64,000 nt of DNA from Natrialbaceae archaeon AArc-T1-2 (GTDB lineage Archaea; Halobacteriota; Halobacteria; Halobacteriales; Natrialbaceae), in assembly GCF_030273315.1 (NCBI RefSeq), contig NZ_CP127174.1:496001-560000 (forward strand). Direction: 5' to 3'. A program made the translations under genes and the position numbers. Shown here piece after piece: positions 1-64,000 of this stretch. The notes under the pieces are model-generated. The model was not told the origin of the DNA. It did no database searches and saw only the letters and a program-made list of their open reading frames with translations. Position 1 is the first letter of the stretch; each line of letters opens with the position of its first letter.

Positions 1-1861
1 CGACGAAGTAGACCGCATCGGTCGACTGCGTCGATCGATAAACCACGTAGTCGTGCTCTGCAACGCCATCGTCGGGGACCGTCGCCGTCGTCGTCGACGG
101 GTACGCGCCGGTTCTGGTGATCAACGTATGGTAGGGATGGTCGGTGTACAGCCGCTGATCGGGACGGATCTCGCTCCCGCTCGGCGACCCGGTCAGCTCG
201 GCGATCGATTCGGCTGCTGCGAGTTCGGATTCGTCGTACGCCAGTCGTTCGTGTTGATCCGAAAAGACCGGGTTGTCGGCGTTGCTCTCGGCGGCAAAGA
301 TCATCGCACCCGGGTAGACGAGCACGAACACCACCAGGACGGCGACGACGATCGCAGGTGTGAGTTTCCCGCTAAGCGTTCGGAGCCCGATCGCACCGAG
401 GATCGCCATCGGCGCGTAGAGGAACGCGAACCACCGCGTCGGGATGAAGTTGTGAATCCCGAACATCGGCAGCCCGAGTACGAACACGAGCATGAACGCC
501 GTCGCCAACAAGAGCGTAAACACCGACTGTTCGGCACGACGCCTGTGGACGACGTACAGACAGCCGACGAACGTCGCCCCGAGCAAGAACAGAAAGCCGA
601 GGATGTCGATGTAGGGGACGAGCTGTTCGAGCAGTGTCGGCGTCGCTTGTGCAGCCTCGGCATCGGCTTCGTCGGATGGAGAGTCACTCGCGATGTTGAG
701 AAAGCCGGCGGACTCCTCGAGCGTCTCGGTGAAAAAGCTCAGCACCGTCGCCAGAAACGAGTCCTGCCGGTACGGCGTCAGCGACCAGACGAAGATCGTC
801 AGCCCGACGTTGAAGACGACGAGTCCGACGAGGTTGACCGGTTTCTTCACCCGGAAGACGCTCGTGTCGAGTCTCGTCAGTCCGAGTGGGCCGACGACGA
901 ACACGAGCTGTGCGACGAACGCCGCCAGTAGCAACACGAGCATGATGAACGTCGACACCTGGTGAGTGAGGATGACGGCAACGCTCAGCAGAAGCAACAC
1001 GGAGAAATCCCGGATCGTGTACTCGATTCGCATCACCCGCAACAGCGCATACAGCATCCCGAGGAAAAAGACGAGCCCCAGACTCGTCGGGATGAGGTGG
1101 ATCCCCCACATCGTGACGTGGCTGGCGACGGCATAACACGCCGTTGCCAGGATCGCCCACCGCTGTGAGACGAGCAAGTTCGTGGCTGCATAGACGAGCA
1201 AGACGGAAAGCGGCATCACGACTCCCACCGAAAGGATCACCGCGAGTCGGAGCGGGACGTCGTAAATCAGCGCCGACGCAGCCACCAGGAGGTGATAGAA
1301 CGGCGACGCGTAGTGTTTGTCATCGGAGATCGCACCGAGCGATCGCTCCGTCAGGATCGCGTGTGTGAGCTCCGCGTGAGTCCAGATGTCGATTCCGACG
1401 TACCCCGGCGTCGCATACAGCGCGGTAAACCGGAGGACGAACGCGAAGACGACGATCTGAACGAGCATCATCCCCGGATGGAACTCCCGATCGTCCGCGA
1501 AGACGATCTGGCCGATCAGGAGAGTCCCGACGACGCTCGCCAACCCGAAGAAAAGCGGCGTTCGGGTCCCCTGGATCACGGTTACCGTCACGAGTACCGC
1601 AAGTCCCGTCAGAACGATACTCGGGAGTGCAAGCGTCACCCTCGCCGGAAGCGTCGGCAACGACCGGGTGCCGTCGTCCTGATACAGCGCGAGGAGATAC
1701 AACACACACGCGGTTCCGAGCAGTATCGGAACCGTATTCAGATAGACCTGGGAGGTGAGAAATCGCAGCGGAAAGAGCACTACCGCGACCAGCAGACCAC
1801 AGATCGCCGCGACCGTATCGAGACGCAACGGACGCAGCTCCGACAGCGACCTATACGCCAT
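1..1861 (-). CDS. polytopic membrane protein, GT-C-like, partial (3' end off window)
   Basis: An open frame runs from the ATG at 1861 to the left edge without a stop (about 620 codons visible). It has about a dozen hydrophobic segments, starting near residue 17. A loop around residues 155-162 carries the acidic motif GIDIWTH, in the place where GT-C glycosyltransferases keep a catalytic Asp. A long soluble tail begins near residue 540. The start overlaps the stop of the glycosyltransferase gene by 11 nt, so it is the last visible gene of the glycan operon. A role in assembling or transferring a surface glycan is inferred from context and topology. It could also be a flippase-like or purely structural membrane protein. 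Confidence 0.75.
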   Translation of the reverse strand, partial: MAYRSLSELRPLRLDTVAAICGLLVAVVLFPLRFLTSQVYLNTVPILLGTACVLYLLALYQDDGTRSLPTLPARVTLALPSIVLTGLAVLVTVTVIQGTRTPLFFGLASVVGTLLIGQIVFADDREFHPGMMLVQIVVFAFVLRFTALYATPGYVGIDIWTHAELTHAILTERSLGAISDDKHYASPFYHLLVAASALIYDVPLRLAVILSVGVVMPLSVLLVYAATNLLVSQRWAILATACYAVASHVTMWGIHLIPTSLGLVFFLGMLYALLRVMRIEYTIRDFSVLLLLSVAVILTHQVSTFIMLVLLLAAFVAQLVFVVGPLGLTRLDTSVFRVKKPVNLVGLVVFNVGLTIFVWSLTPYRQDSFLATVLSFFTETLEESAGFLNIASDSPSDEADAEAAQATPTLLEQLVPYIDILGFLFLLGATFVGCLYVVHRRRAEQSVFTLLLATAFMLVFVLGLPMFGIHNFIPTRWFAFLYAPMAILGAIGLRTLSGKLTPAIVVAVLVVFVLVYPGAMIFAAESNADNPVFSDQHERLAYDESELAAAESIAELTGSPSGSEIRPDQRLYTDHPYHTLITRTGAYPSTTTATVPDDGVAEHDYVVYRSTQSTDAVYFV

Positions 1862-2819
1862 GGCTGACACCCGTTCGATGGTCGAGACCGTCGCCTCGCT
1901 GGAGCACCCGGCGGTAGACGTCGAGGAGACGATCCCCGAGCGACTCGAGTCCGAGCCCATCGATCACGTTCCGACCGTCGGATCGGCCCCCGTCGGCGAG
2001 AAGTCGCTCGAGGCCGGCGACGAGTTCGTCGTCGTCGTCGCTTACGATACAGCGTGTCACCCCCTCGAGCGTCTCCCGGACGAAGCCGACGTCGGTCGAG
2101 ACGATCGGCAGGTTACACGCAGCCGCTTCCTTGACGACCATCGGGCCGCTTTCACGTTCCGACGTGACGAGGAGGACGTCGCTCGCGTTCATGTAGTACG
2201 GAATTAGCTCGTACTCGACGTTTGACACCGTCCGCAGGTCGACGTCGGCGTCGACGTCTGCCCGCTCGAGGAGCCGTCTCGCTCGCGGGAAGTCCTTGAC
2301 CGACCGGGTCCGGTCGTACGGAAAGAGTGCGATCGGGCGATCGGTGTCCCAGCCGACGCGTTCGCGGGCCTCTCCTCGCGGGATCGGCCTGAACAGGTCG
2401 GTGTCGACGCCGAACGGGATCAGTTCGTGTTCGGTCTCGAGTTCGGCCGACATCGCCGGGCTCGGGACGATCGCGGCGTCCGACCGGCGGGCACCGAACC
2501 GGCTCAACGAGCGAAGCCAGGAGCGCTCGCTCATCAGGTCCGTCCCCCACAGGGTCACGACGACCGGCCGGACCGGCTGGGCGATCGCGAACGGGGCGAC
2601 GAGCCCGTAGTTCGCGTGTACCAGGTCGTACTCTCCGGATCGGATCGCCGACAGCACCCTCCGGTAGAACGTCGCGTACGCCGTCGGCGGGCGGGACGAA
2701 TCACCCCCGTGCTCGCCGGGGACGCCGAGGACTGTACAGTCGATGCCACGATCTTCGAGTACGGCGACCTGCTGGTCGAAAAACGGCCGTGGCGACGTGA
2801 CCAGCTGTAACACGTGCAT
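1851..2819 (-). CDS. GT4-type glycosyltransferase
   Basis: 322 residues with two Rossmann-like halves typical of GT-B enzymes. The N-terminal acceptor half begins MHVLQLVTSP. The C-terminal nucleotide-sugar half carries the GT4 E-x7-E motif (E223 to E231, within ESGPMVVKEA). LWGTD near residue 90 and IPFGVD near residue 134 are also typical of the family. Upstream in-frame codons reach 2951, but they overlap the preceding gene, and the ATG at 2819 lies 2 nt past that gene's stop, so 2819 is preferred. It probably adds one sugar to a surface or exopolysaccharide glycan using the product of the neighbouring dehydrogenase; donor and acceptor cannot be read from sequence. Confidence 0.88.
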   Translation of the reverse strand: MHVLQLVTSPRPFFDQQVAVLEDRGIDCTVLGVPGEHGGDSSRPPTAYATFYRRVLSAIRSGEYDLVHANYGLVAPFAIAQPVRPVVVTLWGTDLMSERSWLRSLSRFGARRSDAAIVPSPAMSAELETEHELIPFGVDTDLFRPIPRGEARERVGWDTDRPIALFPYDRTRSVKDFPRARRLLERADVDADVDLRTVSNVEYELIPYYMNASDVLLVTSERESGPMVVKEAAACNLPIVSTDVGFVRETLEGVTRCIVSDDDDELVAGLERLLADGGRSDGRNVIDGLGLESLGDRLLDVYRRVLQRGDGLDHRTGVSHGV

Positions 2820-2821
2820 CG

Positions 2822-3889
2822 TTATCCCGTGTTGGCGACAGGCGGCGTTCGGTCGGTCCGATGTGATCGCGCGAGCGTTTCGAGCTGTTGGACGACGAGA
2901 TCCGCCACGTCGATCTGGTCCTCGAGCAGTCGTTGGCGACGCCGTACCCACGTGCTTCGCGGCTGTTCGACGATCGACGCGGCCCGCTCGAGTCCGCGGA
3001 CGTGTCGCTTCGCGCCATGGAAGCCGAACAACAGACCGTACTTCCCCCCGAGCTCGTCCGTATACCCGAGCGAAAGGGGGTTTACGTACACTGCCGGCGT
3101 GCCGAGGACGGCCGCCTCCGCGGCGGTCGTCGCCCCTTCGCTCAGGACGACGTCGGCGTAGGCGAGCAGGTCGTGCATTCGATCGGGCGACGTCGTGAAC
3201 TGGTAGGATTCGAGTTCGGGCGGTAGCGTTCCTTCTGCCGCGAGTAAGACCCGCAAGCCAGCGTCCTCGAGCCGATCGACGATTGCACCCGGTTCGTCGA
3301 CGCCGCCGTGGCCGACGTCGTGTGAGGCCTGCCAGCTACTCAGCCGAACGACAGCGTATCGGTCCTCGTAGCCCAGCCCGACCGCATCGAGAACGGCCGG
3401 ATCGGGAGCGAACCGGTCGGGATGGAGGTACGCGAGTTCGTGATAGCCCGGATAGGTCACCTGCTTCGGCCCGAGGTCGTCCCGGTAACACTCCGGCGTA
3501 CAGATCACGTCCGCGAACGGGTACGCGAGTGTCGTAACGAACGTCGCGTGTTCGGTGTCGTAGTAGACCAGGCTCTTCGCGCGTGTCATCGACCCGACGT
3601 GTGAGGCGGCGACGCCGCCGATCGCCGTAACCACGTCCGGGTCGATCCGGCGTACCCGCCGCAGGAGCCGCGTCTCGTAGGTCGCTTGCACCGCTGCGAG
3701 CGAGACCAGCGAATTCGATTCGCCGGCCAACACCTCGTGATCGATGTCGTAGGCCTCGAGGAGGTCGATCGCCACGTCGTTTTCGCGTGCGAAGACGGAG
3801 ACCTCGTGGCCGCGAGCCGTGAGCTCCTCGATCGGGTGGCGAAAGAAGTGAACGTGACCGGGATGTTGAATCGTAACCACGATTCGCAT
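2822..3889 (-). CDS. DUF354 family protein (UDP-GlcNAc 2-epimerase / GT-B-like fold)
   Basis: 355 residues. The start MRIVVTIQHPGHVHFFRHPI, a nearby His-Pro pair and the later SEGATTAAEAAVLGTPAV stretch match the archaeal DUF354 family, whose fold resembles UDP-N-acetylglucosamine 2-epimerase and GT-B glycosyltransferases. It sits 48 nt after the nucleotide-sugar dehydrogenase and 2 nt before the GT4 gene, so co-transcription is likely. The context points to nucleotide-sugar processing or sugar transfer in surface-glycan synthesis. No member-specific reaction can be assigned from the sequence. Confidence 0.85.
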   Translation of the reverse strand: MRIVVTIQHPGHVHFFRHPIEELTARGHEVSVFARENDVAIDLLEAYDIDHEVLAGESNSLVSLAAVQATYETRLLRRVRRIDPDVVTAIGGVAASHVGSMTRAKSLVYYDTEHATFVTTLAYPFADVICTPECYRDDLGPKQVTYPGYHELAYLHPDRFAPDPAVLDAVGLGYEDRYAVVRLSSWQASHDVGHGGVDEPGAIVDRLEDAGLRVLLAAEGTLPPELESYQFTTSPDRMHDLLAYADVVLSEGATTAAEAAVLGTPAVYVNPLSLGYTDELGGKYGLLFGFHGAKRHVRGLERAASIVEQPRSTWVRRRQRLLEDQIDVADLVVQQLETLARSHRTDRTPPVANTG

Positions 3890-3937
3890 CTCACGCCACC
3901 TCCGCGTCCCCGATGCCGTCTCGGTGCGCGCTCATGG

Positions 3938-5338
3938 TCACACCCTCCGGTAGAGAAACCCCGCCTCGACGGCCGACGCCTCCTCGAGTGCACCCGTCAC
4001 GTCGATCAGTGCGGGGTCGGGTTCCAGTTCGGATGCGACAGCCTCGAGATCCAGCTGCTCGAACTCCGCGTGTGGCGTCGCGAGCAAGATGGCGTCGAAT
4101 CCCTCGAACGAGAGCGTCGACTGTACGTCGATGTCGAACGCGTCTCGGACCGCGTCGTCGTCCGCGAAGGGGTCGAAGCCCGCGACGTCGACGTCGTACT
4201 CCGCGAGGCTGTCGACGACGTCGGCGACCTTCGAGCTCCGGATGTCGGCGACGCCCGGTTTGTACGACAGTCCAAGCACCAGTACGCGACTCTCACGCAG
4301 CGTCTTGTGACACCGATTGAGCGCCTTGATCGTCAGTTCGGCGACGTGGTCGGGCATCGACTCGTTTACCGTTCGGCTCGTCTGCAGAAGTTCCGGCTCG
4401 AACCCCTCCTGGGCCGCGCGGTACGCAAAGAAGTACGGATCGACCGGAATGCAGTGACCGCCGACCAGCCCCGGCCGGTAGTCGTGGAAGTTCCACTTCG
4501 TGCCGGCGGCCTCGAGGACGGCTTGGGTGTCGACGCCCATCCGCTCGAGCGCCATCGAGAGTTCGTTGACGAACGCGATGTTGAGATCGCGCTGGGCGTT
4601 CTCGACGACCTTGCACGCCTCGGCGACCTCGATCGACGGCGCACGGTAGACGCCCGCATCGACGACCGACTCATAAAGCGCCGCCACGTCCTCGAGGACG
4701 GTCTCGTTCTGTGCACTGACGACTTTGACGACGTCCTCGAGACCGTGATCCGGGTCGCCCGGCGTGGCGCGTTCCGGCGAGTACCCGACGAAAAAGTCCT
4801 CGGCGGCAGTGAATCCGGACGCCTCCTCGAGTGCTGGAACGAGCACCTCACGAGTCGAGCCCGGGTAGACCGTCGACTCGAGGATCACCGTCGTTCCCGG
4901 TTTCATCTTCGAGCCGACCGTCGCCGCGGCGCTCTCGACGTAGCCGAGGTCAGGCCGATCGTTGCCATCGATCGGCGTCGGGACGGCGATGACGACGTAA
5001 TCCGCCTCGCCGATTTCGGCCGCATCGGAGGTGTACGAGATAGCATCGTGTTGCACCCGCTCGTCCGAGAGATCGCCCGTCGTATCGACGCCGCGTTGCA
5101 GTCGATCGATCGTCCCGTCGTCGACGTCGTATCCGATCACGCGGTAGTTCGACTGCGCAAAACCGACCGCAAGCGGCAACCCGACGTAACCGAGCCCGAC
5201 GACGCAGATCGTCGTCTCCCGTGTCGACCGTTCCTCGGTACGCTCGAGAGCGGTTTCGCTGTTCGTCGCGTCGAACGCATATCGGTCGCTCGCTCGATCG
5301 TCGTCTCGCTCGTCCGCGTCGTTGATTATCGTGGTCAT
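3938..5338 (-). CDS. nucleotide-sugar dehydrogenase (UDP-glucose/UDP-ManNAc 6-dehydrogenase family)
   Basis: 466 residues. The NAD-binding GxGxxG is at 48-53 (VGLGYVGLPLA). The central domain holds the conserved Lys near 243 (EACKVVENAQ). The catalytic Cys is near 296 in GGHCIPVDPYF. These define the four-electron dehydrogenases that turn a UDP-hexose into a UDP-uronic acid. The GGHCIPVDP form and family pattern fit the UDP-N-acetyl-D-mannosamine (WecC-like) branch, but UDP-glucose cannot be excluded. An acidic tail of about 44 residues precedes the Rossmann fold, so the true start could lie further in. It is the first gene of the minus-strand glycan operon. A promoter-like module shared with glmS and the surface-protein gene lies 115 nt upstream. 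Confidence 0.93.
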   Translation of the reverse strand: MTTIINDADERDDDRASDRYAFDATNSETALERTEERSTRETTICVVGLGYVGLPLAVGFAQSNYRVIGYDVDDGTIDRLQRGVDTTGDLSDERVQHDAISYTSDAAEIGEADYVVIAVPTPIDGNDRPDLGYVESAAATVGSKMKPGTTVILESTVYPGSTREVLVPALEEASGFTAAEDFFVGYSPERATPGDPDHGLEDVVKVVSAQNETVLEDVAALYESVVDAGVYRAPSIEVAEACKVVENAQRDLNIAFVNELSMALERMGVDTQAVLEAAGTKWNFHDYRPGLVGGHCIPVDPYFFAYRAAQEGFEPELLQTSRTVNESMPDHVAELTIKALNRCHKTLRESRVLVLGLSYKPGVADIRSSKVADVVDSLAEYDVDVAGFDPFADDDAVRDAFDIDVQSTLSFEGFDAILLATPHAEFEQLDLEAVASELEPDPALIDVTGALEEASAVEAGFLYRRV

Positions 5339-5452
5339 GGCTGATACGTTCCGTGGCCGTCACACGCGATCGTGTGACCGGGCTTCGATCGGTACGGGTA
5401 CGCCCCGAAACCGGCGGGGGTACGCCTCGAGTTCGTTGACTCGTCCGGGCCA

Positions 5453-5476
5453 GTTTACTATACCACGAATAAACAG
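5453..5476 (-). promoter_or_regulatory. shared promoter-like module, copy 1 (nucleotide-sugar dehydrogenase)
   Basis: On the minus strand this reads CTGTTTATTCGTGG followed by TATAGTAAAC. It aligns with the sites at 6413-6437 and 10190-10214 (consensus GTYTTATYCGYCG then TATAGTRA). A GTAC-type half-site lies a short distance further upstream, as at the other copies. It is 115 nt upstream of the dehydrogenase ATG, which implies a leader if it is the core promoter. Confidence 0.5.
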
Positions 5477-5626
5477 TTGCAGCAGTACGACCGGTCGACG
5501 TCCCCGTCGCTTCGGGGCCACTATCGGATTCGCCGGACCAAAGTTGATGCAATGGTACGGATCCTTAGAACGTTGTTAAGCCCGCTGTATCAGTCTATAA
5601 TGAAGGTCCCGTAGCTCCCGTTATCG

Positions 5627-6346
5627 ATGCGGTCGGCGTCGCTCACGGTCGCCGTGAGCGAGTCAGTCGACCGTAGTAGAACTGCGAAACCCATGGTGTC
5701 ATATCTCCCGACCGGAGTCGGAACCGCACTCGTGTCGAGCCCAACCACCACTGTGTCGGTCGAGACGGTTCCGCTCTCGACGTCTTATGGCGCGTACGCG
5801 GTTGTATCGTCGCTCGGGATCGGCGACCGATCAGGGGGGTCGTCGTCCTGGATGCAGCCGCTTCGCGCGGCGTGGTCCTGGGAGATGGCCCTGGTCGCGG
5901 TTCTCTTTTTATTGATCGGTGTACTCGTCGCGTTACGCGCGACAGAAGTGCTTTCAGAACGCGACGTCGACATTCCGTTTCGTTCGACGGTTACGGGCGT
6001 GACGAACGAACCGGGCGAGACGGACCGCTCGCAACCCGACGATCGCTCGGGCTACGAACGGTACCTCTCACCGGAGACGCCGCCGGAGCTTTTAAGCGAC
6101 GAGGGAAAGGTCGTTCGGCTGCTCGTCGCAAACGACGGATACGTTCGCCAACACCAGATCGCCGACGAGACCGGATGGTCGAAGTCGAAAGTGAGCCGTA
6201 TCTGCTCACAGATGCACGCCGAGGGGACGATAGAGAAACGATCGATCGGTCGCGAGAACGTCATCACCCTGGCCGAAGTCGAACTAGACGAATACGGCTC
6301 CGACGACGTCGAAAATCCGTTCTCTCGTAATTCGGGCACTCGATAA
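5627..6346 (+). CDS. membrane-anchored winged-helix regulator
   Basis: 239 residues. The N-terminal third is Ser/Thr/Val-rich and probably extracytoplasmic. One hydrophobic helix follows near residues 86-106 (MALVAVLFLLIGVLVAL). A C-terminal winged helix-turn-helix occupies about 155-215 (KVVRLLVANDGYVRQHQIAD, then WSKSKVSRICSQM). This layout is common in haloarchaeal membrane-bound MarR-like regulators. A later ATG at 5693 is a possible start. It lies between the divergent glycan operon and glmS, so it could control surface-polymer genes, but no target is shown. A weaker version of the shared promoter-like module (5570-5602) precedes it. Confidence 0.82.
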   Translation: MRSASLTVAVSESVDRSRTAKPMVSYLPTGVGTALVSSPTTTVSVETVPLSTSYGAYAVVSSLGIGDRSGGSSSWMQPLRAAWSWEMALVAVLFLLIGVLVALRATEVLSERDVDIPFRSTVTGVTNEPGETDRSQPDDRSGYERYLSPETPPELLSDEGKVVRLLVANDGYVRQHQIADETGWSKSKVSRICSQMHAEGTIEKRSIGRENVITLAEVELDEYGSDDVENPFSRNSGTR

Positions 6347-6412
6347 CGACGATCGCCCGGCTCGAAAATTGTCGCAGCTGAAACCGTCTTTCGTACGGTA
6401 TAACCCATGGCG

Positions 6413-6437
6413 ACCGTCTTATCCGTCGTATAGTAAT
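6413..6437 (+). promoter_or_regulatory. shared promoter-like module, copy 2 (glmS)
   Basis: ACCGTCTTATCCGTCG followed by TATAGTAAT. It is preceded at 6394-6399 by GTACGG. It matches the surface-protein copy (10190-10214) at nearly every position and lies about 190 nt upstream of the glmS ATG. TTAT and GTATAG could each serve as a TATA element. Confidence 0.5.
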
Positions 6438-6629
6438 GGCTGCTGTTTCCCTTAGCAGCGCGTGGAGACCCCCGCCCGTCCAGCAGTGGACGACACGCGG
6501 GTAGGTGATACCAATGACACGGAACAGTACTGCACTCCGGGCAGCGGTCTCGAACCGATCCAGTACGATCAGGACAGCCGCTCGTCGGCACCCCCAGGAC
6601 GTGCCATCCCGGGAGGGGGTGGGCGGCTG

Positions 6630-8438
6630 ATGTGTGGCATCATCGCACGGGTCGGTGACGGCAACGCGACGGAGACGCTGCTTTCGGGACTCGAGAACCT
6701 CGAGTACCGGGGGTACGATTCGGCGGGGATCGCGGTTCAGAACGGATCGGGCGTCAAGGTTCACAAGTGCTCCGGCGACGTCTCCGACCTCGAGTCGACG
6801 CTCGATTCCCGTCCGTCCGGAAACGTCGGGATCGGGCACACGCGCTGGAGCACGCACGGGCCGCCGACCGACGAGAACGCACACCCGCACACGGACACGG
6901 CAGGCGACGTCGCAGTCGTCCACAACGGCGTCATCGACAACTACGATCAGCTCAGGACGGAACTCCAGGCAAACGGCCACGTGTTCGAAAGCGACACCGA
7001 TACGGAAGTGATCCCACATCTCATCGACGAGTACCGGGAGACGACCGGCGACACCGAACAGGCGGTTCGGCGAGCCGTCGACACGCTCGAGGGCAGCTAC
7101 GCCATCGCTGCGATCGTCGACGGTGAAGAACGGATCTACGCCGCACGCAAGGGATCGCCGCTCGTTCTCGGAGTCGACGACGAGGAGTGGTTCCTCGCGA
7201 GCGACGTCCCCGCATTCCTCGAGTACACCGACGAGGTGATCTACCTCGAGGACGGCGACCTCGTCGTCCTCGAGCCCGACTCCTACCGGCTCACCGATCT
7301 CGAGGGCAATCCGATCGATCGGTCGGTAGACACCGTCGACTGGGATCCAAAAGACGCCGGGAAAGGCGAGTACGATCACTACATGAAAAAGGAGATCCAC
7401 TCCCAGCCGACGGCGCTCTCGAACACGATCGAGGGCCGGATAGACGACGGCGACGTCGACTTCGCGGACCTCCCGCCCGGCGCGTTCGCCGACGTCGAGT
7501 CCGTCCAGCTCGTCGCCTGCGGGACGTCGTATCACGCGGCGATGTACGGCGGACAGCTGTTACGAGCGGCCGGCATCCCGGCGACGGCCCTCCGTGCGAG
7601 CGAGTACGAATCGGTCGCAGGCCCGGTCGACGAGAACACGCTCGTCGTCGCGGTTACCCAAAGTGGCGAAACTGCCGATACGCTCGAGGCCGTCCGGACC
7701 GGCAGCGCTCGAGGTGGGCGGACGCTCGCGGTCACCAACGTGGTCGGCTCGACCGCCGCACGCGAGACCGACGAGGCGATCTACATCCGAGCCGGTCCGG
7801 AAGTCGGCGTCGCAGCGACGAAGACGTACTCCTCGCAGGTCGTCACGCTCGCGTTGCTCTCCCAGCGCATCGCCGCGGACGTCCCCGATGCGACGCCCGC
7901 CGACGACCGGGCGGCGATGCTCGATGCGCTCGCGGACCTGCCACGACACGTCGAGACGGTCTTAGAGACGAGTCGGGCCGAAACGCTCGCAGCGGAGACC
8001 CTCGAGAGCGAGGCGTACGTCTTCGTCGGCAACGGGTTCGGCCACTCGGTGGCACTCGAAGGGGCGTTGAAGTTCAAAGAGATCACGTATGAGCACGCGG
8101 AGGGATTCGCCTCGGGGCAGCTCAAACACGGTCCGCTCGCGCTCGTGACCGAAGAGACACCCCTGTTCGCGGTCTGTACGGGTGGTGACGACGAGAAGAC
8201 GAAGACGAACGCGATCGAGGCCCGCTCGCGCGGTGCGCCGGTCGTCGCCGTCGGCCCCGACGACCATCCGCTCTGTGACGTCGCGGACGCTCACCTGTCG
8301 GTGCCCGAAACGCATCCGGTCTGGGCAGGGCTGCTCGCGAACGTCCAGTTACAGCTGCTTTCTTACTACGCTGCGAAGCTGCTCGAGCGACCGATCGACA
8401 AGCCGCGCAACCTCGCAAAGAGCGTGACGGTCGAGTAA
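6630..8438 (+). CDS. glmS: glutamine--fructose-6-phosphate aminotransferase (isomerizing)
   Basis: 602 residues. It makes glucosamine-6-phosphate from fructose-6-phosphate and glutamine, the first step to UDP-GlcNAc. The start was placed at MCGIIARVG because Cys2 must become the N-terminal nucleophile of the Ntn-type glutaminase; the in-frame extension back to 6462 would bury it. GTRWSTHG-type glutaminase residues follow (IGHTRWSTHG near 68-77). Two SIS domains follow, with CGTSYHAAMYGG and VGNGFGHSVALEGAL. The C-terminal KPRNLAKSVTVE holds the conserved Lys. A GGAGG lies about 14 nt before the ATG. Its product would feed the surface-glycan genes next door. Confidence 0.97.
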   Translation: MCGIIARVGDGNATETLLSGLENLEYRGYDSAGIAVQNGSGVKVHKCSGDVSDLESTLDSRPSGNVGIGHTRWSTHGPPTDENAHPHTDTAGDVAVVHNGVIDNYDQLRTELQANGHVFESDTDTEVIPHLIDEYRETTGDTEQAVRRAVDTLEGSYAIAAIVDGEERIYAARKGSPLVLGVDDEEWFLASDVPAFLEYTDEVIYLEDGDLVVLEPDSYRLTDLEGNPIDRSVDTVDWDPKDAGKGEYDHYMKKEIHSQPTALSNTIEGRIDDGDVDFADLPPGAFADVESVQLVACGTSYHAAMYGGQLLRAAGIPATALRASEYESVAGPVDENTLVVAVTQSGETADTLEAVRTGSARGGRTLAVTNVVGSTAARETDEAIYIRAGPEVGVAATKTYSSQVVTLALLSQRIAADVPDATPADDRAAMLDALADLPRHVETVLETSRAETLAAETLESEAYVFVGNGFGHSVALEGALKFKEITYEHAEGFASGQLKHGPLALVTEETPLFAVCTGGDDEKTKTNAIEARSRGAPVVAVGPDDHPLCDVADAHLSVPETHPVWAGLLANVQLQLLSYYAAKLLERPIDKPRNLAKSVTVE

Positions 8439-8686
8439 GTTCTTCCGCCCTCTGAGAACGAATTTTCTGCCGTTCCGATCCGACTCTGTGCGCGGACACG
8501 TGTTACTTGTTGGGTGGCGGGCCTGCCATCGTGACGTGGTTTGTGTCATCGGGTGTCGGCGTCCTCCCCGACCGCAAGGGTCGGAGCATCCGTCTTGTAC
8601 CGCCTGTGAATATAGCGCGCGAAGTCACCTCCGTCAAGCGTCGAACCGGACACCTGCAGTCGGTTCAACTCCCGCGTTCAGGCTTG
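8439..8686. other. gene-free stretch after glmS
   Basis: No convincing coding frame is present. Around 8570-8592 there is a hairpin (CTCCCCGACC, loop gcaa, GGGTCGGAG) that resembles the stem found near right ends of haloarchaeal IS200/IS605 elements. No tnpB remnant can be read beside it, so this is only a resemblance. Otherwise nothing is recognised. Confidence 0.35.
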
Positions 8687-8765
8687 ATACTGCCGGACGT
8701 GAGTCGTGAACGATTCTCGACGCCCCGGGTGGCGAGAATCTTCACACAGTTACGTCCGATAGTAT
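8687..8765 (+). repeat. extended palindrome family 1, copy A
   Basis: 79-bp near-palindrome. The outer arms are ATACTGCCGGACGTGAG and TTACGTCCGATAGTAT. The inner arms are GATTCTCGACGCC and GGTGGCGAGAATC. Very similar copies lie at 23297-23376 and, inverted, at 62039-62117. Here it sits in the convergent gap between glmS and the surface-protein gene. Confidence 0.9.
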
Positions 8766-8795
8766 GAGGAATCCTTAGTACCGTTCCAAGCGTCG

Positions 8796-8841
8796 ACTGA
8801 TGAGTGAAACCGGTCAACCGCACTCGGTTTCACCCATCAGT
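8796..8841. terminator. strong hairpin between convergent genes
   Basis: ACTGATGAGTGAAACCG pairs with CGGTTTCACCCATCAGT, with a 12-nt loop and one mismatch. It lies 19 nt beyond the stop of the surface-protein gene (minus strand) and also downstream of glmS. It may protect or end transcripts of either gene. It lacks a long T tract, so function as a terminator is inference. Confidence 0.45.
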
Positions 8842-8859
8842 TCAGGCTTTGAACGCCAC

Positions 8860-10008
8860 TTAGTCTTCCTCGAGCGTTAACGTGACCGTTTCGTCGTCGC
8901 CGTCGATCTCGACGTCTTCCGTCGTCGCGTCGTAGTCGTCGGCGTCTGCAGTCACCGTGTACTCGCCGTCGTCGAGATCGTCGAACTCGGCTTCGCCATC
9001 GTCGTCGACGTCCTGCTCGTCGTCCGGACCGAACCCGATACCGAACCCAGCGTCCTCGAGTTCGACGGTGGCGTCGTCGATCGGATCCCCGTCCTCGTCT
9101 TCGACCAGGACCGTCAGCGCGTGCGTGTCGTCATCATCTTCTTCGAGCGTCAGCGCAATCGTCTCGTCGTCGCCGTCGATCTCGACGTCTTCCGTCGCCG
9201 CGTCGTAGTCGTCGGCGTCTGCAGTCACCGTGTACTCGCCGTCGTCGAGGTCGTCGAACTCGGCTTCGCCATCGTCGACGACGACCTGTTCGCCGCTCGA
9301 GTCGCCCTCGAGTTCGACGGTGGCGTCGTCGATCGGATCCCCGTCCTCGTCTTCGACCAGGACCGTCAGCGCGTGCGTGTCATCATCGTCGTCCTCTTCG
9401 AGCGTTAGCGTGACCGTTTCGTCGTCGCCGTCGATCTCGGCGTCTTCCGTCGTCGCGTCGTAGTCGTCGGCGTCTGCAGTCACCGTGTACTCGCCGTCGT
9501 CGAGGTCGTCGAACCCGGCTTCGCCATCGTCGGCGACGACCTGTTCGCCGCTCGAGTCGCCCTCGAGTTCGACGGTGGCGTCGTCGATCGAATCCCCGTC
9601 CTCGTCTTCGACCAGGACCGTCAGCGCGTGCGTGTCGTCACCGTCGTCCTCGGTTTCGTCTCGCTCGTCGTCGTCACCGTCGTCCTCGGTTTCGTCTCGC
9701 TCGTCGTCGTCGGTTTCTTCAGGATCGTCCTGGTCGTCCCGCTCGTCGTCGGTCTCGTCTACGTCGTCGCCGTCTGCATCGTCATCGGTACCATCGTCCG
9801 TCGTGTCGTCGTCGCCAGCCGGCTCCGGATCCGAATCCGGTTCGCCCCACTCGTCGCTCACCTGTCCGAGCGAGTTGCTGACAGTCGCACCGCCCATAGC
9901 GAGTGCCAGTCCGGCTACGAGCAACACGATACCGCTGACGGTGAGAAATACCTGGACACTCGTTTGTATCGACCGAGTCGAACCCTGCTGTCGGACGTTT
10001 CGTCTCAT
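8860..10008 (-). CDS. acidic membrane-anchored surface protein with three tandem Cna-B/carboxypeptidase-regulatory-like repeats
   Basis: 382 residues from the ATG at 10008; an in-frame GTG at 10194 would add an unconvincing Arg-rich stretch. A hydrophobic N-terminal segment near residues 18-40 (VFLTVSGIVLLVAGLALAMG) acts as an anchor or signal. A very acidic linker follows that includes a twice-repeated DDERDETEDDGD. Three units of 84-88 residues come next, each beginning THALTVLVEDEDGD and containing DDGEYTVTADADDYD and DDETVTLTLEED. The chain stops exactly at the end of unit 3. This beta-sandwich type of repeat forms stalks on cell-surface proteins. A shared promoter-like module lies about 180 nt upstream. 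Confidence 0.82.
   Translation of the reverse strand: MRRNVRQQGSTRSIQTSVQVFLTVSGIVLLVAGLALAMGGATVSNSLGQVSDEWGEPDSDPEPAGDDDTTDDGTDDDADGDDVDETDDERDDQDDPEETDDDERDETEDDGDDDERDETEDDGDDTHALTVLVEDEDGDSIDDATVELEGDSSGEQVVADDGEAGFDDLDDGEYTVTADADDYDATTEDAEIDGDDETVTLTLEEDDDDDTHALTVLVEDEDGDPIDDATVELEGDSSGEQVVVDDGEAEFDDLDDGEYTVTADADDYDAATEDVEIDGDDETIALTLEEDDDDTHALTVLVEDEDGDPIDDATVELEDAGFGIGFGPDDEQDVDDDGEAEFDDLDDGEYTVTADADDYDATTEDVEIDGDDETVTLTLEED
8863..9633 (-). repeat. three tandem coding repeats (units of 264, 252 and 255 bp)
   Basis: In gene order, unit 1 is 9379-9633, unit 2 is 9127-9378 and unit 3 is 8863-9126. Units 1 and 2 are nearly identical at DNA level. Unit 3 differs by a short segment encoding DAGFGIGFGPDDEQD. 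The near-identity indicates recent duplication or gene conversion and makes copy-number change by recombination likely. Confidence 0.93.
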
Positions 10009-10189
10009 TGTCGGTATCGGAGTGCAGTACAGCGTTCGATCGATCAGACCGCCGTCCACAGGAGGGTTCCCGTGGTGTACGCCGTGGTATCGGCCCGTGC
10101 TGGACTGGGCGGGGTGTTCCGTTGGCCGCAATCTCGACAGCGTACAGACACAGACGGTTGCATCGCTTGCAGTTGCGATAGCAGGGCGG

Positions 10190-10214
10190 TTCACTATACG
10201 GCGGATAAAACGGT
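10190..10214 (-). promoter_or_regulatory. shared promoter-like module, copy 3 (surface protein)
   Basis: On the minus strand it reads ACCGTTTTATCCGCCG followed by TATAGTGAA. It is preceded by CCGTACGG, 21 nt upstream. It matches the glmS copy in all but four positions and lies about 180 nt upstream of the preferred ATG at 10008. Confidence 0.5.
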
Positions 10215-10263
10215 TTCACTGACCGAAATGGCCGTACGGAACACGACCCGTTGCGGTGTCAGT

Positions 10264-13200
10264 CTACATGAAGCTGTCCAGTCCGGTCTGTTCCTGTCCG
10301 GACTCGACTTCCTCCCAGGAGACGTCAAGTGCCTCGAGAATGCGTTCGATCGGTCCCTTGAGCGTCTTCTCGAGCATCTTGTCGTAGTCGACTTCGAACG
10401 CTTCGGGGATCTGGTCTTCGTACTCGAAACAGATGACGTCCGGATCCCGTTTGAACGAACCGTACAGCGGATCGGTGCGGGGATCGAGACCACGTTCGTC
10501 CTCGACGCGCTCGAAGTAGCCGGGATCGACGCGCTCGAGGTAGAGTCGCTTGGGTTTGCTCCCACGCTGGACGTTCGTCCCCAGAAGCAGGTTCGCGTAC
10601 TTCGCTCCCCGAACCTGTGCCGTGTCGGTGTCGTAGTCGTCCAGTCGCTTGCCGATGCCGCCCGGAATGGCGATCTCCTCGAGGCTCACCTCGCCCGCCT
10701 GGAACTCCTCGATGACGCCGTTGACGTACGCTTTGACGGCCTCGACGTCGCCTTCCGTGACGACGGTCTCGATGACCTGGTGTTGAACCTCCTTCGTGAT
10801 CGGCGCGATGTCCGAGCGCTGATACTCGAAGCCGGTAATGTCGATGTCGTCGACCTCCTTGCCCTCCTTCCAGACGATGTGGCCGGCGTAGCGTTTTTTC
10901 TTGCCGGCCTGAAAGAATCGACGATAGAGCTTCTCGAACTCGATCTGAAAGCGATGTTCAGCGGCGTTCAACTCCTCGCGTGCAAAGTCGTCGTAGCGGC
11001 CGTTGACGTACTCCTCGATATCGAACGATTGCTCGATGGCGTCGTCGACCGCGACGTCCGAGTCGAGCTCGAGCATGACGCTGTCGGTATCTCCATAAGC
11101 CACCTGATAATCAAGCTCCTCGGCAGCGGTTTCGGTGAATTCGATCACCTCGCGGCCTGTCGCCGTAATTGCTGCGGCCGCTTCTTTGTCATATAGTCGG
11201 AATTGTTCCCAACCCGACACGCCGTACAGGGACTGTCCGACGAACTGGAACGTGCCGTTTCGTCCCGCGAGCAGGGTGTGGTTGTCTTCGACGGTGACAC
11301 AGTACACCCCGTTTTCGGCCTGGCTCCGGGATCCGCTCCGGTGCATCCGGAGCGTGTTCTTCGACGCTTCGGTCACGTAGATCCGCCACGAGCCACTGTC
11401 ACGGCTGTAGTTCGCCGTCAGCCCGAGATGGGCACAGAGCCGGAGGACGTCGTCCCGGAGCCGTTCGCTTGCGGTCGAGTACCGCCACGAGTTCACCTGC
11501 CGATCGCCGTCGCCGTCGACGAGCGTCTCGAGGAACAGCCGTTTCTGTCGTCGTGAGCGGTCGAAGACGAACTCCGGGATTCGCTTTTCGAAACTGTCGC
11601 CGCCACAGCAGTCCTCGAGGAAGTCCCCGAGCAGTTTCGACGTGAACTGGTAGGACTGGTCGTCGACGTAGTAGTCAAGCTCCATCCTCTCGAGCAGGTC
11701 GCCGATCGACGCGTGGTGGTCGACGCCGCCGTCGGCGACGGCCGGTCGGTCCTGGGCGACTTTGACCGTCGTCGATGAGCCCCGGACGTTCTCGCCGAAT
11801 TCCTTTCGGTCGGAGGTGTAGACGTTCCCCTCGGTGACGTACCATGCGAGCAACTGGAGGACGTCGTCGCCGTCGTAAGTCCGTGGAATCCACTTCCGTC
11901 CGGATTCTCGGTGGATGTAACTCGTCTCACAGACCTCCTCGATGTAGTCGCGATGCTCCTCGAACTCCGCGGCGGTGAAGACGTACCCGACCTCGCCGAC
12001 GTCGGCTTTGGGCACCCGGCGGGGCGTCCAGCCGAGTTCGGCGGTAAACGTGTGGCCGTGGACCGACGGCCGGACCCAGACCTCGTACTCGCCGGCGACG
12101 AACTCGGTGAGATCGACGTCCTCGAGGTCCTCCCCCTCGGGCCCGTCCCAGTCGTGGGGCAGTTCGTAGTTCGTCGCCCGGTCGAGGTCGCCGGCCTCGA
12201 CGAACCGGTACTCGTCGTCGGTGATCCCGTTGGTCTCGTTTTTCCGGACGAGCATCCGGTGGTTCGGCGTCACGCGGAAGTCGATCTTGCTCGTCTCGAT
12301 GTCGACGAGCTCGCCGTCGTAATCGGGGTAGGTGTGGGTCTCGACGACCGGTTTCACCTCCATCTGTAGCGTCTCCGGATCGAGCGAGTACACCTCGTCG
12401 CCGACCTCGAGGTCGGTGATCCCGCAGACGCCGTCGGGCGTCAACACGTTCGTATCCGGGGTAAAGCAGTTCATGATGACCTTCACGGCACCCTGCTGGC
12501 GGTCGTACTGCTCGTACTCGGGCGTCCCGGGCTCGTGTTCGTTTCGCAACGCCTTCTTCTCCTCGCGCTCGGCGAGCAGCTCCGTAATCATCTCGCGGTT
12601 GACGCCGTCGGGCTCTTTGCGGAAGTGGGTGGGCTCGGGTTCGGTGGGCGCGACGAACGTCTCCCCGTCGTAGGCGTCGGGATCGACCTTCGTCTCCGGG
12701 GATGCGTTAACCGTTGTCATGCACATCGGATACAGTGACTGACCGACCCACTGGAAGTTTCCACCCCGCCCCGCGAGAACGACGTGGTTCTCCGCGGTGG
12801 TAACGCAATACACGTTCCCATCGTGGGATTCGACGGTTGCGTTCGAGGACTTCTTGAACGAGCCGCGCTTTCCAACGGAGACGTACCAGGTTCCGTCCTT
12901 CTGTTTCGATACTGTCGGTTTGTGGCCACATCGAACCGCGAGCCGCGAGACGGCACGCATGAGGTGGTCGCTTTTCGTCCAGAACTTTCCGAGTCCGGAC
13001 TCCGCCCGTTCGCCATCGCCATCGATCATCGTCTCGAGAAGGCCCGAAAGATAGTCGGCATCGAGGGTGAATACCCATTCGGGGAGGCACTTGGTCGCGT
13101 ACCCGTTCCCGCAGTTGTCCTCGAGCCACTCGAACAGGTACCGGTTCGAGACGTTGATTCCCCGCTGGTCGACGGTATAGTTGATGCCCATCCGATCGAG

Positions 13201-15432
13201 GAGCGACCGGATTCGGTCGCGATGAGGACCGTTGGACTGATGGATCGTCAGCCGATCGTTACCTCGGTCGAGACTTCCCTCGGTGACGTACCAGCCGAGA
13301 AACTCGAGCCAGTCGGCCATTTCGAAAGACAGTGGCGTTTCACGGTGTTTTTTTCCGTATTTCAGGAAAACGTCGGCGGCGTGGCTCCGCACAGCCGCCT
13401 CGTGTTCGCGGAACACGGATAGTGGGACGAGATATTTACCGACCGCTTTCTCGATGCCCATTGCAGCCGACGATCCGTGAACGAGGTCGAGCGACGACTC
13501 GACCGCGTCGGGCACTCGATGACGGAACGAGCGGAGATCGTCGTCGGTGTAGACGACTACGTGCCCACCCGCAACGTCCTCGTAGAGATCGAACGTCTCC
13601 GGAGTGGCCCCGGGCATCGGCTCGTGGTTCGGAAACGCGAACCGGTCGGTTTCCGGGATGTCCCGATACTCGAGGAACTCGAAATCGTCCGGCTCGAGTC
13701 CGTCCCAGCCCCGGGTATTCGAGACCAGGAATCGATGGTTCTCGGTTACTTTGAGGTCGTGGGTATTCCCGCTGAGATGGTGGAGACGATCGAACCGGTT
13801 CTCGTATTCGTGTGTTTCGGCAACCGGTGTTATCTCACACTCGAACGTGTCCGGATCGAGCGTATATACGTCGTCACTGACCTCAAGATCCTTGATATTC
13901 TTCGGACCGTCGGGTGTCAGTAGTTCTGTGTCGCCGCTGAAGCACTTCAGGTCCAGAACCGTCACATTTTCTTTAACCCCCGTGATCGGCTCGAACACCG
14001 CCCCGCCCTCGTACTCCTCACCGCCTTCCTGCTGGCCCTTCGAGGGGAGCACGAACCGGCCGTGGGCCTCGTGGAGGACGTACATGTCGACCGCGTCGCC
14101 CGGCGTCGGCGCGTCCTCGAGTTTGCAGCCGACGAACGAGCGCACCTCGTCCCAGAAGGGGATGATCTCCTGCTGGCGGTCGAGTTCGACACAGAGTTCG
14201 ACGTCCCGGAGGTTGTACTCGAGTAAGCGTTCGGGGTCGTCCTCCCAGAGGTCGCCGATGTCGCCGGGGTAACGTTCCTTGCCGACGCCGAGTTCCTGTT
14301 CGCCGACGGCGTCGAGCCGATAGGAGTCCAGTTCCGAGAAGACCATCCGCTGGTAGCCATACAGCAGGTCGAAGACGACCCGCCCTTTCACGTCGGGGCC
14401 ACCCCAGCCGCTGCGCCAGACCTCGTTCACCCGCGAGAGCCGATCCGGTTCGAGGTCGTAGTCGTGGTGGGGACCGTTCAGTTCCTCGAGGCGATCGAGG
14501 AAGTACGGAGCGTCGAAATCCTCGAAATTCCACCCTGTAAGGACATCTACATCAACGTCGTCGACGTAGTCGAGGAACGCCTCGAGCATGGCCTCCTCCT
14601 CGGTGAAGGTCCGTACCTCTCGATCGATCTCGCCTTCGATCGGCTCGTAGCCAGCGAGGTCTTCGGGGATCGGCCCGTCGCCGTCGGGGGCGTCGTAGAG
14701 CCAGACGACGTACTCGTCGCGGTAGGAGTCGTGGCTGGTGAGACAGACGATCGGTTCCTCGCCGTCCTCGGGAAAGCCCGAGCGGTCGTCGACCTCGATG
14801 TCGAAGGTGAGCACGCGGGGGTCGGCGTCGACCTCGGCGGCCTCGACTTCCTCGTGGGGGACGACGAGCGAGCCGTCCTCCGCCCGGCGTTCGGGCACCC
14901 GGATGCCGCTGCGGACGTCCTTGTCGATCAGAAAGCGGTTGGGAAAGAGGACGTCGGCCTCGTAGTGCTCGAAGTCGTCTCTGACCTGGCCGACGTCGCG
15001 TGGCGTCTGGCCGAAGATCTTGGTGAGGTTCTCGCCACGGATGCTCTCGTAGGGTTCGCCATCGTGGTCTAGCTCACGGCTGCCGGTGATCCGGTCGTAG
15101 GCCTCCTCGGGTGGTCGCTCGAGCGTCTCCGTCGGCGCGTAGAAGTAGGGGCGAAAGCCGACGACCTGGACGTGCTCTAAGTCGTCGTCGGTCGTCCGGC
15201 CGAAGACGTGCATGATCGGCCGTTCGTCGTCGCCGTAGCCGGCGATCGTGTAATCGACCTGCATCACGGCGAGTTCGCACTCGCCGTTGGCTTCGGGCAG
15301 AGTCTCTTCGATCGGGTCGACCACGTCGTAACCCACACCCCCGCCGTTACCGGCGACGTGTTGTGCCTCTTCGATCAGCCGGTCGTCGGGTCCGGTGAAC
15401 TCGTCGAGCCCGGTCTGCCCCTCGTCGGTCAT
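10264..15432 (-). CDS. polB: family B DNA polymerase with two inteins
   Basis: 1722 codons. Removal of two inteins (402 and 412 residues) leaves a 908-residue polymerase, the usual haloarchaeal size. The 3'-5' exonuclease motifs are present: TFDIEV, GWNFEDFDAPYF and YNLRDVELC. Polymerase motif A (SLYP) and motif B (MNSLYG) are each interrupted by an intein. Motif C (YGDTDSV) is intact. The start at 15432 (MTDEGQTGLD) is supported by a TTTTTATTCG TATA-like box 27-36 nt upstream on the minus strand, fitting a leaderless transcript; the frame upstream of it is not protein-like. This is the replicative or repair polymerase B; a functional enzyme requires both splicing events. Confidence 0.97.
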   Translation of the reverse strand: MTDEGQTGLDEFTGPDDRLIEEAQHVAGNGGGVGYDVVDPIEETLPEANGECELAVMQVDYTIAGYGDDERPIMHVFGRTTDDDLEHVQVVGFRPYFYAPTETLERPPEEAYDRITGSRELDHDGEPYESIRGENLTKIFGQTPRDVGQVRDDFEHYEADVLFPNRFLIDKDVRSGIRVPERRAEDGSLVVPHEEVEAAEVDADPRVLTFDIEVDDRSGFPEDGEEPIVCLTSHDSYRDEYVVWLYDAPDGDGPIPEDLAGYEPIEGEIDREVRTFTEEEAMLEAFLDYVDDVDVDVLTGWNFEDFDAPYFLDRLEELNGPHHDYDLEPDRLSRVNEVWRSGWGGPDVKGRVVFDLLYGYQRMVFSELDSYRLDAVGEQELGVGKERYPGDIGDLWEDDPERLLEYNLRDVELCVELDRQQEIIPFWDEVRSFVGCKLEDAPTPGDAVDMYVLHEAHGRFVLPSKGQQEGGEEYEGGAVFEPITGVKENVTVLDLKCFSGDTELLTPDGPKNIKDLEVSDDVYTLDPDTFECEITPVAETHEYENRFDRLHHLSGNTHDLKVTENHRFLVSNTRGWDGLEPDDFEFLEYRDIPETDRFAFPNHEPMPGATPETFDLYEDVAGGHVVVYTDDDLRSFRHRVPDAVESSLDLVHGSSAAMGIEKAVGKYLVPLSVFREHEAAVRSHAADVFLKYGKKHRETPLSFEMADWLEFLGWYVTEGSLDRGNDRLTIHQSNGPHRDRIRSLLDRMGINYTVDQRGINVSNRYLFEWLEDNCGNGYATKCLPEWVFTLDADYLSGLLETMIDGDGERAESGLGKFWTKSDHLMRAVSRLAVRCGHKPTVSKQKDGTWYVSVGKRGSFKKSSNATVESHDGNVYCVTTAENHVVLAGRGGNFQWVGQSLYPMCMTTVNASPETKVDPDAYDGETFVAPTEPEPTHFRKEPDGVNREMITELLAEREEKKALRNEHEPGTPEYEQYDRQQGAVKVIMNCFTPDTNVLTPDGVCGITDLEVGDEVYSLDPETLQMEVKPVVETHTYPDYDGELVDIETSKIDFRVTPNHRMLVRKNETNGITDDEYRFVEAGDLDRATNYELPHDWDGPEGEDLEDVDLTEFVAGEYEVWVRPSVHGHTFTAELGWTPRRVPKADVGEVGYVFTAAEFEEHRDYIEEVCETSYIHRESGRKWIPRTYDGDDVLQLLAWYVTEGNVYTSDRKEFGENVRGSSTTVKVAQDRPAVADGGVDHHASIGDLLERMELDYYVDDQSYQFTSKLLGDFLEDCCGGDSFEKRIPEFVFDRSRRQKRLFLETLVDGDGDRQVNSWRYSTASERLRDDVLRLCAHLGLTANYSRDSGSWRIYVTEASKNTLRMHRSGSRSQAENGVYCVTVEDNHTLLAGRNGTFQFVGQSLYGVSGWEQFRLYDKEAAAAITATGREVIEFTETAAEELDYQVAYGDTDSVMLELDSDVAVDDAIEQSFDIEEYVNGRYDDFAREELNAAEHRFQIEFEKLYRRFFQAGKKKRYAGHIVWKEGKEVDDIDITGFEYQRSDIAPITKEVQHQVIETVVTEGDVEAVKAYVNGVIEEFQAGEVSLEEIAIPGGIGKRLDDYDTDTAQVRGAKYANLLLGTNVQRGSKPKRLYLERVDPGYFERVEDERGLDPRTDPLYGSFKRDPDVICFEYEDQIPEAFEVDYDKMLEKTLKGPIERILEALDVSWEEVESGQEQTGLDSFM
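11233..12468 (-). other. intein 2 in PolB motif B
   Basis: 412 residues inserted between Asn and Ser of MN|SLYG. It starts with CFTPDTN (nucleophile Cys1; splicing block A) and has a block B His in RVTPNHRML. Two LAGLIDADG-type motifs (LLAWYVTEGN and FLETLVDGDGD) indicate an intact homing endonuclease domain. Block F is VYCVTVEDNHTLLA. It ends TFQFVGQ with +1 Ser, so the terminal residue is Gln and the penultimate is Gly instead of the usual His-Asn. Confidence 0.93.
12739..13944 (-). other. intein 1 in PolB motif A
   Basis: 402 residues inserted between Lys and Ser of DLK|SLYP. It starts with CFSGDTELL and has a block B His in KVTENHRFL. LAGLIDADG-type motifs FLGWYVTEGS and LETMIDGDGE are present. 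Block F is VYCVTTAENHVVLA. It ends NFQWVGQ with +1 Ser, again Gly-Gln instead of His-Asn. Only 90 extein residues separate it from intein 2. Confidence 0.93.
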
Positions 15433-15546
15433 AGTGCTGGCGTTAGCGGCCGTCGAATAAAAACCCCAACAATGACGTCGGATGCAGGTGCGAATTTCGG
15501 GGGAGGAGAAAGACATATAATATGGTAACACATAGCACAGACCGAG

Positions 15547-15732
15547 GTGACTGACGTGTCCACCCGTGTGAACGACGACGTGACGGACGGTATCGACGAT
15601 CGTAGCCAGCCAGCGGGCATCGAAACGATCGAAGCCTACGAGACCGACGATGGCGTCGTATTCTACGACGCCGAGAATCCACTTGCGTGGGTGGAGACAA
15701 CTCGAACGCTCGAGCTCGAAGAGTTCGCCTGA
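15547..15732 (+). CDS. small haloarchaeal protein (DUF7331-like)
   Basis: 61 residues from a GTG at 15547, or 58 from the GTG at 15556. The C-terminal half (IEAYETDDGVVFYDAENPLA) matches a very conserved haloarchaeal miniprotein family of unknown function. A TATA element (ACATATAATATGG, 15511-15523) lies about 30 nt upstream, as expected for a leaderless transcript. It is divergent from polB, with about 115 nt between starts. Confidence 0.82.
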   Translation: MTDVSTRVNDDVTDGIDDRSQPAGIETIEAYETDDGVVFYDAENPLAWVETTRTLELEEFA

Positions 15733-15780
15733 GTATCCAACGGGAACCTTTTTTCGGCGTCGCCGTCGTACCGAACGGTA

Positions 15781-16269
15781 GTGCTGGACCGAGACGACGA
15801 GAAATCAGGTGCGTTCGACCCCGAGTCGGAGTTCGACCTCTTCGAGAAGACCGAATACGAGCCGGAAGAGTACGACCCGGAAGCAGAGTTTCGCGATCCG
15901 AACTCGGATACGATCACGATCCCGGAAGTCGAGACCGACGAGAGCGACGTCCCCTCGGAACTTCTCAAGACGTTCTGGGCGACCGTCATCGTGGTCAACG
16001 CCGCCGTTCTCTTCGTCTCGGTCGGAGTCATGATTATCGGCTTTCTGGGCCGGTTTCGTGACGGGGGCGTCCTGATCGTCGGCGGGCTCGCCCTGTTCGG
16101 GTTCGCCTACCGACGGTATCGCGCGTTCCGTGACAGCGACACCGAGTACGAACCGCTCGACAGCGACGACGACTCGGCGACGGCCGACGAGCCGGACGCA
16201 GAAACCGGGCCGACCGAAACGGTTTCGAACGTCGAGTCGAAAGATGAGGACCGAGACTGCGACGAATGA
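15781..16269 (+). CDS. haloarchaeal membrane protein with two TM helices
   Basis: 162 residues from a GTG start (MLDRDDEKSG). The N-terminal 60 residues are highly acidic. Two hydrophobic helices follow near 65-85 and 92-108, then an acidic tail. It matches a conserved haloarchaeal family of unknown function (DUF7322-like). The stop overlaps the next gene's ATG by 4 nt (ATGA), so the two are translationally coupled. No enzymatic motif is visible. Confidence 0.78.
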   Translation: MLDRDDEKSGAFDPESEFDLFEKTEYEPEEYDPEAEFRDPNSDTITIPEVETDESDVPSELLKTFWATVIVVNAAVLFVSVGVMIIGFLGRFRDGGVLIVGGLALFGFAYRRYRAFRDSDTEYEPLDSDDDSATADEPDAETGPTETVSNVESKDEDRDCDE

Positions 16270-16733
16270 AACCCGTACGCGACGACGACGGCACCCGGTA
16301 TCTGCTTCTCAAACGATCCGCGGAGGCGAGTCTCGTTCGGGATCCGACGACCGGCAACGAGTGTTACGTCCGAAACGACCGCCTCGAGCCCGAAGAAGAC
16401 GCGACCGTCCTCGAGACGGCGGCCACCGGCGTCGATCCGGCGATTCGGCGGCTCCTCCGTGGCGTCCACGACGACGAGACGCTTGGCTTTCTGCTCGAGC
16501 TCGCAGAACGAGGGGCGACGGACGTTCGAACGATCCTCGAGCGGTACGACGTCTGTGAAAGCGACCTCCACGGCCGGCTGGCCGAACTCGCCGCCGCCGG
16601 ATTGCTCGAGGAGGTCGACGTCGACGGCGAACGCGGCTACCGGATCAGCGACGACTGCGAGCGAGCGCTGTCGGCGATTCGGGACGCGACGACTGCGAGC
16701 GAGGACGAATTGACCGCCGACGCGCCGGACTAG
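16266..16733 (+). CDS. haloarchaeal winged-helix-like protein (DUF7346-like)
   Basis: 155 residues. The N-terminal half has a compact beta-rich look (TRYLLLKRSAEASLVRDP, then TGNECYVRNDRL). The C-terminal half reads as a winged helix (LLELAERGATDVRTILERYD, then a LHGRLAELAAAGLLEEV helix pair). It is found beside rad50/mre11 in haloarchaea, and its 3' end overlaps the rad50 stop by 4 nt in convergent orientation. A transcription-factor role is inferred from the fold only. Confidence 0.78.
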   Translation: MKPVRDDDGTRYLLLKRSAEASLVRDPTTGNECYVRNDRLEPEEDATVLETAATGVDPAIRRLLRGVHDDETLGFLLELAERGATDVRTILERYDVCESDLHGRLAELAAAGLLEEVDVDGERGYRISDDCERALSAIRDATTASEDELTADAPD

Positions 16734-19399
16734 TCGGACGCGAGCAGCTCCGCCTCCGGCGGGTTCCCGCGTTCGAGTCGCGACCGGTTCGAGGTGGCGT
16801 CTTTCTCGACGCGGACGAGCGAGTCGGCCGCACCGACGAGTTCCTCGTCGTGGCTGACGACGACGATCTGTTCGACGCCGAGTTCGCGCATCGACTCGAC
16901 GAGCGAGACGAGTTGCGTGACGTGGCCCGAATCCAGGAAGACGGTCGGCTCGTCCAGAATGAGCGGCGGCATCGGCGCGGTCCCGTCGACGCCTTCCGCG
17001 AGCAGCCGGTAGATCGCACATCGCAGACTGAGGTTAAACAGCGCCCGCTCGCCACCCGAGAGCTGGTCGGGTTCGAGCGACTCGCCGTCTTTCTGGTAGA
17101 CCGTTAACCGGTACTCGCCGTCGAGGTCGATGCCCGCGTAGGAGTCGTTCCGGTAGACGAGTTCGAACGTCTCGTTCAGCAGCCGCTCTAAGGTTTCGAC
17201 GTTACGCTGGCGCAAGTCAGCACGGAGGTCGCCGTAGGTCGCCTGTAGCTGTTCGGTCTCCGCATACAGCGATTCGAGCCGGTCACACCGACTCTCGACG
17301 GCCCCGAGTCGGTCCCGAAGCGATTCGAGCTCCTCGAGTTCGTTCTCCGTCGCGCCGATTGCACCCTGTACCTCTTCGAGGGTGCCCTCGAGTTCCGCGA
17401 GTTTCGTCTCGACTTTCTCGATGTAGTCGGCAGCGTTTTCGGCGTCCTCGCGGGCGGATTCGACTCGGGTTTCGTCGAACTCGGCCTCGAGGTCGCGTTT
17501 GCGCTCGCGTTTCTTAGAGAGCGTCTCGCGTCGCTCCGCGTTCAGCGTCTCCCAGTTCTCGCGACGCTCGCGTCGCGTCTCGATCTCGCGTTCGAGTGTC
17601 GTCCGTTCGTCGGCGATCGTTTCGACTCGCTCGAGCGCCTCGAGACGCGTTCCGATCTCGCCGCGTTCGGTGTTTATCTCGCCGAGTTCGGCCCGGACCT
17701 CCTCGAGGTCGCTCTCGCGTTCCTCGGCTTTCGTCCGTTTCGTCTCGGCTTCGGTCTCGTACTCCTCGGCGTCGGCCAGCAATCCGTCCCGGTTCTCGCG
17801 GCGGGTGTCGATCGCCTCGCGCTTCTCCGCGAGCAGCCGGGAGACGTCCTCGCGTCTATCCTCGAGGCGGTCGACCGTCCGCTCGGCCTCCCGAAGCCGT
17901 TCGGCGCGGTCGATCCGCTCTTCGAGGTCGGCTCGCTCCTCGGCGAACTCGTCACGCCGAGTCTCGAGTTCCGCGAGTTCGTCGCGGCGGTCCTCGAGGA
18001 CGTCGACGTGTGGCGAGTCAGCGACCGGCTGACCGCATTCGGGACACTTGCCTTCTTCGAGCAAGGCCTCGCCGTCTTCGATCGCCGCCTCGACGGTCGC
18101 GATCTCGGCCTCGAGTTCGTTCGTCTCGGCGAGGAGTTCCTCGCGGTCGGCCTCGAGACGCTCGAGGTGACCGGCCGCGTCACCGAACGCGATCGGGGCG
18201 TCCTCGAACGTTTCCCGTGCGCGTTCGATCTCGACCTCGAGTTCGTCGAGGTTCCGTTCGCGTTCTGTGAGCGTCTCCTCGTCGTCTTCGAGCGTCGATT
18301 CGATCTCCTCGGCCTCCTCGCGAGCACGCTCGGCCCGTTTCTCGAGGTCGTCGGCCGCCGACCGGAGTCGATCGACGTCGTTCGTCCCCTCCTCGATCGC
18401 GACCTGTATCTCGGTGATCCGCTCTCGAAGCTCCTCGTCGCGGGCCTCGAGTTCGTCGATCCGGTCTTCGACCGACGCGCCCTCGAGGTCGGCGTCTGCG
18501 AGGAGCCGGTCGCGTTCGTCGGCGAGTTCCTCGCGACGGCTCTCGAGTTCGCGGATTTCCTCGGCGGCGTCCTCGCGTTCGCGTTCGGTCTCGGCGATCT
18601 TCTCACGTAACTCCTCGATCTCCGTCTCGAGGTCGTCGATCTCCGTTCGCGTCTCCTCGTGACGGTCGAGAACCTCGCGGGCCTCCTCGAGGGTCCGGCG
18701 GGCCTGCTCGCGTTGGTCCTCGAAGCGGTCGATCTCGTCACGAACGGCGACGCGACGGGACTCGAGGCCGTTCAGGCGCTCGTGGAGGTCTTTGTTCTCT
18801 TTGGTCTCGACCTGTTCGCGCAGATTCTCGAGGACGTCTCGCTGGCCGTCGAGTACCGTCTTCACGCCCAGACGGGCGTCGCTGGCTCGCTCGCGGTACT
18901 CCTCGAGCGAACCGAGCTGGAGGAGGTCGTCGATCATGTCCTGGCGGTCACTCGGCGAGGCGTGGATGAGCTTGTTGACCTCCCCCTGGCGGACGTACGC
19001 GCAGTTGACGAACGCGTCGGCGTCCATCCGCAACAGCTCGGTGATCCGCCGGCGGACGTCACGGGCTCCTTCGATCGTTCCGTCGGGCGTCTCGAGGACG
19101 CATTTCGTCGTCGCCGCCCGGTCGCCGCGTCGTTTCAGGCGACGGTCGACGTGGTAGTCCCGTCCGTCGTGGGTGAACCCGACCGCGACCTCACACTCGT
19201 CTTCGCCGGTCGTGATCACGTCGTCTAAGGTGCGGTCGTCGAGGGCCTTCGAGCCGTACAGCGCGAAGAAGACGGCCTCGAGCAGCGTCGACTTCCCGCT
19301 GCCGTTGACGCCGTAGACGACCGTGACGCCGTGTTCGAGCGCGAGGTCGGCGTCGTCGTAACACTTGAAGTTTCGCAGGCGGATCCGCTCGACTCTCAC
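16730..19399 (-). CDS. rad50: DNA double-strand break repair ATPase Rad50
   Basis: 889 residues. Walker A is GVNGSGKST at 30-38. A long coiled coil of Glu/Arg-rich heptads occupies about 170-740, interrupted near its middle by the zinc hook CPECGQPV (Cys452 and Cys455). The ABC signature LSGGERALFNLSLR and Walker B LILDEPTVFLD lie near the C terminus. With Mre11 it binds and processes broken DNA ends. Its ATG overlaps the mre11 stop by 4 nt, so the order mre11-rad50 forms a coupled operon. Convergent overlap with the upstream plus-strand gene is 4 nt. Confidence 0.98.
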   Translation of the reverse strand: MRVERIRLRNFKCYDDADLALEHGVTVVYGVNGSGKSTLLEAVFFALYGSKALDDRTLDDVITTGEDECEVAVGFTHDGRDYHVDRRLKRRGDRAATTKCVLETPDGTIEGARDVRRRITELLRMDADAFVNCAYVRQGEVNKLIHASPSDRQDMIDDLLQLGSLEEYRERASDARLGVKTVLDGQRDVLENLREQVETKENKDLHERLNGLESRRVAVRDEIDRFEDQREQARRTLEEAREVLDRHEETRTEIDDLETEIEELREKIAETEREREDAAEEIRELESRREELADERDRLLADADLEGASVEDRIDELEARDEELRERITEIQVAIEEGTNDVDRLRSAADDLEKRAERAREEAEEIESTLEDDEETLTERERNLDELEVEIERARETFEDAPIAFGDAAGHLERLEADREELLAETNELEAEIATVEAAIEDGEALLEEGKCPECGQPVADSPHVDVLEDRRDELAELETRRDEFAEERADLEERIDRAERLREAERTVDRLEDRREDVSRLLAEKREAIDTRRENRDGLLADAEEYETEAETKRTKAEERESDLEEVRAELGEINTERGEIGTRLEALERVETIADERTTLEREIETRRERRENWETLNAERRETLSKKRERKRDLEAEFDETRVESAREDAENAADYIEKVETKLAELEGTLEEVQGAIGATENELEELESLRDRLGAVESRCDRLESLYAETEQLQATYGDLRADLRQRNVETLERLLNETFELVYRNDSYAGIDLDGEYRLTVYQKDGESLEPDQLSGGERALFNLSLRCAIYRLLAEGVDGTAPMPPLILDEPTVFLDSGHVTQLVSLVESMRELGVEQIVVVSHDEELVGAADSLVRVEKDATSNRSRLERGNPPEAELLASD

Positions 19400-20667
19400 G
19401 AGTACTCACCCATCGAGATCTGTTCGCCGTCGGTCGGTTCGCCCGTCGTCTCGGAGGCGTCTCCGTCTCCGTCGCCGTCGCCTTCGTCATCGTCGACGCC
19501 GTCTGCAGACGCCCCTGTTTCTTCGACGGCCGCCTGCCCGTCCGCTGCCGGCTCGAGCGTCGTGGGATCGTCCTCGAGCAGCTCCTGGACCCGTCGTTCG
19601 ACCGTTTCGCGGACGTTCGCGTCCGCGACCGCACCGTCTCTGACCGTCCGGTCGATCTCGCGGGCGGCGTCGCTCAGTCCGAGCTCGCGAACCCGCTTGC
19701 GGACGGCGTCGTCGGGGTCGGCGAAGTGAACAGAGAGTTCCTCGTCGTCTCCTTCGATCTCCCGGCGGTCGTTGACGCGAGCGATCAGGGCACCCCGCTC
19801 GAGGGCGAACTCCTCGATCGCGGCGGGCGTGATCGGTTCGCCCTCGCCCTCGACGGTGACGATTACGACCGCATCGGCGAGGTCGTACTCCCGAACCCGG
19901 TCGCGGACTCGATCTGCCCCTTCGTCCTCCGCGAGAGTGACGTCGACGAAGACGAACTCGCGGGCGTCCTCGATGGCACGGCGGGCGATCCGGACGTCGT
20001 CTGCGAGGGTGAGGAGGTTGTAGCCACGCGCCTCGCGTTCGCTCGCGCTCGCGCGTTCGGTCGAGCCGCAGTACGTGACCCAGGTGTCGGCGACCTCGGC
20101 GGTGCCGGGGGCGTGATTGTCCCCGAGCAACACGGCGTCGAAGTCGACGGTCGCCTCCTCGAGGACGGTTTCGGTGTCCCAGTCGGCGTGGGCGAACGGT
20201 TCGAACAGGCCGTGGCCGACGAGGACGGCGTGGTCTGCCGTCTCGGGGACGGGTTCGAATTCGTAGGCGAGGTCGTCGCGTCGCGAGCGCGGGACGAAAT
20301 CGAGGCCGTAGAAAGCCACGTCGTCGATCACGTGGGGCGTGGCACCCAGCCGCGTGGCCAGTCCCAGATCCTCGAAGAGATCGAGCCACTGGGCGTCGCG
20401 TTTCCCCTCGTGGTTGCCGACGATCGCGAGAAACGGAATCCCCGCTTCGGAAAGCGTCCGGAGGACGTCGATCGTCCCCTGGAGGTCGACCAGCCCTGGC
20501 CGGCGGTCGTGAAAGAGGTCGCCGGCGTGGACCACTGCGTCGACGTCGTCGGCGACGGCGTCTGTAGCGACCGATCGGAACGCCTCGAGGAAGTCACGTC
20601 GTCGCTCGGGCGCGTTGTACTGCTGGTACCCGATGTGGGTGTCGCCCGTGTGTATCACCCGCGTCAT
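19396..20667 (-). CDS. mre11: DNA double-strand break repair nuclease Mre11
   Basis: 423 residues. Metallophosphoesterase motifs appear in order: GDTHIGY (D9, H11), GDLFHDRR, GNHEGKRD, GHGLFE and GDNHAPG. These bind two Mn ions and catalyse 3'-5' exonuclease and endonuclease activity. The C-terminal third is acidic and low-complexity. It is the first gene of the mre11-rad50 operon. About 25 nt upstream is the perfect palindrome CCCCTAAAGGGG (20691-20702), which could belong to the promoter. Confidence 0.97.
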   Translation of the reverse strand: MTRVIHTGDTHIGYQQYNAPERRRDFLEAFRSVATDAVADDVDAVVHAGDLFHDRRPGLVDLQGTIDVLRTLSEAGIPFLAIVGNHEGKRDAQWLDLFEDLGLATRLGATPHVIDDVAFYGLDFVPRSRRDDLAYEFEPVPETADHAVLVGHGLFEPFAHADWDTETVLEEATVDFDAVLLGDNHAPGTAEVADTWVTYCGSTERASASEREARGYNLLTLADDVRIARRAIEDAREFVFVDVTLAEDEGADRVRDRVREYDLADAVVIVTVEGEGEPITPAAIEEFALERGALIARVNDRREIEGDDEELSVHFADPDDAVRKRVRELGLSDAAREIDRTVRDGAVADANVRETVERRVQELLEDDPTTLEPAADGQAAVEETGASADGVDDDEGDGDGDGDASETTGEPTDGEQISMGEYS

Positions 20668-20790
20668 CTATCAGCCCGTTGGACACCGTCCCCTAAAGGG
20701 GTTCGGAGAGCGCAGTGAAACTGATCGGAACCGGACGTCAACGGCCCACCGACGTGGGGAGATCACCGTCGACGGACCGCTCGCGTGAGC

Positions 20791-21063
20791 TCAGGATTCG
20801 ATGTCCAGACTGTACAGTCGCTTGCGAGCGTCCGAGAAGGAAAACCGGGAGTCGACGACGTGTTCCTCGTCGAGACGGTTGAGGGCGTACCGAACGGTCC
20901 GAGTCGGAAGCAGGGTCTCCTCGGCGATCTCCTGTTGGGTCATCGTGTCGTTGTACTCGAGTACCTTCGCGACCAGTTTCGCACTCGGAGGGAGCTCTCG
21001 AACGTCTTCCCAGCTCCCGCGGGAGTTGGATTCGTCCTGTCGGAACGGCTCTGTTGTGCTCAT
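20791..21063 (-). CDS. winged-helix transcriptional regulator divergent to PAN
   Basis: 90 residues. The helix-turn-helix is MTQQEIAEETLLPTRTVRYA followed by a recognition helix and wing (LNRLDEEHVVDSRFSF). It belongs to the haloarchaeal MarR/ArsR-like small regulators. It is transcribed away from the PAN gene with an AT-rich shared region (21065-21130) containing TATATATAA. Control of itself or PAN is possible but not shown. Confidence 0.85.
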   Translation of the reverse strand: MSTTEPFRQDESNSRGSWEDVRELPPSAKLVAKVLEYNDTMTQQEIAEETLLPTRTVRYALNRLDEEHVVDSRFSFSDARKRLYSLDIES

Positions 21064-21189
21064 CGTACTCCGCAGTTGTGCATACGGCTTAATAATATTT
21101 TCTGTTCCTATATATAACTTTGAGTAATTGGCATGGGCCGGCTGTGGCTACCCGAAGTCTCTTATGAACCAACCCCTTACGCACGGGTG

Positions 21190-22407
21190 ATGAGCGATAC
21201 TGTGGACGACGTCGACCTCCCGTACGACGAAGAGGAGGCGTCCCAACAGGAGAAAATACGGGCGCTCGAGGAACGCCTGGAGGTTCTCGAGAGTCAAAAC
21301 GAGGAGATGCGAGATAAACTCCTCGATGCGAACGCCGAGAACAACAAGTACCAGCAGAAACTCGAACGCCTCACCCACGAGAACAAAAAGCTCAAGCAGT
21401 CGCCGCTTTTCGTTGCCACGGTTCAGGAGATGGCCGACGAGGGGGTCATCATCAAACAACACGGCAACAACCAGGAGGCGCTGACCGAGGTCACCGAGGA
21501 GATGCGCGAGGGTCTAGAGCCAGACGCACGCGTGGCCGTCAACAACTCGCTGTCTATCGTCAAGACGCTCTCCGACGAAACGGACGTGCGTGCTCGCGTG
21601 ATGGAGGTCACCGAGAGCCCCGAGGTGAGCTACGAGGACATCGGCGGTCTCGAAGAACAGATGCAGGAAGTGCGAGAGACGGTCGAGATGCCCCTAGAGA
21701 AGCCCGATATGTTCGAAGAGGTCGGCATCGATCCGCCGTCGGGCGTGTTGCTGTACGGGCCGCCGGGGACGGGCAAGACGATGCTCGCGAAGGCCGTCGC
21801 CAACCAGACCGACGCGACCTTCATCAAGATGGCCGGCTCCGAACTCGTCCACAAGTTCATCGGCGAGGGGGCAAAGCTCGTGCGTGACCTCTTCGAGGTC
21901 GCACGCGAGCACGAACCCGCCGTGATCTTCATCGACGAGATCGACGCCATCGCCTCGAAGCGCACGGAGTCGAAGACCTCCGGCGACGCCGAGGTCCAAC
22001 GCACCATGATGCAGCTGCTCTCCGAGATGGACGGCTTCGAGGAACGTGGCGAGATCCGGATCATCGCCGCGACGAACCGGTTCGACATGCTCGATCGCGC
22101 TATCCTCCGGCCGGGACGGTTCGATCGGCTCATCGAAGTTCCCAAGCCAGACGCGGAAGGCCGCGAGATCATCTTCGAGATCCACACCCGCGACATGAAC
22201 GTCGCCGACGACGTCGACTTCGCGGCCTTAGCCGAAGAAGCCGAGGACGCCTCTGGTGCCGACGTCAAGGCCGTCTGTACCGAAGCCGGTATGTTCGCCA
22301 TCCGCGACGATCGCACCGAGATCCGCATGGAGGACTTCCGCAACGCCTGGGAGAAAGTCCAGGCTGAAAGCGACGAGACCGACGAGGTCTCGAAGACGTT
22401 CGCCTGA
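21190..22407 (+). CDS. pan: proteasome-activating nucleotidase (AAA ATPase)
   Basis: 405 residues. The N-terminal coiled coil is at about 15-70 and the OB domain at about 71-140. The AAA module has Walker A GPPGTGKT (190-197), Walker B IFIDEIDAI, a second region of homology with ATNRFDMLDRAILRPGRFDR, and a C-terminal helical lid. It unfolds substrates and feeds them to the 20S proteasome. The start was set at MSDTVDDVDL because a TATA-like CTCTTATGAA lies about 30 nt upstream; the frame to 21133 is not conserved-looking. The C terminus is VSKTFA, so the classical hydrophobic-Tyr-X docking tail is replaced by Thr-Phe-Ala. Haloarchaea often carry a second PAN. Confidence 0.96.
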   Translation: MSDTVDDVDLPYDEEEASQQEKIRALEERLEVLESQNEEMRDKLLDANAENNKYQQKLERLTHENKKLKQSPLFVATVQEMADEGVIIKQHGNNQEALTEVTEEMREGLEPDARVAVNNSLSIVKTLSDETDVRARVMEVTESPEVSYEDIGGLEEQMQEVRETVEMPLEKPDMFEEVGIDPPSGVLLYGPPGTGKTMLAKAVANQTDATFIKMAGSELVHKFIGEGAKLVRDLFEVAREHEPAVIFIDEIDAIASKRTESKTSGDAEVQRTMMQLLSEMDGFEERGEIRIIAATNRFDMLDRAILRPGRFDRLIEVPKPDAEGREIIFEIHTRDMNVADDVDFAALAEEAEDASGADVKAVCTEAGMFAIRDDRTEIRMEDFRNAWEKVQAESDETDEVSKTFA

Positions 22408-22498
22408 TCCGTCACGGTCCGTCGGCGTAGTCATCGCTCCACCTCATTTTCTCTTCGCACGGTCGGGATCACAGTCACGGCGAACGCATCGCGTTCGA

Positions 22499-22636
22499 CT
22501 ACAACATTGCGAACAACAGCCACGGCACGAGAAACAAAACGACGGTCAACACAACCAGAATTAGCAGGTAGCCCACGACCGTCCCTCCGATCGCCGTCCA
22601 CGCCGGATGATCGAACTCGCTCAGGTCGACTGTCAT
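22499..22636 (-). CDS. small single-helix membrane protein
   Basis: 45 residues from ATG 22636. A polar start (MTVDLSEFDHPAW) is followed by one long hydrophobic helix (about 12-44, GYLLILVVLTVVLFLVPWLL). Codon use matches a real haloarchaeal gene and it faces away from guaA. The ORF extends to 22732, but the extra residues are Arg/Asp-rich and unlikely. Function is unknown. Confidence 0.65.
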   Translation of the reverse strand: MTVDLSEFDHPAWTAIGGTVVGYLLILVVLTVVLFLVPWLLFAML

Positions 22637-22731
22637 ACCCACACACTGTAGCGACGGCGACATAAACGTACCGAGAGTGAGGCGACACCGGTCCGGGTCG
22701 CTTTTGTCCGCCCGGTCGCTACGGGCCGTCA

Positions 22732-23286
22732 ATGACCAGAATCGTCGTGGTAGATAACCACGGACAGTTCACCCACCTCGAGCGCCGGGCGCTTCGTGAC
22801 CTCGGCGTCGACGTCGCGTTGGTCGACAACGATACTCCGCCGGAAGACGTCGACGCCGACGGAATCGTGCTCTCGGGCGGTCCCGACATCGAGCGACGCG
22901 GCCGATCGGCGGCGTACCTCGAGGACGACCGACCCGTCCTTGGCATCTGTCTCGGCATGCAGATCATCGCCGACGAACTCGGCGGCCGCGTCGACGAAGG
23001 CGAGTACGGCGGCTACGCCGACGTCTCCGTCGAGATTCTCGACGACGAGGATCCGCTCGTCGGCTCGCTCGCCCCGGAGACCCGCGTCTGGGCGAGCCAC
23101 GCCGACGAGGTCAAGACGGTTCCCGAGGGGTTCGACCGGACGGCCCGAAGCGACGTCTGTGGCGTCGAAGCCATGAGCAACACCGATCGTGACCTCTACG
23201 GCGTCCAGTGGCATCCTGAAGTCGCCCACACCGAAGAGGGCGAAGCAATCTTCGAGAACTTCCTCGAGATTTGTGAATCGGCATAG
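22732..23286 (+). CDS. guaAA: GMP synthase, glutamine amidotransferase subunit A
   Basis: 184 residues, a stand-alone class I glutaminase as in archaea with split GMP synthase. The nucleophile is Cys73 in GICLGMQ and the catalytic pair is His161/Glu163 in GVQWHPEVAH. SGGPDIERRGRS near 48-59 is typical of GuaAA. It supplies ammonia to the separate ATP pyrophosphatase subunit, which is not in this window. Family 1 palindrome copy B begins 10 nt after its stop. Confidence 0.95.
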   Translation: MTRIVVVDNHGQFTHLERRALRDLGVDVALVDNDTPPEDVDADGIVLSGGPDIERRGRSAAYLEDDRPVLGICLGMQIIADELGGRVDEGEYGGYADVSVEILDDEDPLVGSLAPETRVWASHADEVKTVPEGFDRTARSDVCGVEAMSNTDRDLYGVQWHPEVAHTEEGEAIFENFLEICESA

Positions 23287-23296
23287 GGGCAGTTTA

Positions 23297-23376
23297 ATAC
23301 TGCCGGACGTAAGTCGTGAAAGATTCTCGCCGCCTCGGGGTGGCGAGAATCTTCACACAGTTACGTCCGACAGTAT
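23297..23376 (+). repeat. extended palindrome family 1, copy B
   Basis: 80 bp. The outer arms are ATACTGCCGGACGTAAGT and AGTTACGTCCGACAGTAT. The inner arms are AGATTCTCGCCGCC and GGTGGCGAGAATCT. It lies between guaAA and the ferritin-like gene. Its right end runs into GTATAAGTAT, a good TATA element about 25-30 nt before the next ATG. Confidence 0.92.
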
Positions 23377-23403
23377 AAGTATCACCGGCCCTGAAAACCC
23401 TCT

Positions 23404-23898
23404 ATGAGTCTGGGACAGCGCGTCTCGAGCGACCACCAGCTCGCCCGGCTCCTCCAGATCGGAGTCGTCCTGGAGGAAGTCGTCGAGTCACGCGCCGCCC
23501 ACCACCTCGAGTCCCTCCCGGAACACGAACGGGAGGCGATCGACGAGGAGGTCCGGGAGCTGCTCGCCGAAGCGACCGAAGAATCCGCCGACCACCGCGA
23601 GCGCCTCGAGGCGCTGATCGACGAGCTAGAGGCCGAGACGGTCCCCTACGAGGAGATAAACGCCTTAGTCGACGCTCGCTACGGGCCGCCCGAAGATACG
23701 GACGGCGTTCTCTACGATCAGCTCTGTAACGAGGAGACGGCCTACAAGTTCTACGACGATCTCATCGCGGCGATCGAGGCTGCAGACGTCGAATTCGCCG
23801 TCGATCGAGATCGGGTCCTCGAGACGCTCCGTGACATTCGCGAAGAAGAGAAAGAGGGGGCCGAGGAAGTGACCGAGATCATGGAGCAACGAGCATGA
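23404..23898 (+). CDS. ferritin-like (rubrerythrin-type) protein
   Basis: 164 residues, all-helical. It has Glu/His positions typical of a carboxylate-bridged di-metal four-helix bundle: LEEVVESRAAHHLE near 22-35, ATEESADHRERLE near 57-69, and later CNEETAYKFYDDL. It directly precedes a DtxR-family metal regulator by 34 nt, so a role in iron or manganese handling or redox protection is likely. The exact activity is not assignable. Confidence 0.75.
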   Translation: MSLGQRVSSDHQLARLLQIGVVLEEVVESRAAHHLESLPEHEREAIDEEVRELLAEATEESADHRERLEALIDELEAETVPYEEINALVDARYGPPEDTDGVLYDQLCNEETAYKFYDDLIAAIEAADVEFAVDRDRVLETLRDIREEEKEGAEEVTEIMEQRA

Positions 23899-23932
23899 TG
23901 GGGGTACCGACGGATACGGACGGTGATCAGGC

Positions 23933-24367
23933 GTGAACACGGCCGACCAGTACCTCAAGGCGGTCTATCTCGCACAGCGGATCGAAGACGGACCGGCCTC
24001 GACGGGTACACTCGCGGAGATGCTCGAGGTCAGTCCCGCAAGCGTCAACGAGATGATCGGCAAACTCGAGGACCGAGAGCTCGTCGAACACGAGAAGTAC
24101 AAGGGTGCGACCCTGACCGACGACGGCCTCGAGCGAGCCCACGACGCCCTCCAGACCTACTGCATCATCGAACGATTCCTCGCAAACGTCCTCGAAGTCG
24201 AACAGTTCCGCGAGGAGGCACGGACCTTAGAGAGCGTCATCGACGACACTGTCGCCGAACGGCTCGATACGATCATCGACCGCCGGGCGGAGTGTCCGGA
24301 CTGTTTCGATCCCGACCGGGACTACTGTGAGTACCTGGAAGTCGAGGTCGAAGGCCGGGCCGATTAG
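23933..24367 (+). CDS. DtxR-family metal-dependent transcriptional regulator
   Basis: 144 residues from a GTG start. The N-terminal winged helix is AEMLEVSPASVNEMIGKLED with the recognition helix SVNEMIGKL. The dimerisation and metal-binding domain follows, with Glu/His/Cys ligands (ERFLANVLEVEQFREEA, then ECPDCFDPDRDYC). It resembles the haloarchaeal SirR/Idr type that represses metal uptake or storage genes when Fe or Mn is bound. A matching palindromic box is seen at 49285-49298. It is probably co-transcribed with the ferritin-like gene. Confidence 0.9.
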   Translation: MNTADQYLKAVYLAQRIEDGPASTGTLAEMLEVSPASVNEMIGKLEDRELVEHEKYKGATLTDDGLERAHDALQTYCIIERFLANVLEVEQFREEARTLESVIDDTVAERLDTIIDRRAECPDCFDPDRDYCEYLEVEVEGRAD

Positions 24368-24534
24368 TCGGATCCGATGAGGTCGTCGTACGACGAGCGT
24401 TCGATTCGAAACGAGCCACAGCGCGTACAGGCCTGTCTGTTCAGTTCGAACTCGCGACCGCAGTTGCGACACTCGTAACAGCCCTCCACAGAGCGGCTCT
24501 CGAACAGCCGTCGGACGCGGCGAGAGAGTGTCAT
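24364..24534 (-). CDS. zinc-ribbon miniprotein
   Basis: 56 residues (MTLSRRVRRLFES start). Two CxxC pairs, CYECRNCG and CTRCGSFRIE, form a complete zinc ribbon. This is a common haloarchaeal family (DUF7129-like) of unknown role. It is convergent with the DtxR gene: its stop codon overlaps that gene's stop codon by 3 nt. It was found by reading the minus strand because it is under 60 codons. Confidence 0.85.
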   Translation of the reverse strand: MTLSRRVRRLFESRSVEGCYECRNCGREFELNRQACTRCGSFRIERSSYDDLIGSD

Positions 24535-24765
24535 TTATCGAGATATTCACGGACTCGAGTATTGTTATCGAGAGACTACGACGCCGAGCGATCGGGATTC
24601 GAGACGGACGAGCCACGTGTTCGATCACGGCGACGTCTTGCGATTAATACGGGAATTACTTTCTGGAAGGAACGTCACCGTCGCGAGGACGACGTCGGCT
24701 GCGGGCCGTCGCCGAGGGTCGACGCGAGCCACATCGCTTTTGGGTCGACGTGTGAACGAGAACAC

Positions 24766-25836
24766 ATGGACAGCATCGGCGTCGTCGTCAATCCCATCGC
24801 AGGGATGGGCGGCCGGGTCGGGCTGAAAGGTACCGACGGCAAGGTCGAGGAGGCGCGTCGGCTCGGAGCCGAGCCACGGGCACCCGACCGGGCCCGCGAG
24901 GCACTCGAGGCGCTGTTTCGGCGCGAGGCCGACCTCACGGTCTATGCAGCCGGTGGTGAGATGGGAGCACGCCAGGCCCGCGCGGCGGGCTACGATCCCG
25001 AGGTCGTCTCCAAACCCGACGGCGAGGAGACGACTGCCGCAGACACGAGAGTCGCCGTCCGGGAGTTCATCACACGCGGCGTCGACCTGATCCTCTTCGT
25101 CGGTGGCGACGGGACGGCAGTCGACGTGGCCGACGTCCTCGAGGACGAAGACGCGGAGACGCCGATGCTCGGAGTGCCGGCAGGCGTGAAGGTGTACTCG
25201 TCGGTGTTCGGCGTGACGCCGACCGACGCTGGCCGGATCGCCGCCGACTTCGACCGCGTCGAAGACCGGGAAGTGAACGATATCGACGAAGAAGCCTACC
25301 GCGAGGGCGAGGTTCGCGCGGAGCTGCGGGCCGTCGTTCCCGTCCCGGTCGCCGAGGACCTGCAGTCGAGCAAACAGCTCGCGAGCGGAAGCGTCGACGC
25401 GCTCGCGGAGGGGTTCGCTCGCGAGGTCGAACCCGACCGCACCTACGTCTTCGGCCCCGGTAGCACGGTCGGTTCGATCGAGCGGGAGCTGGGGGTCGAT
25501 CCGTCGCCGCTCGGGGTCGACGTCTGGCGTGACGGCGAGGTGGTGGTACGTGACGCGAGCGAGGACGACATCCTCGCGGTCCTCGCGGATCCGGTGACGA
25601 TCGTCGTCTCGCCGATCGGCGGCCAGGGCTTTATCTTTGGACGGGGTAATCACCAGATCTCGCCGGCCGTGATCGAACGGGCCGACGAGATCGAAGTCGT
25701 CGCCTCGAGCGAGAAGCTCGACGACCTCGACACATTGCGCGTCGACACCGACGACGAGGACGTCGACGAGTCGTTGCGGGGGTGGCTACGGGTCCGAACC
25801 GGCAGGTTCACGACGCGGCTCGTCGAGGTTATATAA
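24766..25836 (+). CDS. ATP-NAD kinase family protein
   Basis: 356 residues. The start is at MDSIGVVVNPIAGMGG, where the family's first beta strand and glycine-rich loop begin; the frame upstream to 24562 is not protein-like. The NAD-kinase/diacylglycerol-kinase-type motif FVGGDGTAVDVAD lies near residues 109-121, followed by LGVPAGVKVYSSVFG and a later GGQGFIFGRGN. This subfamily of archaeal and bacterial ATP-NAD kinase-like proteins is longer than classical NadK, and its substrate is not firmly set by sequence. Confidence 0.85.
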   Translation: MDSIGVVVNPIAGMGGRVGLKGTDGKVEEARRLGAEPRAPDRAREALEALFRREADLTVYAAGGEMGARQARAAGYDPEVVSKPDGEETTAADTRVAVREFITRGVDLILFVGGDGTAVDVADVLEDEDAETPMLGVPAGVKVYSSVFGVTPTDAGRIAADFDRVEDREVNDIDEEAYREGEVRAELRAVVPVPVAEDLQSSKQLASGSVDALAEGFAREVEPDRTYVFGPGSTVGSIERELGVDPSPLGVDVWRDGEVVVRDASEDDILAVLADPVTIVVSPIGGQGFIFGRGNHQISPAVIERADEIEVVASSEKLDDLDTLRVDTDDEDVDESLRGWLRVRTGRFTTRLVEVI

Positions 25837-25953
25837 TCGACATTGTTTAAGGCTCCTCGTCGTGCCGCGCTTGCCTAGATGCATTACCCACATGAGAGGG
25901 AATATAATTGGAATATAGTCAAGATTAAGGCACGGAGGTTCCTACCCCATGTC

Positions 25954-26982
25954 ATGGAAACGCGGAAAGTGCAGCGGCTCGGTCCATCAACGCTGGCGAT
26001 GACGCTGCCTGCGGAGTGGGCCTCGGAACACGGCGTCGAGAAAGGTGACGAGGTATCGCTTCGAACCGGTGGGAAAGGAACCCTGACGGTGATGCCCGAG
26101 TCCGCCAGTTCGGAGGAGACGGAGGCGATCATCTACGCCGACAACTTGGACGCCCAGGCGGTCGAGCGTGCGATCGTCGCCCAGTACGTCCTCGGTCGAC
26201 GGATCATCCGCATCGAGTCCGGCGAAACGCTCGACTCAGAGCACATAAATGCCGTCTACCAGGCGGAAACGCAGCTGATGGGTCTCGGCGTCATCGAGGA
26301 GACGCCCGAAAGCATCGCCATCCGGTGTTCGGTCGATCCCGAGGACTTCACGCTCGACAACTTACTGGAACGGCTCGAGCGCACTGGGAGTACGATGCGC
26401 GGCGAGGCGATCAAAGCGCTCGCACACGGCAACCCCGACCTCGCACAGCGGTCGCTCAACCGGGAGCGTCAGGCGAACAAGATCTTCGTGCTCTTGCTCC
26501 GGCTGATCTTCACTGCCTACCAGAACCCGAACCTCGCGCGTGCGGTCGGACTCGATAACGGCTTCCCGCTTATCGGCTACCGTTCGATCGCCAAGAACTT
26601 AGAGCTCACCGCGGACAACGCCGAAGATATCGCCCACATCATGCTCGAGGCCGACGACAACACCCTCGACGTCGGGCAGTCGACGATCCGACAGATCCGC
26701 GAGCTGAACGACCTCGTCGACGAGATCACGTCGGTCGCAGTCGAGGCCGCGGTCACCCGCGATTACGACAAGACCATCGAGGTCCGGGAGCTGTTCGACG
26801 AGATCAGCGACAGCGAACGCGAGATTCTCGACGGGTTGCCCGAGATGGACAACGAGAACCTGCTCCAGGTCAGGGAGGTGCTCGTCAGTCTCCAACAGAC
26901 CGCCCAGTACGCGATGCGAAACGCCGAGATTGCGGCCAACCTCGCGCTCAACGAGGAGTCAGAACACACGACGATAAAGTAA
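25954..26982 (+). CDS. AbrB-PhoU fusion regulator
   Basis: 342 residues. The N-terminal SpoVT/AbrB-type DNA-binding segment is at about 1-45 (METRKVQRLGPSTLAMTLPA). Two PhoU helical repeats follow, with the C-terminal one around 220-330. The ATG at 25954 is preferred over the ORF start at 25879 because TATA-like sequence (GGGAATATAATTGGAATATAG) lies inside the intervening 75 nt. Haloarchaeal proteins of this type are linked to phosphate control. No pst genes are adjacent, so its targets are elsewhere. Confidence 0.88.
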   Translation: METRKVQRLGPSTLAMTLPAEWASEHGVEKGDEVSLRTGGKGTLTVMPESASSEETEAIIYADNLDAQAVERAIVAQYVLGRRIIRIESGETLDSEHINAVYQAETQLMGLGVIEETPESIAIRCSVDPEDFTLDNLLERLERTGSTMRGEAIKALAHGNPDLAQRSLNRERQANKIFVLLLRLIFTAYQNPNLARAVGLDNGFPLIGYRSIAKNLELTADNAEDIAHIMLEADDNTLDVGQSTIRQIRELNDLVDEITSVAVEAAVTRDYDKTIEVRELFDEISDSEREILDGLPEMDNENLLQVREVLVSLQQTAQYAMRNAEIAANLALNEESEHTTIK

Positions 26983-27033
26983 CCGCGGCACGCTTTCGGC
27001 CCGTTTATTCGTTCGCGCTGACTATCGTCACTC

Positions 27034-27846
27034 GTGACAACGACACTCGACCGAAAAGGCGGCATCGCCACCGTACGGGAAGCGGCTAGCTGGCTGGGAC
27101 AGAACCCGGTGTTGATCGTCGCGTATCTCGCATTGGGAATCGTCAACGCGCTCGGCGAACTCGGCGTGCTGGCCGGTCTGTTGTCGATCGTGGGACTGTT
27201 CGTGATGCTGTACGTCGACGGACTCTCACACCTGGTGGCTAGAGACGAAGGCTTCGGCGAAACCGTCGATCTCTCGAGTGCCTCGGAGACCGTCGTCGAT
27301 CAGTTTCTCTCGTTGATCGGGATCTTCATCATCTACGCCGTGGCCGTCACAATCGGGCTCATTCTCCTCATCATCCCCGGCATCTACCTCGCGTTGCGAC
27401 TCTCGCTTGCGTTTCCCGCCTGTGTGATCGACCGCAAGGACACCTTCGAGAGCATCGACGCGAGCTGGGACGCCGCCGGCGGGAACCTGCTCAAACTCCT
27501 CGGCATTACGATCCTCGCTGCGCTCGTCTTCGGTGTGGCGACCGGCGTGGCCGCCCTCCTCACCGGTCTCGACGAGACGTTCTTCGCCGTCACGGTCGCC
27601 GTCTCGGCCGTCGTGACGGCGATCGTCGGACCGCTCGTCGAGCTGGCTTACGCTCGCGTCTACCTCGAGAACCGCGACCGGGCCGTCGACGAGCCGGACG
27701 ACGGCGACACGACGGACGAACCGTGGGACGACGAACCGTGGGACGAGGGTGACGATACGTGGGACGACGGGACGGAGGCCTGGGACGAGCCGGAGTCGAC
27801 CTCGTGGGACGTCGACGACGACGACCGCGACCGTCGAGATCGTTGA
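27034..27846 (+). CDS. polytopic membrane protein (DUF7847/YciC-like) with acidic Trp-rich tail
   Basis: 270 residues from a GTG start. About five to six hydrophobic helices span 20-210. The pattern IPGIYLALRLSLAFPACVID near 118-137 is typical of haloarchaeal stress-type membrane proteins. The last 55 residues are acidic, with repeated DDEPWD/DDTWDD blocks. Its final codons (GAT CGT TGA) lie inside a 38-bp tandem duplication shared with the 3' end of the convergent glycerate kinase gene. Function is unknown. Confidence 0.78.
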   Translation: MTTTLDRKGGIATVREAASWLGQNPVLIVAYLALGIVNALGELGVLAGLLSIVGLFVMLYVDGLSHLVARDEGFGETVDLSSASETVVDQFLSLIGIFIIYAVAVTIGLILLIIPGIYLALRLSLAFPACVIDRKDTFESIDASWDAAGGNLLKLLGITILAALVFGVATGVAALLTGLDETFFAVTVAVSAVVTAIVGPLVELAYARVYLENRDRAVDEPDDGDTTDEPWDDEPWDEGDDTWDDGTEAWDEPESTSWDVDDDDRDRRDR

Positions 27847-27924
27847 CGCCTACGTGTCGACCACCAGCACCCGGAGATCGTTGACGCCTACGTGTCGACC
27901 ACCAGCACCCGGAGATCGTTGACG
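27836..27924. repeat. 38-bp tandem duplication at the junction of two convergent genes
   Basis: Two perfect 38-bp units (27836-27873 and 27874-27911) plus the first 13 bp of a third (27912-27924). Each unit begins GAGATCGTTGACG and ends CAGCACCCG. On the minus strand unit 2 holds the last codons and stop (27888) of glycerate kinase. Unit 1 is a duplicated copy beyond the stop. On the plus strand unit 1 supplies the stop codon of the membrane-protein gene. Confidence 0.95.
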
Positions 27925-29219
27925 TTCGTCCCCGTATAACCCGTCTCGAGCAACGCATCGGCGTCCTCGAGTGCGGTGTAGGCGTCGTTGTCCGCGAGCG
28001 CCCCTCGGGCCTCACTCGCGTCGTCGATCGTCTCGCGATCGACGATCGCCCCGCAGGCGTCGGTCGGGCCGTCGATTCCGTCGGTGTCGGCGCTGCCACA
28101 GACGGCGTCGGTGTCGGTCGCAGCGAGTTCGAGGGCCACAGCCAGCGAGAACTCCTGGTTCGGTCCGCCCGTCCCGTCGCCATGGATCGTCACCGTCGTC
28201 TCGCCGCCTGAGAGCACGACGGCCGGCGGCGTGACGGGATCGCCCACCGTCGCGATTTCCTCGGCGACTGCGGCGTGGAACCGGCCGGCCTCGCTGGCTT
28301 CCCCACGGATACGACTCGAGAGAACTATCGTCTCGTAACCTCGTTCTCGGGCGGCCTCGCGAGCGGCGTCGATCGCCGTCCGCGCGTTGGCGAGCAGGTG
28401 CCAGCCGGCCCGTCTGACGGCCGGATCGTCTCGTCCCGGCGTCTCGGCGAACTCGCCCGCGACACCGCGTTCGAGACGGCCGGCGACGGCGTCCGGAACC
28501 TCGAGGTCGTATCGCTCACACACCTCGAGTGCGTCCTCGAACGTGCTCGGGTCGGGGACCGTCGGTCCGCTGCCGATCACCGAGGGATCGTCGCCGACGA
28601 CGTCGCTGATCGCGAGCGTCGCCACGGTCGCGGGGGCCGCCTCGCGTGCGAGCTGGCCGCCTTTGATCGCCGAACAGTGTTTGCGGACGGCGTTTATCTC
28701 GTCGATCGACGCGCCCGACGCGAGCAAGGCGTCGGTGGTCGCCTGCAGGTCTGCAAGCGAGAGGCCGTCGGCCGGTCGACACCACAGCGCGCTCGCACCG
28801 CCGGTGACGACCGCGAGAACGAGCGTCTCCTCGCCGGCATCCCGGGCGAACTCGAGCACCCGTCGGGTTCCCGCCACGTTTCGCTCGCTGGGCGTCGGGT
28901 GATCGCCCTCGTGGACGTCGACGCGGTCGGCGTTCGCCCCCGCTGTCGTCACGACGATACCGCCGGCGAGTCGGTCGCCGAGGACGTTCTCGAGCGCCCG
29001 TGCGACGCCGCCTGCGGCCTTGCCGCCGCCGAGGACGACGATCCGGTCGACGCTTGCGAGGTCGTAGGCGGCGTCGTGAATACGGAGTTCGGCGTCCGCG
29101 AGCGAGACTGCGTCGGAGACGACCTCGGCGGGGAGCGAGGCACGGATCCCGGCCTCGAGACAGTCGAGTGCGGTCTCGTGTGCGTCGGTACTCGCGTGTC
29201 GGCCCCTGTGAGTGAACAT
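27888..29219 (-). CDS. glycerate 2-kinase (GckA/MOFRL family)
   Basis: 443 residues from ATG 29219 (MFTHRGRHASTDAHETALDC). The N-terminal DUF4147 nucleotide-binding half has VLGGGKAAGGVARALE near 73-88, then VTGGASAL and the conserved HCSAIKGGQLA. The C-terminal MOFRL domain carries VVLSGGETTVTIHGDGTGGP and CGSADTDGIDG. It phosphorylates glycerate at C2 for glycerol/fructose or serine degradation. The longer frame to 29414 passes through a 113-bp palindrome (29292-29404), which supports the shorter start. Confidence 0.93.
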   Translation of the reverse strand: MFTHRGRHASTDAHETALDCLEAGIRASLPAEVVSDAVSLADAELRIHDAAYDLASVDRIVVLGGGKAAGGVARALENVLGDRLAGGIVVTTAGANADRVDVHEGDHPTPSERNVAGTRRVLEFARDAGEETLVLAVVTGGASALWCRPADGLSLADLQATTDALLASGASIDEINAVRKHCSAIKGGQLAREAAPATVATLAISDVVGDDPSVIGSGPTVPDPSTFEDALEVCERYDLEVPDAVAGRLERGVAGEFAETPGRDDPAVRRAGWHLLANARTAIDAAREAARERGYETIVLSSRIRGEASEAGRFHAAVAEEIATVGDPVTPPAVVLSGGETTVTIHGDGTGGPNQEFSLAVALELAATDTDAVCGSADTDGIDGPTDACGAIVDRETIDDASEARGALADNDAYTALEDADALLETGYTGTNVNDLRVLVVDT

Positions 29220-29291
29220 GAGGAGACGTTCGCGCGCTCGCGACAAGAAGGCTACTCGAACCCGCAGTGTCGTTTCAACGTCGACCGTCTC

Positions 29292-29404
29292 TATACACCC
29301 GGTCATGATTCGTTCAACAGTCGGCTGCCGGGAGTGGCCTCGATACGGGTTCAGTCGGTCGTTCAGTCCACGCGACCGTTGACTGGTCCATGACCGGGTG
29401 TATA
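29292..29404. repeat. extended palindrome family 2, copy E
   Basis: 113 bp. The terminal arms are TATACACCCGGTCATG and CATGACCGGGTGTATA, a perfect 16-bp match. The interior has further partial pairing (TTCAACAGTC with GACCGTTGA). It is related to copy D at 59475-59583, which shares CGGTCAT near the left end and GGTCCATGACCG near the right. It lies upstream of glycerate kinase. Confidence 0.9.
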
Positions 29405-29496
29405 TACCACTCAACGGTTCGAACTCCCTATACGGTATCGTCTTCCTCTTATAGCAACAAGACGGCTATTCAGAGGCCCAAACGGGAAAAACATCG

Positions 29497-30114
29497 TTAT
29501 CGGTTTTGATCGGCAGGTCTCCAACTCACGACCCTACCGAAAAGTCGCTTTAGTCCCAGACAGCACTCACGGAGAACGGGGGCACCATCATACAGCCATA
29601 ATAGCAGTGTAAAGGCCCCCATCCCGATCTGAATCCAAATATACGTCGAGAGGTCGCCTGCCAGCAACTCTCTCTGATATCGAGCAAAGAGCACCATGAA
29701 TTCATCAACGAACCCGTGATGATGCCCGTGGGTTTCTCCTTGGGCAAGTGGCCAGAGCATGATCCCGAAATCGAGTTCTCCGCTTCCTCTAGCGTAGCCG
29801 TCGGTCACGTCGGCAGGAAGGTGAAGGAGATAGCCTACCCCGAAGGCGAGACCCGCCCGTGAACGTCCATGTGATCGCGCGAACATTCCGACGACGATCG
29901 TCAGTGGGACGGCAAAGAAGACCGAGTGTCCGAGCGCATATCCCGTCTCGAAGACGCCAAACTCCCACGCCAGCGGTTTATCGATGATATCCGGCAGAAT
30001 GGAGCCGAACACGACCGCGAACGCTTCGAGTCCACGAGGTGAATCCCGGTAGTACAGGTGACAAAACAGCGAATAAACGAGATAGCCCATTACTGCGTGT
30101 TCCCATGGCCACAT
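29497..30114 (-). CDS. YdjM/DUF457-type membrane-bound metal-dependent hydrolase
   Basis: 205 residues. The N-terminal MWPWEHAVMGYLVYS has the family's first conserved His. LPDIIDKPLAWEF, GHSVFFAVP and LLHLPADVTDG add the remaining Asp/His metal ligands. Four to five hydrophobic segments are visible. Members are membrane proteins of the LexA-binding/YdjM type with a presumed hydrolase core; the substrate is unknown. It lies in a lower-density stretch beside the ISH6 element, so it may be accessory. Confidence 0.8.
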   Translation of the reverse strand: MWPWEHAVMGYLVYSLFCHLYYRDSPRGLEAFAVVFGSILPDIIDKPLAWEFGVFETGYALGHSVFFAVPLTIVVGMFARSHGRSRAGLAFGVGYLLHLPADVTDGYARGSGELDFGIMLWPLAQGETHGHHHGFVDEFMVLFARYQRELLAGDLSTYIWIQIGMGAFTLLLWLYDGAPVLRECCLGLKRLFGRVVSWRPADQNR

Positions 30115-30221
30115 AGGCGACGGCAGTCTGCTTTCGCTAGTAGTTATACGTCACATAATAGCCGTGTGTCGTTGGTGGTCCACTTCTCGAATATACGGCC
30201 AGTGCCGTCCGACAAACCAAA

Positions 30222-30491
30222 TCAGAACCTGCCCATACACGTCGGACAGGTACATAGCCGTTCGTGCGCCCTAGCGAGCACTTCTTCCATTTGCTCCGAC
30301 TCACCGTTTCGCTCCTCAGTTCGGGCGGGTATCGCTTCATTTTCAGTCGATACGCCAGTATCGGGTGACTCCGAAGTCGTGGAATCAGACCGAGCAGCGT
30401 CTGTCCCGGGTTGGCTCGCACCAAAACCTAGTGCAAGAACGGAGACGATACCGAAACTGAACGTGCGTCTCGTGACGTGATCAGCGACCAT
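30222..30491 (-). CDS. small Tat-type exported protein, CxxC tail
   Basis: 89 residues. A twin-arginine signal (THVTRRTFSFG-like: RRTFSFG at about 8-14) is followed by a hydrophobic run VSVLALGFGA. A Ser/Glu-rich spacer ends in LCTCPTCMGRF. The short length and abrupt end next to an IS element suggest either a real small exported protein or a decayed remnant. No family is recognised. Confidence 0.45.
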   Translation of the reverse strand: MVADHVTRRTFSFGIVSVLALGFGASQPGTDAARSDSTTSESPDTGVSTENEAIPARTEERNGESEQMEEVLARAHERLCTCPTCMGRF

Positions 30492-30591
30492 GTTTGTTCT
30501 ATTAGGTTGATGGATATTAACGTTCGGCCGCTCCCTGTTACACTCACTGTCCCAGGGTGACGAGTGTTCGTACTGCCCTCAGTCATTTATC

Positions 30592-32033
30592 GGTCGTGTC
30601 CCAAACTCGTCTAGAGTCGTAACTGACTCCTGTGGAAACAGGGTCACCTCTGGTACCTACCCCGAAGTGACCCATGCACGCCACAATCGACGCGCAAGTC
30701 ACGGTTAGCATCGACTTAGACAAAACGCTACCGCTTGCCACTCTCGCTGAATCTCTCACAGAGCTTCACCTCGAGGCGACGATCCTCGAGGAGCTTGTCA
30801 AAAGCCTCGACGAGCGCCTCGTCGAGGCGTACTGTGGGGAGAAACACGCGCGCGGAAACGGCGATCGCCGTTTCCAGCGCGCCGGAACCACAACACGAAC
30901 AGCTGTGACAACCGCAGGAGAGCACGAATTTTCCCTTCATCACGTCAAAGACACCGCTGCCACCGGTGACGATCCTACCTACTTCCGCCCTCTCGAAGAT
31001 CTCATCAAATTCGACGGGCAGCGCATCTATCAAGAGGATATTTCGCTCCAGAGTACCGAACTCGCTACGTCGCTCAGCTTTCGTGATGCCGTTGCCCACG
31101 GCGACGGCTTCACTCCGATGCCTTCGAGAACCACGATCAACCGCCGAGTCCGTGAGTACGGCAGCAAACTCGGTGACTTCGTTCGTGATCGGCTTCCTGG
31201 GACGAATGCAGACACTGTCGTTCCTGACGGAACGAAGTGTCATAGCCAGGACGATCACTGCACGTACCACGACGTCAACGTCACTCTCGGACAGATCACC
31301 GAAGACAACGCGGAAACCACGCTCTTAGACGTCAATGTCAACGAACCGTGGGACGATACAGCAGAAGATCTCGAAGAGAACGAGGCGATCACTGACGACG
31401 CGACGGTCGTCAGTGACGCCGAGGAATCCCTCGTCGACGCCTTCGAGACCAGCTATCGATCTCATCAGCTCGATCTCGTTCATGTCGGTCGAACGCTTGG
31501 ATACAAGCTGTGGAAGGACGGTACCTTTTCGCTCGAAACGCGGAAAGCGATCGCCTCAGACGTCACAAACGACTTGTTCCATCTGAAAAACTCGGTTGCG
31601 CTCCATGCATCGAGGAATGAGCGTTTGGCGATCCGCGAGCGGATCGACCAAACGCTCGAGAACCTCACGAAGGAGGCGTGGCGCTTAGAGCAACAGGACT
31701 CTCCAAAAGCAGCGGCGTACCTCCGAAAATGGGCACAAGCAACCGTCACATTCGCCGAACTCGCACTCGAGGGACAAGAGGTTCTGTGGACATCGAACGT
31801 GGTTGAACGAGCCATGGGCGAAATCTCGAAGCGGTGTAAAAACCAGTGGATGAGATGGACAGAGTCCGGCTTAGAATCGCTCCTCTGGCTCAATCTCGTG
31901 AGATATGCCGATTCCGAGCAGTTCGCGGCGTTCGCCGACGAACTGCTCGAGCGTTCAGCCAAAACAGCCATGACATTGGAGGTGTCAGTTGACGCTACCA
32001 GAGGCGAACTCTAGACGAGTTTGTGACGGGACC
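30592..32033 (+). mobile_element. ISH6-family insertion sequence, complete
   Basis: 1442 bp. The terminal inverted repeats are about 26 bp (left GGTCGTGTCCCAAACTCGTC, right complement GGTCCCGTCACAAACTCGTC, both continuing TAGAGT) with three mismatches. One transposase gene fills the element. The 8-bp target duplications are exact. It sits between the small Tat-type gene and an SDR gene, and no gene can be reconstructed by joining the flanks. Confidence 0.93.
30674..32014 (+). CDS. ISH6-family transposase
   Basis: 446 residues, full length for the family. Candidate catalytic acidic residues are Asp in VVPDGTKCH, Asp in VVSDAEESLVDAF and Glu in VVERAMGEISKR. The last motif (ERAMGEISKRCKNQW) resembles the C-terminal block of UPF0236/ISLre2-type transposases. 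The N-terminal GEKHARGNGDRRFQRAGTTT is conserved in ISH6 relatives. The frame is intact from MHATIDAQVTV to the stop 20 bp before the right end, so it is probably active. Confidence 0.92.
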   Translation: MHATIDAQVTVSIDLDKTLPLATLAESLTELHLEATILEELVKSLDERLVEAYCGEKHARGNGDRRFQRAGTTTRTAVTTAGEHEFSLHHVKDTAATGDDPTYFRPLEDLIKFDGQRIYQEDISLQSTELATSLSFRDAVAHGDGFTPMPSRTTINRRVREYGSKLGDFVRDRLPGTNADTVVPDGTKCHSQDDHCTYHDVNVTLGQITEDNAETTLLDVNVNEPWDDTAEDLEENEAITDDATVVSDAEESLVDAFETSYRSHQLDLVHVGRTLGYKLWKDGTFSLETRKAIASDVTNDLFHLKNSVALHASRNERLAIRERIDQTLENLTKEAWRLEQQDSPKAAAYLRKWAQATVTFAELALEGQEVLWTSNVVERAMGEISKRCKNQWMRWTESGLESLLWLNLVRYADSEQFAAFADELLERSAKTAMTLEVSVDATRGEL

Positions 32034-32178
32034 CATTTATCGGGAAGGATCGTCTTGAACAAGTCCAGTGGAGTGGCCGATACACGCTTTGTATCTTGCA
32101 CGCACCAATGGAAATGTCCAGTCTGAGACAGGTGTGTGAAGCGAGTAGCTATCCGCAAGTCCGCAATTGATCACCCAC

Positions 32179-33129
32179 TCAGACGAGCTTTCGAAGGAGG
32201 CCGTACGCCGCGTCCCGCAGCCGGGCGGGGAGAAATCGAGCGTAGACTCCGTACTCGGCGACCGGTCCGACGGGATACCGGTCCGGCGGCTCCGCACAGG
32301 TCGCCGAATCGACGATCGCCGCGGCCACCTCGTCGGAGTTGACGGCGAGCGGTCCACCGCCACCGATCAGCTGGGCGTCGTCGTAGATCTCGTACAGTTT
32401 CTCGTATGCGGGCGTCTGTCCGTCGGGGAGCTCCTGTTCGACCCGGTCGACGAACTGCGTGTCCACCGGCCCGGGCTCGACGAGCACCACGTCTATGCCA
32501 AACTCCTCGAGTTCGGCACGCAAGGCGTCGCTCATCGCCTCGAGGGCGAACTTCGAGCCCGAGTACGCGCCCGTCCCGGCGAAGGCGATCCGTCCGAGGA
32601 CGCTCGAGACGTTGACGATTCGTCCGTCACTCTGGGCGCGCATGTGCGGGACGGCGGCCCGGGTGAGCCGGTGAGGACCGTAGACGTTGACGTCGAACTG
32701 CCGGTGGAGGTCGACGGTGGAGACGTCCTCGAGTGGCCCCATCTGGGCGTAGCCCGCGTTGTTGACGACACAGTCGATCGCACCCCCGAGTTCGACGGTC
32801 TCCTCGACGACGGTCGCGACCTGGTCGGGATCGGTGACGTCAAGCGCCATCGTTTCGCAGCCGGCCTCGGCGAGGTCTGAGATGTCGTCCGGGTTGCGAG
32901 CCGTCGCGACCACGAGCCAGTCGTCCTCGAGGAACGCGCGTGCGGTCGCCCGGCCGATGCCGGACGAACAACCGGTGATGAGCACGCAGCGTTTTCGGGT
33001 GTAGCGACCCTCGTCGGCCGTGGTCGGCGCGTCCTCGTCGGTCGTCCCCGACGGCGGTTCGTCGTCGCTCGAGTGCGACCCGTCCTCGCGGGACGAGCCC
33101 GCCTCTTCGACGTCCGCTGTCCCTGCCAT
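32179..33129 (-). CDS. short-chain dehydrogenase/reductase
   Basis: 316 residues from ATG 33129 (a GTG at 33144 is possible). An acidic tail of about 45 residues precedes a classical SDR: TGCSSGIG nucleotide motif, NNAG, catalytic Ser in NVSSVLG and the YSGSK Tyr/Lys pair. PGPVDTQF follows as in the retinol/17-beta-type classical SDRs. The substrate is unknown. The N-terminal Asp/Glu/Ser tail is unusual but typical of haloarchaeal adaptation. Confidence 0.92.
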   Translation of the reverse strand: MAGTADVEEAGSSREDGSHSSDDEPPSGTTDEDAPTTADEGRYTRKRCVLITGCSSGIGRATARAFLEDDWLVVATARNPDDISDLAEAGCETMALDVTDPDQVATVVEETVELGGAIDCVVNNAGYAQMGPLEDVSTVDLHRQFDVNVYGPHRLTRAAVPHMRAQSDGRIVNVSSVLGRIAFAGTGAYSGSKFALEAMSDALRAELEEFGIDVVLVEPGPVDTQFVDRVEQELPDGQTPAYEKLYEIYDDAQLIGGGGPLAVNSDEVAAAIVDSATCAEPPDRYPVGPVAEYGVYARFLPARLRDAAYGLLRKLV

Positions 33130-33206
33130 ACGCGAGACGTTCACGCGAAGCTACCTAAGTACCGACGGTTCGGTTCGTCGTGTCCATCGATCGAGACCGA
33201 CTGCGC

Positions 33207-33947
33207 TCACGTGACGACCATCGCGCCACCCCAAAGCGCCAGTAACACGCCGACGACGACTCCGGCAGCGGTCCGGGAGAGACCGTGGGTCTCCTCGAGG
33301 CCGGCGGTGAGGATAACCCACTGCCAGACGAAGACGACGACCGTTACGGGCAAAAGCGGCGTCTCGAGCGAGGCAAGCGCCGCCAGCAGCTGGTCGGGGT
33401 AGCTCTCGACCGGACCGGTCAGCTCGAGTCGACCGAGGGCGTACCGGAGCCCGAGGAGGGCGACGACGAGCCGGAGGAACTCGGGAACGACGGCCCAGGC
33501 GGCGACGCCTAGCGTGTCGAGGTAGCCGCCGTCACCACCCGAGAGGCGTGCCGTGATGAACAGCGTCGTTCCGGCGATCGGCCAGAGCAAGAGCCCACCG
33601 AGGAAGGCGTGGGCGGTACGGTCGTAGGCGGCCTCCCGGAGCATCGCGCCGGCGTCGCGTTCGATCGTCTCGGGTTCGTCACAGCCGTCGTCGATGTCGC
33701 CGACGTCGGGAGAGGGGCCGTCACACACCCACTCCGGCGGTCGGTCGGGATTGTCGACGGTGACGGTCGCGTCGGTCGTGTCGGCGAGCAGTCCACCGAG
33801 GTAGACGACGCTTCCTGCGAGTGCGAACGCGAACGCGAGGACGACGACGAAGCCGACGGCGGCGCTTCTCGCACGCGGATGGTCACGAAAGAACGTTCGC
33901 GGGGACCGAAAGAATCGCCTGGCTGCTCGGATCGCGGCTGGAGGCAT
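33207..33947 (-). CDS. Yip1-like multi-pass membrane protein
   Basis: 246 residues. The first hydrophobic helix is near 30-52. An extracytoplasmic acidic loop with two Cys (WVCDGPSPDVGDIDDGCDEP) follows, then four helices. The pattern fits the archaeal Yip1-domain family. It is 23 nt downstream of the endonuclease V gene on the same strand, so co-transcription is likely. Function is unknown. Confidence 0.78.
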   Translation of the reverse strand: MPPAAIRAARRFFRSPRTFFRDHPRARSAAVGFVVVLAFAFALAGSVVYLGGLLADTTDATVTVDNPDRPPEWVCDGPSPDVGDIDDGCDEPETIERDAGAMLREAAYDRTAHAFLGGLLLWPIAGTTLFITARLSGGDGGYLDTLGVAAWAVVPEFLRLVVALLGLRYALGRLELTGPVESYPDQLLAALASLETPLLPVTVVVFVWQWVILTAGLEETHGLSRTAAGVVVGVLLALWGGAMVVT

Positions 33948-33969
33948 ACGCGAGCGTGATCACCGCTCG

Positions 33970-34773
33970 CTAAATACGTTCTCGTTCGGCTGAGCTCTCC
34001 TCGTACTCGGCTTTCGCCTCGTCGGCGTAGCCGTCGGCCAGCCGGATCGGTTCGGGAAGTTTGTACGTCGAGGCGAGCTCGAGGGCGACGTCGGCGGCGG
34101 TCTCCGGGCCGACGCGGTGACCAGAGCTCACGTAGAGAGGGTTGATGTGGCGGTTCGGCGAGTCGTACTGTCTCGTCTGGACCGCATAGCCGAGTACGGT
34201 CCCTTCGGGAGCCTCGACCCGTTCGGTCGCCTCGATCGGGACCCGAGTACCGACCGGCAGGTTCTCGAGGCCCTTCCGCGGTCGTCCACAGAGCAGGCTC
34301 TTGGCGACGCCGACGCTCGGAACGTCACAGACGACGCCGATGTGGGTCGCGATACCGGCCTGCCGGAAGTGGATGCGTCCGCTGCCGTCGAACAGGAACA
34401 GGTCGGGCTCGACCGACAGCTCCGCGAGTGCTGCGAGGATCGGCCCGCCCTCCCGGAAGGAGAGCAGTCCCGGGATGTAGGGGATCTCGAGGTCGGCAAC
34501 GGCGTGGACGCGCTCGATCACCTCGCCGGCCTGCATGGCGACGATCGCGCTGAGCCCACGGTCGTCGTCGAGAAACGACTGGTCGACGCCGGCGACGATC
34601 GGCGGGTCCCCGCTCGCGGTCGCCGCGAGCGGATCGGCAAGCGCCGCGGGATCGACCCCGAGGTCGTGGTCGTCTTCGAAGACGGCCGCGCGTGCGATCT
34701 CGCGCTGGAGGGCTTTCATCTCCGTTCGCGTGAGTTCGGGATCGGGTGCGAGATCGGGTCGTGGCGATGTCAT
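33970..34773 (-). CDS. nfi: endonuclease V (deoxyinosine 3' endonuclease)
   Basis: 267 residues. Family motifs appear in order: AGVDQSF (metal Asp64), PYIPGLLSFRE, DGSGRIHFRQAGIATHIG, VGVAKSLLCG and YVSSGHRVG. The enzyme nicks the second phosphodiester 3' to hypoxanthine, important where cytosine/adenine deamination is a burden. The N-terminal 35 residues are an extension over bacterial Nfi. It is followed by the Yip1-like gene. Confidence 0.96.
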   Translation of the reverse strand: MTSPRPDLAPDPELTRTEMKALQREIARAAVFEDDHDLGVDPAALADPLAATASGDPPIVAGVDQSFLDDDRGLSAIVAMQAGEVIERVHAVADLEIPYIPGLLSFREGGPILAALAELSVEPDLFLFDGSGRIHFRQAGIATHIGVVCDVPSVGVAKSLLCGRPRKGLENLPVGTRVPIEATERVEAPEGTVLGYAVQTRQYDSPNRHINPLYVSSGHRVGPETAADVALELASTYKLPEPIRLADGYADEAKAEYEESSAERERI

Positions 34774-34813
34774 CGGATGGTATGTCTAACGCGCGTACTC
34801 GAGCGAGCGCCGT

Positions 34814-35755
34814 TCAAAACGGGCCGCGACCGCCAGGGCCGCCTGGACCGCCCGGCCCGCCCGGGCCACCGGGGCCACCACCGAGTTGGATCTGACTCGG
34901 CGTGCGAACGTTCTGGGTTCGCTTGACGTACTCGCCGTAAGCCAGCCCGATCAGGAGGCCAACGAGGTGGGCAGCGTGGGCGATGTCGAATGCCCCCGCA
35001 GCACCCCCGCCGATGAACGCGAGGCTAAGGAGAGCGATCCCGGCCGTGAGGACCCAAAGCGGCATCGGGAGGATGAAAAAGAGGTACACCCGGAGGTTCG
35101 GATTCAGGATCGTCAGTACGCCCATGATCGCCAGGGCGGCACCGCTCGCACCGAGTACGCCCGGCGTCGTCGGCGTGATTCCGCCCTCGAGCAGCCGGAT
35201 GCCGACCTGGCCGAGCCCCGCGAGCGCACCGCTTGCGAGAAACAGGATCGAGAACTTCCGGGATCCAACGTACCGCTCCACGAGCGGGCCGAAAAAGAAG
35301 ATCACGATGCTGTTGAAGACGATATGCATCAGGTCGCCGTGTGCGAAGATCGAGGTGAACCACGTCCAGACGTACTCGGGGTTCTGGGGCGTCAGGACGA
35401 ACAGCGTCCGTGCAACCCCAACGCCGAACAGGGCGGTTACGAACAGTTGGGCTGCGAAGGTGATCCACATCAGCACGAGCACGGCGTACGTCGCGTTCCC
35501 CCGGAAGTACGCGAGCGGTCCACCGGGACCCGTATCGATCGGGAGCTTGTCGGCGAGACTCGAAGACGTCGACCGGCGGTCGCCGACGCTGTCGTCGAAG
35601 CCACTGTCGAAGACGCCGCCGGGATCGTTCCAATCTTGCAACCCGGAGCAGCCGTGGTTCTCCGGCAGCCTGTGTTCGGAACAGTACGTCCCCCCACAGT
35701 GCCGACAGTTGTACGGCATGCTTTCTTCGCTCCCACACACGTCACACTTCGCCAT
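34814..35755 (-). CDS. rhomboid intramembrane serine protease with N-terminal AN1 zinc finger
   Basis: 313 residues from ATG 35755. Residues 1-40 form an AN1-type zinc finger (CDVCGSEE, CRHCGGTYCSEHRLPENHGC). Six helices follow, with the catalytic Ser204 in GASGAAL and His260/His263 in HAAHLVG; HGDLMHIVFN is the conserved helix-2 motif. The tail is a Gly-Pro-Gly repeat of about 22 residues. Such proteases cut membrane-anchored substrates. The Zn finger may recruit ubiquitin-like (SAMP) or unfolded substrates, which is inference. The start region is adjacent to the divergent acyl-CoA-synthetase-like gene. Confidence 0.93.
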   Translation of the reverse strand: MAKCDVCGSEESMPYNCRHCGGTYCSEHRLPENHGCSGLQDWNDPGGVFDSGFDDSVGDRRSTSSSLADKLPIDTGPGGPLAYFRGNATYAVLVLMWITFAAQLFVTALFGVGVARTLFVLTPQNPEYVWTWFTSIFAHGDLMHIVFNSIVIFFFGPLVERYVGSRKFSILFLASGALAGLGQVGIRLLEGGITPTTPGVLGASGAALAIMGVLTILNPNLRVYLFFILPMPLWVLTAGIALLSLAFIGGGAAGAFDIAHAAHLVGLLIGLAYGEYVKRTQNVRTPSQIQLGGGPGGPGGPGGPGGPGGRGPF

Positions 35756-35857
35756 TGGGCAGGGGTATGCGGCCGAATGGTATGGGGTTTGGGGTTCCAA
35801 TTTCGGCTGGGTCGCTCGAGTCGGCGCGTTTTTCTCCTCGCGGTCGAACGATCCGGT

Positions 35858-36586
35858 ATGGACGCGGTAGCGCTCGAGAACCTCCTGGCGCGGGACAGAC
35901 GGAGCGATCGACCGGCGCTCGAGGACGCGACGGGCCGGAGCTACGACTACCACTGGCTCTGTACTACCGCCTGGAAGTCGGGCAACTTCCTGCGTCACAG
36001 CGGCGTCCGGGCTGGGGTGACCGTCGGCGTCGTCGGTGCCGGTCCGCTCGCCCTGTTGGCCTTTCTCGGGACGGCGCTGCTCGAGGGGACGACCCGGTTC
36101 GATCCGCCGACCGAACTCGGCGACGACGAGTCGGTTCGAGCGCTCGTCGCCCCCGTCGACGACCTCGAAAGTTACGATCTCCCGCGGGGGGCCCAGCGCG
36201 TGGGCTACGGCGACGAACCCGATCGACCCGACGTCCACTACTTCGACACCGGCCTGTGGAGCGAGAATCCGTCGTTTCCGCCAGTCGAGATCGACCCCGA
36301 GACGGCACTGCTCTCCGACGGCGAGTGGACCGTCTCACACGAGGCGGTCCTCGAGGCGGCCGGCAACCTCGTCGCGGCGTACGGGATCGACGAGGGGACT
36401 CGCGTCGCCGTCGCCGGGCCGCTGTCCGATCATCGGACGGTGACAGCAGGCGTAGTTGCACCGTTGCTCGCCGGCGGCGTGATCGTTCTCCCGGGTGCGG
36501 GCACCGACGACGCCGTCGATCTCGCCGTCGGTGACGACGTCGGCGGAGCCGACCGCGTCGCTCTCGAGGCCGTCTCCCTGGACTGA
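35858..36586 (+). CDS. truncated acyl-CoA synthetase-like protein (N-terminal part only)
   Basis: 242 residues from ATG 35858. The opening (LLARDRRSDRPALEDATGRS) and GVRAGVTVGVVGAGPLALLAFLGTALLEG match the N-terminal part of AMP-forming synthetases. The ATP-binding Ser/Thr/Gly-rich loop and the C-terminal lid domain are absent, and the chain ends after a second pseudo-substrate block (VAVAGPLSDHRTV). Haloarchaea keep this short form beside the rhomboid gene, so it is probably a repurposed, non-catalytic relative and not a fresh pseudogene. Confidence 0.72.
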   Translation: MDAVALENLLARDRRSDRPALEDATGRSYDYHWLCTTAWKSGNFLRHSGVRAGVTVGVVGAGPLALLAFLGTALLEGTTRFDPPTELGDDESVRALVAPVDDLESYDLPRGAQRVGYGDEPDRPDVHYFDTGLWSENPSFPPVEIDPETALLSDGEWTVSHEAVLEAAGNLVAAYGIDEGTRVAVAGPLSDHRTVTAGVVAPLLAGGVIVLPGAGTDDAVDLAVGDDVGGADRVALEAVSLD

Positions 36587-36716
36587 GAGCACGAGCCGCT
36601 CGTCGCTCGCGCCGGATAATTCGGCATTACGCTACCGAAAACAATCGTTACGTTCCGCGTCTCGGATCGAAAAACACGCGTAGTGGCGGGCGGTCAGGAC
36701 GCTGGTCCCGTCGCGC

Positions 36717-36998
36717 TCAGTCGTCAGCGACGGGCGAGACCGTGGTGTCGTCTGTCGACAAACCGTCGTCCGCTGGCGGCTCGGCACTCGTCGGGTCGAC
36801 GCCCCACAGCGCGTACGCGACAAGTAGTGCGGAGCCGACCGCACCGACGCCGACGCCGTAGGCCACCGACACGCCGATGGCCGACGCGATCGCGGCTCCG
36901 AGCACCAGCGGTACCGGAATCGTCCCGAGGAGGTAGTCGTACACCGTTCCCTCCACGACTGGGCCGGTACGACGACGAGTGACGTCTACCACGGTCAT
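36717..36998 (-). CDS. small membrane protein, two helices
   Basis: 93 residues. Two hydrophobic helices cover about 22-66 (LLGTIPVPLVLGAAIASAIG, then VGVGAVGSALLVAYALWG), followed by an acidic tail. The upstream region (37000-37110) is very AT-rich and contains good TATA elements for both directions. No family function is known. Confidence 0.68.
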   Translation of the reverse strand: MTVVDVTRRRTGPVVEGTVYDYLLGTIPVPLVLGAAIASAIGVSVAYGVGVGAVGSALLVAYALWGVDPTSAEPPADDGLSTDDTTVSPVADD

Positions 36999-37064
36999 AC
37001 TCGATCCCTCTATTTGATACTACTACATCCCCCCACTTAATAATTATCCTAGGAATGTATACCA

Positions 37065-37083
37065 CTGTTTGGTAAACAAACAG
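37065..37083. promoter_or_regulatory. inverted repeat in AT-rich divergent promoter
   Basis: CTGTTTG, loop GTAAA, CAAACAG: perfect 7-bp arms between two divergent small membrane-protein genes. It sits just before the run GGTTATATATTTATAAG. It could be an operator for both genes. Confidence 0.4.
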
Positions 37084-37189
37084 GGTTATATATTTATAAG
37101 TTATCTCTATTATTTAGAGCGTCGGATCAGGAAGGGGGTTGCCGCGAGAAACGCTTTTCTGTCTCGACCACCGAACCCACACATCGTCG

Positions 37190-37438
37190 ATGTTCGGGTA
37201 CTACGAACGGCTTCTCGTCGCCATGGCCGGATCGATACTGCTCGGCGTGGCGGCGAGTTTCCATCCGGTGGTGGAACTCTACCAGGGGGCCGGTACCGGT
37301 GCGCTCGTCGCGACCGTCTTCCTCTACGAGGCGCTGTTTCGGAACCCACCGCTGCCGCCGACGGATCCACGCGTGGCCGCGGGAACCGCCGTCTGGCACG
37401 GCTGTCTCGCAATCGTCGTCCTCGTGGCCTTGCTGTGA
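37190..37438 (+). CDS. small membrane protein, two to three helices
   Basis: 82 residues from ATG 37190 (MFGYYERLLVAMAGSILLGV). Hydrophobic helices lie near 7-25, 33-48 and 66-82. It ends LAIVVLVALL. It precedes truD by 81 nt. Function is unknown; the pattern and codon use look genuine. Confidence 0.68.
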   Translation: MFGYYERLLVAMAGSILLGVAASFHPVVELYQGAGTGALVATVFLYEALFRNPPLPPTDPRVAAGTAVWHGCLAIVVLVALL

Positions 37439-37519
37439 TCGGCTCGTGACGGCTCCGATCGAACCGCCACGCCGCGAGAACGAACCGCTTTACCGGCGGG
37501 GGCCGAATCGCTACCACGG

Positions 37520-38881
37520 ATGCGTCCAGCCCACCCCACGGAACGGGCCGTCGGCATGGAGTACTACGTCAGCGACGCCGACGGCGTCGGCGGCCGGTTG
37601 CGCGGAAGCGACGACCAGTTTCGCGTACGTGAACTCGAGCGGTTCGACACCGAGCCCGTCGACGCCGATCCCGACGCCTATCCACACCTCGTGTTTCGGG
37701 CGACGCTGTCGGGCTGGGACACCAACGACTTCGCCGCGCGGCTGTCGGACGCACTCGGCGTAAGCCGTGAGCGGGTCGACTGGGCCGGGACGAAAGACAA
37801 GTACGCCGTGACGACGCAGCTGTTTTCGGTCTACGGCACCGATCCCGGCGACCTTCCCGAGATAGCCGGCGTAACGATCGAGGTACTCGGCCGAGCCGGG
37901 CGCGGCCTCGAGTTCGGCGATCTCGCGGGAAACGCCTTCGGACTCGTCGTCAGCGATCCCGACGATCCGGAGCGGGCAGCGACGATCACGGCCGAACTCG
38001 CGAGCTTCGGCGGCCTCGGGGACGACGGAGACGGCGGTGACGGCGAGTCGACGTCGATCGGCGTCCCGAACTACTTCGGCCAGCAGCGATTCGGTAGCAA
38101 GCGCCCGATCACTCACGAGGTCGGTCTCGCCATCGTCCGGAGCGACTGGGAAGGGGCCGTCATGGCGTATCTCGGCGATCCGGCCGACGCCGAACCGGCG
38201 GAGACACAGGCCGCCCGCGAGTTCGTCGAGGAGACCCACGACTGGACCGAAGCGCTCGAGCGATTTCCCGACCGGCTGCGCTACGAGCGGTCGCTGTTGC
38301 ACGAACTCGCCGAGTGCACCGGCGAGCCGGGTCCCGAGACGTTCCGGGCCGCCCTCGAGCGGTTCCCTTCGAATCTCCAGCGGTTGCTGGTTCACGCCGC
38401 CCAGTCGTACGCCTTCAACCGGATGCTAAGCGAACGTCTCGAGCGCGGACTCCCGTTCGATCGCCCCGTGGCGGGTGACGTCGTCTGTTTTTCCGACACC
38501 GACGCGCCGGACGGACTCGCCCTGCCGGATCCCGACCGCACCCAGTGCGTCGACGAACGACGGGTCGGGTCAGTCACGCGACACTGCGAGCGTGGGCGGG
38601 CGTTCGTCACCGCGCCGCTTGTCGGCACCGAGACCGAACTCGCCGACGGCGAGCAAGGCGAACTCGAACGGGACGTCCTCGACGAGCTGGGACTCGAGCC
38701 CGGCGACTTCGACCTGCCGGGAGAGTTTCACTCGACTGGGACCCGCCGGGCGATCCTCGTCCGGACCGATCTCGAACTGGAAGAGGATCCGTTGACGCTC
38801 TCGTTTGCGCTGCCGAAAGGCTCCTACGCGACGGTGGTCGCACGGGAGTTCCTGAAGGTCGATCCGGTGTGTCTCGGCTGA
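37520..38881 (+). CDS. truD: tRNA pseudouridine(13) synthase TruD
   Basis: 453 residues. The catalytic Asp93 lies in [27 protein letters not shown] near 183-197 and [19 protein letters not shown] near 286-304 are signature stretches. The TRUD insertion domain occupies the middle third. It converts U13 in tRNA to pseudouridine. It is convergent with the MBL-fold gene, and the gap between their stops is a short degenerate palindrome. Confidence 0.95.
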
Positions 38882-38929
38882 CGGTGGTCGACGGACGGTA
38901 CCGGGACGTCGGTACAGCACTCCGTATCA
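38879..38929. repeat. degenerate family 3 palindrome between truD and MBL gene (copy G)
   Basis: The right end reads, on the minus strand, TGATACGGAGTGCTGTACCG, where TGA is the stop of the MBL gene. This matches copies F and H. The truD side (TGA CGGTGGTCGACGG) pairs only weakly with it. It is a short or eroded member, 51 bp between two stop codons. Confidence 0.55.
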
Positions 38930-39922
38930 GTCGACCTCGAGCGACGCGAGCGGCCAGCGACCGTCGGACCGATCGGCCAGCCGATCGGCTGCGTCGTCGG
39001 TGATTCGATATCCTTCGTCCGTCGGTTCGACCTCCCCGTCTCGCGTCAGGTGCTCGAGGTGGGCGTAGGCCTCGCCGGGGCCGTGGAGGACGTGGATGTC
39101 CTCGAGGTCGCCGAAGAGGTGAGCGCTCACCGTCCAGGCGTCGGCCGGTCCGTGTTCCGCGAGCACCGACAGCACCCGGTAGGCTCGTTCCTCGTGGTGT
39201 TCGATGATCGTCCGAGCGCGTCCGGCAGGGTCCTCGATCGGGTCCCGATGACCCGGCCACGCCCGCTCGAAGCCCGCCGTGGCGATCGCCTCGAGCGTCT
39301 CGAGGTAGCGCTCGAGTGGCCTGTCGACCCGGACGTCGGCACCGCCGACGTTGGGCGTGTAGACGGGCAACAGCGCGTCGCCGGTGAGGACCTCGTCGGT
39401 CTCGAGAACGAACATCGCGAGGCCAGCGGCGTGACCCGGCGCGTGGACGGCCTCGAGTTCGAGGTCGCCGAACTGGAGCCGATCGCCGCCGTCGAACGGT
39501 TCGACGGCGGGATCCGGACCGCGCAGTTCGGCTCCGCTCTCGAGGTATGCGAGTAAGTCCTCGCGATCGTCCTCGGGCATGCCCCACTCCGTGAACAGCC
39601 GTCGGTGGGTCTCGCGGACGTCGTCCCACGCGCTCTCGACGCCCGCGATCAGCGGTGCGTCGGCAGTGTGGGCGTGGACTGTCGCCCCGCTTGCAGCCTG
39701 GATCTCGCCGGCCAGACCAGCGTGATCGGCGTGATAGTGAGTGAGTACGACGGCGTCGACGTCGGCGAACTCGAGCCCGTGTTCGGCGAGGCCGGCCTCG
39801 AGGTCGGCCCGTGACTCTGAGACGGCGACGCCGGTGTCGACGAGGACGATCTGCTCGCCCGAAAAGAGGTAGGCGTTGTTCTCGCCTTCGAAGACGGTGT
39901 TGCCAAGCGTGATGCGATGCAT
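38927..39922 (-). CDS. MBL-fold metallo-hydrolase
   Basis: 331 residues. The zinc motif is THYHADHAG near 60-68, with downstream ligands in HAPGHAAGL and GHRDPI. The C-terminal part (about 235-331) reads as a winged helix (LSVLAEHGPADAWTVSAHLF, then HLTRDGEV). That layout is like the LACTB2/glyoxalase-II-type hydrolases with a C-terminal wHTH found in haloarchaea. The substrate is unknown. Confidence 0.9.
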   Translation of the reverse strand: MHRITLGNTVFEGENNAYLFSGEQIVLVDTGVAVSESRADLEAGLAEHGLEFADVDAVVLTHYHADHAGLAGEIQAASGATVHAHTADAPLIAGVESAWDDVRETHRRLFTEWGMPEDDREDLLAYLESGAELRGPDPAVEPFDGGDRLQFGDLELEAVHAPGHAAGLAMFVLETDEVLTGDALLPVYTPNVGGADVRVDRPLERYLETLEAIATAGFERAWPGHRDPIEDPAGRARTIIEHHEERAYRVLSVLAEHGPADAWTVSAHLFGDLEDIHVLHGPGEAYAHLEHLTRDGEVEPTDEGYRITDDAADRLADRSDGRWPLASLEVD

Positions 39923-39999
39923 TACGTCCCGGTAGCGGCTGCGGCTAGTATATGTCGTCCGGTTCGAGTCGACGGCGTGTCGGCTGTGGTGAAGGTCTC

Positions 40000-40082
40000 A
40001 TACTGACTGCTGTACATCCGTACCGGGGACACCGCAAGACGAGGCGCGGTTGCCCCGGTACATCGGTACAGCAATCCGTATC
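40000..40082. repeat. extended palindrome family 3, copy F
   Basis: 83 bp. The arms are ATACTGACTGCTGTACATCC and, from the other side, ATACGGATTGCTGTACCGAT, both continuing into TACCGGGG. On the minus strand the right end begins exactly at the TGA stop of the IPP isomerase gene. The loop is about 22 nt. Confidence 0.88.
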
Positions 40083-41145
40083 ACCGGTCGCTGCGCTCCT
40101 CGAGGTACTCCCTCGTCCGTCCGAGCACGACGTAGTCAGTCTCCTGTAACTCGCTGATGGAGGCCGAGCCGGTGACGAACATCGCCGTGATGAGCTCGAG
40201 ACGGAGGTCCTCGATCAGCTCGACGACGGGCTCTTCGCCCCGGCCTGCGGGGCCGAGAAACGGCTTCGCGAGCCCGCCCGCCGTCGCGCCGAGTGCGATC
40301 GCTTTCGCGACGTCCATGCCCGATCGAACGCCGCCGCTTGCGATGACGGTGTCGTGGGCACTTGCAGCCTCGAGGGTGCTGACGGCGGTTGGAACGCCCC
40401 AGGCGCGAAAGAGCTTGCCGACTTTCTCCTGGCGAGTCGCACCGACGGCCGCGGCGCGGTAGGACTCGATGCCCGACCACGTGGTGCCGCCTTTCCCGGC
40501 GGTGTCGATCGCGTCGACGCCCGCCGCGGCGAGGCGTTCGGCGGTCTCACGGGAGATGCCGTTGCCCGTCTCCTTGACGATCACGGGGACCGACAGTTCC
40601 TCGGCGACGCCGGCGATCTCCTCGAGACAGCCCCGGGCGTCGACGTCGCCTTCGGGCTGGACCGCTTCCTGCAGGAAGTTGAGGTGGACCGCCATCGCGT
40701 CGGCCTCGATCATCTCGACTGCCTCCTCGACGTCTCCGACGTCGTACTCGAGCAGCTGGGCCGCGCCGACGTTACCGTAGAGGAAGGCGTCGGGGGCCGC
40801 GTCGCGCACGACGGTGTAGGACTCGAGTAGCTCCTCGTCGTCTAACTCGAGGCCGGCGCGCTGGCTGCCGACGCCCATCGCGATTCCGGTCCGCTCGGCG
40901 GCGGCGGCGAGGTTGCGATTTATCTTCGTCGTGTTCGGATGCCCGCCGGTCATGCTCTCGATGACGATCGGCGCAGCGAGCTCGTGGCCGAACAGCGAAA
41001 TCGACGTATCGATCTCGTCGCGGTGGATCTCCGGCAGCGCCTCGTGGACCAGTTCGACGTCCTCGAAGCCGGTCCCCGAGGTTTCGACGTCCTCTTCCTC
41101 GATGATTCGTATGTGGTCGTCCTTCCGGTCGGATGTTTCGGGCAT
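40081..41145 (-). CDS. fni: type 2 isopentenyl-diphosphate delta-isomerase
   Basis: 354 residues from ATG 41145; ATG 41160 adds five residues. The TIM-barrel FMN enzyme opens with [10 protein letters not shown] and has [43 protein letters not shown] and SGGVRSGMD. It interconverts isopentenyl and dimethylallyl diphosphate for archaeal lipid synthesis. GGAG lies 9 nt before the inner ATG, supporting that start. The gene stands alone; palindrome F abuts its stop. Confidence 0.96.
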
Positions 41146-41240
41146 CTCGTACGTCTCCATCACGCAGTGTGCGATAGGGGCGTGAAAAGGTGTCCATTGT
41201 CGTCGGCGACGGACGACGCCGGCCGTCCGTCGGATTTCGC

Positions 41241-42224
41241 CTAGCCGAGCCCCGCAAGCGCCGCGTTGAATCCAACGCCGACGACGACTCCGATGGCGAC
41301 GACGGTTGCGACGTAGATCGCAAGTAGTCGCCGCTCGAAGAGCTTGTTGAGCAGGATCAAATTCGGGACGCTCACACCGGCACCGCCGATGACGAACGCG
41401 AGGACGGTTCCGATTGGAATCCCCTGGTCGGCCAGTGCTGCCGCGATCGGAAGCATCCCACTGAGACTGACATAAAGCGGCGCGCCGGCAAGCGCTGCCA
41501 GCGGCACGGCGAGTGGGTTCTCGGGACCGGCGATGCGCTGGAGCAGCGTCTGCGGGACCGCACCGTGGATCAGGGCACCGACGGCGATTCCCAGGAGGAG
41601 GTACGGAAGGGTCTCCCGGAAGAACGACAGCGCCCCGTGGCCGGCCGTCGAGATCCGCTCGCGGTGGCTCCGGTCGGGCTGCTCGAGGGCACACGAACAG
41701 CCGGCGGGTCCGTCGTCGGAGCAGCCCGCAGTCCCGCCGTCTGTGGTGATCGTCCGGTTCCCTGCCGTCACCTGGACGTCCTTGACGTACCGCTCGAGGG
41801 AGAGCGACTCGATAACGAGCCCGCCGACGATCGCGGCGATCAGGGCGGCGAGGACGTAGATGACGGTGATCTCGAGTCCGAAAATGCCCAACAGGAGAAA
41901 CGCGGCGATCCAGTTGACGATCGGCGAGGCGAGCAGAAACGAGAACGCGAGTCCAAGCGGCGCACCCGCACCCAGCAGGCCGGCGAGAACGGGGACGGTC
42001 GAACACGAACAAAACGGCGTCACGGCGCCGAGCCCGGCGGCCGCAACGTTGCCAGAACCGCGGTTGCGTTCCTTGAGAAACGCCTCGACGCGCTCCGGCG
42101 GGAGGTACTCCTGGACCAGTCCGACGAGAAAGGACGCGCCGATAAACAGCGGGACGAGCCGGACCAGCAGGTAGACGAAGTAGTCCCACGACTCGGCGAG
42201 CGTGTCGGCCGGGAGCTCGATCAT
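41241..42224 (-). CDS. ArsP/SO_0444-type permease
   Basis: 327 residues with about eight hydrophobic helices in two halves. The conserved [14 protein letters not shown] loop (near 64-77) and [13 protein letters not shown] mark the family of predicted metal or organoarsenical efflux permeases. The central cytoplasmic loop is Cys-rich ([17 protein letters not shown]), suggesting thiol metal binding. The ATG overlaps the arsR stop by 4 nt, so it is coupled to the regulator. The substrate (As, Cu/Zn or another soft metal) is uncertain. Confidence 0.88.
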
Positions 42225-42604
42225 TCGTCGGGATCGGTCGTCTCGAGTGCGGCCGCGAGATCGAGCAGTTGCAGCGTCGCCGTGTCGGCGATCCGGTAGT
42301 AAGTCCACTTACCCGATTTCCGGGTGTTGACCAGTCCGACCTCCCGGAGCCGTCCGAGGTGAGTAGCGACGGTCGACTGTGGAATATCGAGGATCGCCTC
42401 GAGTTCACAGACACAGAGCTCACCGTCGCGCAAGGCCTCTAAGATGCAGATTCGGTGGTCGTTCGCCAGCGCCTTGAACGCGCGGTGCTGGCGCGTTAGC
42501 CGTTCCTCGTCGACGCGTCGGTCCCGGAGTTCGGGCAGCGTACACGTCGTAGCCTCTTCGAGTCGGTCGGGAAGGGAATCCTCGAGGTCGGTTCCGTCAC
42601 TCAT
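42221..42604 (-). CDS. ArsR-family transcriptional repressor
   Basis: 127 residues from ATG 42604. The winged helix has [20 protein letters not shown], then [20 protein letters not shown]. The CVCEL pair in helix alpha-3 (ELCVCELEA) is the classical ArsR soft-metal sensor motif. It probably represses its own operon until As(III), Sb(III) or a similar metal binds. It is coupled to the permease downstream and lies 2 nt after the Cys-rich miniprotein. Confidence 0.93.
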
Positions 42605-42606
42605 GG

Positions 42607-42720
42607 TCAGTTTTCGGATTCGGTTTCCTCGATCTGAACGCCACAGCAACAGTCGTCCTCGGCCCCCGTTTTGCCGGTGAGTGCGTCGATGATGCGTCCG
42701 ACCAGCGAATTCGATGACAT
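42607..42720 (-). CDS. Cys-rich miniprotein heading the ArsR-permease operon
   Basis: 37 residues: MSSNSLVGRIIDALTG, an acidic turn, then DDCCCGVQIEE with three adjacent Cys. The stop lies 2 nt before the arsR ATG, so it is probably co-translated. Below usual length cut-offs, but codon use, spacing and the metal-binding look argue for a real gene. A role in metal or metalloid binding or hand-over to the permease is inferred. Confidence 0.75.
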   Translation of the reverse strand: MSSNSLVGRIIDALTGKTGAEDDCCCGVQIEETESEN

Positions 42721-42721
42721 A

Positions 42722-42738
42722 CGTATCGATTAAATACG
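42722..42738 (-). promoter_or_regulatory. candidate ArsR operator
   Basis: CGTAT-CGATTAA-ATACG, an inverted repeat of 5-bp arms, ends 2 nt before the ATG of the Cys-rich miniprotein. It lies between the start codon and a TATA-like GCTTAACAC (42744-42752), a position where a bound repressor would block initiation. Confidence 0.45.
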
Positions 42739-42948
42739 ATCTGTGTTAAGCGCTTCGGTGATAGAAGCGGCTGTTATCGATTACAGACGACCCAAGTCTG
42801 TATACACAGTTCGAACGTTCTCGATACGTTCTTCATCATCCGAATACGCTCGTTCCGTCGCAGCCGGCCACAGCGGGGCGACAGCCACCGGAATCGTCGC
42901 TTGCTCCGAAAAACGAGGGGAAGACCGCGTACCCGTTCGTACACCCGA

Positions 42949-43635
42949 TCAGTACGTTCTCCGTTCGACCCCGCCTTCAGTTCCGACGTAGGTCGCGTTC
43001 ACGAGGTCGACGAACAGGCCGTGCTCGAGGATGCCCGGGATCGCGGACAGTCGCGTCGCCAGCGCGTCGGGGTCGTCGATCTCGCCGAACTCACAGTCGA
43101 GCACGAGGTTGCCGTTGTCGGTGACGACGGGGCCGTCTTTCCGTTCGGCCGCTCTGAGCGCCGGTTCGCCGCCGAGTTCGCGGACGCGACGTTCGACGAC
43201 CGGACGGGCGTCGGGCAACACTTCGACGGGGACGGCCCGCTCGAGCCGGTCGGCGAGCTTCGAGGGATCTGCGACGACGACGAATCGCTCCGCCGCCGCG
43301 TCGACGACTTTCTCTCTGGCGTGGGCCGCGCCGCCGCCTTTGATCAGGTCGCCGTCTGCGATCTGGTCTGCGCCGTCGATCGCGAGGTCGATTCCGTCGA
43401 CCTCCTCGAGCGTCGTCAGCGGGACGCCGACGTCGATCGCGAGCCGTCGGGACTGGTAGGAAGTCGGGATGCCCCGAATCTCGAGACCGTCCTCGACGCC
43501 CCGGCCGAGTGCCCTGATCGCGTGTGCGGTCGTCGAGCCGGTGCCGAGACCGACGACGTCGCCGTCTTCGACGTCTTCGGCCGCCCGTTCGCCGGCGCGG
43601 CGTTTGGCCGCGTCGGATCCGCCGTTCGACTTCAT
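42949..43635 (-). CDS. rpiA: ribose-5-phosphate isomerase A
   Basis: 228 residues from ATG 43635 ([15 protein letters not shown]). Motifs are [27 protein letters not shown] (catalytic Asp/Asp), [11 protein letters not shown] and DNGNLVLD. It interconverts ribose-5-phosphate and ribulose-5-phosphate, the latter also being the substrate of the RibB enzyme encoded at 44617. It is a stand-alone gene. Confidence 0.96.
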
Positions 43636-43910
43636 GTCCACACGAGTACGCGGCAGTGCCAAAAGGGTGTCTGACTCGCCCGTTAGAGCCGTTTCCGACC
43701 ACGGCAGTCGGTCTGCCGTCGAAGGTCGTCGGAATTACGAAACTCACCAATGCTCGAACGACGGGCCTGTGGGTGCTCCGGACCGGTGACTTTTTTCCCG
43801 TGCCCACCCTCGTAGACGATGAGACCGATATCTACCGGCCGTATCGTAACGATTTTGTTATACATGCCACATTCGATACGCTTTTAGCGCGGTAGGCCAA
43901 ACCGACGTAT

Positions 43911-44615
43911 ATGTCAGCTGCAACGACGCCGGCCGTCGGCCACGACGAGCTCGCCGTCCTCAAGCTACTCGCACTCGAGGGGGGACTCACCGGCTCACTC
44001 AAGATTTCCTGTTCCGGACTCGCCGACCGGCTCGACGCGTCGAACCAGACCGCCTCGCGGCGGCTCCGACGACTCGAGAACGCCGACTTCCTCGAACGCG
44101 ACACCGTAAGCGACGGTCAGTGGGTTTCGATCACCGAGGCGGGCGAACGGGCACTGCGGGCCGAGTACGAGGACTACCGGCGCATCTTCGAGACCGACGC
44201 CGAGGTCGAACTCGAGGGAACCGTCACCAGCGGCATGGGCGAGGGACGCCACTACATTTCGCTGTCGGGATACAAACGACAGTTCGAAGACCGACTCGGC
44301 TACGAGCCGTTCCCGGGAACGCTCAACGTCGATCTCACGACCGAGAGCGTCCGACGCCGGAGCGCCCTCGAGTCGCTCGATCCGATCCCGATCGACGGCT
44401 GGGAGGACGAGGAACGAACGTACGGCCCGGCAGTCTGTTATCCGGCGACGGTCGAGACCGCAGACGGCGAGCGTTACGAGGGTGCACACACGATCGCCCC
44501 CGAACGCACCCACCACGACGAGGACCAACTCGAGATCATCGCACCCGAGAAACTGCGCGACGAACTCGATCTCACCGACGGCGATCACCTCACCATCTAT
44601 GTCGGAGACCACTGA
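43911..44615 (+). CDS. ribK: CTP-dependent riboflavin kinase with N-terminal winged helix
   Basis: 234 residues. The N-terminal winged helix (about 10-95; [20 protein letters not shown]) is fused to the DUF120 kinase domain, with [29 protein letters not shown] and [15 protein letters not shown]. Archaeal RibK uses CTP to make FMN. The fused HTH suggests it also regulates riboflavin genes, as proposed for RbkR. It overlaps or abuts ribB, confirming a riboflavin operon. Confidence 0.95.
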
Positions 44616-44616
44616 C

Positions 44617-45282
44617 ATGCACGGCCGATCGTCCGGCACGGCATCGTTCGAGCACGCACTCGAGTCGCTCGCGGCCGGCGAGCCGATCCTCGTCCACGAC
44701 GCGGCCGACCGCGAGGGGGAGACGGACCTGATCTATCACGCGAGCGCGGTCACGCCCGATGCCGTTTCCCGGCTGCGAAACGACGCGGGTGGACTCGTCT
44801 GTGTGGCACTCGGACACGACGTCGCCGAGGCGTTCGATCTCCCCTTCCTCGCCGAGGCGGTCGACCATCCTGCGGTCGGGGACCACGATCTCGGCTACGA
44901 CGAACGGTCGTCGTTCTCGCTGACCGTCAACCACCGTGACACCTACACGGGGATCACCGACAACGATCGCTCGCTGACGATTCAGGAGCTGGCCGCGGCC
45001 GCTTGCGCCCCCGAGGAGACGACCTTCGCCGAGGAGTTTCGCGTCCCCGGTCACGTCCACGTGCTGAAAGGTGCACCCGAGCTGCTCGCCCAGCGGGAGG
45101 GTCACACCGAACTGGGGCTCGCACTTGCAGCCGCCGCCGACCTCCCGCCCGCCGTCGTCGTCTGTGAGATGCTCGACGACGAGACCGGCGAGGCACTCCC
45201 GCCCGCTGCCGCCCGAACATACGCCGGGCGCCACGACGTCCCCTACCTCGAGGGCCGAGCCGTTCTCGAACAGCTGGGATAG
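44617..45282 (+). CDS. ribB: 3,4-dihydroxy-2-butanone-4-phosphate synthase
   Basis: 221 residues from ATG 44617, 1 nt after the ribK stop; an overlapping in-frame ATG at 44599 would add six residues. Motifs are DAADREGETDLIYHA (acidic Mg-binding loop), DRSLTIQELA, GHVHVLKG (catalytic His region) and HTELGLALA. It converts ribulose-5-phosphate to the four-carbon unit of riboflavin. The enzyme is stand-alone, without a fused GTP cyclohydrolase II, as in archaea. Confidence 0.95.
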   Translation: MHGRSSGTASFEHALESLAAGEPILVHDAADREGETDLIYHASAVTPDAVSRLRNDAGGLVCVALGHDVAEAFDLPFLAEAVDHPAVGDHDLGYDERSSFSLTVNHRDTYTGITDNDRSLTIQELAAAACAPEETTFAEEFRVPGHVHVLKGAPELLAQREGHTELGLALAAAADLPPAVVVCEMLDDETGEALPPAAARTYAGRHDVPYLEGRAVLEQLG

Positions 45283-45374
45283 CCCAGCCGCCGCGTTGGC
45301 GAACGACCGAGCCTGGGCGGGCGTTCCCACGGAAATCGCGAACGTTCATTACGCAGGCTTCCGTCACCCCGCCT

Positions 45375-46304
45375 ATGAGCTTCGACGAGATGGACGTCGA
45401 TACGATCTGGATGGACGGGGAGTTCGTCGACTGGGACGATGCGCAGATCCACGTGCTCACACATGGGTTGCACTACGGGACGGGGGTCTTCGAGGGGGCG
45501 CGGTGTTACGACACCGAGGAGGGACCGGCGCTCTTTCGCTGGGACGAACACCTGCAGCGGCTCTACCAGTCCGCCAAACCGTACGAGATGGACATCGGCT
45601 ACGAGCCCGACGAACTCACCGACGCGACGATCGAGCTCATCCGCCGTCAGGAACTGCCCTCCTGTTACGTCCGTCCGATCGCCTTCTACGGCTACAACAG
45701 CCTCGGCGTGAGCCCGACGGACTGTCCCACCCGGACCGCCATCGCCGTCTGGCCGTGGGGTGCTTACCTCGGCGAGGAGGCCCTAGAGAACGGTATCGAC
45801 GTGATGATCTCCTCGTGGCGGAAACACGCCTCGAGCCAGATCCCGACGAACGCGAAGACGACGGGGCTGTACGTCAACAGTATGCTCGCAGGCGAGGAAG
45901 CCCGCCGGAACGGGTACGCCGAGGCCATCGTGTTGAACAAGGAGGGCAACGTCGCCGAAGGCCCCGGCGAGAACCTCTTTCTCGTGCGCGACGGCGAACT
46001 CTACACGCCGGGGCTCTCGGAGTCGATCCTCGACGGTATCACTCGCGACACCGTGATCACGCTGGCAGAAGATCTCGGCTACACGGTTCACGACAACGTC
46101 TCGATCTCGCGTGGTGAACTCAACACCGCCGACGAGCTCTTTTTCACTGGCTCGGCCGCCGAGGTCACGCCGATCCGCAAGGTCGACAACGTCGTCATCG
46201 GCGACGGCTCCCGTGGACCAGTTACCGAAGAGATCCAGTCGACGTTCTTCGAAGTCGTCGAACGTCGGACCGATTCCTACGACGAGTGGTTCACGTACGT
46301 CTGA
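45375..46304 (+). CDS. ilvE: branched-chain amino acid aminotransferase
   Basis: 309 residues, fold-type IV PLP enzyme. The Schiff-base Lys161 lies in TNAKTTGLYVNS. HYGTGVFEGARCYDTEEGPA near 33-52 and EGPGENLFLV near 194-203 are signature regions. It performs the last step of valine, leucine and isoleucine synthesis. ilvD of the same pathway is at 56.7-58.4 kb on the other strand. Confidence 0.96.
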   Translation: MSFDEMDVDTIWMDGEFVDWDDAQIHVLTHGLHYGTGVFEGARCYDTEEGPALFRWDEHLQRLYQSAKPYEMDIGYEPDELTDATIELIRRQELPSCYVRPIAFYGYNSLGVSPTDCPTRTAIAVWPWGAYLGEEALENGIDVMISSWRKHASSQIPTNAKTTGLYVNSMLAGEEARRNGYAEAIVLNKEGNVAEGPGENLFLVRDGELYTPGLSESILDGITRDTVITLAEDLGYTVHDNVSISRGELNTADELFFTGSAAEVTPIRKVDNVVIGDGSRGPVTEEIQSTFFEVVERRTDSYDEWFTYV

Positions 46305-46352
46305 GTCCGATCCGCCCCCGGAGTTAAGACCCGATCGCCCGAACCCACGACC

Positions 46353-46838
46353 ATGACGTTCGTCGTTCCATTCGACGGCTCCGATCTCGCCGAAGCAGCA
46401 CTTCGTAAAGCGACGGCGTACGGCGACGCACTCGAGGAAGACGTCGTCGCCGTCACCGTCGTTCCCGAACGAAAACGCTACGCACGAGAGAAAGGCTGGA
46501 TCGACGAGGACGAACCCTACGACGTCGCCGCGGCCGTCGAAGCCCTCAGAGAGCGGGCCGAAACCGTCGCCCCCGAAGCGTCGTTCGAGTACGAACGAAT
46601 CCGGGAGTTTCCGCCCGCCGAAGGGATCGCAGACCGTATCGAACGACTCGCCCTCGAGCACGATGCGACGGTCCTGTTTCTCGGAAGTGACAACGTCGGT
46701 CGCGTCGTGACGCCGCTTGCAAGCGTCGCGGTCAACGTCACGGCCGAGGACGCCTACGACGTCTACCTCGTTCGAGATACGAATCCGCCGTCCGTCGCGG
46801 GGCTGGCGGACGCCGACGGCGAGAGCGCGGGACGATAA
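46353..46838 (+). CDS. UspA-domain universal stress protein
   Basis: 161 residues. It opens with MTFVVPFDGSDLAEAALRKA and has a C-terminal LEHDATVLFLGSDNVGRVV. The ATP-binding G-2x-G-9x-G(S/T) is only partly conserved (GSDNVGRVVTPLASVAV), so ATP binding is uncertain. It lies 48 nt after ilvE, possibly on the same transcript. Confidence 0.85.
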   Translation: MTFVVPFDGSDLAEAALRKATAYGDALEEDVVAVTVVPERKRYAREKGWIDEDEPYDVAAAVEALRERAETVAPEASFEYERIREFPPAEGIADRIERLALEHDATVLFLGSDNVGRVVTPLASVAVNVTAEDAYDVYLVRDTNPPSVAGLADADGESAGR

Positions 46839-46845
46839 TCTCCGT

Positions 46846-47535
46846 TCAGTCGTCGTTCCGTTCGGCTGCGCGTTCGTCGACGACGTCGATGGGGACGCCG
46901 CCTCCGATGCCGCTGTTGCGCTCCGAGTCGCCGAACCCGGCGCTCAAGACTCGTGTCAGCGCCTCTTCAACGTCTTCGTCGATCTCGGTTATCCGGTCGG
47001 ACTCGACCTCGATGACGAATCCGGTGGTGATGTTCGGCGACGTCGGCAGGAACAGCACTTCACGTCCGTCGTCGGTCGTCTTTCCGGTTTTGAACGCGGT
47101 CATCCGAAGCCCGTTCCAGGTCTCGAGTTTGACGGGTTCTTGCAGCGACTCCTGTTCGCCGAAGGCGGTCTCGGCGGCCATCTTCGAGGCGTTGTAGACG
47201 ACTCGAAGTCCGGGAACGCGGTTGGCGACGTCGTCGACGACGCGTTCGACGAGGCTGCCGACCGTCGTTCGCATGAGATAGCCGACCGAGAGCGTGAGAA
47301 TGGCAAAGACCGAGAGCGCGACGAGAACGCGAAGGAGCTGTGCGATCTGTTCGCGCGTCTGGACGGCCTGATCGCTACCGCCCGGGATCAGCGGCCGGAG
47401 AACGTCGGCGTCGAGGATCAGTCCCGGGGTCAGTCCCGCAACGAGTCCGTAGAGCCAGTAGATGATGTAGAGGGTAACGAGTATCGGGCCGAGAACAATG
47501 AGCCCGCTCGCGAAGTCCCGCTTCCAGGAGGTCAT
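46846..47535 (-). CDS. DUF502 membrane protein
   Basis: 229 residues. Two helices lie near 9-33 and 66-90 (LIVLGPILVTLYIIYWLYGL; VLVALSVFAILTLSVGYLM). The soluble part has NRVPGLRVVYNASKMAAETA and EVLFLPTSPNITTGFVIEV, all typical of DUF502. Bacterial members are implicated in envelope or lipid-linked processes, but no reaction is known. Confidence 0.9.
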   Translation of the reverse strand: MTSWKRDFASGLIVLGPILVTLYIIYWLYGLVAGLTPGLILDADVLRPLIPGGSDQAVQTREQIAQLLRVLVALSVFAILTLSVGYLMRTTVGSLVERVVDDVANRVPGLRVVYNASKMAAETAFGEQESLQEPVKLETWNGLRMTAFKTGKTTDDGREVLFLPTSPNITTGFVIEVESDRITEIDEDVEEALTRVLSAGFGDSERNSGIGGGVPIDVVDERAAERNDD

Positions 47536-47574
47536 GTCCGGTAACTCACACCACGGGATTATGAGCCCTTCCTT

Positions 47575-48411
47575 TCATCGCCCCAAAACGGCTCGGGCCG
47601 CGAACGTGATGTTCTCCGTGCGTTCTGTCATGCGTCGATAGAAGTACGACTTCCACCGGTCGCCGTGAGGGACGTACTGCCAGACCTCGTACTCCGATGC
47701 CAGTTCGTACTGTGTGTCTTCACGAACACCCATCAGCATCTGGATCTCGAAGTCCGTCCCGTAGGTTTCATGGAGTGCAATCGCGCGTTCGATCACCGCC
47801 GGATCGTGACTCCCGACCGCAACCGCGCCGTCGTACTCGGCGAAGGCGTACTCGAGCAACGACAGGAGCTCACGGTCGACGACTGTCTTGTCCGTGTACG
47901 CGACCGACGCCGGCTCGTCGTAGGCACCCTTCGTGAACCGCACCTTCCCGGGGACGTCGGCCAGTCGTTCGACGTCGTCGCGAGTCCGTCTCAGGTTCGC
48001 CTGCACGCAGACGCCGATCCCGCCCCCGTGTTCCCGTGCGAGCTCCTCGTAGGCCTCGAGCGTCGCGTCGGTCGTCGTGTGATCTTCCATGTCGAGCCAG
48101 ACGAAGACGTCCCGCTTGCGGCCGTGGGAAACGACCGCCGCGAGCAGCTCCCGGAAGACGTCCTCGCCGACGTCCAGCCCGAGCTGAGTTGGTTTGACCG
48201 AGACACACGCCGACAGCTCGGCGGCCGCAATGTCGTCGATCAGTCGGCGGTACTCGTCGGCGTCGTCTGCGGCGGACTCGCGGTCCTCGTAGTGTTCCCC
48301 GAGCAGGTTGAGGATGGCGTTGACGCCGCGGTCGTTCAGTCGGCGGGCGTGCTCGAGCGCCACGGCGGGGTGTTCGCCGGCGACGAACCGGTTCGCGATG
48401 GGCGGGATCAT
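47575..48411 (-). CDS. proline dehydrogenase
   Basis: 278 residues, FAD-dependent (beta-alpha)8 barrel. SVKPTQLGLD, VWLDMEDHTTTDATL, GVCVQANLRRT, RFTKGAYDEP and MGVREDTQY are the successive family motifs. RRMTERTEN near 263-271 is the conserved C-terminal Arg helix that binds proline. It oxidises proline to pyrroline-5-carboxylate. It is a single-domain form without a P5C dehydrogenase partner nearby. Confidence 0.95.
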   Translation of the reverse strand: MIPPIANRFVAGEHPAVALEHARRLNDRGVNAILNLLGEHYEDRESAADDADEYRRLIDDIAAAELSACVSVKPTQLGLDVGEDVFRELLAAVVSHGRKRDVFVWLDMEDHTTTDATLEAYEELAREHGGGIGVCVQANLRRTRDDVERLADVPGKVRFTKGAYDEPASVAYTDKTVVDRELLSLLEYAFAEYDGAVAVGSHDPAVIERAIALHETYGTDFEIQMLMGVREDTQYELASEYEVWQYVPHGDRWKSYFYRRMTERTENITFAARAVLGR

Positions 48412-48529
48412 ACGACTCCGTACCTCGTCGAGTCATAAGGGTGTTGGTGGTTCACACGGAATGGTGTGTCGGGACGAATCGCCGGACGAACCACCGGCCG
48501 TTAAGGCGGGCGACTGCGTTCGGCCGGAC

Positions 48530-49075
48530 ATGGCAGTACTCGAGACGATCGTCGTCGCGTTCTGGGCGATGTTGCCCGCCTACGTGCCGAACAACGCCGC
48601 AGTGCTTGCCGGCGGCGGCCGACCGATCGACGGCGGCCGGACTCTGGGTGACAGTCGACTCCTCGGCGACGGCAAGACCTGGCGTGGAACGGCTGCGGGC
48701 ATTCTCGCAGGCGCGGCACTCGCGGCGGTGCTGACGCTGCTTGCAGACGACGTGAGCGCGGCGATCGGCATCGACGTGCCGGCGTTTACGCCCGCTGCGG
48801 CCCTGGGGCTTGCAGCGGGAGCCATGCTCGGTGACATTCTCGCCTCGTTTCTCAAGCGCCGGACGGGCAGAGAACGCGGCGCGATGTTCCCCGGCCTCGA
48901 CCAGCTCGATTTCGTCGTCGTCTCGCTGCCGCTGACCGCGCTCGTGGCGACGGAGTGGTTCCTCGAGGTCTTCACCTGGGGCGTGATCCTCGCCGTCGTC
49001 GTGCTCACGCCAGTGTTACACGTCGGGACGAACGTGATCGCTTACAAGCTAGGACTGAAAGACGAGCCCTGGTGA
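48530..49075 (+). CDS. carS: CDP-archaeol synthase
   Basis: 181 residues from ATG 48530 (MAVLETIVVAFW). About five helices are present. The cytoplasmic loop PNNAAVLAGGGRPIDGG, then LGDGKTWRGTAAG is the CDP-alcohol-forming signature. GDILASFLKRRTGRERGAMFPGLDQLDF is the second one. It activates unsaturated archaetidic acid with CTP, the precursor step for polar-lipid headgroups. Confidence 0.95.
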   Translation: MAVLETIVVAFWAMLPAYVPNNAAVLAGGGRPIDGGRTLGDSRLLGDGKTWRGTAAGILAGAALAAVLTLLADDVSAAIGIDVPAFTPAAALGLAAGAMLGDILASFLKRRTGRERGAMFPGLDQLDFVVVSLPLTALVATEWFLEVFTWGVILAVVVLTPVLHVGTNVIAYKLGLKDEPW

Positions 49076-49110
49076 TCGCTCTGCGAACGTCGGGATCTCG
49101 GAGACCGCCG

Positions 49111-49275
49111 TCAGCGCTCGAGGTCGACGGCGACGTCTGTCGCGATCCAGCCGTCTGCGTTGTTTCGTTCGACGAAGACGACCTTGCCGGGTCGGGGTTC
49201 GTGGCTGGTGACGATCGACGACGGCGCGTCGCGTTCCGTGTCGGTTTCGGTTCGTTGCTCGACGGGTGCGTCCAT
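49111..49275 (-). CDS. 54-residue haloarchaeal miniprotein under an iron-box-like operator
   Basis: 54 residues. A variable Thr/Glu-rich start leads to PGKVVFVERNNADGWIATDV, then AVDLER. The C-terminal part looks conserved and folded; no known motif. The promoter is unusually clear: TATA TTATAATTTT (minus strand, 49297-49306) and a 14-bp DtxR-type palindrome between TATA and ATG. This implies metal-responsive repression. Function is unknown; the name is left open. Confidence 0.75.
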   Translation of the reverse strand: MDAPVEQRTETDTERDAPSSIVTSHEPRPGKVVFVERNNADGWIATDVAVDLER

Positions 49276-49284
49276 CACCACGTG

Positions 49285-49298
49285 TTAGGCGGGCCTAA
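49285..49298. promoter_or_regulatory. DtxR-family-type operator
   Basis: TTAGGC-GG-GCCTAA, a perfect 6+6 palindrome of the iron-box type recognised by DtxR/SirR/Idr-like repressors. It begins 10 nt upstream of the ATG at 49275 and overlaps the end of its TATA element. A DtxR-family regulator is encoded at 23933-24367. Confidence 0.6.
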
Positions 49299-49381
49299 AA
49301 TTATAAGGATTTTGGTCGACCTAGTCCGTCGGCTCGTGATCGAATAGGTCCTTTTTTCACGAGCGGGGCCGTGGCCCCAGT

Positions 49382-49708
49382 ATGGGTTCCCACGAGGGGT
49401 GGTCACACGGGGCGTCAGGCGTACGTGGCGGAAAAGAGCTCGTCAGCGAACTATTCGACGTCGACGTCGCCCGTGTTCAGTCGTTAAGCTGGTCGCTGGG
49501 CCGTCGCCTCACCGTCGAGAGCGATGCGAGGCAGCGTTTCGAACTCGAGTCCCGACGGACGAACCGCTCGCTCACCGTCTTCGAGGCGAGCGACGACACG
49601 TGCGTCCTCCGTCTTCGAACGCCAGTCGGTCGGGAACGATTCTACGGCGTCGCGACGGTCGACCTCGAGGGCGGCCCCGAAAAGGGGGACTGGGTCCGGA
49701 CCGAGTGA
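49382..49708 (+). CDS. haloarchaeal hypothetical protein
   Basis: 108 residues (MGSHEGWSHGASGVRGGKEL). It has beta-strand-rich alternation (SLGRRLTVESDARQRFELES; NRSLTVFEASDDTCVLRLRT) and no recognised motif. It lies 48 nt before the macro-domain gene on the same strand. Codon bias is consistent with a real gene. Confidence 0.62.
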   Translation: MGSHEGWSHGASGVRGGKELVSELFDVDVARVQSLSWSLGRRLTVESDARQRFELESRRTNRSLTVFEASDDTCVLRLRTPVGRERFYGVATVDLEGGPEKGDWVRTE

Positions 49709-49756
49709 TCGCGGCCACGCCAATCTTCATTGTCCGGCCGGCCGATACGACCGCGT

Positions 49757-50263
49757 ATGGAGTTCGACGTCGTTCAGGGCGACATCGCCGCACAGGAAGC
49801 AGACGCCCTCGTCAACGCCGCCGGGACGAGCCTCCGGATGGGTTCCGGCGTCGCCGGCGCACTCCGTCGCGGGGCCGGCGAGGGGATCAACGAGGAGGCG
49901 ATGAGCAAGGGGCCAGTCGACCTCGGCGACGTCACCGTCACCGACGCCTACGACCTCGCGGCCGAGTACGTCATCCACGCCGCTGCGATGGCTCACTACG
50001 GGGACGGGAAGGCGACCGAAGAGAGCATCCGCGATGCGACCCGGAACGCCCTCGAGAGAGCCGACGAGCTGGGCTGTGAGTCGCTCGTGATCCCCGCACT
50101 CGGCTGTGGCGTCGCCGGCTTCGACCTCGCGGAGGGTGCCCGGATCATCGCCGAGACGATCGCCGACTACGAGCCGGAGACGCTCGCGGACGTCCGGTTC
50201 ATCACCTACAGTGACGACGAGTACGCGACGATCCGAGACGTTGCCACGGCCGTCGAGAGCTGA
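49757..50263 (+). CDS. macro-domain protein (ADP-ribose/O-acetyl-ADP-ribose deacetylase type)
   Basis: 168 residues from ATG 49757. Macro motifs are QGDIAAQEADALVNAAG (ADP-ribose-binding Asp and Asn), GSGVAGALRRGAG and IPALGCGVAGFD. It resembles MacroD/YmdB-type hydrolases that remove ADP-ribose or O-acetyl-ADP-ribose. The stop TGA is the first codon of palindrome H. Confidence 0.92.
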   Translation: MEFDVVQGDIAAQEADALVNAAGTSLRMGSGVAGALRRGAGEGINEEAMSKGPVDLGDVTVTDAYDLAAEYVIHAAAMAHYGDGKATEESIRDATRNALERADELGCESLVIPALGCGVAGFDLAEGARIIAETIADYEPETLADVRFITYSDDEYATIRDVATAVES

Positions 50264-50342
50264 TACGGCCTGCTGTACCGGTTTCTCGGCGAAACCAAGA
50301 TGGACCGTGGTCTCGCCGGCACTGACGGACAGCGGTCCGTAC
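50263..50342. repeat. extended palindrome family 3, copy H
   Basis: 80 bp. The arms are ATACGGCCTGCTGTACCGGT and, read from the other side, GTACGGACCGCTGTCCGTC. The inner arms TTTCTCGGCGAAAC and GTCTCGCCGGC pair partly. It begins at the TGA stop (50261-50263) of the macro-domain gene and ends 44 nt before the next start. Confidence 0.82.
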
Positions 50343-50386
50343 GACGCGACGAACCCGATAAGTCGTCGGCGAACACAGGAAGGCGT

Positions 50387-51238
50387 ATGCGACCGCCTGC
50401 CCAGAACGCCGAACTCGCACTCTTGCTCGAGGTCTCGGGCACGCCGAAACCGGGCAACGTCGATCGCCGTCGTAACCTGTCGGAGTTGCGATACGAACAC
50501 TTCCTCGCGGGAGCCGTCGGCGCGAGGGACGGCCTCCGGATGGCCGAACACGGCGCAGCGCTCGGTGCGGCCTTCGAGCGCGCCGTCGCCGGCATGAGCG
50601 CACAACGCGGCGGCAACACCCAGTTCGGGGCGTTGCTGTTGCTCGTCCCGCTTACCCGTGCCGCCGGCGAAGACCTCTCGCCGCCGGTGCTCGAGTCGAT
50701 CCTCGAGGGGACGACCGTCGCCGACGCCGCCGACTTCTATCGCGCCTTCGAGCACGTCGACGTCGGCGTGGGAGAGCCACCCGAGGGACTCGAGGCACTC
50801 GACGTCCGCCGGGGCAGCGACGCGATCCCCGACCTCGAAGAGCGCGGCCTGACGCTTCTCGACGTGATGGACCGGAGCGCGCCGGTCGACGACGTCGCCC
50901 GCGAGTGGGTCACCGGGTTCGAACGGTCGTTCATCGCAGCCGAGCGGATCACCGACGCGGACGGACCGGCGACCGACCGGGCCGCCGTGACCTTCCTCTC
51001 CCTGCTCGCCGAACGCCCCGACACGTTCGTCGCGAAACGCCACGACGAGGGCGTCGCCCGGGAAGTGACAGACCGCGCAGCCGACCTCTACGACCGAGAC
51101 GCCCTCGATCGTGACCCCGAGGCCGTCGAGGACTTCGCCGACGAGCTCGTCTCCCGCGGGATCAATCCGGGGACGACGGCAGACCTCACCGCTGCCGGGC
51201 TGTTCATCGCGCTGGAGCACGACACCCTCGAGATATGA
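50387..51238 (+). CDS. CitG-like triphosphoribosyl-dephospho-CoA synthase family protein
   Basis: 283 residues from ATG 50387. EVSGTPKPGNVDRRRN near 15-30 is the family signature. AGMSAQRGGNTQFGALLLLV near 69-88 is the second. RGINPGTTADLTAAGLFIAL lies at the C terminus. Citrate lyase genes are absent, so the classical citrate-lyase prosthetic group role is unlikely. It is coupled by ATGA overlap to a DUF447 gene. Homologues travel with DUF447 in archaea and in tetrahydromethanopterin clusters of methylotrophs (from memory), so a pterin-cofactor role is possible. Confidence 0.86.
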   Translation: MRPPAQNAELALLLEVSGTPKPGNVDRRRNLSELRYEHFLAGAVGARDGLRMAEHGAALGAAFERAVAGMSAQRGGNTQFGALLLLVPLTRAAGEDLSPPVLESILEGTTVADAADFYRAFEHVDVGVGEPPEGLEALDVRRGSDAIPDLEERGLTLLDVMDRSAPVDDVAREWVTGFERSFIAAERITDADGPATDRAAVTFLSLLAERPDTFVAKRHDEGVAREVTDRAADLYDRDALDRDPEAVEDFADELVSRGINPGTTADLTAAGLFIALEHDTLEI

Positions 51239-51819
51239 GCGACGACAACCCGGCCGAGTGGCCCGTCTCTCTCTCCGGCGTCACCGAATCGGTCGTCACG
51301 ACGCTCGGACCGAACGACCGCTGGAACGTCGCTGCACTGGGACTGTTCGCGGGCGAAGACGACCTCGTCACCGCGCGCACGTGGGGAAACACCCGTACGC
51401 GACGGAACTTCCACCGCCACGGCGAGGGCTACGTCCAGTTCGTCGCCGATCCCCTCATCTTCGTCGAGGCCGCGCTCTCGATCACCGAACGCGACGACCC
51501 CGTCCTCGAGGCGGCCTGTGCCTGGACCCGCGTCGCACTCGAGCAGGTCGACGCCGGCGAGGACGAGGGAACCGACTGGGAGGAGTGGGAGCTGTGCCCG
51601 CTCGAGTCGACCGTCCGTGAGCGTCGGGTGCCGACGATCGACCGTGGATTCGGGGCCGTGATCGAGGCGACCGTCGCCGCCTCCAGACTCGAGGTTTCCG
51701 GCTACGACGAGGACGCGCTTCGCGAGCGACTGGCAGACTACGAGTCGGTCGTCGAGCGAGCCGGCAGCGAGCGGGAACGAGAGGCGCTCGAGCGCGTTCG
51801 TGAGTATTCGTCGTGGTGA
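51235..51819 (+). CDS. DUF447 family protein
   Basis: 194 residues with an FMN-binding split-barrel look ([20 protein letters not shown], then [19 protein letters not shown]). This is the archaeal DUF447 family. The start ATGA overlaps the stop of the CitG-like gene by 4 nt. It is followed by S17e after 80 nt. The pathway is not established; see the CitG-like gene and the beta-RFAP-synthase-like gene at 58513. Confidence 0.88.
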
Positions 51820-51899
51820 GCAGCGTCGGTACCTATTGGGTTCCACCGCTTCAGGCTGAAGAGAAAGGGATTAAGAGCCTCTGGACGGAACCTGCCTGT

Positions 51900-52091
51900 A
51901 TGGCAATCAAACCCGCCTACGTCAAAAAGACCGGGAACATCCTCCTCGAGCGATACCCGGACGCGTTTACGACCGACTTCGAACAGAACAAAGAGAGCGT
52001 CGAGAAGCTGACGAACGTCGAGTCGAAGGGCGTCCGCAACCGGATCGCGGGCTACGTCACCCGAAAGAAAAGCGCGCAAGTTCCGGCCTGA
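51900..52091 (+). CDS. rps17e: 30S ribosomal protein S17e
   Basis: 63 residues. [20 protein letters not shown] opens the protein and [15 protein letters not shown] near 45-59 is the second conserved block. A TATA-like GGGATTAAG lies about 30 nt upstream, fitting a leaderless start at 51900; the longer frame to 51813 is not conserved. Confidence 0.96.
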
Positions 52092-52207
52092 GCTGGTTTT
52101 CTCATCCCGTCAGGAGTCGTCTCGAGTGGTGACGCCGCCGTCTCTCGAGACGAAAGCGTGCGAACGGGATCCAAACGGTTTTGAGGGCACGCCACCCATG
52201 ACCGTCA

Positions 52208-53242
52208 ATGGCAGTACGAGTAGGCGTACTCGGCGCTACGGGCGCCGTTGGACAGCGATTGATCGAACTTCTGGACCCACACCCCGACTTCGAGATCGCT
52301 GCGCTCACCGCGAGCGACTCGAGTGCGGGAAAGCAGTACCGTGACGTCGCGAAGTGGCGCGTCGACAGCCCCATTCCCGAGGACGTCGCCGGGATGACCG
52401 TCTCGGCGACCGACCCCGACGAGGTGAGCGACGACGTCGATCTCATCTTCTCGTCGCTTCCCTCGAGCGTGGGTGCTGCGGTCGAACCCGACTTCTGTGA
52501 GCAGGGCTACGTCGTCTCCTCGAACTCCTCGAACGCACGGATGGCCGACGACGTCCCGCTCGTCATCCCCGAGGTCAACGGCGATCACCTCGACTTACTC
52601 GAGGTCCAGCGCGACGAGCGTGGCTGGGACGGCGCGCTCGTGAAGAACCCGAATTGCTCGACGATCACGTTCGTCCCCACGCTGGCTGCGCTCGCAGAGT
52701 ACGGCCTCGAGACGGTCCACGTCGCGACCATCCAGGCGGTCTCGGGTGCCGGCTACGACGGCGTCTCCTCGATGGAGATCATCGACAACGTCATTCCCTA
52801 CATCGGTGGCGAAGAGGAGAAACTCGAGACCGAGTCCCGCAAGCTGCTCGGCAGCTTCGACGGGGCCTCCCTCGAACTCGACGACGTCGAGGTTGGCGCG
52901 TCCTGTAACCGCGTGCCGACGATCGACGGCCACCTCGAGAACATCTTCGTCGAGACGACCGAGGACATCTCGCCCGAAGAGGCGGCCGAGGCGATGCGGG
53001 CGTATCCCTCGCTTTCCCTCCGATCCTCGCCGGACCAACTCATCGAGGTCTTCGATGCTCCCGATCGCCCACAACCACGTCTCGACCGTCACGTCGGCAA
53101 CGGCATGGCCATCGCCGCTGGCGGCATCCGCGAGTCCACGTTCGGCCTCCAGTACAACTGTCTTGCCCACAACACGATCCGCGGCGCTGCCGGCGCAAGC
53201 GTGTTAAACGGCGAGTTGTTGCTCGAGAACGGCTACCTCTAG
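52208..53242 (+). CDS. asd: aspartate-semialdehyde dehydrogenase
   Basis: 344 residues. NADP loop GATGAVGQRL at 9-18; SSLPSSVGA; catalytic Cys150 in KNPNCSTIT; IQAVSGAGYDGVSSMEIIDN; and catalytic His in NRVPTIDGHLE. It makes aspartate semialdehyde for Thr, Met, Ile and Lys synthesis; this is the archaeal/fungal subtype. Its end overlaps the uspA stop by 4 nt in convergent orientation. Confidence 0.96.
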   Translation: MAVRVGVLGATGAVGQRLIELLDPHPDFEIAALTASDSSAGKQYRDVAKWRVDSPIPEDVAGMTVSATDPDEVSDDVDLIFSSLPSSVGAAVEPDFCEQGYVVSSNSSNARMADDVPLVIPEVNGDHLDLLEVQRDERGWDGALVKNPNCSTITFVPTLAALAEYGLETVHVATIQAVSGAGYDGVSSMEIIDNVIPYIGGEEEKLETESRKLLGSFDGASLELDDVEVGASCNRVPTIDGHLENIFVETTEDISPEEAAEAMRAYPSLSLRSSPDQLIEVFDAPDRPQPRLDRHVGNGMAIAAGGIRESTFGLQYNCLAHNTIRGAAGASVLNGELLLENGYL

Positions 53243-53685
53243 TCCTCGTCGTCCGATCTCGGTAGCGACACTTTCGGAAGCGCAATCACCGGGACCGACC
53301 CCTCTCGGATCAGTCGACGCGCCATGTTGCCGGTGAGCCATTCGGTGATCCGGCCGCCCTCACGCGGAGTGAACGCAATCGCGCTCGCGTCCCGCGTTTC
53401 GGCTGCGTCGAAGATCGTCGCGACGACGTCGTCGCCGTACAGCGTCTCCGTCTCGACGGTCGCGTCGCTTCCCTCGAGGGGGGCGCAGGCGCGGTCGAGA
53501 ATCTCGTTTGCGTACTCTTCGCGAGGCGTCGTGGCCTGTCCGTCGTCGTTTTCGATGACGTGAACGATGATCACGGTGCTCGTCCGGTCGAGCCGTGGGG
53601 CAAGCGCGGTCGTCGTTCGTTCGGCGTCTTCCGGATCGGCGACGGGGACGATAACCCGGTCGTCGAACGTCAACGTCATTCCCAT
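53239..53685 (-). CDS. UspA-domain universal stress protein
   Basis: 148 residues; ATG 53679 is an alternative start. It opens FDDRVIVPVADPEDAERTTT. TPREGGRITEWLTGNMARRL near 112-131 corresponds to the ATP-binding G-rich loop, then VPVIALPKV. A TATA element (CCTTTATACTGAG, minus strand, near 53780-53792) lies about 100 nt upstream. Confidence 0.88.
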   Translation of the reverse strand: MGMTLTFDDRVIVPVADPEDAERTTTALAPRLDRTSTVIIVHVIENDDGQATTPREEYANEILDRACAPLEGSDATVETETLYGDDVVATIFDAAETRDASAIAFTPREGGRITEWLTGNMARRLIREGSVPVIALPKVSLPRSDDED

Positions 53686-53842
53686 CCCCCCGGTCGACGA
53701 CTGGCACGATCGACGTCAGTTCGTTTTCGTCGTCCGTCCGATCGAACTGGATCCATCGTCCTAGCGGTGTATCTCGACTCAGTATAAAGGTCGGCCGATC
53801 CCGTTTCGCACTCGGGGGTAAATTCCCGGCTGTTATGAAGCA

Positions 53843-54652
53843 TCACAGGGTCCGTTCGGTCTCGATCCGCGTCGCGAACGTCGCCACGAGATCCGAAACC
53901 GCCGACGGTCTGTGAAGCGGACAGACGTGGCCGCTGCCGTCGACCGTGACGACTCGAGCCTGGCTGTCGGTGCCGCCCGCTTCGGCGTGAGCCGGCGCTT
54001 CCTTTCGCATGAGTCTGTCGCTTTCCCCGTTGACGATCATCACGGGACCGGAGTAGGTCTCGAGGTCGGCCCGGAAGTCATAGCCCGCGAGGTTCGGACC
54101 CGCCATTCCGAGCTGGCGCGGATAGAGTCCCGCCTCGAGGATCTCGGCTTCGTGTTCCGGTCGAAGGTTGCGATTGCGAACCCACCGCTTCCCGAGCCGT
54201 TCGACGGAACGCTCGAAGAGGGAGCTTCTGGTGACGACCCGCGTCGCCATGCTTAGCAGCCGCGTCAGGATCGCCGTCGACTCCACCGGGTTAGCGCTGC
54301 TTCCGACCAACATCAGTCCGTCGACCCGGTCGGGGAACCGTCCCGTATACGCCGTCGCGACGTAGCCGCCGAGCGAGAGGCCAACGAGTACCGCGTGGCC
54401 GCCCGCTCCCGTGCGGACGACGGTCTCGAGAAGGTCGATCGCCGAGCCGAGGTGAAACGGTTCGCCAGCGCGCGTTCCGTGACCGGGGAGGTCGGGCGCA
54501 ACGACGTGGAACTCCTCGGCCAACGCGTCCCGCTGTGGCGCCCACTGTGCCCGGCTGAACGCCGTTCCGTGCAGGAAGACGATCGACTGTGCGTCTCTCG
54601 GGCCGGCGACGTCGACACCCTCACGTTCAGGATCGTCGATCAGCTCGTCCAT
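53843..54652 (-). CDS. alpha/beta-fold hydrolase
   Basis: 269 residues from ATG 54652. HGTAFSRAQWAP oxyanion region near 31-42, nucleophile elbow VGLSLGGYVA (Ser near 96), then VNGESDRLM (Asp) and DGSGHVCPL (His) complete the triad. It belongs to the carboxylesterase or peroxidase-like group with unknown substrate. The region upstream (54653-55080) holds no gene. Confidence 0.9.
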   Translation of the reverse strand: MDELIDDPEREGVDVAGPRDAQSIVFLHGTAFSRAQWAPQRDALAEEFHVVAPDLPGHGTRAGEPFHLGSAIDLLETVVRTGAGGHAVLVGLSLGGYVATAYTGRFPDRVDGLMLVGSSANPVESTAILTRLLSMATRVVTRSSLFERSVERLGKRWVRNRNLRPEHEAEILEAGLYPRQLGMAGPNLAGYDFRADLETYSGPVMIVNGESDRLMRKEAPAHAEAGGTDSQARVVTVDGSGHVCPLHRPSAVSDLVATFATRIETERTL

Positions 54653-55080
54653 CGACGGCTCCGTACACTTCGGACGGCCTTGACTTCCAGGCGTAACCAC
54701 GCGTGGTTTCGATGTCGGAGTTGGCGGTGTCGAGCTGTGACGAACCGCGACGGCCAGCAACTATATCGGAGTCGCTTCCAAACGTCGAGGTGGCGGGGGG
54801 ACGACGACGGTCCGTATCACACGAGCCGGTCTCGATCTATCACTAGCGACCCCGCCAGAGGGTTCGCCCTCATCAATAGCCTTTCTCGGATCGACGGCGG
54901 CGGCGGACGTCTCGAGAACGAACCGCCGAATCGCGGGTACCGATTCGGAAACGGCTACCGGTCAACAGCGAGAGAGTCCCCCTTTTCGTGAGACGAGTGC
55001 ACCGACAATGAGTGTCGGAACTGAGGATCGAACAGGGCGGGGCGTGGATCGCGTTCACGTTCACTCCGCTTGCCTCGGAT
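54653..55080. other. gene-free stretch
   Basis: No frame shows the acidic amino-acid pattern of neighbouring proteins. Several long out-of-frame ORFs are Arg-rich and therefore unlikely. No palindrome of the families described here and no strong T tract was seen. Nothing functional is recognised. Confidence 0.4.
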
Positions 55081-55365
55081 TTATTCCGACGGCTGAACGA
55101 CGTCGACCGTCCCGTCGCTCGAGACGACGACGTCTACGTTTTCGTACGTAAAGGAAAGCGACACTGTGGACGTGGCGGTCATCAACAGCGTATCGAGCGC
55201 GTCCACGTCGATGACGTCGTTGAGCGGCTGCATCCGGACCGGATCTCGGTTACGGACAGCAGCGACAGTCATGACGATCGCAACGCTCGGCGTGTCGAAC
55301 CCGGACCAGTCAGAAATGACGTGTCCGTCCGACGTACCCCCCGTTCGGGAGCTGTCGTCGTCCAT
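55081..55365 (-). CDS. HalOD1-domain protein
   Basis: 94 residues. AIVMTVAAVRNRDPVRMQPL, NDVIDVDALDTLL and LSFTYENVDVVVSSDGTVDV match halobacterial output domain 1, normally at the end of haloarchaeal signalling proteins. Here it stands alone, as often seen. It probably acts as a small signalling or scaffold module; no partner is adjacent. Confidence 0.85.
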   Translation of the reverse strand: MDDDSSRTGGTSDGHVISDWSGFDTPSVAIVMTVAAVRNRDPVRMQPLNDVIDVDALDTLLMTATSTVSLSFTYENVDVVVSSDGTVDVVQPSE

Positions 55366-55523
55366 CGTCGATCACGTCGCGTATACAGCCACGTCCCGTT
55401 TACGCTTGACGAACCGATTCATCAGGATGATAGATATCCTCGAACACTATAAGGCTGTTGTGATGAACCGAGTTACTACCCACGACCGTCGCCACACTCT
55501 GGTGTCTACCGAACCGACGTGAA

Positions 55524-55585
55524 GACTGCCGTGAGGGCAGTCAGCACGTGGTATGCGAGGTTGGGACCCGTAGTGTACCACGTGC
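55524..55585. promoter_or_regulatory. two adjacent inverted repeats upstream of the TrmB-type gene
   Basis: GACTGCC-gtgag-GGCAGTC at 55524-55542, then GCACGTGGTA (55544-55553) and TACCACGTGC (55576-55585) separated by 22 nt. The loop contains AGGTTGGGACCC, which recurs immediately before the TrmB-type ATG (55740-55751). It may be an operator or a transcript structure. Confidence 0.45.
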
Positions 55586-55751
55586 GTGTACGAGTAATGC
55601 GCGCATTCCATTTAGCATTTTGTCATTATGTGAGTGAAGACACATGTGTCGGGAAAAGCGACGGTTCGACAGAAACACCGTAACGAAAACGGTTTTGAAA
55701 GCAGGGTTCGAACGCCTCCATGCTGTAGACGGAATCGGTAGGTTGGGACCC

Positions 55752-56552
55752 ATGACGGCATACTCTGCACGAGATACGGCAATCGAACTGTTACAACAGC
55801 TCGGGTTGAAAGAATACGAAGCACGGAGTTTCGTCGCTCTCTCACAGCTTCCAACCGGGACGGCAAAGGAGATAAGCGACGTCTCCGACGTCCCTCGGAC
55901 ACGGGTTTACGACGCGGTTCGCGCCCTCGAGACGAAAGGGCTCGTCGAAGTACAGCACTCGAACCCCCAGCAGTTTCGGTCGGTCGCCGCCGCCGAGGCG
56001 ATCGAAACGCTCCGTCAGGAGTACGAATCGCGGCTGGAAGAGCTACGCGACGCGCTCCAGCAGGTCGACGCCGTCAACGCTGACGACGACGCCGACGGCG
56101 TCCAGGAGGTGTGGTCGCTCTCGGGGGAAACGGCGATCTCGACGCGGACGGAGCAGTTACTCGAGGCGGCCGACCGGGAGGTCGTGCTCGCGATCGGCTC
56201 CGAGCGGGTGCTCTCGGCGGACCTGCTCGAGACGCTTGGCTCGCTCGACGAGCTGACAGTGATCGCCGCCGCGCCGACCGACGACCTGTGTGACCGACTG
56301 CAGGCGGCCGCTCCCGACACGGAGGTGTTCGTCTCGGAACTCGAGTGGCTCGCGCCGTCTCCGGACGATCCGAACGCGAGCGTCGCGATCGGGCGGATAC
56401 TCATGGTCGATCGGGATCGGATCCTGGTCAGCTCGCTCGCCGACGACGGAAACGGGATCGGGGAACGGGCGGTATCGGGTCGTGGGATCGGTAACGGACT
56501 GGTCGTCGTCGTTCGCCAGCTAATCGCAACCGAGTTGTTACAGTCTGGGTGA
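55752..56552 (+). CDS. TrmB-family transcriptional regulator
   Basis: 266 residues from ATG 55752; the frame upstream to 55644 is out of character. The N-terminal winged helix is LGLKEYEARSFVALSQLPTG, then TAKEISDVSDVPRTRVYDAV. A C-terminal TrmB-type sensor half follows (LEAADREVVLAIGSERVLS; LVSSLADDGNGIGERAV). Such regulators sense sugars or similar ligands. No transport or catabolic operon is adjacent, so the target is elsewhere. Confidence 0.9.
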   Translation: MTAYSARDTAIELLQQLGLKEYEARSFVALSQLPTGTAKEISDVSDVPRTRVYDAVRALETKGLVEVQHSNPQQFRSVAAAEAIETLRQEYESRLEELRDALQQVDAVNADDDADGVQEVWSLSGETAISTRTEQLLEAADREVVLAIGSERVLSADLLETLGSLDELTVIAAAPTDDLCDRLQAAAPDTEVFVSELEWLAPSPDDPNASVAIGRILMVDRDRILVSSLADDGNGIGERAVSGRGIGNGLVVVVRQLIATELLQSG

Positions 56553-56660
56553 ACGCGGTCCGATACGGCTGGCGTTTGCCGATACGACACCGGCTCGATC
56601 GGTCTCCTCGTTACAGCGGTAGCGAGGCGAAAGCCCACCGGCTTTAGCCGTGAGAATATG

Positions 56661-58382
56661 TCAGTCCCGTTTCACGGCGGGGTTCGTCACCGCCCCGTTG
56701 GCCGCGGAGTCGAACGCTCGACCGTACTTCGCCAGCACGCCGCTCTCGTAGGCGGGTTCGGGATCGTAGCCCTCGAGTCGGTCCTCGATCTCCTCGTCGG
56801 TGAGATCGACCGACAGCTCGAGGTCGTCGATGTCGATCGTGATCGTATCGCCGTCCTCTAAGGCGGCGATGGGACCGCCGACGTAGGCCTCGGGGGCGAC
56901 GTGGCCGATGGAGAAGCCACGGGTCGCGCCGGAGAAGCGCCCGTCGGTAAAGAGCGCGACGTCCTCGGCGTGGCCCTGGCCGGCGACGGCGCTCGTGACC
57001 CCGAGCATCTCGCGCATGCCGGGACCGCCCTGGGGCCCCTCGTTGCGGATACAGAGGACGTCGCCTTCCTCGACGTGTCCTTCCTGGACGTAGCGCATCG
57101 CCTCCGATTCCTCCTCGAAGACCCGGACCGGGCCCTCGTGGTGGAGGTGGTCCTCGCCGGTGATCTTGATGACCGCGCCGCCGGGGGCGAGGTTGCCCGT
57201 CAGGATGCGGATGGCACCGCGCTCGTGGATCGGGTCGTCCACGGTGTGGAGGAAGTCGGCGTCGAGTTCCTCGATCCGAACCGGGTCGACGCGCTCGAGT
57301 GCCTCGGCCATCGTCTCGCCGGTCACCGTGAGCGCGTCGCCGTAGAGCAGGTCGGCCTCGAGCAGTTCCCGGAGGACGACGGGGACGCCGCCGGCCTCGT
57401 GGAGGTCGTTCATCACCCGCTCGCCGCCGGGCTGGAGGTCGGCGATCTTCGGCGTCCGGCGGCTGATCTCGTTGAAGTCCTCGACGTCGAGGTCGATACC
57501 GGCCTCGGCGGCCATCGCCAGCAGGTGGAGGACGGCGTTGGTCGAGCCGCCGACGGCGACCTGCAGGGCGATGGCGTTCTCGAAGGACTCGCGAGTGAGG
57601 AAATCGGAGGGACGACGCCCGTCCCTGACGGCCTCGACGGCGAGTTCGCCGGTCTCGTAGGCGACGTCGTAGCGGCTCTCGTCCTCGGCAGGTGGGGAGG
57701 CAGAGCCAAGCGGCGCGAAGCCGAGTGCCTCGGAGATCGAGGACATGGTGTTCGCGGTGAACATGCCACCACAGGAGCCTGCACCGGGGCAGGCGTGGCG
57801 TTCCATCTCGTCGAGTTCCTCGGGAGCCATCTCGCCGTCGGCGACGGCTCCGACGCCCTCGAAGACGTTCTGGATCGTCACTTCGCGACCCTCGTGCTCG
57901 CCGGGCATGATCGAGCCGCCGTAGAGGAACACCGAGGGCAGGTCGGTCCGGATCGCGGCCATCATCATCCCGGGCATGTTCTTGTCACAGCCGCCGATGG
58001 TGACGAGCCCGTCCATGCGCTCGCCGAAGGCGACGAGTTCGACGGAGTCGGTGATCACCTCGCGGGAGATCAGCGACGCCTTCATCCCCTCGGTGCCCAT
58101 CGAGATCGCGTCGGAGATGGTGATCGTCCCGAACTCGATCGGCATCCCGCCGGCCTCGTCGACGCCCTCGATCGCCGACGCCGCCACGTCGTCTAAGTGG
58201 ACGTTACACGGTGTGATGTCCGCGGCCGGGTTCGCCACGCCGATCATCGGCGAGGAGAGATCGTCGTCGTCGAAGCCCATCGCCCGAAACATCGCCCGGT
58301 GAGGTGCCCGTTCTGCCCCCTGGGTCACCTCGCGGCTCGGCAAGTCGTCTTTCTCGTAGTCGAAGTGCTCGTCGTCGCTCAT
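56661..58382 (-). CDS. ilvD: dihydroxy-acid dehydratase
   Basis: 573 residues from ATG 58382 ([13 protein letters not shown]). Fe-S ligand cysteines are in [20 protein letters not shown] and [30 protein letters not shown] and [14 protein letters not shown] are further signatures. It dehydrates dihydroxy acids to 2-oxo acids in valine and isoleucine synthesis. It is divergent from the beta-RFAP-synthase-like gene with 130 nt between starts. Confidence 0.97.
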
Positions 58383-58512
58383 TCGATCGGTCACTCGAGT
58401 CGAACAACTCACCCGACGGGTTCAAGCGTTGCGGTCGACGGCTGAACGCGTCCGACCAGAAGTCGGCTGTCGGAGTCGAAATCCCCTTTTCCGTCCCGTT
58501 CCCATACCGAGT

Positions 58513-59475
58513 ATGGTCACCGTCAGCGCGAGCGCACGACTTCACTTCGGCTTCCAGAACCTCTCGCTGGCCCGCGAGCGACTGTACGGCGGCATCGGCG
58601 TCGCCCTCGAGGAGCCGCGGGTGACGGTCGCGGCCGACCCTGCCGAGGACGTCGTCGCCAACGATCCGCTGCTTACCGAGTACGCCGAGCGGGCGGTCGA
58701 CCTGCTCGAGGTGCCGGGCGTCGAACTTGCTCTCGAGCAGGCGCTCCCGCGTCACGTCGGCCTCGGCAGCGGCACCCAGCTCGCGCTGACGGCGCTTGCG
58801 GCGACGGCGCGTACGTACGATCTCGATGCGCGCGTACGAGACCGTGCGCCAGCGCTCGGCCGTGGGGGACGAAGCGGCGTCGGCGTCGCGACCTTCGAGG
58901 CGGGCGGGTTCGTCGTCGACGCCGGCCACCCGACGGGACGGTTCACGACCGACCGTCCTGCAGACGGCGACTGGACGGTGCCGCCGGTCGTCGCCCGCCA
59001 CGCGCTGCCGACGGAGTGGCGCTTTCTCGTCGTCGTGCCGGCGGCCGAGCCGGGACGCAACGGCGACGACGAGGACGCGAGCATCCGGACGGTGATCGAA
59101 CGCGCCGACCCCGCCGTCGCCGACGAGATCGCGGGCGTGCTCACCCGAAAGCTGTTGCCCGCCGCCGCCGAGGGACGACTCGAGGCTTTCGGCGACGCCG
59201 TCGGGGAGGTTGGCCGGAAAAACGGCGTCTGGTACGCCGACACCCAGGGCGGGGTGTTCCGCCCGCCGGCGGGCGATCTCGTCGCGAAGCTCGAGGAACG
59301 TCCCGTCCTCTCGGGCGTCGGCCAGTCCTCGTGGGGGCCGACGGTCTACGCCGTCACCGACCGGGCTCACGCCGATGAGGCCCGGACAGCCGCTCTGGAC
59401 GCGCTCGCGGCGTGTGACCTCGAGGGCGACGTCGTTCTCGCACGGCCGGCAAACGACGGCGCACAGGTGTGGTGA
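58513..59475 (+). CDS. beta-ribofuranosylaminobenzene 5'-phosphate synthase-like (GHMP) protein
   Basis: 320 residues from ATG 58513. SASARLHFGFQNLS near 4-17, the GHMP ATP loop PRHVGLGSGTQLAL near 80-93 and GGRSGVGVATFEAGGF near 119-134 match the beta-RFAP synthase family. In methanogens this enzyme starts the tetrahydromethanopterin side chain. GGVFRPP and VGQSSWGPTVYAV close the fold. Haloarchaea are thought to use folate-type cofactors, so the substrate here is uncertain. Its TGA stop starts palindrome D. Confidence 0.9.
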   Translation: MVTVSASARLHFGFQNLSLARERLYGGIGVALEEPRVTVAADPAEDVVANDPLLTEYAERAVDLLEVPGVELALEQALPRHVGLGSGTQLALTALAATARTYDLDARVRDRAPALGRGGRSGVGVATFEAGGFVVDAGHPTGRFTTDRPADGDWTVPPVVARHALPTEWRFLVVVPAAEPGRNGDDEDASIRTVIERADPAVADEIAGVLTRKLLPAAAEGRLEAFGDAVGEVGRKNGVWYADTQGGVFRPPAGDLVAKLEERPVLSGVGQSSWGPTVYAVTDRAHADEARTAALDALAACDLEGDVVLARPANDGAQVW

Positions 59476-59583
59476 TACTGTCGGTCATACCGACGTGAAC
59501 ACGGCTGGTGACAGCACGGCCAGACACACGTTCAACGGCCGGATCACCCGGACACCAGTTCACAGGTCCATGACCGACAGTAT
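59475..59583. repeat. extended palindrome family 2, copy D
   Basis: 109 bp. The terminal arms ATACTGTCGGTCAT and ATGACCGACAGTAT match perfectly over 14 bp. GTGAACACGGCTGGTG and CACCAGTTCAC pair inside. It begins on the stop codon of the beta-RFAP-synthase-like gene and ends 54 nt before the TFS start. Its termini (ATACTG) resemble family 1. Confidence 0.9.
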
Positions 59584-59636
59584 GACGACCGCAATCGAGC
59601 CGGACGTTTTTGGGGACCGACCACTTACGGGCGGGC

Positions 59637-59966
59637 ATGCAGTTCTGTGACGACTGTGGCTCGATGATGAAAGCCCAGGGCGACTGCATGGTCTGTACGA
59701 ACGAAGACTGTGCCGCCTCGAGCGAGCGCGACCCCGACGCGGAAGCCGCGTTCGTCACCACCGAATCCCAGACGGACGACGACGTGATCGAATCCGACGA
59801 GAACGCCAACTTCGAGGGCAAACCGAAGGCGACGGACGTCCGCTGTGAGGCGTGTGGCAACGAGGAAGCGTGGTACACGCTCAAGCAGACGGCCTCGGCC
59901 GACGAGCCGCCGACGCGGTTTTTCAAGTGCACCGAGTGTGGAAAGCGCTGGCGCGGATACAACTGA
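59637..59966 (+). CDS. tfs: transcription factor S (TFIIS/RPB9-like)
   Basis: 109 residues from ATG 59637. The N-terminal zinc ribbon is MQFCDDCGSMM with CMVCTNEDC. The C-terminal ribbon is CEACGNEEAWY with FKCTECGKRW. The catalytic acidic hairpin QTASADEPPT has the Asp-Glu pair used for transcript cleavage. It rescues backtracked RNA polymerase. It lies downstream of palindrome D. Confidence 0.95.
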   Translation: MQFCDDCGSMMKAQGDCMVCTNEDCAASSERDPDAEAAFVTTESQTDDDVIESDENANFEGKPKATDVRCEACGNEEAWYTLKQTASADEPPTRFFKCTECGKRWRGYN

Positions 59967-59989
59967 GTTCTTCGAACTGGCTGCTCCCG

Positions 59990-61939
59990 TCAGAACGCCG
60001 CCGTCACCAGGTTCCAGTACTGTAGCTGCCACACCAGCGCGAGGAGTGCGAACGCGAGGACCGTCAGGTATGCTAGCCCGTATCTGTTCGTCGAGGCCCC
60101 ATCGAGGTCCCGGGTCTCGAGGACGCGTTTCCACTCGAGGGCGACCGCGGCGACGGCGACGGCCGCCGCCACCGCGAACACGGGGAGCACGGCGAGCGTG
60201 AGCCACAGCCACGGCGAGTAGCCGTACGCGAACTGGAGCGGATCGGCTGTCGCGTTGGCGAGCAGGCCGACGAGAAACGCGACGAGAAGCGCCACACAGC
60301 CGAGCACCGCGGTCCGAGGCCGGGTGAGATGCTCGCGCATCCGCCCCCAGCCGCGGCGGCGGTAGGCAGTCGCCGGCCAGACGACCACCGTCGACAGCAA
60401 CGCTGCGAGGGCGACCGCGGCGACCGCGGCCTGGACAGTGGCCGTCTCGTACCACGAGAGCCGCTCGTAGGGTGCGCCGGGCGCGTTGGTGTAGAGGCGA
60501 TCGTCCTCGATGGCCATGCTCGTCCCGGCGAACGCTGCATCGTCGTCCGACTTCGGTTCGAAGACGCCCGGTTCGACCTCGACCCAGCGGTCCGTCTGCC
60601 CGGTTAGATCGGTCACCTCGAGCACGCCGTCGTCGGTCACCGAGACGGTCACGGTACTCCCGAGCGTGACGAGTTTCTCGTGGCTCGTCCGGACGTTCGT
60701 CAGCCGGTACTCGCCTTCGTACTCGCCCGCCCGCTCTGTGGTCGCCGGATCCGCCTCGCGGTCGGGTTCGGCGTCGACGCCCAGCCCGTCCGTCATGAAG
60801 CCGTCGACGACGTCGCCGAGCCCGGGTGCCGGCGTGTTGAAGCTCACGAAGAGGGCGGCGTCGTGGTCGGGAAACAGGACGAAGGCCGTGTTGAAGTACT
60901 CGGTGCCGCCGGTGTGCCAGACGAGTCGCTCGCCGCGGTACTCAGAGAGCATGTAGCCGTAGCCGACGCCGTCGACCCCGGGGTGGTTCGTCGCGCGCTG
61001 TTCGAACATCGCCTCGACCGACGCCGCCTCGAGCATCTGTGTCTCCTCGCCGGCATCCTCGAACGTCCCGTCCTGGAGCTTCGCGATCGCGACGTTGCCC
61101 ATGTCGGTCGCGCTCGCGGTCATCGACCCTGCCGGTGGAACGCCGACGATCGCCGGGTCGTCCGTCTCGAAGCCGTCGTCGGTCGGCACGTGACCCTTCG
61201 AGAGCGTCCGATCGTCGGGGACGGGCTGTTCGAACGTCGCCTGTTCCATCGCGAGCGGCTCGAAGATTTCGTCCTCGACGTAGGTCTCGAACGGCTCGTC
61301 GAGGGCCTCCTGGACGACCAGGCCGGCGAGTCCGGTGCCGTGGTTCGAGTAGACGATCGTCTCGCCCGGTTCGTCGATCCGGGCCGGCATCTCGGCCTCG
61401 AGGGTGTCCTCCCAGTCGTCGATCGCCTCGTGCTCGTCGACGAACAGCCCCTCGAGACGCTCCTCGTAGCCCGCCGTGTGAGTGCCGAGATGCTCGAGGG
61501 TCACCTCCTCGTCGCCCTCGAACTCGTGGTCCTCGAGGTAGGTGCCGACGGGCTCGTCGAGCTCGAGCGTCCCGTCCTCGACGCCCTGCATCACCGCCGT
61601 CCAGACCATCAGCTTCGCGACCGAGCCGACCGCGAAGGCGGTCTCGTTCGGGTCGACGGGCTCGCCTCCCTCGTAGTCGGCGTAGCCGTAGCCCTCGGCG
61701 TGGACGATCTCGTCGTCCGCTACCACCGCGACGCTCGCGCCAGCGACGTCGTGGTCGTCCATGGTCTCCGCGAGCAACGCGTCCATCCCCTCCTCGAGGT
61801 CGTCGTTGGTCTCCCACCCGCCGTCGGGTTCGTCGGCCGCGACTGATGTCGTCCCGAACGGAGCGACCATCCCGAAGACGACCAGTACGCACACCGTAAG
61901 CGCTAGCACAGTCTCGAACTGCCGGCTGCGTTCGATCAT
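59990..61939 (-). CDS. exported class C beta-lactamase-like serine hydrolase with membrane C terminus
   Basis: 649 residues. A signal or anchor helix lies near 8-33. The serine-hydrolase domain has SVAKL (Ser106, Lys109), YSNHGTG (Tyr-x-Asn) and HTGG (WHTGGTEYFN near 342-351). A beta-rich linker follows, then four or more C-terminal helices (about 495-645). It resembles penicillin-binding-protein/beta-lactamase-type peptidases or esterases. Archaea lack peptidoglycan, so a peptide or ester substrate outside the cell is likely. Confidence 0.92.
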   Translation of the reverse strand: MIERSRQFETVLALTVCVLVVFGMVAPFGTTSVAADEPDGGWETNDDLEEGMDALLAETMDDHDVAGASVAVVADDEIVHAEGYGYADYEGGEPVDPNETAFAVGSVAKLMVWTAVMQGVEDGTLELDEPVGTYLEDHEFEGDEEVTLEHLGTHTAGYEERLEGLFVDEHEAIDDWEDTLEAEMPARIDEPGETIVYSNHGTGLAGLVVQEALDEPFETYVEDEIFEPLAMEQATFEQPVPDDRTLSKGHVPTDDGFETDDPAIVGVPPAGSMTASATDMGNVAIAKLQDGTFEDAGEETQMLEAASVEAMFEQRATNHPGVDGVGYGYMLSEYRGERLVWHTGGTEYFNTAFVLFPDHDAALFVSFNTPAPGLGDVVDGFMTDGLGVDAEPDREADPATTERAGEYEGEYRLTNVRTSHEKLVTLGSTVTVSVTDDGVLEVTDLTGQTDRWVEVEPGVFEPKSDDDAAFAGTSMAIEDDRLYTNAPGAPYERLSWYETATVQAAVAAVALAALLSTVVVWPATAYRRRGWGRMREHLTRPRTAVLGCVALLVAFLVGLLANATADPLQFAYGYSPWLWLTLAVLPVFAVAAAVAVAAVALEWKRVLETRDLDGASTNRYGLAYLTVLAFALLALVWQLQYWNLVTAAF

Positions 61940-62038
61940 CCCCTCTCTCTAACGGAACGGCCGACGATAGCTTTCCGAGCACGACTTCGCGAACTGAAGC
62001 CGTGAGTACGTATTATATACCGGTTCGATCTTCGTGTT

Positions 62039-62117
62039 ATACTATCGGACGTAACTGTGTGACGGTTCTCGCCACCCCGGGCGGCGAGAATCGTTCACGA
62101 CGTACGTCCGGCAGTAT
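62039..62117 (-). repeat. extended palindrome family 1, copy C (inverted)
   Basis: 79 bp. Read on the minus strand it begins ATACTGCCGGACGTACGTCG and ends TTACGTCCGATAGTAT, with inner arms GATTCTCGCCGCC and GGTGGCGAGAACC. It lies between two divergent genes, so it is not a simple terminator for either. Confidence 0.92.
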
Positions 62118-62177
62118 TACCCCCACTGGATTCCCCTACCGCAGGTGTTTTTGGGGTTACACACGTACGGCCGTGCC

Positions 62178-64000
62178 ATGACACTCCACAACAGAGACGT
62201 CAGACAGGACGTCCGCGAGCTCGGTGCGTTACTCGGCGAGATTCTCGAGGCGCAGACCTCGAGACGGGCGTTCGAGACGGTCGAATCCTGCCGGACGACC
62301 GCCATCGACTACCGGTCGGGTGAGATCGACTCCCGCGAGCCACTCGTCGCCGAACTCGAAGGGCTGTCGCCGAGTCGACAGCGCATCGTCGCGCGGGCGT
62401 TTACGACGTACTTCGAGCTGATTAACCTCGCCGAAGAGCGCGAACGGGTCCGATCGATCAGGGAAGACTCACAGGCAGACGAACTCGAGGATAGCCTCGA
62501 AGCGGCAGCTGTGGAACTGGCCGATGCTGATCCGGAGACTGTACGGGAGGTCCTCGATGACGTCCTGATCGAGCCGACGTTTACGGCCCACCCGACGGAG
62601 GCCAGACGCAAGACGGTCAAAGCGAAACTCTGGGAGATCGCGACCCACCTCGAGACGCTCGACGAGCGGCTGTTGACAGAGAAGGAGTCCGGGCAGGTCT
62701 GGCGCGACGTCGATGCCGAGGTGACGAGTCTCTGGCAGACTCCACAGGTCCGCAAGCGCCAGCCAGAACCCGAAGACGAGGCCCGTAACGTCCAGTGGTA
62801 CCTAGAGAACACGCTGTTCGACGTCGTCGGCGAAGTGTACGACGAACTGGCAGACGCGTTGGACGACGAGATAACCACTCCCCCCGCGATCCCGAAGCTG
62901 TTCGAGTTTCGCTCGTGGGCCGGCAGCGACCGCGACGGCAACCCCTACGTCACGCCCGACGTGACTGCGAACACTCTCGAGCGACAACGCGGCGTCGTCC
63001 TCGAGCGCTACCGCGAGGAACTCAAACGACTCTCGGGAGTGTTGAGCCAGGACGGAGACCGAATCGACGTCGGCCCCCAGTTCAAAGCCTCCCTCGAGAA
63101 CGACTGCGAGGACTTACCCGGTAGCGCCCGAACTGCGAGCGAGCGCTACCCCGGAGAGCCCTACCGTCAGAAACTCAAACTCATGCGTTCTCGACTCGAA
63201 CGCGTCGGCGACGTCAGACCCGGCGGCTACGACGATGCCGAAGCGTTGCTCGCGGATCTCGAGATCATCGCCGACAGCCTGCGGGACAACGGCGCAGAGA
63301 CGGTCGCCGAGGCCCACGTCGATCCGCTTCGGCGACAGGTCGAGACGTTCGGCTTCTCGCTTGCGAGTCTCGACCTGCGCGATCACCAGCAGAAACACAC
63401 CACCGCCATCGCGGAGGCGCTCGAGCGCGAGGGTATCGAGTACCGCTCACTCGGCGAGGACGAGCGCGTCGACCTCCTGACCGATGCGATCTTGCAAGAC
63501 GAGCGGGTGATCGACCTCGAAGACACCGACGACCTCTCGGAGGAGACCGCACGCGTCCTCGAACTGTTCTCCAGACTCGCCGACTGGCAAGCCGAGTACG
63601 GCGTCGACGCCATCGACACCTACTGTATCTCGATGACCGAAGAGCCGAGTCACGTCCTCGAAGCGCTCTTTCTCGCCGACCAGGCCGACGTCGTCTCCCT
63701 ACCCGAACACAGCGGACTCGACATCGTCCCCCTGCTCGAGACCGAGTACGCTCTCTCCGGCGCCCGCCGGATCATGGGCACGCTGTTCGAGAACGAGGCC
63801 TACGAGCAGGCTCTGGAGGCGCGCGGACGCACCCAGGAGATCATGCTCGGCTACTCCGACTCGAACAAGGAGAACGGCTTCCTGGCGGCGAACTGGTCGC
63901 TGTACAAAAACCAGCGCCGGCTCGCGGCGATCTGTGACGACCACGACGTGACCGTCCGGCTGTTTCACGGCCGCGGTGGCTCGATCTCTCGAGGTGGCGG
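62178..64000 (+). CDS. ppc: phosphoenolpyruvate carboxylase, partial (3' end off window)
   Basis: 607 codons visible from ATG 62178 (MTLHNRDVRQDV); the frame is open at the right edge. TAHPTEARRKTVKAK holds the catalytic His138, matching the E. coli position. FEFRSWAGSDRDGNP, LDLRDHQQKH, ISMTEEPSHVL, MLGYSDSNKENGF and FHGRGGSISRGGG are further active-site blocks. It fixes bicarbonate onto PEP to make oxaloacetate. About a third of a normal enzyme lies beyond the window. Confidence 0.96.
   Translation, partial: MTLHNRDVRQDVRELGALLGEILEAQTSRRAFETVESCRTTAIDYRSGEIDSREPLVAELEGLSPSRQRIVARAFTTYFELINLAEERERVRSIREDSQADELEDSLEAAAVELADADPETVREVLDDVLIEPTFTAHPTEARRKTVKAKLWEIATHLETLDERLLTEKESGQVWRDVDAEVTSLWQTPQVRKRQPEPEDEARNVQWYLENTLFDVVGEVYDELADALDDEITTPPAIPKLFEFRSWAGSDRDGNPYVTPDVTANTLERQRGVVLERYREELKRLSGVLSQDGDRIDVGPQFKASLENDCEDLPGSARTASERYPGEPYRQKLKLMRSRLERVGDVRPGGYDDAEALLADLEIIADSLRDNGAETVAEAHVDPLRRQVETFGFSLASLDLRDHQQKHTTAIAEALEREGIEYRSLGEDERVDLLTDAILQDERVIDLEDTDDLSEETARVLELFSRLADWQAEYGVDAIDTYCISMTEEPSHVLEALFLADQADVVSLPEHSGLDIVPLLETEYALSGARRIMGTLFENEAYEQALEARGRTQEIMLGYSDSNKENGFLAANWSLYKNQRRLAAICDDHDVTVRLFHGRGGSISRGG

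Follow-up and report, generated by a model that had tools for sequence, protein, structure and literature searches.

Results

Palindromes at stop codons are MITEs flanked by a TNA duplication

What places a palindrome exactly on the stop codon of a gene, and does so repeatedly within a single stretch of DNA? The window (the whole stretch of 64,000 nucleotides analyzed here, with a G+C content of 64%, from a host genome of 3.36 Mb) contains a macro-domain gene whose TGA stop runs directly into a palindrome, and a preliminary description had listed the same arrangement at three other genes. All four cases (copies D, F, G, and H; Table 1) were confirmed to lie at in-frame TGA stops, and the pattern holds genome-wide; for copy G, the TGA stop stands but the full palindrome does not, the end being truncated to about 26 nt. 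The motif TGATACKG occurs 6 times in the window against 1.55 expected, a count reached in 0 of 100 shuffles, and it forms an in-frame stop at 4 of the 6 sites (59473, 40083, 38929, and 50261). The site at 54812 matches the motif but was rejected as an element.

The palindromes proved to be elements with terminal inverted repeats (TIRs), TACTG/TACGG...CAGTA/CCGTA, with lengths of approximately 78, 80, and 107 bp (77 to 107 bp overall). Both flanks of an element carry the same 3-bp direct repeat, which is nearly always TNA. Identical TNA flanks are the hallmark of a MITE that duplicates a TNA target site, and the TGA is therefore duplicated target rather than element DNA: the first bases after it are TACTG or TACGG, and the far end is approximately their reverse complement. 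In copy H, the palindrome proper begins with TAC (50264) and ends with GTA (50341), followed by CGA, and 5 elements in the window have identical triplets on both flanks.

Using four window copies as BLAST queries against their own genome, we found family I (107 bp) at approximately 40 places, family II (78 bp) at approximately 30, and families III and F (78 to 80 bp) at approximately 50, partial matches being counted in each case. Family I copies are dispersed and up to 100% identical. The elements are short, non-coding, and multicopy (approximately 105 genomic copies), their TIRs match at 9 or more of 12 positions, and their duplication has a fixed length of 3 bp (TNA). We class the palindromes as MITEs, being non-coding, able to form hairpins, and bounded by terminal inverted repeats. 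A comparison with Rfam gave no match anywhere within the window.

Genome-wide numbers were taken from the BLAST matches and 425 kb of sequence around them, and the loci mapped consistently to genome coordinates. We searched for TAC...GTA pairs whose ends match, leaving the flanks unconstrained, and obtained 73 TIR pairs with TACT/TACG ends in which the two flanking triplets are identical; the triplet was TNA in 71 of the 73 and another triplet in 2. By triplet, the 71 duplications comprise 34 TGA, 26 TCA, 7 TTA, and 4 TAA. The earlier suggestion that the element inserts at, or is mobilized with, a TGA context was thus right as to insertion into a target and too narrow as to TGA alone, the target being TNA (60 TGA/TCA and 11 TAA/TTA of 71). 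In other Halobacteria, an exact TNA duplication flanks 71 of 88 elements from a scan of a genome collection (at least 120 stretches), whose pattern fixed part of the flanks but left the first two bases of the left triplet free.

Table 1. Element copies and associated features in the window (positions in the 64,000-nucleotide stretch)
Feature	Position	Strand	Description
Macro-domain gene	49757-50263	+	Pfam Macro
Copy H stop	50261..50263	+	TGA stop of the macro-domain gene, in-frame end of the ORF; gene-side copy of the target-site duplication
Copy H element	50264..50341	+	78 bp, family F, TIR TACGGCCTGCTGTACC / TACGGACCGCTGTCCG, 11/14 TIR match; relatives genome-wide
Copy H far flank	50342..50344	+	CGA, degenerate far copy of the TGA duplication
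Copy F	39998..40083	-	80-bp element 40001-40080, family III, TCA/TCA duplication; 40081-40083 is the TGA stop of an FMN-dependent, IPP-isomerase-like gene
Copy D	59473..59585	+	107-bp element 59476-59582, family I, TGA/TGA duplication; 59473-59475 is the stop of a GHMP/beta-RFAP-like gene
Copy G	38901..38929	-	Truncated family III end (by comparison with family III arms), gene-side end only; adjoins TGA stop 38927-38929 of a metallo-beta-lactamase gene
8685 copy	8685..8767	+	77-bp element 8688-8764, family II, TGA/TGA; between genes, off stop
23298 copy	23295..23378	+	78-bp element 23298-23375, family II, TAA/TAA; 11 nt past the stop of gene 22732-23286
62040 copy	62037..62119	+	77-bp element 62040-62116, family II, TTA/TTA duplication; intergenic

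Other repeats were also seen in the window. A near-perfect inverted repeat of about 109 bp at 29292-29404, TATACACCCGGTCATG...CATGACCGGGTGTATA, has CGGTCAT in common with family I ends and is flanked by CTA/TAT (or TA/TA); it may represent a related family with a different duplication. At 8855-9637, within the ORF 8860-9897 (-), there are three tandem direct repeats of about 255 to 273 nt that are 71% to 94% identical.

Elements lie on stop codons far more often than expected

TGA and TAA are TNA triplets, and TAG is not. Reading each duplication as TGA or TAA, we found that 41 of the 71 elements with an exact duplication in the window's genome lie on an in-frame TGA or TAA stop. Genes were mostly our own calls, made by a codon-usage caller trained on the data, and the null was counted with the same caller. 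TGA elements sit exactly on the stop of the upstream gene in 36 of 60 cases, against a background of 9.5% of other non-coding TGA (p = 5e-22), and TAA elements in 5 of 11, against 5.9% of other non-coding TAA (p = 2e-4). The preliminary description had named a genome-wide count without enrichment at stops as a possible refutation; the count instead showed strong enrichment. No element in this genome lies inside a called gene. When elements were defined by BLAST, with the duplication unconstrained, 52 of 105 were on stops, and in the 8 on-stop elements whose duplication is imperfect, it is the far copy that differs while the stop on the gene side is intact, which partly follows from how this class was constructed.

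To compare stops with other sites of the same kind, the elements were excised in silico. TNA stops were occupied in 41 of 311 cases (13.2%) and other TNA sites within 100 nt downstream of genes in 12 of 675 (1.8%), giving an odds ratio of 8.4 for stops (p = 2e-12); the absolute occupancies are inflated because the DNA was fetched around elements, and it is the comparison between classes that counts.

The same bias is present in other Halobacteria (159 loci), where 53 of 112 TGA elements are on stops, against a null of 6.9% (p = 1.7e-31), and one element lies mostly in called coding sequence. With deposited annotation in place of our own calls, the element was exactly on the stop in 4 of 14 usable neighborhoods (p = 0.014 versus 7%) and off the stop in the other ten. 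On such annotation, the end of NP_RS13830 on the Natronomonas pharaonis plasmid PL131 coincides with an element with TCA/TCA, the final TAA of Natrinema thermotolerans tpiA is itself the duplication, and elements lie exactly on the stops of a Gfo/Idh gene of the same plasmid and of a Natrononativus CPBP gene.

Mobility, distribution, and the search for a transposase

In a genome of the same genus (G001, C203), the orthologue of the occupied site 1430252 is empty and both flanks match: ...GACAACTGA runs into the downstream region with a single TGA and no element. This clear occupied/empty pair, the one that we have, attests to mobility, and the duplication and the empty site together demonstrate insertion into a pre-existing TNA. 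The other readable orthologous stops in this genome also lack an element. Strict copies were found in 23 of 125 genomes and 11 of 29 genera of the taxonomic family, with 1 to 30 copies each, and a reversed control pattern found none. Such a patchy distribution fits a mobile element. The haloarchaeon Natribaculum has related elements with up to 94% identity on its plasmids, and IMG/VR viral contigs contained no copy.

Several individual copies are worth recording. One element lies on a contig of a metagenome-assembled genome (MAG) labelled Chlorobiota (L255), which is probably haloarchaeal contamination of that bin. Haloterrigena sp. H1 carries the shortest copy seen (L339, at about base 500 of the reverse complement), which spans 44 bp with TGA/TGA flanks, TACTGTCGGACAGCAG...CTGTCCGGCAGTA, and is apparently an internal deletion. 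In the same strain (G085 C3, C5, C7), outward-pointing element ends lie 6.9 kb apart around an apparent repeated unit.

Presumably, the elements are moved by a transposase acting in trans, as is expected by analogy with known elements. Searches with PF01609 and PF13359 and scans for TIR pairs revealed no autonomous transposon that carries the MITE ends. None of 30 PF01609 (IS4/IS5-type) loci in four carrier genomes had TNA-flanked TIRs matching the MITE ends, and PF13359 (PIF-like DDE_Tnp_4) had no match in seven genomes. In 1.5 Mb of loci, six TIR pairs lie 400 to 4000 bp apart, and in at least three of these an end belongs to a separate MITE. At single-end sites in three genomes, existing partner ends are mostly 44 to 108 bp away, and the remainder look decayed. 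Two candidate sources were set aside on their ends: ISNpe15, found beside one copy, has ends that differ from those of the MITEs, and an IS5-like element of approximately 930 bp, of which this genome has at least six near-identical copies (L321, L324, L327, L329, L332, L335), has ends TGCTCTGTTGAAGAGC unrelated to them.

Why stop codons?

Taking the TNA motif, retention, and a weak context preference together, we consider the stop bias to be most likely the product of a target motif and selective retention of MITEs that copy TNA; an additional insertion preference for gene ends may contribute. Insertion duplicates the 3-bp TNA target, and an element landing on TGA or TAA, themselves TNA, leaves one copy of the codon in frame; the stop is retained because the target is duplicated. 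Elements on stops would then persist, insertions into coding DNA would be lost, and other intergenic insertions would be lost more often than those on stops. A weak, symmetric target preference, approximately gaSTNAStc, adds modestly to the bias: a context matrix trained on non-stop copies also fits the stop copies, and the target context favors stops only about 1.4-fold over other non-coding TNA. Avoidance of promoters amounts to approximately 2-fold, as occupancy is 1.8% within 100 nt downstream of genes versus approximately 0.8% elsewhere in non-coding DNA.

Of the elements in the most diverged families, III and F, 28 of 41 are on stops, versus 24 of 64 for families I and II (p = 0.003), with family age inferred from divergence alone and families possibly differing in target choice. 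That the bias is strongest in the most diverged families favors selective retention over pure targeting and points to longer survival on stops. Within family I, near-identical copies are on stops in 5 of 17 cases versus 8 of 19 for older copies, a difference that is not significant. A preference for the stop over TNA sites a few bases downstream is hard to account for by retention alone.

In an alternative reading, the bias arises at insertion and the transposition machinery itself aims at stops or gene ends, for example through translation or transcription termination or through DNA structure. The 7-fold higher occupancy of stops relative to equivalent TNA sites in the next 100 nt (13.2% versus 1.8%) speaks for such aiming, as it would not be expected if elements simply avoided genes and promoters, and near-identical family I copies already show an excess on stops (5/17, p = 0.018 versus 9.5%). 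That excess loses significance once the context preference is included (p = 0.07), however, many young copies lie elsewhere than on stops, and the diverged families show the higher bias, which makes aiming a possible but rather unlikely account. If it were true, active aiming at TGA/TAA would constitute a built-in safe harbor in a gene-dense genome, with the duplication regenerating the stop each time. Compatible with retention is the idea that the host gene benefits from a hairpin just past its stop, as a terminator or as a stabilizer of the mRNA 3' end, the latter having been raised in the preliminary description. Every copy folds into a strong hairpin, two-sided changes in the inner stem of family III exceed shuffled and slid controls, and the RNA hairpins of Yersinia ERIC, a bacterial MITE, regulate neighboring genes (PMC2267715), which counts in favor of a host use. 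Nevertheless, copies on and off stops are equally stable, both orientations of the element occur at stops, the orthologous genes of a congener lack the element, and the two-sided stem changes may come from the source elements; usefulness would also not require the exact stop position. On balance, we hold host use as the origin of the bias to be unlikely.

Much less room is left for two further readings. Being short, dispersed, and intergenic, the palindromes recall REP/REPIN-like sequences moved by a Y1 (IS200/IS605, RAYT) transposase, and GTAG REPs often give flanking ORFs a TAG stop (PMC3733652). REP/RAYT sequences are tetranucleotide-tagged hairpins without target duplication, whereas these elements duplicate 3 bp of which the middle base varies; neither conserved TIRs nor exact 3-bp duplications that differ in sequence between copies would be expected from Y1 transposition, and the stop here comes from the target DNA, with TAG not being a TNA triplet. 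A REP-like origin is very improbable. Finally, few genes, a common TGA trinucleotide, and biased ORF ends could produce the association by coincidence or as a gene-calling artefact, the more so as most genes come from our own codon-usage caller and the window itself has only four cases. Yet the excess recurs in two data sets against a same-caller null (p = 5e-22 and p = 1.7e-31) and with exact positions in 4 of 14 neighborhoods on deposited annotation (p = 0.014), so that we assign this explanation a negligible probability.

Implications and comparison with known systems

In compact genomes, mobile elements need harmless places for insertion. With a 3-bp TNA duplication, two of the three stop codons qualify, and in many Halobacteria, approximately half of the copies occupy them. 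Tens of genes per such genome end in a strong mobile-element hairpin, with possible effects on transcription termination and mRNA 3' ends. Whether target choice or selective survival is responsible can be tested directly by simple genetics in model haloarchaea.

In the open-access literature, we found no haloarchaeal MITE with a TNA duplication or a preference for stop codons, although an earlier description may exist elsewhere, and among the matches listed for a literature search with the end sequence, all papers were unrelated. Within this limited coverage, the elements appear to be an undescribed group of haloarchaeal MITEs. Insertion sequences with a TNA-type 3-bp duplication exist, for example, the IS1031 group of IS5. 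The 3-bp TNA duplication is what our elements have in common with this type, and no transposase with matching ends was found in the carrier genomes.

GTAG REPs (PMC3733652) are likewise short palindromes that often coincide with the stop of a flanking ORF; there, the element's own terminus supplies the TAG, whereas here the target duplication is the TGA or TAA stop. Also similar are the small mobile repeats (SMRs) SMR-A and SMR-B and the MITEs of Haloquadratum (PMC3119063), which are likewise haloarchaeal, approximately 80 to 110 bp long, with prominent TIRs, tens of copies, and no matching transposase. The SMRs reportedly leave no target duplication, and SMR-A reportedly inserts into near-terminal palindromes of IS605-type elements (PMC3119063); our elements have TNA duplications. 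MITEs are known from bacteria and some archaea (PMC10969869), and the prokaryotic representatives RUP, NEMIS, ERIC, YPAL, and Nezha (PMC10969869, PMC3733652) are likewise 70 to 300 bp long, non-coding, multicopy, intergenic, and hairpin-forming, with TIRs; the elements described here also show a target-site duplication and an empty site. Unlike those five, they occurred in Halobacteria only across our scans, have no known partner transposase, carry TACTGTCGG-type ends and a TNA duplication, and lie exactly on stop codons in approximately half of the cases.
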